From contig JAPYRQ010000011.1 in assembly GCA_029936935.1 (NCBI GenBank), forward strand, positions 1 to 39,726: a DNA stretch of 39,726 nt, given 5' to 3'. Within the stretch, counting starts at the first letter, position 1. Each line of letters starts with the position of its first letter. The notes beneath the pieces are model-generated. The model searched no databases. It had not been told where the DNA came from and saw only the letters and a list, made by a program, of their open reading frames with translations. Below, piece after piece: positions 1 through 39,726 of this stretch. A program made the position numbers and the translations under genes. The stretch comes from Dehalococcoidia bacterium. GTDB taxonomy: Bacteria > Chloroflexota > Dehalococcoidia > Lucifugimonadales > UBA1127.

Positions 1-312
1 GTTCAGAACCATGCGACGCTGGTGGTATGGGCAGTGTTCCAGGGCCTGACGATGGGAGTGTTCTTCCAGCTTCAGGCCATTCTGGTACCCGCCTACTTCG
101 GACGAGAGCACATAGGTGCCATCCGCGGAATCATGTGGATGCCTATGACGATTGCGGCGGGAATCGCGCCGTTGACCATTGGTTGGCTCCACGACCTGCA
201 GGACTCCTACAACGGAGGGTTTCTGCTGGTCATGGCCTTCTGGTTACTGGCAGCGGCATTAGTGTTCGCCAGCAAGCCGCCCAAGCGACCTGATGCCTCT
301 CAGACCTCATAA
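1..312 (+). CDS. MFS transporter, C-terminal end (partial)
   Basis: The open frame enters from the left edge, so only about the last 103 residues are present. It shows two hydrophobic segments and the segment YFGREHIGAIRG, which recurs as YFGREHLGGIQG in the complete carrier at 18727-20022 and, in a related form, at 37813-39126. This places it in the oxalate/formate (OFA-like) branch of the major facilitator superfamily, carriers of small carboxylates in the cytoplasmic membrane. The protein ends in a short polar tail (PPKRPDASQTS) and is followed at once by a hairpin terminator. The substrate cannot be told from this fragment. The family call is fairly sure. Confidence 0.8.
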   Translation, partial: VQNHATLVVWAVFQGLTMGVFFQLQAILVPAYFGREHIGAIRGIMWMPMTIAAGIAPLTIGWLHDLQDSYNGGFLLVMAFWLLAAALVFASKPPKRPDASQTS

Positions 313-318
313 CAGAGA

Positions 319-349
319 AGAGGCCCCTCCTTTTGAAGGGGTCTCTTTA
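319..349 (+). terminator. Intrinsic terminator between convergent genes
   Basis: A 10-bp stem (319-328 with 337-346, one G-T pair) with an 8-nt loop is followed by TTT. It lies 6 bases after the MFS stop codon and before the 3' end of the minus-strand aldo/keto reductase, so it could serve both directions. Confidence 0.7.
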
Positions 350-380
350 ACTAGTCTCCCGTAACAGAAGGACCTAGGCC

Positions 381-1346
381 CTAGCCGAGTAGGGCTGTTA
401 CCCCTGCCACTTCATCAGCGGTGAGCTTCCACTCGGTGGCCTTGGCGTTGGCCACGACTTGCTCCGGCTTCGTCGCTCCAGCGATGACGCTGGGGATTGT
501 GGGGTTGGCCAGCAGCCACGCAAAGGCCAGTTCCGCAGTGGAGTGGCCTCGCTCACCGGCAAAGGAACCCACCTTGCCCAGCACATCCCAGTTCTTATCG
601 CTCATGTAGCGGTCTTTGAACATCGGCGTCTTGGCAAACCGAGTGCCCTCCGCCGGGTCGACGCCCTGGGAGTACTTGCCCGTCAGGAACCCCCCAGCCA
701 GCGGAAAGAAGGGGATGACGCCCACGTTGTACTTCTCTGAGAACGGCACCGCCTCCGCTTCAACGTCCCGCACCAGCATGCTGTACTCAACCTGCAGGCA
801 TGAGAACTCGTACAAGCCCTGATTTCGTGACGTGTGGATGGCCTCTGCAAGCTGCCACGCGGTGTAGTTGGATGCGCCAATGTATCGCACCTTGCCCTGA
901 TGCACCAGGTCATCCAACGCCCGTACGGTCTCTTCGATGGGTGTGTTGGGGTCCCAGCGATGCATGTAGTACACATCGATGTAGTCGGTCTGCAGGCGAC
1001 GCAGGCTTTGCTCCACCTGCTCCATGATGTGCAGGCGGGATGCCCCACCCATGTTCGGCTTAGCAGGCGGCGTTCCGGGAGGGCCACCAGCCACGTTGAG
1101 GCCGACCTTGGTGGCGATGATCATGTCCTGGCGATGCCCGCCCTTGGAGATGACCTCGCCAATGATCTCTTCCGATTTTCCTGCCGAGTAGGCGTTTGCT
1201 GTGTCCAGGAAGTTCACCCCGGACTCCAGACACTGGTTCAACACGGCCTTCGACTCATCGAAGTCGCTGCGTCCGCCAAAGTTGTTCGTACCAAGCCCGA
1301 TTGTCGATATCTCCAGGCCCGTGTTTCCAAGTCGTCGATACTCCAC
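381..1346 (-). CDS. Aldo/keto reductase
   Basis: A 321-residue NADPH-dependent oxidoreductase of the aldo/keto reductase superfamily, a soluble TIM-barrel enzyme that reduces aldehydes or ketones. The expected tetrad is visible: D48 and Y53 in FLDTANAY, K80 in IIATKVG, and H129 in YYMHRWD. The C-terminal segment PSVIAGATKPEQV is the usual cofactor-binding end. Length is normal for the family. The start is GTG, preceded by GGAGGG at a good distance. The start codon overlaps the stop codon of the upstream GNAT gene by one base (TAGTG), so the two are very probably translationally coupled. The substrate is unknown; the subfamily resembles the YajO/IolS-type reductases. Confidence 0.9.
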   Translation of the reverse strand: MEYRRLGNTGLEISTIGLGTNNFGGRSDFDESKAVLNQCLESGVNFLDTANAYSAGKSEEIIGEVISKGGHRQDMIIATKVGLNVAGGPPGTPPAKPNMGGASRLHIMEQVEQSLRRLQTDYIDVYYMHRWDPNTPIEETVRALDDLVHQGKVRYIGASNYTAWQLAEAIHTSRNQGLYEFSCLQVEYSMLVRDVEAEAVPFSEKYNVGVIPFFPLAGGFLTGKYSQGVDPAEGTRFAKTPMFKDRYMSDKNWDVLGKVGSFAGERGHSTAELAFAWLLANPTIPSVIAGATKPEQVVANAKATEWKLTADEVAGVTALLG

Positions 1347-1855
1347 TATTGCCCTCCAGTTGTTTTATCACTTGCAAGTTGTTTGAGCGCGTCGCCGTCC
1401 ATGCGGAAGGTGCGCCAATCATCCATGACCTCAGCCCCAAGCCCCTTGTAGAAGCGAGCGGCGTTCTCGTTCCAATCCAACACCGACCACTCCAGCCGGC
1501 CGCACCCGCGCTCCACGGCGATGTTTGCCACGTGGGACAGCAGCAGCTTCCCAAGCCCGTTGCTGCGATGCTCCGGGATGACGAAGATGTCCTCCAGGTA
1601 CATGCCACGCTGCCCCAGGAACGTGGAATAGTTGTGGAAGAAGACAGCGAACCCGGCAGGTTCATCACCAGCAAAGCCGATTGCCACCTCTGCGCCGGGG
1701 TTGGCACCGAACAACGACTCACGTAAGTCCGCCTCCGTGGCTGTGACCTCATCGCTGAGTAACTCGAACTCCGCCAAGCCTTTGATGAACGTCAGAATCA
1801 ACGCCGCGTCGGCAGGAGTCGCAGGACGGATATGGAAGTTGTTGTCTTTGCTCAA
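1346..1855 (-). CDS. GNAT family N-acetyltransferase
   Basis: A 169-residue acetyl-CoA-dependent N-acetyltransferase. The order of elements is that of the fold: an N-terminal IRPATPADA strand, the central strand VAIGFAGDEPAGFAVFF, the acetyl-CoA loop IPEHRSNGLGKLLL (residues about 93-106, R/Q-x-x-G-x-G/A type), and the late motif NENAARFYKGLGAEV. It resembles the diamine/thialysine N-acetyltransferases by the FLGQRGMYLEDIFV segment, but the acceptor is unproven. The start appears to be TTG, with only a weak purine stretch upstream. It is the first gene of a two-gene unit with the aldo/keto reductase and is divergent from the SDR at 1934, with about 80 bases between them. Confidence 0.87.
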   Translation of the reverse strand: MSKDNNFHIRPATPADAALILTFIKGLAEFELLSDEVTATEADLRESLFGANPGAEVAIGFAGDEPAGFAVFFHNYSTFLGQRGMYLEDIFVIPEHRSNGLGKLLLSHVANIAVERGCGRLEWSVLDWNENAARFYKGLGAEVMDDWRTFRMDGDALKQLASDKTTGGQ

Positions 1856-1933
1856 TCAATTCTACCCAAATGGTTTCGGCGCATCGCATATACTATCGCA
1901 AGTTCAAGTTTGAGGCATTTCGGGAGGGAGTCT

Positions 1934-2716
1934 ATGTCACTCACAGGAGAAGTCGCTCTGGTTACCGGAGCCGCCAACGGGATGGGTCGAGCCATCGCCA
2001 TTGATTTTGCAAAAGAGGGCGCCAGCGTCGTCGCAACCGACGTCAACAAATCGATGCTGGACACGGTCATCGCTGAGATAACGGCTGCAGGCGGGGTGGC
2101 CATCGGGCTGGAAGCGGACATCGGCAAGATGGAATCGATACCAACCATGATTCAGGCCGCCAACGACGCCTTTGGGCCGGTGACCATCCTGGTAAACAAC
2201 GCGGGGATAAACCGTTACGCGCTGCTGTTCGACGTGACCGAGGACGACTGGGACCGCTTCTTCGACGTGAACGCCAAGGGGGCTTTCTTCGCCATGCAGC
2301 AGGTTGCTGCAGAGATGGTTGAGAGAGGCCAGGGCGGACGCATCATCAACATGGGTTCTGTTGCCGGCAAGGGCGCTCCGGGCAACGCCAACGCCGCTTA
2401 CGCCGCCACCAAGGGAGCTATCATCGCGATGACCTATGCAGCTGCCCATCAGCTAGCGCGCCACGACATCACCGTGAATGCCATCTGCCCCGGGCCGATA
2501 CAGACCGACATGGCTGAGACGGCCCTCAAGATGCGATCAGAGGCAACAGGGGTTGAGCTTGAAGAGCTTCGACAGCGCAACATCGATAGTGTGCCGCTGG
2601 GGAGGATGATACCCCCGGAGGATGTTGCAATGATGGCCACATTCCTGGCCGGGCCCGGCGGTCGCAACATCACCGGCCAAACCATCAACGTGGATGCCGG
2701 TCAACGGATGGACTAG
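1934..2716 (+). CDS. SDR family oxidoreductase
   Basis: A 260-residue classical short-chain dehydrogenase/reductase using NAD(P)(H). It has the glycine-rich cofactor motif TGAANGMG near residue 12, the NNAG motif, the catalytic serine in NMGSVAG, and the YAATK (YxxxK) motif. The C-terminal GQTINVDAGQRMD is the usual end of 3-oxoacyl-ACP reductase-like SDRs. I chose the ATG at 1934 because it follows GGGAGGGAG at the right spacing and begins MSLTGEVALVTGAA; the open frame extends further upstream without a ribosome site. The substrate is not predictable. It is followed by a strong terminator. Confidence 0.9.
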   Translation: MSLTGEVALVTGAANGMGRAIAIDFAKEGASVVATDVNKSMLDTVIAEITAAGGVAIGLEADIGKMESIPTMIQAANDAFGPVTILVNNAGINRYALLFDVTEDDWDRFFDVNAKGAFFAMQQVAAEMVERGQGGRIINMGSVAGKGAPGNANAAYAATKGAIIAMTYAAAHQLARHDITVNAICPGPIQTDMAETALKMRSEATGVELEELRQRNIDSVPLGRMIPPEDVAMMATFLAGPGGRNITGQTINVDAGQRMD

Positions 2717-2740
2717 TCAGGGCTATGCGTTGTCAAAACG

Positions 2741-2775
2741 AAGAAGGGCTGGCGATTTGCCAGCCCTTCTTGTTC
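2741..2775 (+). terminator. Strong intrinsic terminator after SDR
   Basis: A perfect 13-bp stem (2741-2753 with 2759-2771) and a 5-nt loop, then GTTCT. It lies 24 bases after the SDR stop codon. Confidence 0.85.
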
Positions 2776-2833
2776 TATCCCAAAATCTTCGGTGCTGAGA
2801 CAACACCTATGTCATAGTCCTAATCGCCACCCT

Positions 2834-2854
2834 GGGTGAAGCGCTAAGCTCTTC
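2834..2854. repeat. Short palindrome at a gene 3' end, diverged copy
   Basis: GGGTGAAGCGCTAAGCTCTTC is an imperfect palindrome right after the stop codon of the minus-strand NHL gene. It shares the GGGTGAAG-x-GCTxx-GC-x-CTTC plan with the elements at 5809-5827, 11546-11561, 13636-13652 and 32269-32286. Confidence 0.5.
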
Positions 2855-3799
2855 CTACCACTTGCGGGTGTATTTGGAGATGCTCCGTAGCTCCTGGGGT
2901 GGGTTCATCTTGGAGCCTCGAATGGTGTAGGAGACCTCACCCACATACACGCTACCCTCGGAGTCCACAGTAATGCCGTGGGGCGCGATGAACTGCCCAG
3001 GGCCGCTGCCCTCCTCCGGGCTGCCGAAGCGACATACCAGCTTGCCGTCCAGGTCGTAGATGCCAACACGGTGGCCAAGCCCCGGGGCGTCGTCCACGCC
3101 TGCGATGCCGTTCAGCTCGCCGATGTAGATGTGATCCTGCCACAGCATCATGGAGTCCGGGCGGTGGATGTTGTTCCACATGGTCTTGAAGTTGCCCTGG
3201 GCGTCAAACACCTGCACGCGATGGGGCTCGCGGTCGACGACGTACACGTTGTCCTTCTCGTCGATGGCGATGTTATGTGGCCGGATGAACTGCCCTGCGT
3301 CGATGCCGGAACTGCCCCAGGAGAACTTGTACTTGCCATCGCCGGTGTAGACGTGGATGCGTGCGTTGCCGTAGCCATCGGAGATGTAGATGTCGCCGTT
3401 GCTGGGCATGATTGCCGCAGAAGTCGGGCGATTGAAGGGCTCACCGCCCCACTTGGGTGACGGGTGGTCGCGCTCGCCTATCTCCATCAGCTTCTCGCCC
3501 GTAGATGAGAACTTCTGGATCGTGTGGATGCCATCGTCGGCGATGAGCAGCGTATCGTCGTAGGCGCAGTACAGCCCGTGGGTGCGGTTGCTGAATTGCC
3601 CCTCGCCAAATGTGCGCAAGAAGTTGCCCTCCTTATCGAACACGACGACCGGGTGCTCACCCCGCGTCAGGAGGTATACGTTGTCCTTGGAGTCCACAGC
3701 CACACCGGGGCATTCCACGTAGGTAATGCCGTCCGGCTCCGTTCCCCAACCTTCTACATACTCATACAAAAAACCGTTCTCACCATAGACCTCAGCCAT
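2855..3799 (-). CDS. NHL repeat beta-propeller protein
   Basis: A 314-residue protein built from NHL-type blades: repeated units of the form GxAVDxxDNVYLL...VVVFDKEGNFLRTFG, for example near residues 31-65, 115-155, 165-200 and 265-300. NHL propellers bind or process ligands; the best-known enzymatic relative is the peptidyl-alpha-hydroxyglycine lyase domain. No signal peptide or membrane segment is visible, so it is probably cytoplasmic. The start ATG follows AAGGGGTGGG. Together with the SMP-30 protein at 26062-26925 it shows that propeller proteins are recurrent here. It may be a lactonase or lyase acting on a product of the local oxidoreductases, but this is inference. It is divergent from the PPOX gene. 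Confidence 0.82.
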   Translation of the reverse strand: MAEVYGENGFLYEYVEGWGTEPDGITYVECPGVAVDSKDNVYLLTRGEHPVVVFDKEGNFLRTFGEGQFSNRTHGLYCAYDDTLLIADDGIHTIQKFSSTGEKLMEIGERDHPSPKWGGEPFNRPTSAAIMPSNGDIYISDGYGNARIHVYTGDGKYKFSWGSSGIDAGQFIRPHNIAIDEKDNVYVVDREPHRVQVFDAQGNFKTMWNNIHRPDSMMLWQDHIYIGELNGIAGVDDAPGLGHRVGIYDLDGKLVCRFGSPEEGSGPGQFIAPHGITVDSEGSVYVGEVSYTIRGSKMNPPQELRSISKYTRKW

Positions 3800-3914
3800 A
3801 ACCCACCCCTTAAAAATTAAAGTTTAGATTTCCTTCCCCTACCGTACCCTCGAGCGGAATTGCGCTATGCTAGTTTTCTACGCAAGCACTGTCAAACATA
3901 CACAAGGAGTAGAC

Positions 3915-4337
3915 ATGGAATTGACACCCAAGACACTGGATTTCGTCAAAGAAAACTCCTTTGCTGTCCTGTCCGCCCTCCGCAAGAACGGCGCGGCTCA
4001 ACTCAGCGTGGTCAACACCGACCCCTTCCGTGATGGCGTGGCGTTCACGACGCCGAACGGTCGGGCGAAGCTCAATAACCTCCGTCGAGACCCTCAGTGC
4101 TCGCTACTGGTATCTCAGAACGATTGGCGAGGGTACGTCGTGCTTGAAGGGCGAGCAACCATCATGGACGCCGAAAACACCAACGCCGATGAACTGCGCG
4201 ATGCGTTTCGAGAGGTGTTCCGCGTTGCCAGCCACTCAGAGCACCCCAACTGGCCCGAGTACGACCAGGCCATGATCGACGACAACCGCGCAATCGTCAT
4301 CGTCGTCCCAGACCACGTGTACGGCACGGCGGTGTAG
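3915..4337 (+). CDS. PPOX-class (F420-dependent type) oxidoreductase
   Basis: A 140-residue split-barrel flavin/deazaflavin-binding protein of the pyridoxamine 5'-phosphate oxidase-like superfamily. The segment AKLNNLRRDPQCSLLV near residue 47 is typical of the F420-dependent (FDOR-B, Rv1155-like) branch, followed by the YVVLEGRATI strand. Such proteins reduce or bind varied substrates with F420H2 or FMN. I chose the ATG at 3915 (MELTPKTL) because it follows AAGGAGTAG at good spacing; an upstream ATG in frame has no ribosome site. It precedes the Rieske gene on the same strand by about 90 bases. Cofactor choice is inferred, not shown. Confidence 0.83.
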   Translation: MELTPKTLDFVKENSFAVLSALRKNGAAQLSVVNTDPFRDGVAFTTPNGRAKLNNLRRDPQCSLLVSQNDWRGYVVLEGRATIMDAENTNADELRDAFREVFRVASHSEHPNWPEYDQAMIDDNRAIVIVVPDHVYGTAV

Positions 4338-4429
4338 GGCCGCTCGCACCTTCGTCATTGACAAAGCCCAAGTCCGGGATTACGTTGCGGAAATTTGGGT
4401 CTAGGCAAGACAAGGGGGGAGGGGAAGAC

Positions 4430-5725
4430 ATGCTGACAGTAGAAGAAAATCAGCTAATGACTCGGGTCGGTCCCGGCACACCGATGGGTGAGGTGCTCCG
4501 TCGCTACTGGGTACCCGCTACTCTATCCACGGAACTTCCTGCCCCGGATTGCCCACCAGTCCGTGTACGCGTCCTTGGCGAGGACCTGGTGGCCTTCCGG
4601 GACACCAACGGGGATGTCGGGCTCCTCGATAACTACTGCCCCCACCGTCGCGCAAGCTTGTTCTTCGGTCGAAATGAGGAGTGCGGCCTGCGTTGCGTGT
4701 ATGACGGCTGGAAGTTCGATATCAACGGCGATTGTGTTGATATGCCGTCAGAGCCCGCGGAGAGTAATTTCAAAGACAAGGTCAAAATCACGGCTTATCC
4801 GGCTTACGAAGCGGGCGGCGTGGTATGGGCATACATGGGGCCAGCGGCGCTCATGTCGCCTCGTATGACGTTTGAGGTGCTGGGGCTCCCGGACGATCAG
4901 GTCATGGTGAACCGCAACTATTCTCTGTGCAACTTCGTCCAGGCCATGGAAGGCAGCATAGACAGCTCCCACATCGGGTTTCTCCACCGGAACCTCAACG
5001 AACTCGACATGAACGGTTTCGATGATGGCACCGACGAGTTGGGATTCCCTTCCACCAAGATGTCCACCAAGATCCGAGGCGCCTTCCGTAACCCTCACCT
5101 CAGCGTACAGAAAACCGACTATGGCATCAGGTACGCTGGAATTCGAACGACGCCGAACGGGCATCAACATCTAAGGATTACGGCCAATATTTTTCCATTC
5201 TTCAACATGATTTCCAGGCTTCCGGATCAGGGCGTAGGCCTGTCATGCTTCATGCCCGTGGACGACGAGACCCATTATCGGTACAACATCTCAGGGAAGT
5301 TAGGTCGTCCGTTCACGCCTGAGGAGAGAGCATCCCGCGGTGAGTCTCCCAGGGGCATCGACGAGAATGGTCAGCCCTTGCGAGGGAAGTGGAACGATTT
5401 CCTCATCGACAGGAAGATGCAGAAAGAGGTCAGCTACACCGGCATCACCGGCGTCAATACACAAAACCAGGCCGTAACGGAGAGCATGGAGTCGATTACC
5501 GATCGCTGGAACGAGCATCTTGGCACAACAGACGCGGCCATCATCCACGTACGACGAGCCCTAGTAAACACTGCCCGACAATACCAGGAGGGCGATGACC
5601 CCCCGCCGATACCTGCCGACATCATGCACGATATCCGAGCCCATGAGGAGATCGTCCCGGCCGGTGCCGACTGGCGACTCTACGGTGCGTTCGCTGGCGA
5701 GTACAGAGAAGTTACTGTGAAGTAG
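4430..5725 (+). CDS. Rieske oxygenase-like protein, altered metal ligands
   Basis: A 431-residue homologue of the alpha subunit of phthalate 4,5-dioxygenase-type ring-hydroxylating oxygenases. The Rieske domain begins normally with C70-x-H72, but the second half of the motif is C89-x2-D92: the codon is GAC where the three paralogues in this window have CAC or CAT. In the catalytic domain D178-x2-H181-x4-H186 is intact, but the C-terminal QD that is probably the third iron ligand in this family reads QN (N346, codon AAC). The rest of the protein is full length and conserved up to the EHLGTTD-AAIIHVRRAL end. It may be a non-oxygenase or a modified-cluster protein; it could also be an early pseudogene. 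The start is the ATG after a GGGGGGAGGGG ribosome site. Enzymatic activity as an oxygenase should not be assumed. Confidence 0.88.
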   Translation: MLTVEENQLMTRVGPGTPMGEVLRRYWVPATLSTELPAPDCPPVRVRVLGEDLVAFRDTNGDVGLLDNYCPHRRASLFFGRNEECGLRCVYDGWKFDINGDCVDMPSEPAESNFKDKVKITAYPAYEAGGVVWAYMGPAALMSPRMTFEVLGLPDDQVMVNRNYSLCNFVQAMEGSIDSSHIGFLHRNLNELDMNGFDDGTDELGFPSTKMSTKIRGAFRNPHLSVQKTDYGIRYAGIRTTPNGHQHLRITANIFPFFNMISRLPDQGVGLSCFMPVDDETHYRYNISGKLGRPFTPEERASRGESPRGIDENGQPLRGKWNDFLIDRKMQKEVSYTGITGVNTQNQAVTESMESITDRWNEHLGTTDAAIIHVRRALVNTARQYQEGDDPPPIPADIMHDIRAHEEIVPAGADWRLYGAFAGEYREVTVK

Positions 5726-5750
5726 CGTTCAATTGGCATAGAAATAGCAA

Positions 5751-5785
5751 AGGCCCCCACATGCGTTCATTGAAATGTGGGGCCT
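5751..5785. terminator. Terminator between convergent genes
   Basis: An 11-bp stem, with one bulged C, pairs AGGCCCC(C)ACAT (5751-5762) with ATGTGGGGCCT (5775-5785). It lies between the 3' ends of the Rieske gene and the minus-strand CMD gene. The flanks lack a long T run. Confidence 0.65.
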
Positions 5786-5808
5786 CCCTATGTCCGTCAG
5801 GGAATATA

Positions 5809-5827
5809 GGTGAAGGGCTAGCCCTTC
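5809..5827. repeat. Perfect 16-bp palindrome carrying a stop codon
   Basis: GAAGGGCTAGCCCTTC at 5812-5827, preceded by GGT. The TAG stop codon of the minus-strand CMD gene (5818-5820) is its centre. It belongs to the same family as the elements at 2834, 11546, 13636 and 32269. Confidence 0.6.
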
Positions 5828-6135
5828 TGGATGTTGCGATAGGCGTTGGAGCCTGCAACTGCCGCCGGTAGGCCACCCATCAGGTACGCCACGCCAACAG
5901 CCTCAGTGATCTCCTCCTCGGTAGCGCCCAATCCACGAGCACGGTTGGCCAGGTTGGTCACGCCGCCCTCATGGTTCAATAGGGAATCGCAAATCAGCAT
6001 CATCAACGTCTTCACCTTCGTGGAAAGAGCGCCATCCTTCATGATGGAATCGCGACCGGCACCTATTACGGCCGAAAGCTCCGCCGCGTGCTCGTCGAGG
6101 AGTTGCTGGAAGTTAGCTGGCTGTGCCTGTGTCAT
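5818..6135 (-). CDS. Carboxymuconolactone decarboxylase family protein
   Basis: A 105-residue protein of the CMD/AhpD-like all-helical family. The signature ANRARGLGATEEEITEAVGVAYLMGG is split over residues about 63-88, with C49 and H55 ahead of it. The paired C-x-x-C of AhpD peroxidases is not present, so it is more like the decarboxylase side or an uncharacterised CMD protein. The start at 6135 follows TAGGGAGGCAAC; the frame stays open upstream without a better start. In proteobacterial protocatechuate pathways such enzymes act on ring-cleavage lactones, which would fit the aromatic-oxidation genes nearby, but this link is inference. The stop codon lies inside a palindrome. Confidence 0.82.
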   Translation of the reverse strand: MTQAQPANFQQLLDEHAAELSAVIGAGRDSIMKDGALSTKVKTLMMLICDSLLNHEGGVTNLANRARGLGATEEEITEAVGVAYLMGGLPAAVAGSNAYRNIQKG

Positions 6136-6397
6136 ACGTTGCCTCCCTAAGATTTGGGTAAAAGAAAATAATGTAGGCACGTAGGGTAGCAAAGCACGAG
6201 AGGGGAGTCCAGAAGATACGAGGTATTTGGGGGAGGCCGACCATGCCCCTTGCCTTAGCGATAAGCCAGAGTAGGTGGAGTCCCGGAGCGCCAACCATGG
6301 ATGCAACAATAATGGATCCAAGGCTAAACCCCATCACACCCATCGCCAGCCCGATGCCGGTGCTGCCAACGGAATAGGGGATCATTATTTTGCCCAT
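6113..6397 (-). CDS. Possible small membrane protein, hypothetical
   Basis: A 94-residue open frame with a long glycine-rich hydrophobic stretch (about residues 10-46, enough for two membrane passes) and a second weaker one near residue 75. Codon use in the first half looks coding. A GGGGTGA sequence precedes the ATG. The end overlaps the start region of the downstream CMD gene by 23 bases, including its ribosome site, so either the two are coupled or this frame is not used in full. I recognise no family. If real, it is upstream of CMD in one unit. Confidence 0.38.
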   Translation of the reverse strand: MGKIMIPYSVGSTGIGLAMGVMGFSLGSIIVASMVGAPGLHLLWLIAKARGMVGLPQIPRIFWTPLSCFATLRAYIIFFYPNLREATYDTGTAS

Positions 6398-6451
6398 ACC
6401 ATCACCCCAATGGCGAGTAAATCGCCGATGAAAACATCATACAGGATTTGG

Positions 6452-7393
6452 CTAGGCCGCTTGGAGGGAGAGCCGGAACTTGCGCCGAGACTGGTCTCGT
6501 TTGGTCATTTCCTGGGCGCTATCGGCCTGTTGATCGGCATTCATCTCGGCAACAAAGGGGAGGTCACTCATCAAACGCCAGATGGGAAGCGCTTCGTTCA
6601 GGTGTATGACCAGGGCGGTGTCTCCCGTCATGGACGGAATCACCTTCTCTACAATCCCATCCGCTTCTTCCATCAGCCATTGGTGCAGCTTCAATACCAT
6701 GGCCGGTTCCATAGGAGCTTCAATAATGAGCTCCGCATCCATCACACGCGTGTCCAGTTCTAAAGGAGTGACCGGCGTAGGCTTATCAATAACATCGGGA
6801 TCGGGGTCTTCATCGCTCTCACTGTCTGAGTTATAGACAGACATGCTCGCCAGTCTTTCGGCGGCGGCGTCAGCTCGTGCTTCGTCACGTGCCTGGCTCA
6901 CAGCACTATGGTTCATCAGCGGGCCAGATTCCGGCGGAGCAGGCTCAGTCGCAGCGGCTTCCGGGGAGGGAGTCTGAATCTCTGTGACCAGCTTTGTTGC
7001 CATAGCCGGGGACACCATGACTCCCCCACGGGCCACATAGTGCATGGCCTGTACAACCATTTCAGTATCTTCGTTCTTCAGCAGGTATCCTCTGGCGCCA
7101 CACTTCAAGGCATTAACCAGATCAGACTCCTGGTCTGAAATGGTATTGATGACCACGTTGGTTCCGGGGACTTCGGCCTGGAGTCGTCTCGTGGCCTCTT
7201 CACCGTTACACTCAGGCATATGCAAGTCCATAAGAATGACATCAGGACGCACAGCCTTCGCCTTTTCAACGGCCTCGTTTCCGTCTGAGGCTTCCTCCAC
7301 AATCTCCAACGAGGGTTCCTCAAAAAGAGCAACCAACAACGCCATCCGATACTTCAGATGGTCATCCACAATCATTACTCTGATTCGACCCAT
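6452..7393 (-). CDS. Response regulator with non-HTH output domain
   Basis: A 313-residue protein with an N-terminal receiver domain (residues about 4-125): the acidic pair D10-D11, phosphoacceptor D56 in ILMDLHMPE, T84 and K106 are all in place, and the receiver is of the NarL/FixJ type. No LuxR-type helix-turn-helix follows. Instead there is an acidic linker (SDSESDEDPDPD, about residues 200-212) and a roughly 70-residue alpha/beta domain (from ELIIEAPMEPAMVLKLHQWL to MSDLPFVAEM) of unknown role, then a basic tail. It therefore probably acts through protein or ligand contacts, not DNA binding. No histidine kinase is next to it. The ATG at 7393 fits the AGAGG site best; an ATG two codons upstream is too close. 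Confidence 0.85.
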   Translation of the reverse strand: MGRIRVMIVDDHLKYRMALLVALFEEPSLEIVEEASDGNEAVEKAKAVRPDVILMDLHMPECNGEEATRRLQAEVPGTNVVINTISDQESDLVNALKCGARGYLLKNEDTEMVVQAMHYVARGGVMVSPAMATKLVTEIQTPSPEAAATEPAPPESGPLMNHSAVSQARDEARADAAAERLASMSVYNSDSESDEDPDPDVIDKPTPVTPLELDTRVMDAELIIEAPMEPAMVLKLHQWLMEEADGIVEKVIPSMTGDTALVIHLNEALPIWRLMSDLPFVAEMNADQQADSAQEMTKRDQSRRKFRLSLQAA

Positions 7394-7450
7394 GGTCATA
7401 TCCTCTTGCGCCCGTGCTATTATCATATTCCACCTATATTGCCGTTAAGT

Positions 7451-7615
7451 CTAGGCAGCTTTACGTTTGGCCTTTGTCTCGTTAAGTCTTCTGGCGATGG
7501 TTTCTGCAGATTGCTCCAAGGTTATGCCGCATTGGAAACACTGCAGATAAATTCCGCAATGGTCTCTATCCAGAAACAGGTCTCCGCGACATTTTGGGCA
7601 AGATTTGAAAAGCAT
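7451..7615 (-). CDS. 54-residue zinc-ribbon protein
   Basis: A small gene with two C-x2-C knuckles, C6-P-K-C9 and C26-F-Q-C29, with the strand-turn pattern of a zinc ribbon between them and a basic helical tail (ARRLNETKAKRKAA). The ATG at 7615 follows GGAGGTGGTG, one of the best ribosome sites in the window. It ends 57 bases before the response regulator start on the same strand, so the two may form a unit. Its 5' end overlaps, antisense, the selenoprotein-like frame that begins here on the other strand. The function is unknown: zinc ribbons of this size bind nucleic acid, protein, or simply metal. Confidence 0.72.
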   Translation of the reverse strand: MLFKSCPKCRGDLFLDRDHCGIYLQCFQCGITLEQSAETIARRLNETKAKRKAA

Positions 7616-8167
7616 CACCACCTCCACTACGACCTCTCAGGCCCTAAGGAAGACCGTAACTGCGTCTTCCCCATTGACCGAGCTGAGGAGTTGGTCAAAG
7701 ACGGAGTCATTGGCAGTTTGGCAGACACCTACTACTCCTTCATGGGTTTCATTCAGGAACCGGAGATCCTTGCGAAGGAAACAGCCCCTGAAGTAGCTCG
7801 GTTGCTAAAGGCTGATGGCGTGGACGCTGTAGTCCTGACCGCTACCTGACCCATCTGCAATCGGTCCGGTGGACTGATAGCAAGGGCGTTTGAAGCAGAA
7901 GGCATCGCCACAGTGCTGGTGATGATGAACAGCGGGCTGGCAGAGGTGCTTGAGCCTCCCCGCGTAGCAAGGGTTCGTTTCCCCTTCGGTCGACCGATGG
8001 GAGAGCCCAGCAATCCTGACCAGAGTCGCGTCATCCTGGAGGACGCCCTGGAGATACTGGAGACCGCCACCAAACCCGGAACGGTGGTACACCTCCCCTA
8101 TCGATGGCGTCGAGAGGACTACGCCCAGATACGCCAGGATCGCGCAAAGGCGAAGGCCACGGCATAA
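7559..8167 (+). CDS. Selenoprotein of the GrdB/PrdB-like reductase family; N-terminus uncertain
   Basis: One continuous frame interrupted only by a TGA at 7847-7849. Reading through it gives LTAT-U-PIC-NRSGGLIARA, a U-x2-C redox motif at the position where, as I recall the family, selenocysteine or cysteine occurs in glycine/sarcosine/betaine and D-proline reductase selenoprotein B relatives. Conserved blocks on both sides support translation of both halves: FPIDRAEELVKDGVIGSLA and YYSFMGF before it, and GTVVHLPYRWRRE near the end. A hairpin with SECIS geometry starts 7 bases after the TGA. The N-terminus is a problem: the first listed ATG has no ribosome site, and the upstream part expected for the family (about 55-60 residues) is absent because the zinc-ribbon gene occupies that DNA on the other strand. 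Either a 5'-truncated gene or an unusually short version. It is probably a dithiol/selenol reductase. Confidence 0.62.
7856..7882 (+). promoter_or_regulatory. SECIS-like hairpin downstream of in-frame UGA
   Basis: TGCAATCGGTCC (7856-7867) pairs with GGACTGATAGCA (7871-7882): eleven pairs including one G-U, a single A-A mismatch, and a GGU apical loop at 7868-7870. The loop begins 18 bases after the UGA. Bacterial SECIS elements are known to lie inside the coding sequence, about 16-37 bases from the UGA to the apical loop, with a G in the loop, and this hairpin fits. Confidence 0.65.
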
Positions 8168-8190
8168 CAAAGCCTGATTGAGAACATTGG

Positions 8191-8222
8191 AAGGATGGGC
8201 GTAATGCCCATCCTTCTTTTTT
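8191..8222 (+). terminator. Strong intrinsic terminator after the selenoprotein gene
   Basis: A perfect 10-bp stem AAGGATGGGC / GCCCATCCTT (8191-8200 and 8206-8215) with loop GTAAT, followed by CTTTTTT. It shows that the plus-strand transcript was organised as a unit ending after 8167, which supports reading through the TGA at 7847. Confidence 0.9.
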
Positions 8223-8235
8223 GCCACATGCCACC

Positions 8236-8241
8236 TATAAT
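8236..8241 (+). promoter_or_regulatory. Candidate -10 box for LLM gene
   Basis: A consensus TATAAT lies 33 bases upstream of the LLM start at 8274. The -35 position holds only a weak TTCTTT within the upstream terminator, so it is a tentative call. Confidence 0.35.
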
Positions 8242-8273
8242 AGGGCTGCCAATATCAACAAGGAGACACTACC

Positions 8274-9224
8274 ATGAACTTTGGATTTCGTGCGCCAAAC
8301 CGAGGCCCGAACGCAAACCCTGACGCCCTTGCAACACTGGTGCAGAAGGGCGAGGTTATGGGCTTCAACATCGTGTCTGTCAGCGACCATGTCGTCATGC
8401 CGAAAAGCATCGACTCAACATACCCCTACAGTGAATCCGGCGCTTCAATGGGCGGCGCTGAAACCATGGAATTACTGACCATCCTCAGCTACCTTGCCGG
8501 TTTCACATCCAAGATACGGTTGCTCACGTCGGTCATGGTCGTTCCCCATCGCCCGGCAGTGCTGACCGCCAAAATTCTCTCGACCATAGATGTGTTGTCC
8601 AAAGGGCGTGTCATCGTAGGATGCGGCGCAGGCTGGATGCGGGAGGAGTTCGAGGCCATCGAAGCCCATGACTTCGACCGTCGAGGGGCCGTCACTAACG
8701 AGTACATACGCGCCTTCAAGGAACTATGGACCAGCGACGACCCGACATTCGACGGCGAGTTCACCAGCTTCTCAAACATCCACTTTGAGCCGAAGCCCGT
8801 GCAGAAACCTCATCCACCCATCTGGATAGGTGGCGAAAGCAACGTCGCACTACGAAGGGTCGCCCGCCTCGGAGACGCCTGGTACCCCATTGGCATGAAC
8901 CCAACGTATCCGGTGGGCACGGTAGCCCAGATGTCGGAGTCGTTGTCTCGTATCCACGCCTACGCTGAAGAAGCTGGGAGAGACCCCGCCGAGATTGGTG
9001 TGGCTTACAACGTCACGTGGAACAACGACCAGGAAGCCACCACGTTGCCGGACGGTACCAGGCGCAGCTTCACCGGTAACGCAGAGCAGATTGCAGAGGA
9101 CATCAAGGCCTTTGGAGCTATCGGCGTCAAGGACATCCTGTTCGGGTTCGACAAACCGGAGCTTAGTGAGACCCTAGAGAACATGGAGCGGTTTGCCACC
9201 AACGTGATGCCGCTGACCAAGTAA
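8274..9224 (+). CDS. LLM class F420-dependent oxidoreductase
   Basis: A 316-residue member of the luciferase-like monooxygenase superfamily, a TIM-barrel enzyme that uses F420 or reduced FMN. Family signs are the VSDHV(V) strand near residue 36, IRLLTSVMVVPHRPAVLTAK (residues about 83-102), the segment GRVIVGCGAGWMREEFEAI, and KPVQKPHPPIWIGG (about 178-191). The combination GAGWMREEF with PPIWIGG is typical of the TIGR03619-like F420-dependent group. The ATG follows AAGGAGACACTACC. The substrate is unknown; members oxidise alcohols or hydroxylate and desulfonate small organics. A weak -10 box lies upstream, and the gene converges on aroA. Confidence 0.9.
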   Translation: MNFGFRAPNRGPNANPDALATLVQKGEVMGFNIVSVSDHVVMPKSIDSTYPYSESGASMGGAETMELLTILSYLAGFTSKIRLLTSVMVVPHRPAVLTAKILSTIDVLSKGRVIVGCGAGWMREEFEAIEAHDFDRRGAVTNEYIRAFKELWTSDDPTFDGEFTSFSNIHFEPKPVQKPHPPIWIGGESNVALRRVARLGDAWYPIGMNPTYPVGTVAQMSESLSRIHAYAEEAGRDPAEIGVAYNVTWNNDQEATTLPDGTRRSFTGNAEQIAEDIKAFGAIGVKDILFGFDKPELSETLENMERFATNVMPLTK

Positions 9225-9244
9225 CGCTCAAGCCGCGGCCAGGT

Positions 9245-9268
9245 GTGCATTGTAATGTTGTAATGCAC
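9245..9268. other. Inverted repeat between convergent genes
   Basis: GTGCATT (9245-9251) and AATGCAC (9262-9268) form a perfect 7-bp stem with a 10-nt loop between the LLM and aroA 3' ends. No T run follows, so a terminator role is only possible. Confidence 0.35.
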
Positions 9269-9283
9269 TGTAGCACGTGAGTA

Positions 9284-10582
9284 TCAGGCACCCCCACCGG
9301 ACTTCGTCATGTCCTCAAGGAGCGTGAAGAACTCCGGACAGGTCTTCGCAACACAGGTGTAATCGTCGATGACGACGCCCGGAGTCACCAACCCCATGAT
9401 GGAGAAGGCCATCGCAATGCGGTGGTCGCCGAACGTGCCTATCGTTGCGCCCACGGGAGTACCGGGGTAGATGGTTACAGAGCTCTCTGTCTCCTCAACC
9501 TGTATGCCCATCTGACCAAGCCCGACCGCGACGCTGTGCACGCGGTCCGATTCTTTGACGCGGGCATGTGCAATGTTTGTAATCGTTGTAGGGGAATCGG
9601 CGTAGGGCGCCACACAGGCCAGCGTCATCATGGTGTCAGAGATGTCACCCATATCCACGGTAACGCCCTTTAACCCACCGGATGCAGGCCCTGTCACCGT
9701 AGTACTGGTGCCCTGCTGGCTCAACGTGCATCCCATGCTCTCAAGCACACGGAGGAATTGCGTGTCGCCCTGCAGAGACGCTTCAAGAGGGAGGTTCTCT
9801 ATAGTGACGCTTCCACCCACCACCGCCGCAGCCGCCGCGAAGTAGGATGCAGTAGACGCATCTGGCTCCACTGCGTAGTCGTGAGCTTTGTAGCTGCCGG
9901 TGTTGGGGATTACAAACATGTCATCCTCTGGCTTGGTAACCACCACGCCGTACTGCGCCATCAACGTGGTCGTCATCTCGATGTACGGTCGACTCACCCT
10001 GACGTCGGCCTGTACCTCCATGGGCGACTTGGCGAGGGGCGCGGCCATCAACATCGCCGATGTGAACTGGCTGCTCTCGCTGGCATCCATCGCAATGCGT
10101 CCGCCAGTCATTCCCTTGGTGACCATTTCCAGCGGGAAGGTGCCGGTCTCTGAGTTCATCTGCACGCCCTGGAACGACAGTGCTTCGATGAGAGTAGTCA
10201 TAGGCCTGCGCTTCATCTGCTCTGTAGCATCGAAGTTGTACGTGCCATCGCCCGTACCCACTGCTGCCAACAAGAATCGAGCTGCCGTCCCGGCGCTCCC
10301 ACACCACACGGTCGCGGAGTCGCTGGGGATACGGCCACCGGAGCCGGTGACGACGCAGCTGGCCTCATCGACCTCACGGATATCGAAACCCAGATCTTTG
10401 AGCGCCTGGACGAACACCAGCGTGTCATCACTGATCTGGATGTTGGTCAGCGTGGACGCACCCTTAGCAAGGGCTGCCAGCAGCAGCACCCTGTTAGATA
10501 TGCTCTTTGATCCCGGTAGGCTGACAGACGTCGCAAGCAGGTGGCCCACGGTTACTATCGGCATCTGGTTAGCGTGTTCCAT
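9284..10582 (-). CDS. aroA: 3-phosphoshikimate 1-carboxyvinyltransferase (EPSP synthase)
   Basis: A 432-residue enzyme that joins phosphoenolpyruvate to shikimate 3-phosphate, the sixth step of the shikimate pathway to aromatic amino acids. The N-terminal LPGSKSISNRVLLLAALAKG is the shikimate-3-phosphate site; GSAGTAARFLLA (about residues 93-104) corresponds to the PEP-binding NAGTAxR motif; ESDRV and FGDHRIAMAF are the late signatures. Length is normal. The ATG at 10582 follows AAGGAAC; a TTG codon lies directly before it. It stands alone here among catabolic genes, with no other shikimate gene in view, and is divergent from an SDR. Confidence 0.96.
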   Translation of the reverse strand: MEHANQMPIVTVGHLLATSVSLPGSKSISNRVLLLAALAKGASTLTNIQISDDTLVFVQALKDLGFDIREVDEASCVVTGSGGRIPSDSATVWCGSAGTAARFLLAAVGTGDGTYNFDATEQMKRRPMTTLIEALSFQGVQMNSETGTFPLEMVTKGMTGGRIAMDASESSQFTSAMLMAAPLAKSPMEVQADVRVSRPYIEMTTTLMAQYGVVVTKPEDDMFVIPNTGSYKAHDYAVEPDASTASYFAAAAAVVGGSVTIENLPLEASLQGDTQFLRVLESMGCTLSQQGTSTTVTGPASGGLKGVTVDMGDISDTMMTLACVAPYADSPTTITNIAHARVKESDRVHSVAVGLGQMGIQVEETESSVTIYPGTPVGATIGTFGDHRIAMAFSIMGLVTPGVVIDDYTCVAKTCPEFFTLLEDMTKSGGGA

Positions 10583-10732
10583 CAAAGTTCCTTTTATCGG
10601 TAGACCTCAGTCAAATCAAAAACTTGATTACCTGTTATTGTGAGGAACGACGAAAGATGCCGCAAGTTTTCTAGCTCTTCGTGCCTCGCAGCGTTACACT
10701 GACTCCGGTCAAGTCGCGCAGTGGAGGGTGTC

Positions 10733-11533
10733 ATGGCGCTCACAGGAAAAGTCGTTGTCGTTACCGGGGCTGCTCGCGGGATGGGTGAGAGGTACGTCAA
10801 GGCCTTCCTCAAAGAGGGGTGCAAAGTAGTTGCGTTGGATGTCTCGTGGGACGGTGTGCAGGAGTTCTCCCAGGAACTTGCATCCTACGAAGAAGCGATA
10901 ACCCTCAGCGGCGACATCTCCAGCGACACAGACATCGATGCCGTCTACCAGGCGGCAATCAGCCGATTCGGCACCGTGGACGTCCTCATCAACAACGCCT
11001 CCATCCGCATGCGCGACGTGGAGCCTTCAACGGTCATCAACATCCTGGACACCAACAACGACCAGTGGCAGCGGACCTTCGAGGTCAGCCTGTTTGGCAC
11101 GATCAAGGTGATTCGCCGGTTCGTTCGGCCCATGCTGGAATTCAAGAGCGGTAGCATCATCAACATCTTCTCAAGCTCCGGCATCCAGGGCAGGCCGGGC
11201 AACCAACCTTACGGCGCAGTCAAAGCTGCGTTGAACAACATGACGCAGTCGCTGGCGGGCGAGCTCAAGGAGCACAACATCGCAGTGAACTCCCTGATGC
11301 CCGGCGGAACGCGTAGTACGGGCTACGACGAGCAGACCAAATTACAGCAGGAGTTAGGCCGTGTCCGACGTCAGCTCCCAGTTCGGCCCGACCACACAGT
11401 GCCAGCGGCGTTGTTCCTGGCTCAACAGGACGCAGCCAGTTTTACAGGGGAGTCGGTGGACGCGCTGAAGTGGAATGAGGCAAACGGCTTCGGTGGCTAT
11501 GACGCCTGGGTCTCCCCCGACCAGGCAGGGTGA
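10733..11533 (+). CDS. SDR family oxidoreductase
   Basis: A 266-residue classical short-chain dehydrogenase. It has TGAARGMG at the cofactor site (about residues 11-18), LINNAS in place of NNAG, the serine cluster IFSSSGIQG, and PYGAVKAAL giving the catalytic YxxxK. The C-terminal region differs from the fatty-acid reductases: it ends with a longer KWNEANGFGGYDAWVSPDQAG tail. The ATG at 10733 follows GTGGAGGG; a GTG four codons upstream is in frame but is part of that site. Substrate unknown. A perfect palindrome follows the stop. Confidence 0.88.
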   Translation: MALTGKVVVVTGAARGMGERYVKAFLKEGCKVVALDVSWDGVQEFSQELASYEEAITLSGDISSDTDIDAVYQAAISRFGTVDVLINNASIRMRDVEPSTVINILDTNNDQWQRTFEVSLFGTIKVIRRFVRPMLEFKSGSIINIFSSSGIQGRPGNQPYGAVKAALNNMTQSLAGELKEHNIAVNSLMPGGTRSTGYDEQTKLQQELGRVRRQLPVRPDHTVPAALFLAQQDAASFTGESVDALKWNEANGFGGYDAWVSPDQAG

Positions 11534-11545
11534 ACCCTGCACCCA

Positions 11546-11561
11546 CAAGGGCTAGCCCTTG
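11546..11561. repeat. Perfect 16-bp palindrome after SDR stop
   Basis: CAAGGGCTAGCCCTTG, 12 bases after the SDR stop codon. Its core AAGGGCTAGCCCTT equals that of the element at 5812-5827. It may act as a weak terminator. Confidence 0.6.
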
Positions 11562-11616
11562 ACCCATATACTTATAGTTACCCAATGACTGACATCCAAC
11601 AATTCAGCAGGAGACT

Positions 11617-12330
11617 ATGCCAACACTCATCAAGTTCCTTACAGGCGCGGGCCATGGATCGCGTCGAGTCTGCTTCCAGCTCATCGCCCAAGGGAAAGTG
11701 ACCGTCAACGGCATTCCCACCACAGGCGCCACGTTAGAAATATTCGAACAAAAAGATGTTGTCATGGTGGAAGGTCAGCGTGTTGATGCCGTTGCAGCCA
11801 ACGTCTACCTGAAAATCAACAAACCTCTTGGTGTCGTGTCAGCGGTGTCCGATGCCCGAGGCCAGCGCACGGTGTCAGACCTTGTCCCGGAGGAATACGG
11901 GCACCTGCGCCTGTTCCCCGTCGGCAGGCTAGACAAGGACTCGACGGGCTTGATCCTCATGACCAACGACGGCGACCTTGCATACCACCTCACACACCCC
12001 AAATACGAGTTCGAGAAGGAATACCATTTTCTGGTCGATGCCGAATTGGCCGCGGCGCAGATCGACGCGCTGCAAAAGGGTGTGATGATCGAGGGGAAGG
12101 TCACAGTGCCTTCAACAGTGGCCAAGGTCTACGGCACCAAGGGGCATTGGTACAGCATCACCCTGCGTGAGGGGCGCAAACGGCAGGTGCGGCGAATGCT
12201 GGTGGCTGTGGGCAACCCTTTGCGGTCCCTGCGACGTGTTCGTGTCCACACCCTGCGACTTGGCGACCTGAGTATGGGCGAGGCCCAGGCACTCACAAAG
12301 GAAGAGCTAGCCGAACTCCGTACGGACTAA
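11617..12330 (+). CDS. RsuA/RluB-family rRNA pseudouridine synthase
   Basis: A 237-residue enzyme that isomerises a specific uridine in rRNA. Residues about 1-58 form an S4 RNA-binding domain (SRRVCFQLIAQGKVTVNG). The catalytic aspartate is D106 in GRLDKDSTGLILMTNDGDL, and the C-terminal signature is REGRKRQVRRML. This is the small-subunit-type (RsuA/RluB/RluE/RluF) family; which position it modifies is not readable. The S4 motif starts slightly differently from usual (IKFLTGAGHGSRR where IAxAGxxSRR is expected). The ATG follows CAGGAGACT. Its TAA overlaps the TAG of the convergent Rieske gene over 12327-12330. Confidence 0.92.
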   Translation: MPTLIKFLTGAGHGSRRVCFQLIAQGKVTVNGIPTTGATLEIFEQKDVVMVEGQRVDAVAANVYLKINKPLGVVSAVSDARGQRTVSDLVPEEYGHLRLFPVGRLDKDSTGLILMTNDGDLAYHLTHPKYEFEKEYHFLVDAELAAAQIDALQKGVMIEGKVTVPSTVAKVYGTKGHWYSITLREGRKRQVRRMLVAVGNPLRSLRRVRVHTLRLGDLSMGEAQALTKEELAELRTD

Positions 12331-13610
12331 CGGGTAGGCTCTCCTTTTGCCATGATGGCTTCTTCAAGGGCGCCGTCCTTGCCTATTGGGAAGTTGGCGG
12401 AGCGTACACGGAATACGTCCGGGGTGAACGGTTCCGACGGTTCCTGACCTTCCATCAACGCTCGGGCGGCCCGAAGCTGACGTGCGCGAATCTTGATGAC
12501 CACCTCGTCGGCAGCCACCAGGTTCTCCCGCTCACGGTCCATGATTGGCCCACGCTGGTCCTCTACGATGGCAACGTCCTGGGCTATGAGCGATTTGATC
12601 CCCGTGAACGAGTAGTTCTTCTGCGCCACGCGGTCTATCCGGTAATCGTTGTCCTTGTTCTCAACCATCTGGAAGGTGCCGGGCACGACCTCCGCAAAGC
12701 GCACGCCCTCGTACTTGTCTTCCCACAGTTCTCTATCAGAAAGCGGCTTCTCCGTGTCCCATCTCAGGCGGTAGAGAATCATATTTTCGTCGTCCACCGG
12801 CACACGGAAGTTGTTCTGCCAGGGGCCCTTCGCTTCGCCGCCCTGAGCGAATATCGGCACAGTGGTGAAGGACGGCAGAAGAAAATGGCCAACATTGACC
12901 ACGTACCCCTCGTCCTTCGCCCTCCGCGTCGAGCCGTGGATGACGCCGTAGGGGGTGTCGCGCACCACAGCACACTGTGCCATGGCGTCGAGGGCCGCCG
13001 GGTTTGCCGATGCGATCTTGAGCAGAAACAAGTTGCTTCCACCTAGCGTGGAGTGCAGGAACGCCCCGTGGCTGGGGTCTACCTCGCCCTCTGCCTGCTG
13101 CATGTAGTTGCAGTTGAGAAGCAGCTTTTGCACATAGTAATGACTATCTGGCAGGTCAAGCCATTCGAAGGCGGGCATCGGAGGCAGGCGGTCGATGGGG
13201 CCCATGTACGCCCAAATGAGACCACCTTTGTCGTGGGTCGGGTACGACTTGATGGTGACTTTGTTCTTGTAGCTGCTGCCCTCCGGGGAGTTCGGCAGAT
13301 CTACACAGTTGCCATCCACATCGAACTTCCACCCATGGTAGACGCAGCGTAGTCCGCACTCCTCGTTGCGACCGAAGAACATGGGCGCTCCGCGATGGGG
13401 GCAGTAGGCGTCAAGCAACCCCACCTGGCCATCGGAGTCTCGGAAGGCGACCAGGTCTTCGCCCAGTATCCCGACCCGCGCAGGCGTCCCATCAACATCC
13501 GGAACTTCTTCGGAGAGCATGACCGGAAGCCAGAAACGCCGGAACAACTCCCCCATGGGCGTCCCGGCGTTCGTCTGCGTCAATAGTCGGTTCTCTTCGG
13601 TCGTCAGCAT
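12327..13610 (-). CDS. Rieske ring-hydroxylating oxygenase, alpha subunit
   Basis: A 427-residue oxygenase of the phthalate-dioxygenase type. The Rieske [2Fe-2S] ligands are complete, C70-x-H72 and C89-x2-H92. The mononuclear iron site has DPSHGAFLH (D-x2-H-x4-H, residues about 181-189) and a C-terminal AQDVAIVEDQRGPI with the aspartate that is replaced in the copy at 4430. Such enzymes add oxygen to aromatic or other cyclic substrates using electrons from a separate reductase, none of which is in the window. It lies 35 bases downstream of the double-DUF427 gene on the same strand and probably shares its transcript. It is more diverged from the pair at 33362 and 34756 than those two are from each other. 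Confidence 0.93.
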   Translation of the reverse strand: MLTTEENRLLTQTNAGTPMGELFRRFWLPVMLSEEVPDVDGTPARVGILGEDLVAFRDSDGQVGLLDAYCPHRGAPMFFGRNEECGLRCVYHGWKFDVDGNCVDLPNSPEGSSYKNKVTIKSYPTHDKGGLIWAYMGPIDRLPPMPAFEWLDLPDSHYYVQKLLLNCNYMQQAEGEVDPSHGAFLHSTLGGSNLFLLKIASANPAALDAMAQCAVVRDTPYGVIHGSTRRAKDEGYVVNVGHFLLPSFTTVPIFAQGGEAKGPWQNNFRVPVDDENMILYRLRWDTEKPLSDRELWEDKYEGVRFAEVVPGTFQMVENKDNDYRIDRVAQKNYSFTGIKSLIAQDVAIVEDQRGPIMDRERENLVAADEVVIKIRARQLRAARALMEGQEPSEPFTPDVFRVRSANFPIGKDGALEEAIMAKGEPTR

Positions 13611-13635
13611 TTTCAGCTACCCTTGCCTAGAATAC

Positions 13636-13652
13636 GGGTGAAGGTTTAGCCC
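13636..13652. repeat. Palindrome family copy carrying a stop codon
   Basis: GGGTGAAGGTTTAGCCCTT: the same plan as the 5812-5827 element with one arm slightly degenerate. The TAA of the minus-strand DUF427 gene (13646-13648) lies at its centre, as the TAG does at 5818. Confidence 0.5.
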
Positions 13653-14452
13653 TTCTTGGACCATTTATTCACTGGCTTTTCCTGGAGCTCGCCATCAATG
13701 TACAGCGCATCCACCCGCTCGTTGAAGAAGCAGACCAGGTTTGCGACTTTACTGGCCTCATTGGTTGGATACCGGTAGTACCAGGCAAGGTCCTCGCCAT
13801 CCTCTGCACCCTTCACGGAGTAGTAGTTGGAGGCGCCCTTGTACGGGCATCGAGTGACCTTCTCGCTGACTTCCAGGAGATCCATGCGCACATCGGTGAC
13901 CGGGAGGTAATAGCGGACTGGCATGCCGGTCTCGAACAACAACGTGGGGCGGTCCGATTCAGCGACAGTCTGTCCGCCAACCACAACCTTCACATTCCTG
14001 GTACTCGGCATCACGTCTACGCGCTTGTGTGGGTCGCGGGCGTGTACATAGACCTCTTCGTCCTCTTCAAACCAGTGCTCTACCTTGTTCCAGTAGAAAG
14101 CCACATAGTTGGAGATGTCAGGGCAGATGGCAAAAGGCTCAGGATATGCCCACAAAGCGTTCTCGCTGTCAGCAGCATCGCCTACCTTCACTGTCCAGTA
14201 CTCGGCGTCGCCCTTGTAGGGGCACTGGGTGACGTGGGGTGTGGGAACCATCAGATCCATCCGCACGTCTTCCTTGGGGAAGTAATACGCCGGTACATGG
14301 CCCGTCTCAAACAACAACAGCGCCCGCTTGCTATCGGCGATGTACTCGCCGTTGTGCATGACACGCAACCACTTCGCACAAGGTTCAATCGTCACATGGT
14401 GATCCGGGTTTCGCCTCTCAATGAGCTCTTTTTTCGATGCCAACGTCGTCAT
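13646..14452 (-). CDS. Tandem DUF427 domain protein
   Basis: A 268-residue protein made of two DUF427 domains, each with the pattern VRVMHNGEYIADSKRALLLFETG or VKVVVGGQTVAESDRPTLLFETG (about residues 28-50 and 150-172), followed by YYFPKEDVRMDL or YYLPVTDVRMDL, then CPYKGDAEYW or CPYKGASNYY. DUF427 proteins are small beta-rich proteins of unknown biochemistry. I placed the start at the ATG at 14452, behind GGGAGGGTGTG; 15 more codons upstream are open without a site. It is upstream of the second Rieske gene in one probable unit, and divergent from the alcohol dehydrogenase. No function can be assigned from sequence. Confidence 0.88.
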   Translation of the reverse strand: MTTLASKKELIERRNPDHHVTIEPCAKWLRVMHNGEYIADSKRALLLFETGHVPAYYFPKEDVRMDLMVPTPHVTQCPYKGDAEYWTVKVGDAADSENALWAYPEPFAICPDISNYVAFYWNKVEHWFEEDEEVYVHARDPHKRVDVMPSTRNVKVVVGGQTVAESDRPTLLFETGMPVRYYLPVTDVRMDLLEVSEKVTRCPYKGASNYYSVKGAEDGEDLAWYYRYPTNEASKVANLVCFFNERVDALYIDGELQEKPVNKWSKKG

Positions 14453-14630
14453 CACACCCTCCCAATGGCCAAAGGCCTGTTTCGTGGATTGTGTCACATC
14501 CGCCTAAATTTCGGCAAGACGTATTAACATCCCACATAGACTCTTGACGCGTGCACACATAGGGTAGAAGCTGGCCAAACAAAAACACCTACCTGATTCC
14601 TGCCCAAAACCGCATGGAGGAACGCCCGAT

Positions 14631-15725
14631 ATGAAAGCTGCAGTATTTCGCGGAGCCGGCAAGCCTCTGACGATCGAAGAGGTTGAGCTTGATCCGCCCA
14701 AGGCAGGCGAAGTCAGGGTGAAGATTGGCGCAGCAGGCATTTGCCGAAGCGACCTGCACTACATGAAGGGTGAAGCTCGCATTCTGGAACCAACAGTCCT
14801 GGGCCACGAGGGCTCCGGCACGGTCATCGAGCTTGGCGAGGGCGTTACGACCCTAAAGGTTGGCGACCGCGTCATCCTCTCCTTCGTACCCAACTGCGGG
14901 CGATGCAAGTACTGCCTGACCGGCCGCTCAAACATGTGCGATGCCCACTACTCCACAGGCGCCTTGATGTTTGACGGCACGACGCGCCTGCACAAAGGCG
15001 ATGAACGCATCCATCACATGGGCAAGGTAGCCTGCTTCGCCCAGGAGGCCGTTGTCCCGGAGAGCGGCTGCGTGATCATTCCTGACGATGTTGCGTTCCC
15101 TCAGGCGGCATACATAGGCTGCTGCGTGACCACCGGCGTTGGTAGTGTCATCTACGGCGCCAAGATCACCCCTGGCAGCACCGTGGCAGTCGTCGGCTGC
15201 GGCGGCGTCGGCCTCAACGTGTTGCAGGGCGCTCGACTCGCCGGAGCAACCAAGATCATCGCCGTGGATACCGACGATGGGAAGCTCGAGTTCGCAGGCC
15301 GGTTCGGTGCCACCCACTTCGTAAATCCCACCAACGGTGACCCCGTTGCAGCCATCAAGGAACTGACGGACGGCATGGGTGCAGACTTCACCTTTGAGGC
15401 ATTCGGTGGCGCAGAGACCATTGAGACGGCATACAACTCCTCGAAGAAGGGCGGCACTACCGTCGTCATTGGCATCTCGCCAATCGGTTCAGACCCCGTC
15501 ATCAACGCCGTAGATTTGGTTCGACAAGAGAAGACGCTGAAGGGCAGCTTCTATGGTTCCGCGCGGCCCCGCGTGGACTTCAACGTGATGGTGGACCTGT
15601 ACCGCTCGGGCAAGATCGATCTGGACTCGTTGGAGGGCAAGCACTACACCCTCGACCAGATCAACGAGGCATATGCAGATCTGGAAGCAGGCCTTCCCGG
15701 ACGAGGCGTTATCACAGAGTTTTAG
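14631..15725 (+). CDS. Zinc-dependent alcohol dehydrogenase
   Basis: A 364-residue medium-chain dehydrogenase. Catalytic zinc ligands are the cysteine in GICRSD (C38) and the histidine in GHEGSG; the structural zinc site is CGRCKYCLTGRSNMC (about residues 90-104). The NAD(P) motif is VVGCGGVGLNVLQG. The layout resembles class III-like and NDMA-dependent alcohol dehydrogenases (the long insertion with CDAHYSTGALMFDGTTRL), which act on varied alcohols. The ATG follows GGAGGAACGCCCGAT. The ATPase-like gene begins 34 bases later on the same strand. Confidence 0.93.
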   Translation: MKAAVFRGAGKPLTIEEVELDPPKAGEVRVKIGAAGICRSDLHYMKGEARILEPTVLGHEGSGTVIELGEGVTTLKVGDRVILSFVPNCGRCKYCLTGRSNMCDAHYSTGALMFDGTTRLHKGDERIHHMGKVACFAQEAVVPESGCVIIPDDVAFPQAAYIGCCVTTGVGSVIYGAKITPGSTVAVVGCGGVGLNVLQGARLAGATKIIAVDTDDGKLEFAGRFGATHFVNPTNGDPVAAIKELTDGMGADFTFEAFGGAETIETAYNSSKKGGTTVVIGISPIGSDPVINAVDLVRQEKTLKGSFYGSARPRVDFNVMVDLYRSGKIDLDSLEGKHYTLDQINEAYADLEAGLPGRGVITEF

Positions 15726-15759
15726 GAGCCACCATACAGAAACATAAAAGGGGAGTGCC

Positions 15760-16473
15760 ATGCCAGGCGCACTAACGGTTCTCGACTTGATACAAAACGG
15801 CACCATGAGTGCTGAGATGGCAGCGACGATGTGGGGGGCTATGGACGACCGCAGTTCCTTTATTGTCGCAGCCGGGCCTCGCCAGGCTGGAAAGAGCACC
15901 AACACCAACGCCATCCTTGGCATGCTTCCGGACGATGTCGCGTTGCACGACCTGTCAGGCGAGACATCCCAGTTCACCAGCCTGGCAGCATCACCTGATG
16001 GCGGCTACATCGTGGTGGCCGAGTTCAGTAACCACATGCCCATCTATCTCCGGGGCGAGCAGGTCATGCAGGTCTTTCAGACAGCGGAAAAGGGCTACTC
16101 CATCGCAGGGACCCTGCACGCTGATACGCCGGAAGACCTGTTTTACGAACTACGCTCCCACGGCCCCCTCAGGGACGACGACCTCGCTCGCATCCGCTAC
16201 CTGGTGTTTCTGGCCATGCGCGGCACTATGGAAAAGCCGCTACTGCGCAGAGTCGCCAGTGTATGGGAAGTGACCAACGTCACAGGCGGCACGCCAGCGG
16301 CCCAGATGCTCCACCAGTGGAACGGGGCCGACGACAGCTTCAAGGTCGTCGGTGCGCCGACGCTTCTGACGGCCACTGGCACAGAGCTTGCAGACCGCGC
16401 CGCCAGACTCCGCACCCTGGCAGTAGCAGGCCAAACCAGCGCAGAAGATCTTGCATCACTGTTGGCCGGATAA
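15760..16473 (+). CDS. Small type II/IV secretion ATPase-like protein
   Basis: A 237-residue P-loop protein with Walker A GPRQAGKST (residues 39-47), a Walker-B-like strand YIVVAEFS, and the HxD-like box AGTLHADTPEDLF that in VirB11/PilT-type ATPases carries the conserved histidine. It matches only the C-terminal ATPase core of secretion ATPases: the N-terminal domain and the tetracysteine region are missing, and no pilus or secretion genes lie nearby. It may be a stand-alone NTPase with another role. The start ATG follows AAAAGGGGAGTGCC. It sits right after the alcohol dehydrogenase, probably on the same transcript. Confidence 0.75.
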   Translation: MPGALTVLDLIQNGTMSAEMAATMWGAMDDRSSFIVAAGPRQAGKSTNTNAILGMLPDDVALHDLSGETSQFTSLAASPDGGYIVVAEFSNHMPIYLRGEQVMQVFQTAEKGYSIAGTLHADTPEDLFYELRSHGPLRDDDLARIRYLVFLAMRGTMEKPLLRRVASVWEVTNVTGGTPAAQMLHQWNGADDSFKVVGAPTLLTATGTELADRAARLRTLAVAGQTSAEDLASLLAG

Positions 16474-16503
16474 CTTCTACATTACTGTTTTAAGGAAGCC
16501 ACA

Positions 16504-16584
16504 GTGGCAAACATCAGCCTGGTAATTGCAGAGTCGAACGCGCAGTTGGTGGTCGATCGCATCAAGCAGGCGGAAGAGAACTAG
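16504..16584 (+). CDS. Possible 26-residue micropeptide
   Basis: A short frame from GTG to TAG, 30 bases after the ATPase stop codon, preceded by AAGGAAGCCACA. The peptide is ANISLVIAESNAQLVVDRIKQAEEN after the start. It could be a real small peptide, the remnant of a longer gene, or chance; no family is recognised. Confidence 0.25.
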   Translation: MANISLVIAESNAQLVVDRIKQAEEN

Positions 16585-16651
16585 CCGTAAACGCGCGCCA
16601 GCATCCGACGCAATTTGCCAGCATCATATATTATGTAGCCGATGAACAATC

Positions 16652-18220
16652 ATGAGTATGGGTGGTATGGCCACGAATAACCAAACACAGAGCCCTGTGG
16701 CTTACAGAAGAATATGGTTGGCGCTATGGATTGCGACAGTCGGGATGCTTGTTGCCATCCTCGCAGTTCTTACACTGGTCATTGAGGACAACCCTGAGTC
16801 CTCACTAGACTTCAAAGCCTTGAATTGGATTGCTGGCTGGGACGCTCCCGGGCTGGTTGGTCTATTCGAGTTTGTTTCCTTTATGACAAACAACATTCCG
16901 GGACTACTGATGGCATTGTTTGCAGTGGGTTTCCTCTGGTTATTGGGCCTTAGTCGTGAGGCCAAAGCGCTTTTCGTTATTTGGATGACCCTGGGCTTGG
17001 TCGTCTACATGGGAGACGCCACATATGGTGAGTGGGTGGGTAGGGGAAGGCCGTTTGACTCCATCAATGACCACCCCAGCTACCCCAGCGGACACGTTTT
17101 CGGCAGCACCGTTATGTTCGGCTTCTGGTTGTTCATCGCAGGCTACTACGGGTTGAAACCCAAGTTTCTGCTGGTCGGTGCAGTTTTATTGGTAGGGTTC
17201 TTACTACTGGTAGGTGCTTCCAGAGTCCACGTCCAAGAGCACTGGCCTAGCGATGTAGTCGCCGGTTACCTGCTTGGCGCATTGTGGCTCCTGGTGCTCA
17301 TCCCCTTCTTTGTCTACCTGCGTAAAGCATCGTGGTTCTTTAACCCCAATCTTGCTGAAGACCCCACAGTGGTTGCATGTGAGACATGCCGGGTAGAGAA
17401 GTCCATCGCCAACGTTGTGGTGCTTAACCCGGAGGAAGGAACAACCACCAAGGTCTACAATCCACCCCCATTGGTCAACCTGATGTACTGGATAGCGGTC
17501 CAGGCGAAGTTCCCCTACACCGGCAATGCTGCTGCTCTGGAAGCCGCAGTATATCGACGAAAGATCGGTGGTTTGCTGACACAACACCGATTCGGCAAAA
17601 ACCTGGTTTCCCCAGCCAAATCCGCCAATTGCGACCACGGGAACTGCAGCTTTGTGACCGAGTACGTCCCCGGCAACAAGGTTGCGAATGACGCCAGTTC
17701 TCAGAAATTTCTGGGCGAGGTCGCTGAGCTTTTCGCTGAAGCCGGCCTTGGGGTCTGGCAGATCAATCCTCGCAATCCCCATGCCCACACAAACCTCATC
17801 CTGACCCCGGAAGGCGATTACAAGATCATTGACTTGGAATCAGCTATCGTCACTGTCATGCCTGCGAAGGGTCAGCTACGGTCGGCCCTGCGAAGCGGCA
17901 ACATCCCGATCTTTGACGACATCGATTTCACTCGACTTAATGCTTATATCAACACTCACGAAGAAGCGTTGAAAGCGTCCCTGGGAACCCAAGGCCTTGC
18001 CGAGTTCAGGGAAGTGAGCGGGCAGGGCGAGTTGCTTATTAGGGAGTGGAAAGAATCGGAGCCGCGTATCGCAGGGCGCGTCATCAGCAAACTGTACAGG
18101 TTCCTCAACCTCAAAGGCGCAGCCCAACACGTCATGCGCGCAATTCAGGGAGCAGACGCTATTGCAATCGATTTCTTGAAGGCAGGGCATCGATCGATGG
18201 AAAAAAGAGGGCACCATTGA
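16652..18220 (+). CDS. PAP2 phosphatase fused to a kinase-like domain, C-terminus lost by frameshift
   Basis: A 522-residue membrane protein. Residues 20-230 carry about six membrane segments and a PAP2 lipid-phosphatase site: PSGH at 145-148 and SRVHVQEHWPSD at 190-201 are intact, while the first motif keeps RP (133-134) but lacks the usual lysine. Residues about 250-480 resemble a protein-kinase-like fold of the lipid A/aminoglycoside kinase type: NPHAHTNLIL where the catalytic loop is expected and IIDLES in place of DFG, with the usual catalytic aspartate not seen. The frame ends at TGA 18218-18220, but homologous-looking coding sequence goes on in two other frames to 18522 (see next entry). 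The first ATG has no clear ribosome site. It may remodel membrane lipids or undecaprenyl phosphate. Confidence 0.75.
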   Translation: MSMGGMATNNQTQSPVAYRRIWLALWIATVGMLVAILAVLTLVIEDNPESSLDFKALNWIAGWDAPGLVGLFEFVSFMTNNIPGLLMALFAVGFLWLLGLSREAKALFVIWMTLGLVVYMGDATYGEWVGRGRPFDSINDHPSYPSGHVFGSTVMFGFWLFIAGYYGLKPKFLLVGAVLLVGFLLLVGASRVHVQEHWPSDVVAGYLLGALWLLVLIPFFVYLRKASWFFNPNLAEDPTVVACETCRVEKSIANVVVLNPEEGTTTKVYNPPPLVNLMYWIAVQAKFPYTGNAAALEAAVYRRKIGGLLTQHRFGKNLVSPAKSANCDHGNCSFVTEYVPGNKVANDASSQKFLGEVAELFAEAGLGVWQINPRNPHAHTNLILTPEGDYKIIDLESAIVTVMPAKGQLRSALRSGNIPIFDDIDFTRLNAYINTHEEALKASLGTQGLAEFREVSGQGELLIREWKESEPRIAGRVISKLYRFLNLKGAAQHVMRAIQGADAIAIDFLKAGHRSMEKRGHH

Positions 18221-18522
18221 GTCGGAGAAGGCTGAGACCTTGCGAGCGTACCTCTCTTCAGGCGCCGTCAACAACGCCATCCATCACATGGGTGTCCACA
18301 TGGTGCTCAGCATAGTCATAGCCATCCCGATACCTGGGCTGCGCAGCGCGTTTCCTCTGGACACTGTTCTTCTGGTTCAAGTTCCAGATGAAGCGAGTGT
18401 TCAGGATACATGGGCCTAACGGAACCAAGCAGGAAAACATCCACAACCCACTGGTGATGTTCATTGCGCTGATACCGGGATTTGGTGCTGTAGCCTATCT
18501 GGGGGCTCGTCCGCTTCGGTAA
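18183..18522 (+). pseudogene. Out-of-frame C-terminal tail of the PAP2-kinase gene
   Basis: Directly after the 522-residue frame, a second frame reads GIDRWKKEGTIESEKAETL and then AVNNAIHHMGVHMVLSIVIA; after about 18336 a third frame reads ARFLWTLFFWFKFQMKRVF and PLVMFIALIPGFGAVAYLGA and stops at TAA 18520-18522. Removing one G from GGG at 18185-18187 and one from GGG at 18336-18338 joins all three frames into one protein of about 622 residues with a final hydrophobic pair. This points to two single-base insertions, real or from sequencing. Without them the gene would be intact. Confidence 0.6.
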
Positions 18523-18726
18523 AAAATCCTGATTCGCCTCATGTTGAACCAATCGGCTTGGAAGTTGCCGTTCAATCTCTATTCGAGATTTCGGCTCAGA
18601 CGATGGTTCTCGCCTAACTCTGCAATAACGGGGCAGGAATTCAACATTGCCGGCCTCCCTGAATCTGCCTCAGCCAGCAGCAAAGATGTGGCAACCGGGT
18701 CAGTCGAACCGTAGCGAGGCATGCAC

Positions 18727-20022
18727 CTACCCTGAAGGTGTTTCCGCAGCATCGCCTTGTGCGGCTCGACCTCGTCGAGGGTGTTTGGCCAGACCAATCA
18801 CCGTGCTGGCGGCGAAGTAAGCAAGCATCACTCCGAAGAACCCCCAGAAGTACGACCCTTGGGCGTCGTATGCAGTAGCTACCAGGATAGGGCTGATAGC
18901 GGTGGCCGTTGTGGTAAACGGTCTCAACACACCCTGAATCCCACCCAGGTGTTCCCTACCGAAATAGTCCGCCACCATCATGGGATGCAGGATGAAGTAC
19001 CCTCCCATACTCAGTCCGTGGAACACCGCGAACCCAAACAGGAACGTCACATTGCCTCCCGGCATGGCCAGCAGCCAAACGATGCTACAGGCGGTAAGAA
19101 ACGTCTGGGCCATCAGCAGATACCGTATGGGGAACCGCTCCCCCAGCGTCCCCCATACGATTCGCACACTGACGGAACACGCCCCATAAACAGTTATCGC
19201 AAGGGAGCCCATCGCCGCGGAGTGACCGATGTTCTGGAAGTGGGGCAGCAGGTTGGCCTGGAAGCCCTGTAAGCCCACGCTGGCAAGCATAATTCCCGCA
19301 GCGATGAACCAGAACGCCGATGTTCTGAACGCCTCCTTGCGCGTTAGGCTCACCTCTTGGGGAGGTCTTGGCCTTGTGCTGCCAGATGCCATCTCATAAG
19401 GCTCCGTATCGCCGTCAGGGAGTAGCCCCATATCTTCGGGTCGAGTGCGTACAAGGAGCGAAAGTGGTGTCAGAACAATCAGGGTGAAGATGCCCATAAG
19501 CATCCAGGCATCGCGCCAATCGACGATCGCCAGGACTCCCTGGAGGGTTATAGGAAAGAGCATTGGTCCGAAGCCGGAGCCCATCAACGCTATGCCCATC
19601 GCTCTGCCGCGCCGACGGATGAACCACTTGGGCAGGACTGATTGGGTCAACATGGCCCCGGCGCCAATCTGGGTTATACCACCCACCAACCCAATCAACA
19701 GATAGAGTTCCCAGAGGTGATGGGCATATTTGAGGCCGATCAAAGAAAGCCCAAGGAGGATGGCGCTTCCGAACATCAGGATGCGGGGTCCCTGTTTGGT
19801 GTCCTGCAAAGGGCCCATGAACGGTGCGGTTACTCCCGCTACCAGAGAGCGGATGGTCATTGCGAGGAAGAAGCTGGTCCTGGACCATCCTAGCTCCTCG
19901 CTCATGGGTGTCACAAAGACGCTGACTCCCCATATGACCGGACCGGTTGAGAACGCTCCCGCTATGAAAGCGACTGCGACAATCACCCAACCGTAGTAGA
20001 TTTTCCGACCAAAGAAGTTCAA
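18727..20022 (-). CDS. MFS transporter, oxalate/formate antiporter-like
   Basis: A 431-residue carrier with about twelve membrane segments. The N-terminal YYGWVIVAVAFIAG, the loop RPEDMGLLPDGD in the centre (about residues 201-212), and the YFGREHLGGIQG element place it in the OFA/monocarboxylate-like MFS group, which moves small organic acids. The start is TTG with a weak ribosome site (GGCAAGATAG). It lies 91 bases downstream of the flavoprotein at 20114-21583 on the same strand, with a hairpin between them, and may supply its substrate. It is a paralogue of the carriers at 37813 and at the left edge. Confidence 0.9.
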   Translation of the reverse strand: MNFFGRKIYYGWVIVAVAFIAGAFSTGPVIWGVSVFVTPMSEELGWSRTSFFLAMTIRSLVAGVTAPFMGPLQDTKQGPRILMFGSAILLGLSLIGLKYAHHLWELYLLIGLVGGITQIGAGAMLTQSVLPKWFIRRRGRAMGIALMGSGFGPMLFPITLQGVLAIVDWRDAWMLMGIFTLIVLTPLSLLVRTRPEDMGLLPDGDTEPYEMASGSTRPRPPQEVSLTRKEAFRTSAFWFIAAGIMLASVGLQGFQANLLPHFQNIGHSAAMGSLAITVYGACSVSVRIVWGTLGERFPIRYLLMAQTFLTACSIVWLLAMPGGNVTFLFGFAVFHGLSMGGYFILHPMMVADYFGREHLGGIQGVLRPFTTTATAISPILVATAYDAQGSYFWGFFGVMLAYFAASTVIGLAKHPRRGRAAQGDAAETPSG

Positions 20023-20051
20023 CTATCTTGCCTACCAACAGATGCATTTGA

Positions 20052-20079
20052 GAGGCCGCTACTACAAAGCAGCGGCCTC
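20052..20079 (-). terminator. Hairpin between flavoprotein and MFS genes
   Basis: A perfect 9-bp stem GAGGCCGCT / AGCGGCCTC (20052-20060 with 20071-20079) and a 10-nt loop, 35 bases after the flavoprotein stop codon in its reading direction. Only a short T-rich stretch follows, so it may attenuate more than end transcription. Confidence 0.5.
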
Positions 20080-20113
20080 AAAGAAATCTCGAATCCGGAT
20101 ACGCGCCCTCGGG

Positions 20114-21583
20114 TTAACCCTGGGTCTCCGCTGCCGCGTGGGTTCCGGCGATACGACCAAACACCGCACCGGCCATCATGCCGCCGCCGGACGGGTAGTT
20201 CCAGTGCCACAGTCCGCCAAGCATCTCACCAACGGCGTAGAGGCCAGGAATGGGCCTGTCCATGGTGTGAGTCACCTGGCACGTGGTAGTGGTCTTCAAT
20301 CCGCCGTAGCAGAAGGTCATGCCGCACACCACCGGAAACCCCTCGAATGGCGCTTTATCGAACTTCAGAGCCCAGTTGCGGCGCGGCGGCTCAATGCCCA
20401 CAACGCTGACACCGTCAGGTCGGAACGCACCGAACTCGCCGGGCTGCACAGCATCGTTGTACTCGTGCATCGTAGCCATGAAGGTGGGGATGTCACGGAT
20501 GCCGAGTTGCTCAGCCAGTCCTTCCAACGTGTCCGACTTACAACCCTCGGCCTTGTCGTAGCCACGAATAACGTCAAGCTCCCGGTGCTTTGCATCAAAT
20601 ATCTGGAACGCCTGCCCCCGGGGTTGGGCCAAAATCGCACGCCCCATCTTTGCATACGTCAGGCCTCTCCAGGTCTCGCCCTCGTCCACAAACCGTTTGC
20701 CGTCCAGGTTCACCATGACCGAGTAGGGGTAGGAGTAACGACTCCAGAAATCGCCGGTTTTGTTCTCGCCGGGATAGTCGAAGGCCGGTCGGTTGGCGTC
20801 CTGAGGCGATGAGTGGCAGCTTGACCAACTCCCGTTGGGCAGCGCACCGATGTTCATTGCCATCTGCAGCCCCTCGCCGGTGTTGAAGGGTGTGCCCCGC
20901 AGCTTCACCGTGTCCCACAGCGGCCCCAGATATCGAGCACGCATCTCTGCGTTGGACTCAAAGCTGCCTGCCGCCATGATGACCACATCGGCGTGGATGT
21001 TCACGAACCCGTCAGGCCCCAGGGCCCGGACGCCGGTGACCTTGCCCTTATCGTCCTGGAACAGGTCTACTGCCTGCGTGTCGTAGTGAACCGTGCCGCC
21101 AAGTTTCTCAAAGGCAGCGAACCATCGGTTGGACATCTCAAACCCGCCGCCGTCAAAGGAAACAGGGTTTGCGGAGATCGGATTGTCGAAGGTCGGTGCC
21201 CATAGATGACCTAGCCCTCGCATCCACTGCACGGTCTCGTAGGAATTATCCACCAGTATCCTCGCCAGTTCGGGGTCGCTCTGCCCTTCGGTGACGTTCA
21301 TAATGTTGTCGTAGTACTGCTCTTTGGTGTATCCGTAGACCCGCTCGTTCATCCGGCTCAAGACTTCCGGCGAGAGGTCTGCCAGCAACGGCTTCAGGTC
21401 TTCCGCACCGTCGTAGGCGAAGAGCATGTGCACAGTGAGAGCGCTGTTGCCTCCGCGATGTTCCCTTGGGGCTTTCTCCAGCACCACGACATCTGCACCA
21501 CCCTGTCGAGCGGCAACCGCTGCGGAGAGTCCCGCATTGCCTGCGCCGACCACGACTACCTGAGTACGCATTTCCTGATCCAT
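20114..21583 (-). CDS. FAD-dependent dehydrogenase, tricarballylate dehydrogenase-like
   Basis: A 489-residue flavoprotein of the fumarate reductase/succinate dehydrogenase superfamily. The dinucleotide-binding motif VVVGAGNAGLSAAVAARQGG is at residues about 9-28, followed by VVLEKAPREHRGGNS, and the C-terminal GLYAVGEMLGGLWHWNYPSGGG binds FAD. The RGGNS form and overall plan resemble tricarballylate dehydrogenase (TcuA) and 3-ketosteroid dehydrogenase-like enzymes. The start at 21583 follows GAAGGACAAC; the frame is open 26 codons further upstream across a tandem repeat. With the MFS gene downstream it suggests uptake and oxidation of a small acid; the exact substrate is unknown. Confidence 0.88.
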   Translation of the reverse strand: MDQEMRTQVVVVGAGNAGLSAAVAARQGGADVVVLEKAPREHRGGNSALTVHMLFAYDGAEDLKPLLADLSPEVLSRMNERVYGYTKEQYYDNIMNVTEGQSDPELARILVDNSYETVQWMRGLGHLWAPTFDNPISANPVSFDGGGFEMSNRWFAAFEKLGGTVHYDTQAVDLFQDDKGKVTGVRALGPDGFVNIHADVVIMAAGSFESNAEMRARYLGPLWDTVKLRGTPFNTGEGLQMAMNIGALPNGSWSSCHSSPQDANRPAFDYPGENKTGDFWSRYSYPYSVMVNLDGKRFVDEGETWRGLTYAKMGRAILAQPRGQAFQIFDAKHRELDVIRGYDKAEGCKSDTLEGLAEQLGIRDIPTFMATMHEYNDAVQPGEFGAFRPDGVSVVGIEPPRRNWALKFDKAPFEGFPVVCGMTFCYGGLKTTTTCQVTHTMDRPIPGLYAVGEMLGGLWHWNYPSGGGMMAGAVFGRIAGTHAAAETQG

Positions 21584-21600
21584 GTTGTCCTTCTCTCTAT

Positions 21601-21632
21601 CCGTTGCTTTCGCTGGCCGTTGCTTTCGCTGG
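21601..21632. repeat. Perfect 16-bp tandem direct repeat
   Basis: CCGTTGCTTTCGCTGG occurs twice without a gap, 18 bases upstream of the flavoprotein start codon. It could be a duplicated operator or a slippage product. Confidence 0.8.
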
Positions 21633-21666
21633 CACATTGTTATCGACGTCCAATAGGGCATCGCAT

Positions 21667-21687
21667 CTCCCCAGGCACGAGGGGGAG
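21667..21687. other. Inverted repeat in the divergent spacer
   Basis: CTCCCC (21667-21672) pairs with GGGGAG (21682-21687) in the 315-base space between the two divergent genes. It recalls the CCTCCC-GGGAGG hairpin at 32131-32148. I see no gene in the rest of this space. Confidence 0.4.
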
Positions 21688-21777
21688 TATAGGGGAGCGT
21701 GAGGTTTCAGCCAAGACCCACTAAATTGCTTTGAGGCATTATTGAGTCGGCGATTTTATCTGAAGCTCGCTGTCACT

Positions 21778-21806
21778 TTGTCACAACACCCGTAAACGTG
21801 TAGAGT
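21778..21806 (+). promoter_or_regulatory. Sigma70-type promoter of the MFS_3 genes
   Basis: TTGTCA (21778-21783) and TAGAGT (21801-21806) are exactly 17 bases apart, about 90 bases ahead of the MFS_3 start. It is the best promoter match I found in the window. Confidence 0.55.
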
Positions 21807-21811
21807 ACACG
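21797..21811. promoter_or_regulatory. Candidate operator palindrome over the -10 box
   Basis: CGTGTA-GAG-TACACG is a perfect 6-3-6 inverted repeat that covers the -10 hexamer of the promoter at 21778-21806, where a repressor would block transcription. No regulator gene is next to it. Confidence 0.45.
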
Positions 21812-21898
21812 AGCACGATTCAGCCGTGGCCCACCACCTTGCCGGATCGCTGGTCACAATATGAGGACGTAGCGAGGATAACCGACCCTTGAGGAACC

Positions 21899-23164
21899 AT
21901 GGCCCAAGAGCCTGAGGCCGAAAAAGCCCAATCATCTGCCAGCATCAAGGTCTCGCCCCTTGCCTCCCTGGCGTTCCGTGACTACCGCCTTTTGTTCATT
22001 GGCGGCTTCTTCTCCGGTAGCGCAAACCAGATGCGCCAGGCGTTCAACCTCTTCCTTGTCTATGACATCTCTGACTCTGTGTTGCTTGTCGGGTTTACCG
22101 GTATCTTCCAGGTCGTCCCAGCCCTCACGTTAGGCCTTTTCGCTGGTGCGTTGGCAGATGTCTTCGATCGACGAAAACTCCTGCTCATCGTGAACTCGGT
22201 CAGCATGATCCCGCCGCTGGCATTGGGCGCACTTCTCCTCACGGACAGCATCGAAGTGTGGCACATCTTTGGCTTCACCATGCTGACATCGCTTATCAAC
22301 ATCGCTCAGGGGCCCGCGCGGAACTCGCTGGTGCCCAAGCTGGTGCCAAGGACCCACCTGATGAACGCGGTCACACTGAACGGCAGCCTGCAGCAGGCCA
22401 CGTTCTTCATTGGCCCGTTGGTTGGTGGGATCCTGGTCAATGCCTACGGCGCTGGAGTCACCTACATCATCAACGCCTTCCTGCTCCTGCCCTCTATGCT
22501 CGTCTTGCTGTTCATCCGCACCTCCGGGAAGCCGGAGGGAGACAGGCGCAAGGTCTCCATCGGCATGGTGCTGGACGGCATGCGGTTCATCGTAGGCACA
22601 CGCATCCTGCTGGGCCTGTACCTGACAGATTTTGGGCTGTCTTCCGTGGGTTTCTTCAGGCCGCTCCTCACCATCATGGCCAAGGACGTGTATGAAGTAG
22701 GCCCGCTGGGGCTGGGAATCCTCTACGCCTCGCCGGCAATCGGTGCAGTGCTGGGGTTCATCACCATGCTGTGGATAGGGGAAGTCCAACGCAAGGGCGC
22801 GCTATTCCTGGTATCAATCTTCTTCTTTTCCCTTGGATTGGCCTTCTTAGGCCTGTCTAAATGGTTCTGGATGGGGATGATCGCAGGCGGAGTCCTTGGG
22901 TACACGGACTCCATCAGCCTGGTGTTGCGGCAAACGTTGACTCAGCTCCTTGCTCCCGACGAGTATCGAGGGCGAGCCACAGCGTTCACGCGACTCTTTG
23001 CCCAGACGGGCAACGCAATCGGCGCCACGGAGGCAGGGGTGGCTGCCAGCGTCTTGGGACCCGGAGGTGCGCTTATCTTTGGCGGGATCATCGGCGTGGG
23101 CATCGTGTTGTCCGTAGGGTTCGGCTGGCGCAGTCTCTGGCGATACCGTTCCATAGAGCAGTAG
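21899..23164 (+). CDS. MFS transporter, MFS_3 (EntS-like exporter) family
   Basis: A 421-residue carrier with about twelve membrane segments. It begins with a polar cytoplasmic stretch (MAQEPEAEKAQSSAS), then LAFRDYRLLFIGGFFSG, and has the characteristic loop ADVFDRRKLLLIVN (about residues 82-95) and QGPARNSLVPKLVP (about 139-152), as in the EntS/MFS_3 exporter family. Its close paralogue follows 135 bases later. The ATG follows GAGGAACC. EntS itself exports a siderophore; here the cargo is unknown. It is driven by the promoter and possible operator upstream. Confidence 0.9.
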   Translation: MAQEPEAEKAQSSASIKVSPLASLAFRDYRLLFIGGFFSGSANQMRQAFNLFLVYDISDSVLLVGFTGIFQVVPALTLGLFAGALADVFDRRKLLLIVNSVSMIPPLALGALLLTDSIEVWHIFGFTMLTSLINIAQGPARNSLVPKLVPRTHLMNAVTLNGSLQQATFFIGPLVGGILVNAYGAGVTYIINAFLLLPSMLVLLFIRTSGKPEGDRRKVSIGMVLDGMRFIVGTRILLGLYLTDFGLSSVGFFRPLLTIMAKDVYEVGPLGLGILYASPAIGAVLGFITMLWIGEVQRKGALFLVSIFFFSLGLAFLGLSKWFWMGMIAGGVLGYTDSISLVLRQTLTQLLAPDEYRGRATAFTRLFAQTGNAIGATEAGVAASVLGPGGALIFGGIIGVGIVLSVGFGWRSLWRYRSIEQ

Positions 23165-23299
23165 GCAGCGACGACGCTTTTGTTCCTGTCGTTTTACCAC
23201 GACGACTTGGCAATCAACCTAAACGCAGCAAAGGGTTCTAGGTTCGCGCTATGAGTAGACTAAATACAAATTCGCCCCAGCAGAAGGGTCTAAGACCCC

Positions 23300-24562
23300 A
23301 TGTCACAAGAGCCTGAAGTACAAGAAGAACCTGGCGACGAAAGAGTCAAACCGTGGGCCTCGCTGGCACATAGGGATTTCCGTTACATGTGGGCCGGTGC
23401 CCTCAGCGCATCCATTGCCAGGCAGATGCGTCAGGTCATCAATCTTTATTTCATCTATGAACTGACAGACTCCGCCTACATGCTAGGCCTGGTGGGGCTG
23501 TTCCAGGTCATTCCAACCATGGCGTTCGGCCTCTTCGGCGGCGTGATTGCCGATGTCTTCGATAGACGCAAGCTGTTGTTGATTGCGCAGGTTGGCGGCA
23601 TGATACCGGCCATCGGCCTGGCTGTGCTGGTCCATACAGACACCATAGAGGTCTGGCACATCTTCGCCTTCACTGCTATGTCTGCCGCCATGAACATCCT
23701 GGAAGGACCAGCAAGGACAGCCTACCTGCCACGCCTTGTACCTTCACATCACTTGATGAACGCTGTCACGTTGAACTCCAGCGTATTCGAGCTCTCTGTG
23801 TTGATAGGCCCTATCTTTGGCGGCATCCTTATCGACTACATCGATATGGGAAACGTCTACGTAGTGAACGCCGTTCTGTTCACGCCAACCCTCTTCTTTT
23901 TCTCCATGATCAAGGCATCAGGAAAGCCTTTGGGTGAGGCCCGCTCGGTCTCTTTCAAGGCGATATTTGAGGGCATGCAGTTCATCTGGTTCCAGCGCAT
24001 CCTGTTGGGGCTGTTCCTGGTGGACTTCGGGCTGGTCATCGTAGGGTTCTACCGTCCGATCCTTACCATCCTGGCCAGCGATGTCTTCCGCGTGGGTGGT
24101 ACCGGGTTGGGCATCCTATTCGCGGCGCCGGCCATCGGCTCGTTCATGGGATTTGTGACGCTGCTGTGGGTAGGCGACGTCAAACGCAAAGGGTCGCTGT
24201 TCCTGGTCTCCGTCATGGGGTACGCCTTCGGCCTGATATTCCTGGGTCTTGCGCCCTGGTTCTGGTTGGCCCTCATTGCGGCTTGGACATTGGGGTACAC
24301 GGACTCCATAAGCGTGGTGATACGCCAGACCCTGACCCAACTCCTGGCACCCGATGAAGTACGTGGCCGAGCAGCCAGCTTCGCCAACCTCTTTGCCGGC
24401 GCAGGCAACGCGCTGGGGTCTATGGAGGCAGGGTTTGTGGCCCAGGCTATCGGGGCAGGCGGGACTCTGGTCTTCGGCGGAATAGTAGCCACCGTGATAG
24501 TCTCTTCTGTAGGATTGAGCTGGCGAGGTTTGTGGCGGTACAGATCGCCAAAACAACAGTAA
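23300..24562 (+). CDS. MFS transporter, MFS_3 family, tandem paralogue
   Basis: A 420-residue paralogue of the preceding carrier, similar over the whole length: the same start (MSQEPEVQEEPG), LAHRDFRYMWAGALSAS, ADVFDRRKLLLIAQ, EGPARTAYLPRLVPSHHLMNAVTLN and the QTLTQLLAPDEVRGRAAS segment near the C-terminus. The two look like an old tandem duplication, since they differ throughout. MFS_3 proteins act alone, so two genes more likely mean two cargoes than a heterodimer. The ribosome site before the ATG is weak. The dehydrogenase gene begins 24 bases after the stop codon, so they may be co-transcribed. Confidence 0.9.
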   Translation: MSQEPEVQEEPGDERVKPWASLAHRDFRYMWAGALSASIARQMRQVINLYFIYELTDSAYMLGLVGLFQVIPTMAFGLFGGVIADVFDRRKLLLIAQVGGMIPAIGLAVLVHTDTIEVWHIFAFTAMSAAMNILEGPARTAYLPRLVPSHHLMNAVTLNSSVFELSVLIGPIFGGILIDYIDMGNVYVVNAVLFTPTLFFFSMIKASGKPLGEARSVSFKAIFEGMQFIWFQRILLGLFLVDFGLVIVGFYRPILTILASDVFRVGGTGLGILFAAPAIGSFMGFVTLLWVGDVKRKGSLFLVSVMGYAFGLIFLGLAPWFWLALIAAWTLGYTDSISVVIRQTLTQLLAPDEVRGRAASFANLFAGAGNALGSMEAGFVAQAIGAGGTLVFGGIVATVIVSSVGLSWRGLWRYRSPKQQ

Positions 24563-24586
24563 GAAACTTTAGTCAGGGGTGTGGTC

Positions 24587-25654
24587 ATGGCTGAACACAA
24601 CATCGCGATAATTCGGGGCGATGGCATCGGCGTCGATGTAGTAGAAGAAGGTCTTAAAGCGCTCAACGCCGTCGCGGGAAAATTCGACATCACATTCAAG
24701 TTCGCCGAGTTCCCATGGGGCACCGATTACTACTTCAAAAACGGCGTGATGATGCCGTCGGACGGCCTCGACACGCTGTCCAAGTTCGATGCCATCTACT
24801 TCGGCGCTGTGGGCCACCCTGACGTGCAGGATCACATCACGTTGAACGGCCTGCTACTCCCCATGCGTCGCGGCTTCGATCAGTACGTCTGCGAGCGACC
24901 GTGCATCCTCTACCCGGGTGTCACATCGCCCCTGCGCGACAAGAACGCCGGCGACATAGACATGGTGGTCATCCGCGAGAACACGGAGGGCGAGTACGCC
25001 AACGTCGGGGGGTTCCTGTACGAGGGGTTTGCTGAGGAGATAGGTGTGCAGACGGGCGTCTTCACTCGCCACGGCTGCGAGCGCGTCATCACCTACGCAT
25101 TTGAGCTTGCCAAAAGGCGCAACAAGAAGAACCACGTCACATCAGTCACCAAGTCCAACGCCCAGGGCTACGGCATGGTGGTCTGGGACAGGGCGTTCGA
25201 GCGAGTGGCAGCGCGCTACCCCAATATCAGCACAAACTCGCTGTTGGTGGACGCCGCGTGCATGGAGTTCATCCGTAAACCTGAGATCTTCGACGTGGTG
25301 GTCGGCAGCAACCTGTTCGGCGACATCCTGACGGACATCGGGGCAATCATCACTGGCAGCATGGGCCTGGCGCTCAGTGGCAACATCGACCCTGAACGTC
25401 GATACCCATCCATGTTCGAGCCTGTACACGGCAGCGCGCCGGACATTGCAGGCAAGGGCATCGCGAACCCGTTGGCAGCAATCCTGTCCGCAGGTATGAT
25501 GATGCGCCATTTGGGGGAGACGGAGGCAGAGGCGGCGATTGAGGCAGCAGTCCTTGGCATTGTTGCGGAGAACGAAATTCTGACGCCGGACCTGGGTGGC
25601 TCATCCACCACAACAGCCGTCGGCGACGCCGTAGTCAGTGCGTTAGGGCAGTAA
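24587..25654 (+). CDS. Tartrate dehydrogenase/isopropylmalate dehydrogenase family
   Basis: A 355-residue NAD(P)-dependent beta-decarboxylating dehydrogenase. Family signs are IRGDGIG near residue 10, VVIRENTEGEYANVGG (about residues 127-142), the lysine region SVTKSNAQGYGMVVWDR, the metal-binding GSNLFGDILTDIGAIITGS (about 242-260) and EPVHGSAPDIAGKGIANP. The IRENTEGEYANVGG form and FPWGTDYYFKNG are those of tartrate dehydrogenase/D-malate dehydrogenase, which oxidise tartrate, D-malate or related acids. LeuB or ICDH activity is less likely. The ATG at 24587 follows AGGGGTGTGGTC. It lies behind the two exporters and could link with the flavoprotein/MFS pair in hydroxy-acid use. Confidence 0.9.
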   Translation: MAEHNIAIIRGDGIGVDVVEEGLKALNAVAGKFDITFKFAEFPWGTDYYFKNGVMMPSDGLDTLSKFDAIYFGAVGHPDVQDHITLNGLLLPMRRGFDQYVCERPCILYPGVTSPLRDKNAGDIDMVVIRENTEGEYANVGGFLYEGFAEEIGVQTGVFTRHGCERVITYAFELAKRRNKKNHVTSVTKSNAQGYGMVVWDRAFERVAARYPNISTNSLLVDAACMEFIRKPEIFDVVVGSNLFGDILTDIGAIITGSMGLALSGNIDPERRYPSMFEPVHGSAPDIAGKGIANPLAAILSAGMMMRHLGETEAEAAIEAAVLGIVAENEILTPDLGGSSTTTAVGDAVVSALGQ

Positions 25655-25662
25655 GCTAGCCT

Positions 25663-25995
25663 CTAGTTTCTCGGTTCGGGCCTGCCACCCAAATTTTCAC
25701 GAGGAATAACGGTGTGCAATGCCCAAAGGTAATCGTTTGGTCCGGTTGATAAATAGACGTTCGGGCTGATGCTACAAATGTAACGAACCCGATCTTCCGT
25801 CAAGTTGGTGTGACTGGCTATAGCTCTGGTGGTGCGAAACTGGTTGCCTTTTTCGTTGCTGGTTCTCAATTCGAGCCAGGCGTGAATAAGCTTCTTGTGA
25901 CACCAATCAAAAAGAACCGCGCGAGTATACCCAACTCCAACTCCAACCAGGCCACCGATTCCTCCGCCACCTGCTGCAATCGCCACGCCTCCCAA
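25663..25995 (-). CDS. Small membrane-anchored hypothetical protein
   Basis: About 110 residues. A glycine-rich hydrophobic N-terminus (AIAAGGGGIGGLVGVGVGY) looks like one membrane anchor, followed by a basic helix and a C-terminal segment TRAIASHTNLTEDRVRYIC then LSTGPNDYLWAL, which reads like a small winged-helix or helix-turn-helix unit on the cytoplasmic side. I do not recognise a named family. The start is uncertain: TTG at 25995 or GTG at 25986, neither with an ideal ribosome site. It is the last gene of the long minus-strand run and converges on the dehydrogenase with only 8 bases between stop codons. Confidence 0.6.
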   Translation of the reverse strand: MGGVAIAAGGGGIGGLVGVGVGYTRAVLFDWCHKKLIHAWLELRTSNEKGNQFRTTRAIASHTNLTEDRVRYICSISPNVYLSTGPNDYLWALHTVIPRENLGGRPEPRN

Positions 25996-26061
25996 ATGTC
26001 AGCCATATCTCTCACCGCGTATCAGGGTTGGGATATTCTTCACTACATAGCCAGGCAGAAA

Positions 26062-26925
26062 TTATCTGGCAAAGGGTGGCTTCACCCCGGCTGTAGTTGT
26101 GCGAACGCTGTAGACCCCTGTCCGTGCTGTGAAGAAGAGCGTCTTGTAGTCGGGGCCGCCAAAGGCGCAGTTGGCTGGTATCTCCGGTAGCACGATAGTC
26201 CCCAGATGCTCGCCACTCGGGCTGAACACCCAGCAACCACCAGGTCCGGTGGAGTAGATCCTACCTTCAACGTCAAGCTTGAAGCCGTCCGGAACACCCT
26301 CCGCACCCTCAAGTTTCAGGTCTGCGAACACCCTGCCGTTGGTGACGGAGCCGGTGGGTTGGATGTCGTAAGCTTTGATGATCATGTCCGGCCGGGAGTT
26401 GGCCACGTACAGCGTCCGCTCGTCGGGCGACAGAGCGAGGCCGTTAGGAAACTCAAAGTCTGTAATGACCGGGGTCACCGTGCCATTGGGCGCAACGTGG
26501 TAGACGCCGTTGAAGGTCTGCTCCTTCTCGTGGGGCTCCATACGCAGTCCGGGGTCCGTGAAGTAGATGCTGCCGTTTGAAGCGCATATCACATCGTTGG
26601 GCCGATTGAGTCGCTTGTCGTTCCATCTACTGGCCACAGAAGTGAAAGTGCCGTCGTCGTTCCAGCGATTGAGTTGTCGACTCTCCATCTCGCAAATCAG
26701 GATCCGCCCCTGCGAGTCAAAGGTCATACCGTTGGACTGGTCGCTGTTTTCGCGGATGACTTCGGGCTCGCCACCGGGCACCAGCTTGTAGATGCGACTT
26801 GTGCGTATATCGACGAAGATCCAGTAGCCAGCGGAGTACCACAGTGGCCCCTCCGTGAACTCGAACCCTGAAGCCAATTGCTCCGGCTCTGTTGATTCAA
26901 TGATGCCTGCTAGTCTCTCATCCAT
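26062..26925 (-). CDS. SMP-30/gluconolactonase family protein
   Basis: A 287-residue six-bladed beta-propeller of the gluconolactonase/LRE family, metal-dependent lactone hydrolases. The metal-site residues are visible: E25 in FTEGPLW, the asparagine in NRPNDVICA, the asparagine in FPNGLALSPDERTLYVAN, and the aspartate in VPDGFKLDVEG. Length is normal. The ATG follows GGGAGAGCATT. It lies 16 bases after the LLM gene at 26942 on the same strand, so the two are probably co-transcribed. A pathway in which the flavin enzyme forms a lactone that this protein opens is attractive, but unproven. Confidence 0.93.
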   Translation of the reverse strand: MDERLAGIIESTEPEQLASGFEFTEGPLWYSAGYWIFVDIRTSRIYKLVPGGEPEVIRENSDQSNGMTFDSQGRILICEMESRQLNRWNDDGTFTSVASRWNDKRLNRPNDVICASNGSIYFTDPGLRMEPHEKEQTFNGVYHVAPNGTVTPVITDFEFPNGLALSPDERTLYVANSRPDMIIKAYDIQPTGSVTNGRVFADLKLEGAEGVPDGFKLDVEGRIYSTGPGGCWVFSPSGEHLGTIVLPEIPANCAFGGPDYKTLFFTARTGVYSVRTTTAGVKPPFAR

Positions 26926-26941
26926 AATGCTCTCCCAATAA

Positions 26942-27877
26942 TTAACCCATCAGGTTTTCAGTAGTCCTTGCCAGCAACTCAAGCTGTCCGATGTCGAGGC
27001 TGGATGGTTCCAGAATCAGTGTGACTTCCGGAGTGTCTGCCTCACCAAACTCCCGCAGACCTGCACGCACCGCGTCAGGCTCGCCGTAGATCGCCGACTT
27101 ATCAACATCGAAGTTGGGGCCGTAGTACTCGCTCCAATGCTCCTTAGCCAGGTCGAAGGCCTTTTGTTTGGTTCCAGCAACACTGACGTTGATGAGCTTG
27201 CTGTACCCCAGGGTATCGGGGTCACGCCCCTTCTCTTTGGCGAACCCTCGAATCTGCTTCACACCGGAGACAAAGGTCTCGGCAGGTGAGCCGCCAGAGC
27301 CGACCCATCCATCGGCGATCTCTGCGAGCCTTCGGAACATCGGCTCACTGGTGCCGCCGAACCAGAGCGGGACGCCCGTCTTGTCTGCCGGCAACTGCTT
27401 GGGTTTGGGGCTCATGGTGCCATGCTCGATCTGACGATAGCGGCCATCGTAGGACACGTCCTCGCCTGCCCACAGGCTACGCATTACGGCCACGTTCTCT
27501 CTGAGGTGCGCCACTCGCTCGTTCATGGCCACGCCAAGGCTCTTGTACTCGGCCTCTGTTCCGCCTATGGAGATGCCTAGGGTCAAACGACCGTCCGACA
27601 GGTAGTCGATCGACGATGCCGTCTTGGCCAACAACACCGGGTTTCGGTAGGCCGTCAGCATGACCGCTGTGCCCAACCGAACGCGCGAAGTCTGCGCCGC
27701 CGCCCAGGTCAGCAGCACCAACGGATCGACGACATCCACACGATAGTAGACATGGTCGCCAACCCATATGGAGTGGTAGCCAAGATTCTCTGCTTCAAGG
27801 ATGAAGCTGCGAACAGCCTCAACATCTGTGGGGTGGACCGATGGAATGCGAAGGCCAACGTTAACGGTGTTCGCCAT
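26942..27877 (-). CDS. LLM class flavin/F420-dependent oxidoreductase
   Basis: A 311-residue luciferase-like monooxygenase family enzyme (TIM barrel using FMN or F420). It shows SIWVGDHVYYRVDVVDP near residue 35, RVRLGTAVMLTAYRNPVLLAKTAS (about residues 66-89), LSDGRLTLGISIGGTEAEY and GVPLWFGGTSEPMFRR (about 168-183). The GIGGTEAEY version replaces GxGWxxxEF of the copy at 8274, so the two belong to different subgroups. The ATG follows GGAGATTTCT. It is in a run with the SMP-30 gene downstream and the PH-like gene upstream. Substrate unknown. Confidence 0.9.
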   Translation of the reverse strand: MANTVNVGLRIPSVHPTDVEAVRSFILEAENLGYHSIWVGDHVYYRVDVVDPLVLLTWAAAQTSRVRLGTAVMLTAYRNPVLLAKTASSIDYLSDGRLTLGISIGGTEAEYKSLGVAMNERVAHLRENVAVMRSLWAGEDVSYDGRYRQIEHGTMSPKPKQLPADKTGVPLWFGGTSEPMFRRLAEIADGWVGSGGSPAETFVSGVKQIRGFAKEKGRDPDTLGYSKLINVSVAGTKQKAFDLAKEHWSEYYGPNFDVDKSAIYGEPDAVRAGLREFGEADTPEVTLILEPSSLDIGQLELLARTTENLMG

Positions 27878-27917
27878 AGAAATCTCCGTAGTGTTTGTTA
27901 GGAGCAGCTAGAGGGTG

Positions 27918-28361
27918 CTAATCGCTTTTCGGCGCGTCGTCTTCCGGAGGCAATACCTCTGGTGCAGGGCCACCGTTCTTCTGAATCGCATCCCAAAGGG
28001 CATCCAGGAATTCCTCGATATTTTTCGGTCGGCTGAACACCCCTGATTTGCCGACGCGTCGGATGAACACACCGGAGAACGGCATTTTGACCATGGTGGC
28101 ATCGCGAATCTTATCGAAGGGCACTTCCACGATGCGAGGCTTGCCGTAGTGGATGATCAGCTTGTCCGCGTAAATGAAGTACTGGTTTGGAGTGGTGAAC
28201 CAGTACAACCCGCCGATGCCGAGGCCAAGGAAGATGAGGAACGGGTTTCCCTGAATGGAGAATGCTCCCAACACAATGACCACCACTGAGATAGCCATAT
28301 TGATGCGCTGAAAGAGCGACCGGGAATGACTGGTGCTGTAGATAGGCTGTTCAATTTCCAT
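27918..28361 (-). CDS. PH-like domain membrane protein
   Basis: A 147-residue protein with two membrane segments close together near the N-terminus (NMAISVVVIVLGAFSIQ and FLIFLGLGIGGLYWF, about residues 21-55), then a beta-rich part (YFIYADKLIIHYGKPRIVEVPFDKIRDATMV split over 60-92) typical of bacterial PH/YdbS-like domains, and an acidic proline-rich tail (APEVLPPEDDAPKSD). Such proteins are poorly characterised membrane-associated factors. The ribosome site before the ATG at 28361 is poor, so the start may be internal. It lies between the DinB-like and LLM genes in the minus-strand run. Confidence 0.72.
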   Translation of the reverse strand: MEIEQPIYSTSHSRSLFQRINMAISVVVIVLGAFSIQGNPFLIFLGLGIGGLYWFTTPNQYFIYADKLIIHYGKPRIVEVPFDKIRDATMVKMPFSGVFIRRVGKSGVFSRPKNIEEFLDALWDAIQKNGGPAPEVLPPEDDAPKSD

Positions 28362-28411
28362 GGCAGGAGTTTATCACAGGTGCGTTAGCTACGCTGAGGA
28401 GTTTGACGCTC

Positions 28412-28870
28412 TCAATTCCCCTGTTCTGTTCGCCATGCAAGGATCTGCTCCGTGTGCTGTCGCCAGTGGCCGTAGGCGTCGAGGCGAAGTCGCTTCAGCC
28501 ATCTACCTTCCGTGGCCCACGGCTCCCCCGGTGCACGCTGCACGTAGGCCAGCAGACGTTGGTGGGTGGCAGCCATCTCCTGACGCAACCTGTCCAGGCT
28601 CAGCTCACGTTTCGCCTCCTGGTTCTTGGCGTTGAACGCATCGATGCCGCCCTGGCTGGCGTACTTCGGCAACCGCCCGCCGTCGACGATGATGGGCAGC
28701 GCGTGCAACGCCTCTTCTTCCCACGTCGCGACATGCACCATCAGGTCACGCACCGACCAGTATCCGGTCACGCCAGGGGTCAGCAGTTGCTCATCAGTCA
28801 GACCAGCAATGGCGTCCTGCAACGACTGCCATGACGTGTTTATTCGTTGGAACAATCGCTCTTTATGCAC
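28412..28870 (-). CDS. DinB/DfsB family protein
   Basis: A 152-residue four-helix-bundle protein of the DinB-like superfamily, whose members bind a metal with three histidines. These are H46 in LMVHVATWEEE and H135 and H139 in YGHWRQHTEQI. The family includes thiol-dependent (bacillithiol, mycothiol) S-transferases and many uncharacterised enzymes. The ATG overlaps the end of the acetoacetyl-CoA synthetase gene by 8 bases and uses an AGGAGG inside that gene, so translation is probably coupled. Role here unknown. Confidence 0.85.
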   Translation of the reverse strand: MHKERLFQRINTSWQSLQDAIAGLTDEQLLTPGVTGYWSVRDLMVHVATWEEEALHALPIIVDGGRLPKYASQGGIDAFNAKNQEAKRELSLDRLRQEMAATHQRLLAYVQRAPGEPWATEGRWLKRLRLDAYGHWRQHTEQILAWRTEQGN

Positions 28871-30845
28871 CTAAAGCCTCCTGGTGTGCCAAATCGACGA
28901 AGTATTTAATGCTGTCCGGGTTGGCCAACGACGATGGCGTGACCACCGCGTCCGGCGATTCTCCCAGCAGGATGCGCTTCACCGGCACCTCCACCTTCTT
29001 GCCGTTCAACGTACGCGGCACTTCCGGCACAGCGTACACCTCGTCCGGCACGTGGCGGGGCGAGAGGGCACTGCGTAGTCGCGTTTTCAACTTGGTCGTG
29101 AGTTCGTCATCAAGCGTTGCGCCCTCACCCAACACCAGAAACAACAACAACTTGCCCTCGTTGCCAAGGCTACTGGTATCCACCACCAGGCTATCTACCA
29201 CTTCCGGTAGCTCATCGATGACGCTGTAGAACTCGCTGGTGCCCATGCGCACGCCGCCCCGGTTCAGCGTGGAGTCCGACCGACCGTATATGATGCAGCT
29301 ACCGCGCTCCGTCACCTTCAGCCAATCGCCGTGACGCCACACTCCCGAATACACGTTGAAGTAGCTATCCAGGTAGCGACTGCCATCCTCGTCGCCCCAC
29401 AGGTAGAGGGGCATGGAGGGCATCGGCTTCGTGACCACAAGCTCACCCACCTCGCCCGATACCGGGCTGCCCGACTCGTCGAAAGCCTGCATCGCAGTGC
29501 CAAGCCCTCGACACTGCAACTCGCCGGCATGGACAGGCAGGATGGGGCATGAGAACGCCAGCGATGTGCAGATGTCCGTGCCACCACTCGTCGAGCCGAG
29601 CAGCAGGTCACGTTTGACGTGCTCGTACACCCAGGCGAACCCCTCGGGCGGCAGCGGCGATGCCGTGGAACCGATGCCTCGCAGCGCCGACAGATCGAAG
29701 TCACGCCCAGGCTCGATGCCCGCCTTCATGCACGCCGCAAGGAATGGTGCGCTGGTGCCGAAGTAGGTGATGCCGGTTTCCTCTACCAGCCTCCACATTG
29801 CTTTCATATCGGGGTACGCCGGGCTACCGTCGTACAGCACAATCGTCATGCCATGCAGCAGGCCTCCGACCAGGAAATTCCACATCATCCAACCCGTGGT
29901 AGTGAACCAGAAGAACCGGTCGTCAGCGGTCAGGTCCAGGTGCAGAGAAAGGGCCTTGAGGTGCTCTATCAGGATGCCTCCCTGGCTCTGGACGATGGCT
30001 TTTGGCGCGCCGGTGGTGCCTGAGGAGTAGAGCACCCACAAAGGATGATCGAAGGGCACAGGCTCAAAGACCAGAGGGGTGTCGTTCTCGAGGAGATCGT
30101 TCCACGGTATAACGCCCTTTAGTCCCCCGAGCGGAGCGTCATCATGCAAGTACGACACCAGCACGGTTGCATTCAACGTCGGCAGGCTCCGCTGTATCTC
30201 CGCCGAGGCCTCCATACGGTCGAACACTTTGCCGTTATAGCGATACCCGTCCATGGTGATGAGCACCGTCGGCTCGATCTGCTGAAAGCGGTCGATGACG
30301 TTTCGCGCTCCGAAATCCGGCGAGCACGACGACCACACCGCGCCGATGCTAGCTGTGGCCAGGAAGGCTACGACCGCTTCAGGGATATTGGGCAGGTACG
30401 CGGCCACACGGTCGCCTTTGACTACGCCCATTCCACGCAGCCCGGTGGCAACGGAGGCCACTTGGCGGTTGAGCTCGGCGTAAGTCAGTGTACGGGCGTC
30501 GCCGCTCTCGTTGCAAAACTCGATGGCCGGGTGGTCGTCATTCCGCGAAAGCGCATGTTCAGCATGGTTCAGTTGAGCGCCTGGAAACCACTGCGCCCCA
30601 GGCATGGTACGTTGGCCAAGCACCTTGGAGTAGGGCGTGTGCGACTTGACGCCAAAGAAGTCCCAGACACTGGCCCAAAATCCCTCAAGGTCAGTAACCG
30701 ACCACTGCCACAACGCATCGTACGACGTGAAGTCGAGGCCGCATTTGTCCTTCAGCCAACCCATGTAACGCGTCAGGTTGGCGTCGGCCAGTTGCTCTGC
30801 AGAGGGCTCCCAGAGGAGGGTTCCTTCAGTCACCTTGTTGGTCAT
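28863..30845 (-). CDS. Acetoacetyl-CoA synthetase
   Basis: A 660-residue acyl-adenylate-forming ligase that activates acetoacetate (or a similar keto acid) to its CoA ester with ATP. Motifs: VLYSSGTTGAPKAIVQSQGG (about residues 271-290), GSTSGGTDI, HGDWLKVTERGSCIIYGRSD, and the catalytic lysine near residue 616 in PRTLNGKKVEVPVKRIL. The N-terminal LTRYMGWLKDKCGLDF and WSVTDLEGFWASVWDFF are typical of AacS. The ATG at 30845 overlaps the Nudix stop codon as ATGA, with GGAG 8 bases before it; a longer frame upstream is the Nudix gene's shadow. It would feed C4 units from catabolism into acetyl-CoA. The Nudix, AacS and DinB-like genes form one tightly overlapped unit. Confidence 0.94.
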   Translation of the reverse strand: MTNKVTEGTLLWEPSAEQLADANLTRYMGWLKDKCGLDFTSYDALWQWSVTDLEGFWASVWDFFGVKSHTPYSKVLGQRTMPGAQWFPGAQLNHAEHALSRNDDHPAIEFCNESGDARTLTYAELNRQVASVATGLRGMGVVKGDRVAAYLPNIPEAVVAFLATASIGAVWSSCSPDFGARNVIDRFQQIEPTVLITMDGYRYNGKVFDRMEASAEIQRSLPTLNATVLVSYLHDDAPLGGLKGVIPWNDLLENDTPLVFEPVPFDHPLWVLYSSGTTGAPKAIVQSQGGILIEHLKALSLHLDLTADDRFFWFTTTGWMMWNFLVGGLLHGMTIVLYDGSPAYPDMKAMWRLVEETGITYFGTSAPFLAACMKAGIEPGRDFDLSALRGIGSTASPLPPEGFAWVYEHVKRDLLLGSTSGGTDICTSLAFSCPILPVHAGELQCRGLGTAMQAFDESGSPVSGEVGELVVTKPMPSMPLYLWGDEDGSRYLDSYFNVYSGVWRHGDWLKVTERGSCIIYGRSDSTLNRGGVRMGTSEFYSVIDELPEVVDSLVVDTSSLGNEGKLLLFLVLGEGATLDDELTTKLKTRLRSALSPRHVPDEVYAVPEVPRTLNGKKVEVPVKRILLGESPDAVVTPSSLANPDSIKYFVDLAHQEALGA

Positions 30846-31264
30846 CGGAGGTGCTCCAGATAATCGCCCTGTCCAACTGCAAGAACAAGCAATGGGTCGT
30901 CCAATCTCATCCACTGACACATGAACGTTATCGGAGGTTCGCCTTCTGCGTGACGTTCTTCATGCTGCCAGGTTGAAGAAGTAGGTGCGGTAAGTTTTAG
31001 ATGAAACACGTGACGGTCATGTATCTCATCTTTATACGGATTCATATCGTAGGAATACCGACCAAGGAACTTCACAACAGCGATTTCGGAGAGGCCAGTT
31101 TCTTCATAAACCTCTCTCAGGACAGCATCCTGAGGGCTTTCGCCAGGCTTAATCGCACCGGCTGGAATCTGAAGCCCTGCCTCAGGAAAATCCCGATGAG
31201 TGAACACCAAAAGCTCATTGCCCCTGGTTATGTAGGCAAGGACTTTTTGCACAGTCGTAGGCAT
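30842..31264 (-). CDS. Nudix hydrolase
   Basis: A 140-residue nucleoside-diphosphate-X hydrolase with a complete Nudix box: G36-x5-E42-x7-R50-E51-x2-E54-E55-x-G57. The N-terminal strand VQKVLAYITRGNELLVFTH is usual. Substrates of the family include NDP-sugars, dinucleotides and oxidised nucleotides; which applies here is unknown. The start at 31264 follows GAGGCAAG. Its TGA overlaps the ATG of the acetoacetyl-CoA synthetase gene, so the two are coupled. Confidence 0.9.
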   Translation of the reverse strand: MPTTVQKVLAYITRGNELLVFTHRDFPEAGLQIPAGAIKPGESPQDAVLREVYEETGLSEIAVVKFLGRYSYDMNPYKDEIHDRHVFHLKLTAPTSSTWQHEERHAEGEPPITFMCQWMRLDDPLLVLAVGQGDYLEHLR

Positions 31265-31326
31265 CTTGCCTCGAATGATCCCATTTGGGTATCCACAGAA
31301 ATATGGGTCCAGGACTATGTCCTGGC

Positions 31327-32085
31327 CTAGTAGTGGATGGCTTTGCCTGCTCCGCCACCTGCCGCGATGGTGTCGCCGGTGATGGCGATCGACTTCGGTG
31401 ACGATAGGAACGCGACCACGTTGGCGATGTCCAGAGCATCCACAGCTTTGTGGATGGTGTTGCCCTTCGCCATGTTGGCCTTGCCCTCCGGCGTCGTACG
31501 CTCCGTTACCGTGCCGCCGGGATGCACGACAGTCACGTTGATGCCGTGCTCGCCAAGCTCATCGGCCAGGTTCTTGGTCAGCGCTGCCACGGACACGTTG
31601 CGCATACTGCCGATGGTGTTGCCGCTCTGTCGCGCAGCCATGCCGCTGATGTTCACGATGCGACCCCAGCCCTTTTCAATCATGTACGGTGCTGCAGCCT
31701 GAGCCGTGCGCAGATACCCCATCACCTTCACGTTGATGTCGGCCCATACGGCGTCCTTGGTGATTTCAGCGAGCTTCGGGGGGGCGGCGATGCCGCCGAC
31801 GGTGGCTGCGCTGTTGATGAGGATGTCCACGCCACCAAGGGCTTCAGCGGCCTTCTTCACCATGACTTTGACCGATTCGTCGTCGCTGGTGTCCACGGTG
31901 AGGGGGATTATCTTGCGTCCGGTCTCTGCCGCTATCTCTTTGGCTGTTGCGTCCAACCGCTCCTGGTCACGTGCGGCGATGGCTACGTCCACGCCCTCCT
32001 GTGCCAGCACTCGCGCGATCTGCTTGCCGATGCCTCGACTGCCCCCGGTAACGATTGCTTTCTTTCCTGTCAGTTCCAAGTCCAT
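31327..32085 (-). CDS. SDR family protein lacking the YxxxK motif
   Basis: A 252-residue short-chain dehydrogenase-like protein. The cofactor motif TGGSRGIG (13-20) and the serine in IVNISGMAARQ (S147) are kept, but where the catalytic tyrosine and lysine belong the sequence is SMRNVSVAAL (160-169): aligning the AAL with KAAL of normal SDRs puts R162 and V166 at the two positions. The rest of the fold, including HPGGTVTERT and the C-terminal end, is normal. The ATG follows GGAGCACAAAAC. It either uses another acid/base or is a binding protein. The PanE-like gene lies upstream beyond a repeat-rich space, the Nudix gene downstream. Confidence 0.88.
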   Translation of the reverse strand: MDLELTGKKAIVTGGSRGIGKQIARVLAQEGVDVAIAARDQERLDATAKEIAAETGRKIIPLTVDTSDDESVKVMVKKAAEALGGVDILINSAATVGGIAAPPKLAEITKDAVWADINVKVMGYLRTAQAAAPYMIEKGWGRIVNISGMAARQSGNTIGSMRNVSVAALTKNLADELGEHGINVTVVHPGGTVTERTTPEGKANMAKGNTIHKAVDALDIANVVAFLSSPKSIAITGDTIAAGGGAGKAIHY

Positions 32086-32130
32086 GTTTTGTGCTCCTGT
32101 GGTTTTGTTTCTTTGGCTAGCTTCGTGTCT

Positions 32131-32230
32131 CCTCCCTCGCGGGGGAGGGTTTGGGTGGGGGCATCACAACCATCACTCCGGATTCTTCTCTGCGTCCTTC
32201 GATTGGCTCAGGACAGCGCTCAGAATGACA
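32131..32230. repeat. Dispersed palindromic repeat remnant (REP-like)
   Basis: The spacer between the SDR and PanE-like genes contains CCTCCC...GGGAGG (32131-32148), followed by a GGGTTTGGGTGGGGGCAT tract and then CCTTCGATTGGCTCAGGACA near 32196-32215. The last piece resembles short dispersed repeats I have seen in many bacterial genomes, Chloroflexota among them. No coding frame is evident. It is probably an inactive intergenic repeat unit. Confidence 0.45.
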
Positions 32231-32268
32231 TTGTTTGTTATCTTCCATGGGTAACTGTCAGGCACTTG

Positions 32269-32286
32269 GGTGAAGGGCCTCGCCCT
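32269..32286. repeat. Palindrome family copy near PanE 3' end
   Basis: GGGTGAAGGGCCTCGCCC, just after the stop codon of the minus-strand PanE-like gene (32289-32291). It shares the GGGTGAAGGGC start with the 5809-5827 and 13636-13652 elements. Confidence 0.4.
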
Positions 32287-32288
32287 GC

Positions 32289-33332
32289 CTAAGCCCTTGC
32301 GATTTGGTTTACGCGTTTCACGTTACCGATGCCCACAGAGAACTCGCCCGACTCAACGCCTTTGATGACAGTCACGGCGGCATCGCTGTAGGGCGTTGCC
32401 AGCCCCATCGCCTTGCCCTTGGTTGCCACCATGCCGTTCAAGTAGTCGATCTCGGTCTTGCGGCCCTTCATGATGTCCTGATACAGCGATGGGTACCCCG
32501 CAACTGCAGGTGGCGGGCCGGAGAAGGTCGCTTCAAGCTCCGCGTTACCCTCCCAAGCCGCCTGCTCAATGTCGTCTAGCGTAAAGCCCTTCATGGGCGA
32601 TGGGATGTTGTGGCCCAGCGTTCGACCGACACGCAAAGCCTCCGCGCCGAGCTTCAACATCATGCTGCGTGACTCCGGGTTGGCGCGCACCTCAGAACTT
32701 GTGAGGCCCGTCATCCCGGCGGAGGGGTTTGCCATGCAGTTGATGGTCATCTTCGACCATCGCTCGCCCCACAGATTGTCGGTCACGATGGTGTCACCTG
32801 CGTGGTTCCATATCTGCTGAACCTCTCGCACCCGTTCCGTGTCGCGACCGTCCAACTCGCCGACCGTGAAGGACACGTTGCCCTTAAGGGCCTGGGACAT
32901 TGAGCCGGTTTGGCGAGCGTGGCCTGCCTCCATCAACCAAGCAGAGATAGTGCTCACGCACCCGATGAGGCTGTCTGCCCCCGCTATGGGGGATATCTGT
33001 TCTTCGTTGATGCTGTTCTGCGGACTGACGAAGTAGCCGCTGTCCGTCAGGAAGGGCTTCATCAGCTCGATGGCCCAGGGGGTATCGTACGATTTCATGG
33101 CCACGATGATGAGGTCGAACTTCTCCTTGAAGTTGGCCAACTCGTCCACGTGTCGAGCGTCAACCTGCACCCGATACTCACCTTGAACACCGTCCAGCAG
33201 CAAGCCGTCGTTCTGCATCTTCTCAACATGCTCACGCCACGGATCGAAGAGGATTACGTCCTCCCCACCCCGAGTCATGTGGCCGCCAAGGGTGGAGCCG
33301 ATTGCTCCAGCACCTATAACACCGATCTTCAT
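32289..33332 (-). CDS. Ketopantoate reductase (PanE/ApbA) family protein
   Basis: A 347-residue NAD(P)-dependent 2-hydroxyacid-type reductase. The N-terminal IGVIGAGAIGSTLGG is the dinucleotide site, and the segment RWSKMTINCMANPSAGMTG (about residues 187-205) contains the lysine that is catalytic in PanE. It is longer than PanE and placed in a catabolic run, so it may reduce or oxidise another keto/hydroxy acid. The ATG at 33332 follows AAGGGGACATT; the frame is open further upstream, into the shadow of the Rieske gene, but no better start exists. It lies 29 bases downstream of the Rieske gene at 33362, clearly in one unit with it. Confidence 0.88.
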   Translation of the reverse strand: MKIGVIGAGAIGSTLGGHMTRGGEDVILFDPWREHVEKMQNDGLLLDGVQGEYRVQVDARHVDELANFKEKFDLIIVAMKSYDTPWAIELMKPFLTDSGYFVSPQNSINEEQISPIAGADSLIGCVSTISAWLMEAGHARQTGSMSQALKGNVSFTVGELDGRDTERVREVQQIWNHAGDTIVTDNLWGERWSKMTINCMANPSAGMTGLTSSEVRANPESRSMMLKLGAEALRVGRTLGHNIPSPMKGFTLDDIEQAAWEGNAELEATFSGPPPAVAGYPSLYQDIMKGRKTEIDYLNGMVATKGKAMGLATPYSDAAVTVIKGVESGEFSVGIGNVKRVNQIARA

Positions 33333-33361
33333 AATGTCCCCTTTTGCGTTTGCCTTAGCTG

Positions 33362-34630
33362 TTAGGCCTGAGGAATGGTGTGCGGCTCCAGAGCCGTCGC
33401 AATGTCGGCATCGGACGTCTTGCCCGGAAGCACCATGCGAGATGGCAGCACGCCATACGCTTGAGCGTTCTGAGCGGCAGCGGGTTCGGTACCCTCCATC
33501 AGGTCTCTGGCCGCCTTCAAGATGCTCTGGCGCACCCTTATGATGGCAGAGTCCGCACTGACCAGATGCTCCCCTGTCCTGGGCGATACCGGGGCCCACT
33601 GATCCTCAATGAGCGCCAGGTCCTGGATGGGGAAGGACTTGATGCCGGTGTAGTTGAAATTCTTCTGCAATACACGGTCAATCAGGTAGTCGTTACTCTT
33701 GTTCGCCTGGGGGGTGAACGTGCCTGGGATCAACTCGGGGAACAGGAATCCGCCGTACTTGTCCTCATTCAACTCCGCATCGCTAAGCGGATCGTTCAGG
33801 TCGTAGCGGATGCGGTAGTGGGCCGTGTACTCATCGTCGATGGGCACGCGGATGTTCATCTGCAACACCTTGGGGCTGGCGCCGGGCGTGGTGAACGCAG
33901 GCAGCATCCAATGGGTGATGCCCATGTACATATCGCCGTCGGGCTGGTTGCGAACTGCGCCCATCAGCAGGCCGTAGTCCGTGTCCTTCAGGATGTAGCG
34001 AGGTGTCGGGTCGACGCTGGTGTTCTCGCGAATCTTGAGCGATTGGTTGTTCTGGTTGCCGTCCAGGGTGCTGTGAAGGTAGAAGCCGTGGCTGGCGTCC
34101 AGGTCACCTTCCATGGTCTGGAAGTAGTTGCAGTTCACCACCAGTTTCTGCATGAAGCGATGGCTCTCAGGCAGTTCTGTCCACTTGAAGGCCGGGAACG
34201 GCGGCTTCAGATCCTTTGGCCCCATATAAACCCACGTAATTCCACCCTTATCGATGGCCGGGTACGCTGCGATGGTCACTTTGTCCTTGTACGTCTCGCC
34301 TTCCGGAGAGTTGGGTAGGTCGGCGCAATTGCCATCCACATCGAACTTCCACCCGTGATAGACGCAGCGCAGTCCGCACTCTTCGTTTCGACCGAAGAAC
34401 ATGGGCGCGCCGCGATGTGGGCAGTAGGCATCGATAACGCCGGGGTTCCCATCCGAATCACGGAAGGCGATCAAATCCTCGCCCAGCAATTTCACTCGGA
34501 CAGGAGTGCAGTCTGCACCGGGAATCTCTTCCATAAGCATGGCGGGCATCCAGAACCGACGGAAAAGCTCTCCCATCGGTGTACCGGCGTCCACCTGCGT
34601 CAACATGTCATTTTCATCTTGCGTAAGCAT
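33362..34630 (-). CDS. Rieske ring-hydroxylating oxygenase, alpha subunit
   Basis: A 422-residue oxygenase of the phthalate-dioxygenase type with all ligands: C70-x-H72 and C89-x2-H92 for the Rieske cluster, DASHGFYLH (D-x2-H-x4-H, about residues 180-188) for the mononuclear iron, and IQDLALIEDQW late in the protein with the expected aspartate. It is a close paralogue of the gene at 34756 over the whole length. The ATG follows GAGGAGGATTATTC. A terminator lies upstream (34703-34732), so this gene and the PanE-like gene may have their own promoter. Electron-transfer partners are not in the window. Confidence 0.94.
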   Translation of the reverse strand: MLTQDENDMLTQVDAGTPMGELFRRFWMPAMLMEEIPGADCTPVRVKLLGEDLIAFRDSDGNPGVIDAYCPHRGAPMFFGRNEECGLRCVYHGWKFDVDGNCADLPNSPEGETYKDKVTIAAYPAIDKGGITWVYMGPKDLKPPFPAFKWTELPESHRFMQKLVVNCNYFQTMEGDLDASHGFYLHSTLDGNQNNQSLKIRENTSVDPTPRYILKDTDYGLLMGAVRNQPDGDMYMGITHWMLPAFTTPGASPKVLQMNIRVPIDDEYTAHYRIRYDLNDPLSDAELNEDKYGGFLFPELIPGTFTPQANKSNDYLIDRVLQKNFNYTGIKSFPIQDLALIEDQWAPVSPRTGEHLVSADSAIIRVRQSILKAARDLMEGTEPAAAQNAQAYGVLPSRMVLPGKTSDADIATALEPHTIPQA

Positions 34631-34702
34631 GAATAATCCTCCTCTGGTTTGGTATGAATGATGGGTATTGTCGCACGTGCAAAGACAGTGTCAAGGCAAA
34701 GC

Positions 34703-34732
34703 AAAAGAGCCCCGGTAAACCGGGGCTCTTTT
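34703..34732 (-). terminator. Strong terminator between tandem Rieske genes
   Basis: AAAAGAGCCCCGG (34703-34715) pairs perfectly with CCGGGGCTCTTTT (34720-34732), with a 4-nt loop. Read on the minus strand it ends transcription of the gene at 34756 with a TTTT end, splitting the tandem pair. Confidence 0.85.
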
Positions 34733-34755
34733 CATACTCTTTGGTGTACGCCTGA

Positions 34756-36021
34756 TTATGGTTGCGGGACGGAGAAGGGCTTCAACGCTTCTTCCACGTT
34801 GGCATCGCCCGGTAGCGTCATCCGTGTGGGCAGCACTCTGTAGGCGTCAGGGTTGTTGGCCGATGCAGGCTCCGTGCCCTCCATCAGGTCTCTGGCCGCC
34901 TTCATGATGATCTGACGGACGCGGATGACCGCAGAGTCCGCAGAGACCATGTGCTCTCCCGTCCTTGGAGAAACCGGGCCCCATTGGTCTTCAATAAGCG
35001 CCAGGTCTTGAATCTGGAAGGCTTTGATGCCTGAGTAGGAGTAGTTCTTCTGGGCCACACGATCAATCTGGTAGTCATTGCTCTTGTTGGCTACGGGGAT
35101 GTACGTCCCAGGGATGAGTTCAGGGAAGAGGAAGCCACCGTACTTGTCCTCATTCAGTTCCTGGGCCGAAAGGGGCTGCTCCAGGTCATAACGCAACCGA
35201 TACTGGTAACAGTTCTCATCGTCAATGGGAACACGGATGTTCATCTGCTGAACCTTGGGGCTGGCGCCTGGGGTGGTGTAGCTCGGCAGCATCCAGTGGG
35301 CCACGCTGATGAACTGATTGCCGTCCGCCTGTTTCCGGCTAGCGCCCATCAAAAGGCCGTAGTCGGTGTCTTCTAGCGTGTAGTGCGGGTTGGGATCGAA
35401 ATACGTAGGGCCGTCCTCCCGAATTCGCGCGGAGATGTTGGCCGACTGGTCGTCCAACGTCCGGTGCAGGAAGTAGGCGTGGCTTGCGTCCAGGTCACCT
35501 TCCATCGACTGGAAGTAGTTGCAGTTCAGTGTGGTCTTCTGCATGAAGATGTGGTTCAACGGCAGGTCCAGCCATTGGAAATGGTGGAACGGGGGCTGAT
35601 TGTCCTTTGGCCCCATGTACACCCAGATGATGCCGCCTTTATCGATGGCCGGGTATGCTGCGATGGTCACCTTGTCCTTGTACGTCTCACCCTCCGGGCT
35701 GTTGGGGAGATCGACGCACTTGCCGGTCACATCGAACTTCCATCCGTGGTAGACACAGCGGAGTCCGCATTCCTCGTTGCGACCGAAGAACATCGGTGCG
35801 CCGCGGTGGGGGCAGTAAGCATCGATGATGCCAGGCGCGCCGTCGCTGTCGCGGAAGGCGATCAAATTCTCGCCCAGAATCCTCACACGGGCTGGCGTGC
35901 AATCAGCGCCAGGAATCTCTTCGGACAGCATTGCCGGCATCCAGTATCTACGGAAAAGGTTGCCCATTGGAGTGCCGGGTCCCACCTGTGTGAGAAGTGC
36001 GTTTTCTTCCTGGGTAAGCAT
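34756..36021 (-). CDS. Rieske ring-hydroxylating oxygenase, alpha subunit
   Basis: A 421-residue paralogue of the gene at 33362 with complete centres: C70-x-H72, C89-x2-H92, DASHAYFLH (about residues 180-188), and IQDLALIEDQW. The two proteins are nearly identical around the Rieske motif and diverge in the substrate-pocket region after the D-x2-H-x4-H motif, which suggests related but different substrates. The ATG follows GGGGGAAACCT. It is upstream of a strong terminator and downstream of the MhuD-like gene, with a hairpin between them. Confidence 0.94.
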   Translation of the reverse strand: MLTQEENALLTQVGPGTPMGNLFRRYWMPAMLSEEIPGADCTPARVRILGENLIAFRDSDGAPGIIDAYCPHRGAPMFFGRNEECGLRCVYHGWKFDVTGKCVDLPNSPEGETYKDKVTIAAYPAIDKGGIIWVYMGPKDNQPPFHHFQWLDLPLNHIFMQKTTLNCNYFQSMEGDLDASHAYFLHRTLDDQSANISARIREDGPTYFDPNPHYTLEDTDYGLLMGASRKQADGNQFISVAHWMLPSYTTPGASPKVQQMNIRVPIDDENCYQYRLRYDLEQPLSAQELNEDKYGGFLFPELIPGTYIPVANKSNDYQIDRVAQKNYSYSGIKAFQIQDLALIEDQWGPVSPRTGEHMVSADSAVIRVRQIIMKAARDLMEGTEPASANNPDAYRVLPTRMTLPGDANVEEALKPFSVPQP

Positions 36022-36068
36022 AGGTTTCCCCCTGGATTTGATTTGAGGATGACTTGAGGGAAATGTTG

Positions 36069-36101
36069 ACCTGCCTCCAAGAGCCTGTCAAGAAGGCAGG
36101 T
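36069..36101. other. Hairpin between MhuD-like and Rieske genes
   Basis: ACCTGCCT (36069-36076) and AGGCAGGT (36094-36101) form a perfect 8-bp stem with a 17-nt loop. On the plus side a T-rich stretch follows; on the transcribed minus strand there is none, so its role is unclear. Confidence 0.4.
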
Positions 36102-36123
36102 GCGTTGTCTTATTTTTTGGCTT

Positions 36124-36420
36124 CTACAGATCAACTACTTCAAAGGAGAGGAGCGCTGAACCTGTGCCCACGGTCTGTGTTCCTCCGGCGGAATGGCCGT
36201 GGGTGAACTCCTGGCTGTTCAGCCATGTCTGGAACTGCTCTTCCGATGCCCATCGGGTGTAGACGAAGTAGCGGGTCTCACCCTCTACAGGTCGAAGCAG
36301 CTCGAACCCCTCAAACCCAGGCATGCCATCAACGGCCTTGGCCCGTGCTGCGAATCGGCCTTCCAATTCCTTGCCAGTGCCCTCGGGCACCTCGATTGCG
36401 TTGATTTTAACGACGCTCAT
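36124..36420 (-). CDS. MhuD/IsdG-like haem-degrading monooxygenase
   Basis: A 98-residue protein of the antibiotic-biosynthesis-monooxygenase (ABM) fold. It begins VVKINAIEVPEGTGKELEG, and continues PGFEGFELLRPVEGETRYFV, which closely follows the mycobacterial haem oxygenase MhuD. The key residues recognised there have counterparts: N7, W66 (EQFQTW) and histidines at 74 and 76 where MhuD has H75. MhuD opens haem to release iron without CO. The ATG at 36420 follows GGGGAGGAAC; the longer upstream frame has no ribosome site. In the same run as two Rieske oxygenases it may help iron supply, or act as a quinol-type ABM monooxygenase on a pathway product. Confidence 0.85.
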   Translation of the reverse strand: MSVVKINAIEVPEGTGKELEGRFAARAKAVDGMPGFEGFELLRPVEGETRYFVYTRWASEEQFQTWLNSQEFTHGHSAGGTQTVGTGSALLSFEVVDL

Positions 36421-36575
36421 AGTTCCTCCCCGGTTGTTTAAATGCTCTACATCCAGTGTACATGACAGAACAAGCGTCTCCGGGCGTGAACCTGAGAAGT
36501 GAATCTCACAAAGGTAACCGCCAGGCATATGGGTCCAGGCTTGCCCCGGGTTATCGGGAGCCAAGCCCTGGCTGG

Positions 36576-37784
36576 CTAGCGAAGGGAGGGCAAAGCTACC
36601 TGATGTTTCAGCATTACTTCTTTGCGAGTCTTGGAGGACTCCAGAATCGCCAGACAGACCTCCACCGTTGCTTTGCCCCACCGGCCGTCGTGAACGAGGG
36701 GTGCGTTGTGGCGAACGGCGTTGTACAACTCGTCCATCAAGTCGCCTCGACCGGGCAGACCCCTACCGGCCTCGATTGGCATCTCATGAACACCGTCCTT
36801 GGTATACACGTTGATGCCGTCAGCTGTCGGTTTCATGTCACCACCCTCACAGCTCACGACGATGACCCCGAACCGTGGCTGGTGCTGCTCCGGTGCATTC
36901 CCGCCACGTTCACCAAGGCCTTTGTACGCATACGTTGACGTCCGGAGGGCTGTCTCCTCGTCCTGGCTCTTCACTTCTGCAAGTGAGCGCCTATTGCGTC
37001 CATGTTGCTCCGGGGAGCTCGCTTGGCCACCCTCGCCGATCCAGCCATTGAACTCGTCAGTGCTGAAGTGGTCGTATCCGCTGTACACGAGTGAAGCCGC
37101 TGTGCCGTCCTCAAACTCAAGGAAGGTTAGGTGGCTGCCTTCTGTGGGCCTATCCGAGTCCCATATGCCCGTAGCCGATCGGACGCTCTTGACCTTGCCT
37201 CCTCCAAGCAGCCTGACGGTATCCACCTGGTGTGGCACCTGGTTGAAGATGATGCCTCCGCCAAGGGAGGTGTCCAACTCCTCGGGGCGTCGCGGGCGGT
37301 AGAGGAAGTTGGTGTAGTTCCAGGTGTTGATCATCCCCAGCTTGCCTAGCTCACCACTGGCAATGACCTCACGCATCGTCCTGATGGCAGGGTCATAGCT
37401 GTGGGTGTGGCCGATGATGAGCTTCACTCCGGTGCGGTCCACGGCTTCAATCATTGCATTGCAATCCTCAAGAGTCAGCGCCATCGGCTTCTCGACGATG
37501 ATGTGCTTGCCCTGTTCAGCGGCCATGATGACATGCTCTTTGTGGAACTGGTGGGGTGTAGCGATGTACACGAAATCAATGTTTGGGCTCTTGCAGAGGT
37601 CTGCTGCGTCCTCATACACCTCGCCCTCAAAGTCACGGGAAAAGGCCTCTCGTGGGCCGGCGAACTTATCTGCAGCGGCAGCAATACTCACGTCCGGGTG
37701 CTCCGCCAGGTTCCTGACCATGCCGCCTCCGGCCATCCCAAGGCCTATAAAACCCACTCGAAGTCTGTCTTCTCCATTTGCCAT
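36576..37784 (-). CDS. Gfo/Idh/MocA oxidoreductase, phthalate dihydrodiol dehydrogenase-like
   Basis: A 402-residue NAD(P)-dependent dehydrogenase: Rossmann motif GFIGLGMAGGG (about residues 11-21), the EKPMALTLEDC motif with the catalytic lysine, and DTSLGGGIIFNQVPHQVD (about 169-186) with the active-site histidine. The segment INTWNYTNFLYRPRRPEELD is, in my recollection, characteristic of the Pht4-type phthalate 4,5-cis-dihydrodiol dehydrogenase group. That enzyme acts directly after a phthalate Rieske dioxygenase, which is exactly the neighbour found here. The ATG follows GGGAGGAAAGC and lies 28 bases after the carrier gene. The true diol substrate is unknown. Confidence 0.9.
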   Translation of the reverse strand: MANGEDRLRVGFIGLGMAGGGMVRNLAEHPDVSIAAAADKFAGPREAFSRDFEGEVYEDAADLCKSPNIDFVYIATPHQFHKEHVIMAAEQGKHIIVEKPMALTLEDCNAMIEAVDRTGVKLIIGHTHSYDPAIRTMREVIASGELGKLGMINTWNYTNFLYRPRRPEELDTSLGGGIIFNQVPHQVDTVRLLGGGKVKSVRSATGIWDSDRPTEGSHLTFLEFEDGTAASLVYSGYDHFSTDEFNGWIGEGGQASSPEQHGRNRRSLAEVKSQDEETALRTSTYAYKGLGERGGNAPEQHQPRFGVIVVSCEGGDMKPTADGINVYTKDGVHEMPIEAGRGLPGRGDLMDELYNAVRHNAPLVHDGRWGKATVEVCLAILESSKTRKEVMLKHQVALPSLR

Positions 37785-37812
37785 GCTTTCCTCCCGGGTG
37801 TGTCGTATCGCC

Positions 37813-39126
37813 CTATCGTGCTGCTACCGGCTCCGAAGGTGTTTCAGCAGGTTGCTCCATTGCTTTGGCGGGTCTAACCAGGAACAGGAATCCAGCACAT
37901 ACCCACCAACTCAGCGCCATCACCATGATGCCTATGCCATACCCACCGAAGAAGTCCGCCATTCCTGCCACCAGGAGGGGTCCTGACCCGCCCGAGATGG
38001 TGATAAGTGGCCGGACTTTGCCGGTGATAGCCCCCAGGTTGGCTCTACCGAAGTAAGCCGCCCACGCCACCTGGTTCAACCCGACCCAGCCGCCGATGCC
38101 AAATCCGGCGATGGCGCCCGCTATCAACCTTGAATCGCCGGGCAATACATGGAGCAGCGGCACTGTCAGGCCGGTGTAGAGGGCAATGGTCATGAGCGCA
38201 TACCTGATATGCACTCTGTCTGCCAGCCAACCCCAGAAGAACCGTCCGGTGAAGCTGGTGAACCCATAGGCAGCAAAGGCCGTGCTAGCAACCTGTAAAG
38301 AGAAGTCTTTGTCCACAAACGTTGGTACCAGGTTTGTCGGGTAGGCTGTAGGTGAGAAGCTTCCAAAGAAGGCTGCCCCAACCAGCAACCACAGGGTTGT
38401 GGTGCGGAACGCTTCCTTGGCGGTCAAACTGCGATCGCCACCTCTACCGGATCTGGCTACTGCTTCCTCAGTGTCTTTATCGCCGTCTGTACGAAGGCCG
38501 ATGTCCTCTGGTCGAGTCTTCAACAATAGCGACGGTAAGACCGTCATAATCAAAGTCATAACGCCCAGGATGACAAATGTCTGGCGCCACTCGAACCATT
38601 CAATGAGAGAAGGAACCACCAACGGGAGGGTCATGGCGGCGAACCCTGTACCCATGGACGCCAGCGCCATAGTCCTGCCGCGTTTACGAACGAACCACTT
38701 GGGTACCACCGCAGCCATGAGCAGGGCCCCGGGTCCAGCCCCAAACAATCCACTCAACACACCATAGATGAGCCAGAACTGCCACTGGGTATCAACCAGT
38801 GCCACTAGCATCAACCCAATCCCTGAGACCATGCCGCTCGACAGGGCCAGGATCGGTGCTCCCTTTCTGCTATCCAGGTACTTGCCTAAGAAGAATCCAC
38901 CTACCGCAGCGCCAAGAGTGCGGAGCGCTATGCCTGCAAAGATCTCAGTCCCGGTCCATCCCAGGTCTTCCTTCATGGGCACAGAGAGGATGGCGGTAGC
39001 CCACATGGCCCCGGCAGTTGTGTAGGACCGCATGAAGACAATAGCAACAATCACCCACCCGTAAAAGATGGGTAACCGTGCCTCCCAGCCAATCGTTGGC
39101 TCATGGCCGTCGATTGGTGATGTCAC
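37813..39126 (-). CDS. MFS transporter, oxalate/formate antiporter-like
   Basis: A carrier of about 438 residues with about twelve membrane segments; it has PIFYGWVIVAIVFMRS at the first segment, RPEDIGLRTDGD in the central loop and the AAYFGRANLGAITG element, as in the OFA-like group. The start is uncertain. GTG at 39126 gives a sensible short N-terminus (TSPIDGHEPTIG) but has no good ribosome site; the frame stays open to a TTG at 39222, adding 32 unusual, tyrosine-rich residues. It is the first gene of the long minus-strand run and probably imports the aromatic or cyclic acid used by the Rieske and dehydrogenase genes downstream. Confidence 0.88.
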   Translation of the reverse strand: MTSPIDGHEPTIGWEARLPIFYGWVIVAIVFMRSYTTAGAMWATAILSVPMKEDLGWTGTEIFAGIALRTLGAAVGGFFLGKYLDSRKGAPILALSSGMVSGIGLMLVALVDTQWQFWLIYGVLSGLFGAGPGALLMAAVVPKWFVRKRGRTMALASMGTGFAAMTLPLVVPSLIEWFEWRQTFVILGVMTLIMTVLPSLLLKTRPEDIGLRTDGDKDTEEAVARSGRGGDRSLTAKEAFRTTTLWLLVGAAFFGSFSPTAYPTNLVPTFVDKDFSLQVASTAFAAYGFTSFTGRFFWGWLADRVHIRYALMTIALYTGLTVPLLHVLPGDSRLIAGAIAGFGIGGWVGLNQVAWAAYFGRANLGAITGKVRPLITISGGSGPLLVAGMADFFGGYGIGIMVMALSWWVCAGFLFLVRPAKAMEQPAETPSEPVAAR

Positions 39127-39387
39127 AGGGATGTAGACGTACTGGCCATAGTAGTACTGCTCCGTATGAAGATGACGCCCATTAGTATACGTGTGGGAAG
39201 AAGAACGACAAGTATAAATCAAAGTTCATGGGTGAATTGCGTACAAAAGTATGGGGATGGACGTTCAGTGGTAGAATAGCAGCGGTATTCAGTATAGAGC
39301 GACGCGCCGAGGAATTAGATGATTCAGCGGCATACCATTCGCTACCGAACAGGGAGCCGAAAAGGCACCCGTTCAGGAGGTAGCCCG

Positions 39388-39726
39388 ATGCGGTTGTTAC
39401 GGCTTGTTCTACTTATAGCAATATCCTCGCTTCTGTTTGTGGCCTGTGGTGCCCTTGAAGGTGGGCCCGGGCCGCAAGGGGAACCGGGCGATACCCCAAC
39501 CGAGTCAGAACTCAGAAACCTGGTAAACCAGGGAATCATTGATAGGCTGGAAGACGTCCAGGGCCCGGAGGGACCAACCGGCGCCACAGGTTCATCCGGC
39601 ACCACTGGCCCTCGTGGCACGACTGGTACAACAGGCATCCAAGGCCCCACAGGCTCTCAGGGACCCATAGGACTTACAGGCGGCCAAGGAGATCAGGGTG
39701 AAACCGGCCTACAAGGAGTCCAGGGT
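39388..39726 (+). CDS. Collagen-like repeat lipoprotein (partial, runs off the edge)
   Basis: The first 113 codons of an open frame with no stop before the window end. Residues 1-20 are a lipoprotein signal peptide (MRLLRLVLLIAISSLLFVAC), with C20 as the likely lipidated residue, although F at -3 is unusual. A short charged segment follows (TPTESELRNLVNQGIIDRLE, about residues 36-55), plausibly a helical trimerisation unit. From residue 59 there are 18 uninterrupted Gly-x-y triplets, rich in GPT, GTT, GPR and GIQ, continuing to the edge. The ATG follows a perfect AGGAGG at 7 bases. It is predicted to be a cell-surface, trimeric filament-like protein. It is divergent from the MFS gene, with about 165-260 bases between them. 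Confidence 0.82.
   Translation, partial: MRLLRLVLLIAISSLLFVACGALEGGPGPQGEPGDTPTESELRNLVNQGIIDRLEDVQGPEGPTGATGSSGTTGPRGTTGTTGIQGPTGSQGPIGLTGGQGDQGETGLQGVQG

Follow-up and report, generated by a model that had tools for sequence, protein, structure and literature searches.

The window analyzed here, a 39,726-nucleotide stretch of DNA from a Dehalococcoidia bacterium, carries the 3′ part of a PrdB/GrdB-like selenoprotein gene, in which the selenocysteine (Sec) codon and a SECIS-like hairpin are in place and the front of the gene is gone. It is probably a truncated copy of a real selenoprotein family, recently broken and now inactive. The initial annotation had taken the locus for an apparent selenoprotein gene; that this gene is intact was not borne out, as the N-terminal codons and the region upstream of them are absent in comparison with the nearest relative. 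The host genome is a draft assembly of 2.05 Mb in 105 contigs with a completeness of 94.6%. The features of the locus are listed in Table 1.

Table 1. Features at the selenoprotein locus (positions in the window) and the evidence for each.
Feature	Position	Strand	Evidence
PrdB/GrdB-like selenoprotein gene, 3′ part	7619..8167	+	TIGR04483 5.5e-39; 92% identity over the common part to full-length same-genus protein; junction comparison
In-frame TGA, Sec position of U-P-I-C	7847..7849	+	Column: 70 TGA and 8 Cys in 79 homologues
SECIS-like hairpin	7856..7882	+	MFE and shuffles, synonymous recoding, covariation (n = 23 sequences)
Deletion junction	7616..7618	.	Comparison with locus L074 of same-genus relative
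Zinc-ribbon protein gene, 54 aa	7451..7615	-	Translation; relatives in 35/40 related genomes
Intrinsic terminator, past stop codon	8189..8217	+	13-pair stem and T run
Luciferase-like (LLM) monooxygenase gene	8274..9224	+	PF00296 1e-45; synteny
Response-regulator gene, adjoins zinc-ribbon gene	6452..7426	-	PF00072 5e-24

Family, Sec codon and hairpin

Translation confirmed that one frame runs from 7613 to 8167, as described in the initial annotation, open save for the single TGA and ending with TAA at 8165–8167; around the TGA it reads ...LTAT-U-PICNRSGG.... Both halves had been recognized as GrdB/PrdB-like, and the profile search agreed: the TIGR04483 (PrdB) match (134 bits, residues 3–167) spans both halves and aligns with model positions 72–236 of 238, the Sec falling at the UxxC site, and the PF07355 (GRDB) match (5.4e-11, 42.8 bits against a cut-off of 22, residues 3–78) covers the first. 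The equivalog cut-offs were reached neither for TIGR04483 (300 bits; the window copy scored 134 and the intact relative 179) nor for GrdB (602; 56.9 and 70.9 bits, respectively). By these curated cut-offs, the family would be filed neither as D-proline reductase PrdB nor as glycine reductase GrdB. Searches of the genome for PrdA and GrdA gave no match, and the control genomes gave none either.

The profile search against solved structures gave no relative. When the model of the intact relative was compared structurally (Foldseek, VIA-align 2), nothing closer than a common Rossmann-like arrangement emerged (best Z 8.6, Foldseek E 0.018); the function is thus not readable from these matches. The sequences suggest that intact members may be thiol/selenol redox enzymes, with the chemistry taking place at the UxxC motif on a Rossmann-like core.

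The TGA was proposed to occupy the expected redox Cys/Sec site, and the alignment of 79 homologues from many phyla is in keeping with this, as the column holds TGA in 70, TGC in 7, TGT in 1 and another codon in 1. The Cys homologues (n = 8) include Ktedonobacteria. A homologue was present in 77 of 147 related genomes, nearly all with one internal TGA. The initial annotation had further stated that, if the selenoprotein is real, the host must encode SelA, SelB, SelC and SelD. The genome search located a tRNA-Sec (70.8 bits, anticodon TCA) together with SelA (555 bits), SelB (341 bits) and SelD (380 bits), all above the cut-offs, and these four components make up the complete Sec-decoding trait. 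The SelD of this genome is a selenoprotein itself, with an in-frame TGA in HCAG-U-AAK (L018:1501–2424), an arrangement that is already known.

Folding of the region past the TGA reproduced the predicted hairpin, in which 7856–7867 are paired with 7871–7882 in 11 pairs with one A/A mismatch, closed by a GGU apical loop (7868–7870) 18 nt past the UGA; a weaker lower helix pairs 7850–7852 with 7884–7886. The minimum free energy was −17.9 kcal/mol for 40 nt (z −3.3 against dinucleotide shuffles), and just 6 of 1000 synonymous recodings of the same peptide folded as stably as the native hairpin. Among 23 distinct elements from related genomes, both sides had changed with pairing kept at three positions. 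Nine cells had both-side changes, compared with 4.4 in shuffles, and the score was matched by none of 500 shuffles; this control leaves the relatedness of the sequences in place, and the covariation is thus support rather than proof. Pairing dropped from 88% to 24–42% when the partners were slid, and the hairpin was less stable in the Cys homologues (p 0.0014, n = 8 sequences). The hairpin lies directly past the UGA and has the small apical loop with a guanosine that is known from bacterial SECIS elements (PMC1088965). These sequence comparisons support the prediction that it behaves like a SECIS element. No SECIS element or other family exceeded its cut-off when the region was scanned against Rfam. 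The scan between the TGA and 8189 detected no terminator, and the one found follows the second half of the frame and not the first, as had been noted.

The Sec machinery in the genome, the Sec column in the homologues and the covariation of the hairpin all indicate that the TGA is a Sec codon inherited within the PrdB/GrdB-like UxxC family, and each available test agrees with this assignment. The genome and homologue checks that the initial annotation had named as possible refutations both turned out in its favor.

Probable loss of the 5′ half

Intact close homologues have about 305–336 aa (about 325 is typical), and the window copy has 182 codons. It starts at codon 7619–7621, which corresponds to His144 of an intact relative, and the first 143 codons are missing. 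The nearest relative, a full-length gene in a genome of the same genus (G003), has the same LLM oxidoreductase gene downstream and the same carboxymuconolactone-decarboxylase-type gene upstream. A partial zinc-ribbon gene is divergent from the selenoprotein gene there, and ~700 bp separate its start codon from the His144 codon. In the window, these two codons are just 3 bases apart, which makes the interval ~695 bp shorter than in the relative (L074). Homology to the 5′ half of the intact relative ends at the junction, and the junction sequences of window and relative differ in the way expected of a deletion. The lost stretch encodes the N-terminal helices, core strand 98–103, the first in the Rossmann-like core, and the invariant residues Gly106 and Arg129. 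The frame noted from about 7613 is open, but no gene starts there: 7613–7615 (CAT) is the start codon of the minus-strand zinc-ribbon gene read backwards.

The downstream LLM monooxygenase gene is retained in four same-genus genomes, indicating that the locus is the ancestral one. An ancestral full-length gene would have stood beside the divergent zinc-ribbon gene and the LLM oxidoreductase gene until a deletion of ~700 bp took its 5′ 143 codons together with the region upstream, so that the remaining 182 codons (of about 325) came to lie against the start codon of the zinc-ribbon gene. Such an event would have left the Sec codon and the hairpin intact in the remnant, with a full-length paralogue and the complete Sec machinery kept in the genome.

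The missing 5′ half was searched for across the genome and was present only inside this paralogue on contig C58 (L022, about 2160–3140), which encodes a full-length protein of 326 aa with the same TGA, adjoins a tRNA-Ser gene and is 83% identical to the window copy over the common part. By its profile score and by the Sec/Cys at the first UxxC position, the window copy belongs to the UxxC family in the sense of PF07355. A complete protein of this family has the N-terminal core half, which the C58 paralogue possesses and the window copy lacks; with 143 codons missing, the latter is classed as a truncated copy and not as an intact member. Four same-genus relatives have a single copy only, and the C58 paralogue may thus have been gained.

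The zinc-ribbon protein contains four Cys residues and gave a weak Pfam match, below the cut-off, to the Lar restriction alleviation protein. The response-regulator gene had no DNA match at the corresponding place in the relatives compared (G002–G004). The zinc-ribbon gene of G003 is also cut short (L074:3759–3848), and the adjacent response regulator is absent there; the locus seems to have lost one part in one species and a different part in the other, or else the response regulator seems to be a gain in one of them. Unusual copies were also seen elsewhere in the family. The copy in G050 (L043:1350–1923) has an apparent internal deletion and a frameshift ahead of the YSFMG motif, and it is another apparently broken copy. 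In G097 (L036, oriented frame 937–2062), the C-terminal half of the family is in frame with what resembles the front portion of an ECF-type sigma factor; this may reflect a fusion, a deletion or a chimera in the assembly.

Translation, selection and competing explanations

No ATG with a ribosome-binding site was found ahead of the TGA, the anti-SD pairing there being −0.4 to −1.5 kcal/mol, compared with −11.2 kcal/mol at the start of the intact relative. SD-like sequence upstream of TTG 7691 and GTG 7820 is weak or badly spaced, and the possible SD of TTG 7691 abuts the start codon. The ribosome-binding site of the zinc-ribbon gene (GGAGGTG, SD pairing −16.1 kcal/mol) is the antisense of codons of the selenoprotein remnant. 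The frame upstream of 7613 is open back to ATG 7358, and a fused protein from an upstream start was considered and rejected, as coding signal was lacking in the 7358–7612 frame, which lies opposite the conserved zinc-ribbon gene family. No start is evident in the remnant, and we infer that a working enzyme is probably not made from it.

Comparison of the window copy with G003 gave dN 0.054, dS 1.02 and dN/dS 0.053. Among the changes that could be polarized, the window branch carries 4 nonsynonymous and 18 synonymous ones and the branch of the relative 5 and 18, respectively; a further 6 nonsynonymous and 34 synonymous changes could not be assigned to either branch. The neutral expectation is ~55 nonsynonymous alongside 18 synonymous changes. 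The gene has been under selection for nearly the whole of the window branch, and the codon changes bear no sign of decay; a rough bound for a recent break is 4–8% of the branch. So few nonsynonymous changes mean that the break is recent, that the fragment is still used or that the join is an assembly error. Because the core strand and the invariant residues are lost and an intact paralogue is present, a recent break is favored among the three.

Continued translation of the truncated gene, initiated upstream or at an unconventional codon and giving a short functional Sec protein, would account for the strong purifying selection without relaxation and for the intact state of frame, Sec codon, hairpin and terminator, and it could draw on the SD-like sequence ahead of TTG 7691 and GTG 7820 or on the frame open to ATG 7358. 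It is nevertheless unlikely, given that the strand and the residues Gly106 and Arg129 of the core are gone, that the frame ahead of 7613 is devoid of coding signal and runs opposite a genuine gene family, that the SD candidate at TTG 7691 leaves no spacing and that the genome holds an intact paralogue. The more specific proposal that a non-canonical start yields a functional short Sec protein from the 182-codon remnant, its C-terminal UxxC half working without the N-terminal core half, is less likely again.

The join at 7616 might also be an assembly chimera, the organism itself having a full-length gene here. The draft state of the assembly, the undecayed codon changes and the odd 5′ halves seen in two other related genomes are consistent with such an error, to which we assign a low probability: gene order matches the relative on either side of the join, the bases common at the join are only a few, too short for the usual k-mer overlap, and the missing half is on no contig outside the paralogue, although an incomplete assembly could lack that half. 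An ordinary stop codon or a sequencing error at the TGA, with no selenocysteine involved, is scarcely credible. The truncation of the copy is the sole point in its favor, and it is opposed by the complete Sec machinery, by the TGA and Cys codons that fill the same column in 70 and 8 of the 79 homologues, by the hairpin covariation and by the same TGA in the genome's own paralogue. A recent truncation of a genuine selenoprotein gene is therefore preferred over these alternatives.

Relation to known selenoproteins

PrdB-type UxxC selenoproteins, named 'proline reductase PrdB' in both marine surveys, ranked among the most frequent in the Sargasso Sea (42 Sec genes, PMC1088965) and in GOS (235 Sec genes, alongside 110 Cys genes, PMC2398784); a 2026 review counts TIGR04483/PF07355 among the Sec families (PMC13188914). 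The initial annotation had considered the Sec trait notable for such an organism. This was not supported, since the family is common in these surveys and a tRNA-Sec above the cut-off was found in all five genomes searched within the genus. No paper among those searched linked selenoproteins with SAR202. The present locus provides a genome-resolved example of the PrdB-type selenoproteins, which surveys had shown to be common in the ocean, and it places the Sec trait with its full machinery in a Dehalococcoidia genus. It also carries a caution for selenoprotein scans, as a flawless Sec codon and hairpin, backed by the full machinery, can belong to a gene without its front.

The window copy resembles the marine PrdB-type UxxC selenoproteins (pfam07355) in its Pfam family, in the Sec that opens the UxxC motif, in the SECIS hairpin right past the UGA and in the existence of Cys homologues, and it differs from them in lacking the N-terminal codons. 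The intact relatives studied here have an additional N-terminal helical part of ~85 residues that lies outside the TIGR04483 model. D-proline reductase PrdB is matched over positions 72–236 of the 238 in that model with the Sec at UxxC, whereas the score stays below the equivalog cut-off. The C-terminal part with the UxxC motif is homologous to GrdB, GrdF and GrdH as well, but it scores 57–60 bits against cut-offs of 600–800. The family and its mechanism are already known, and the window contributes a truncated member to it.
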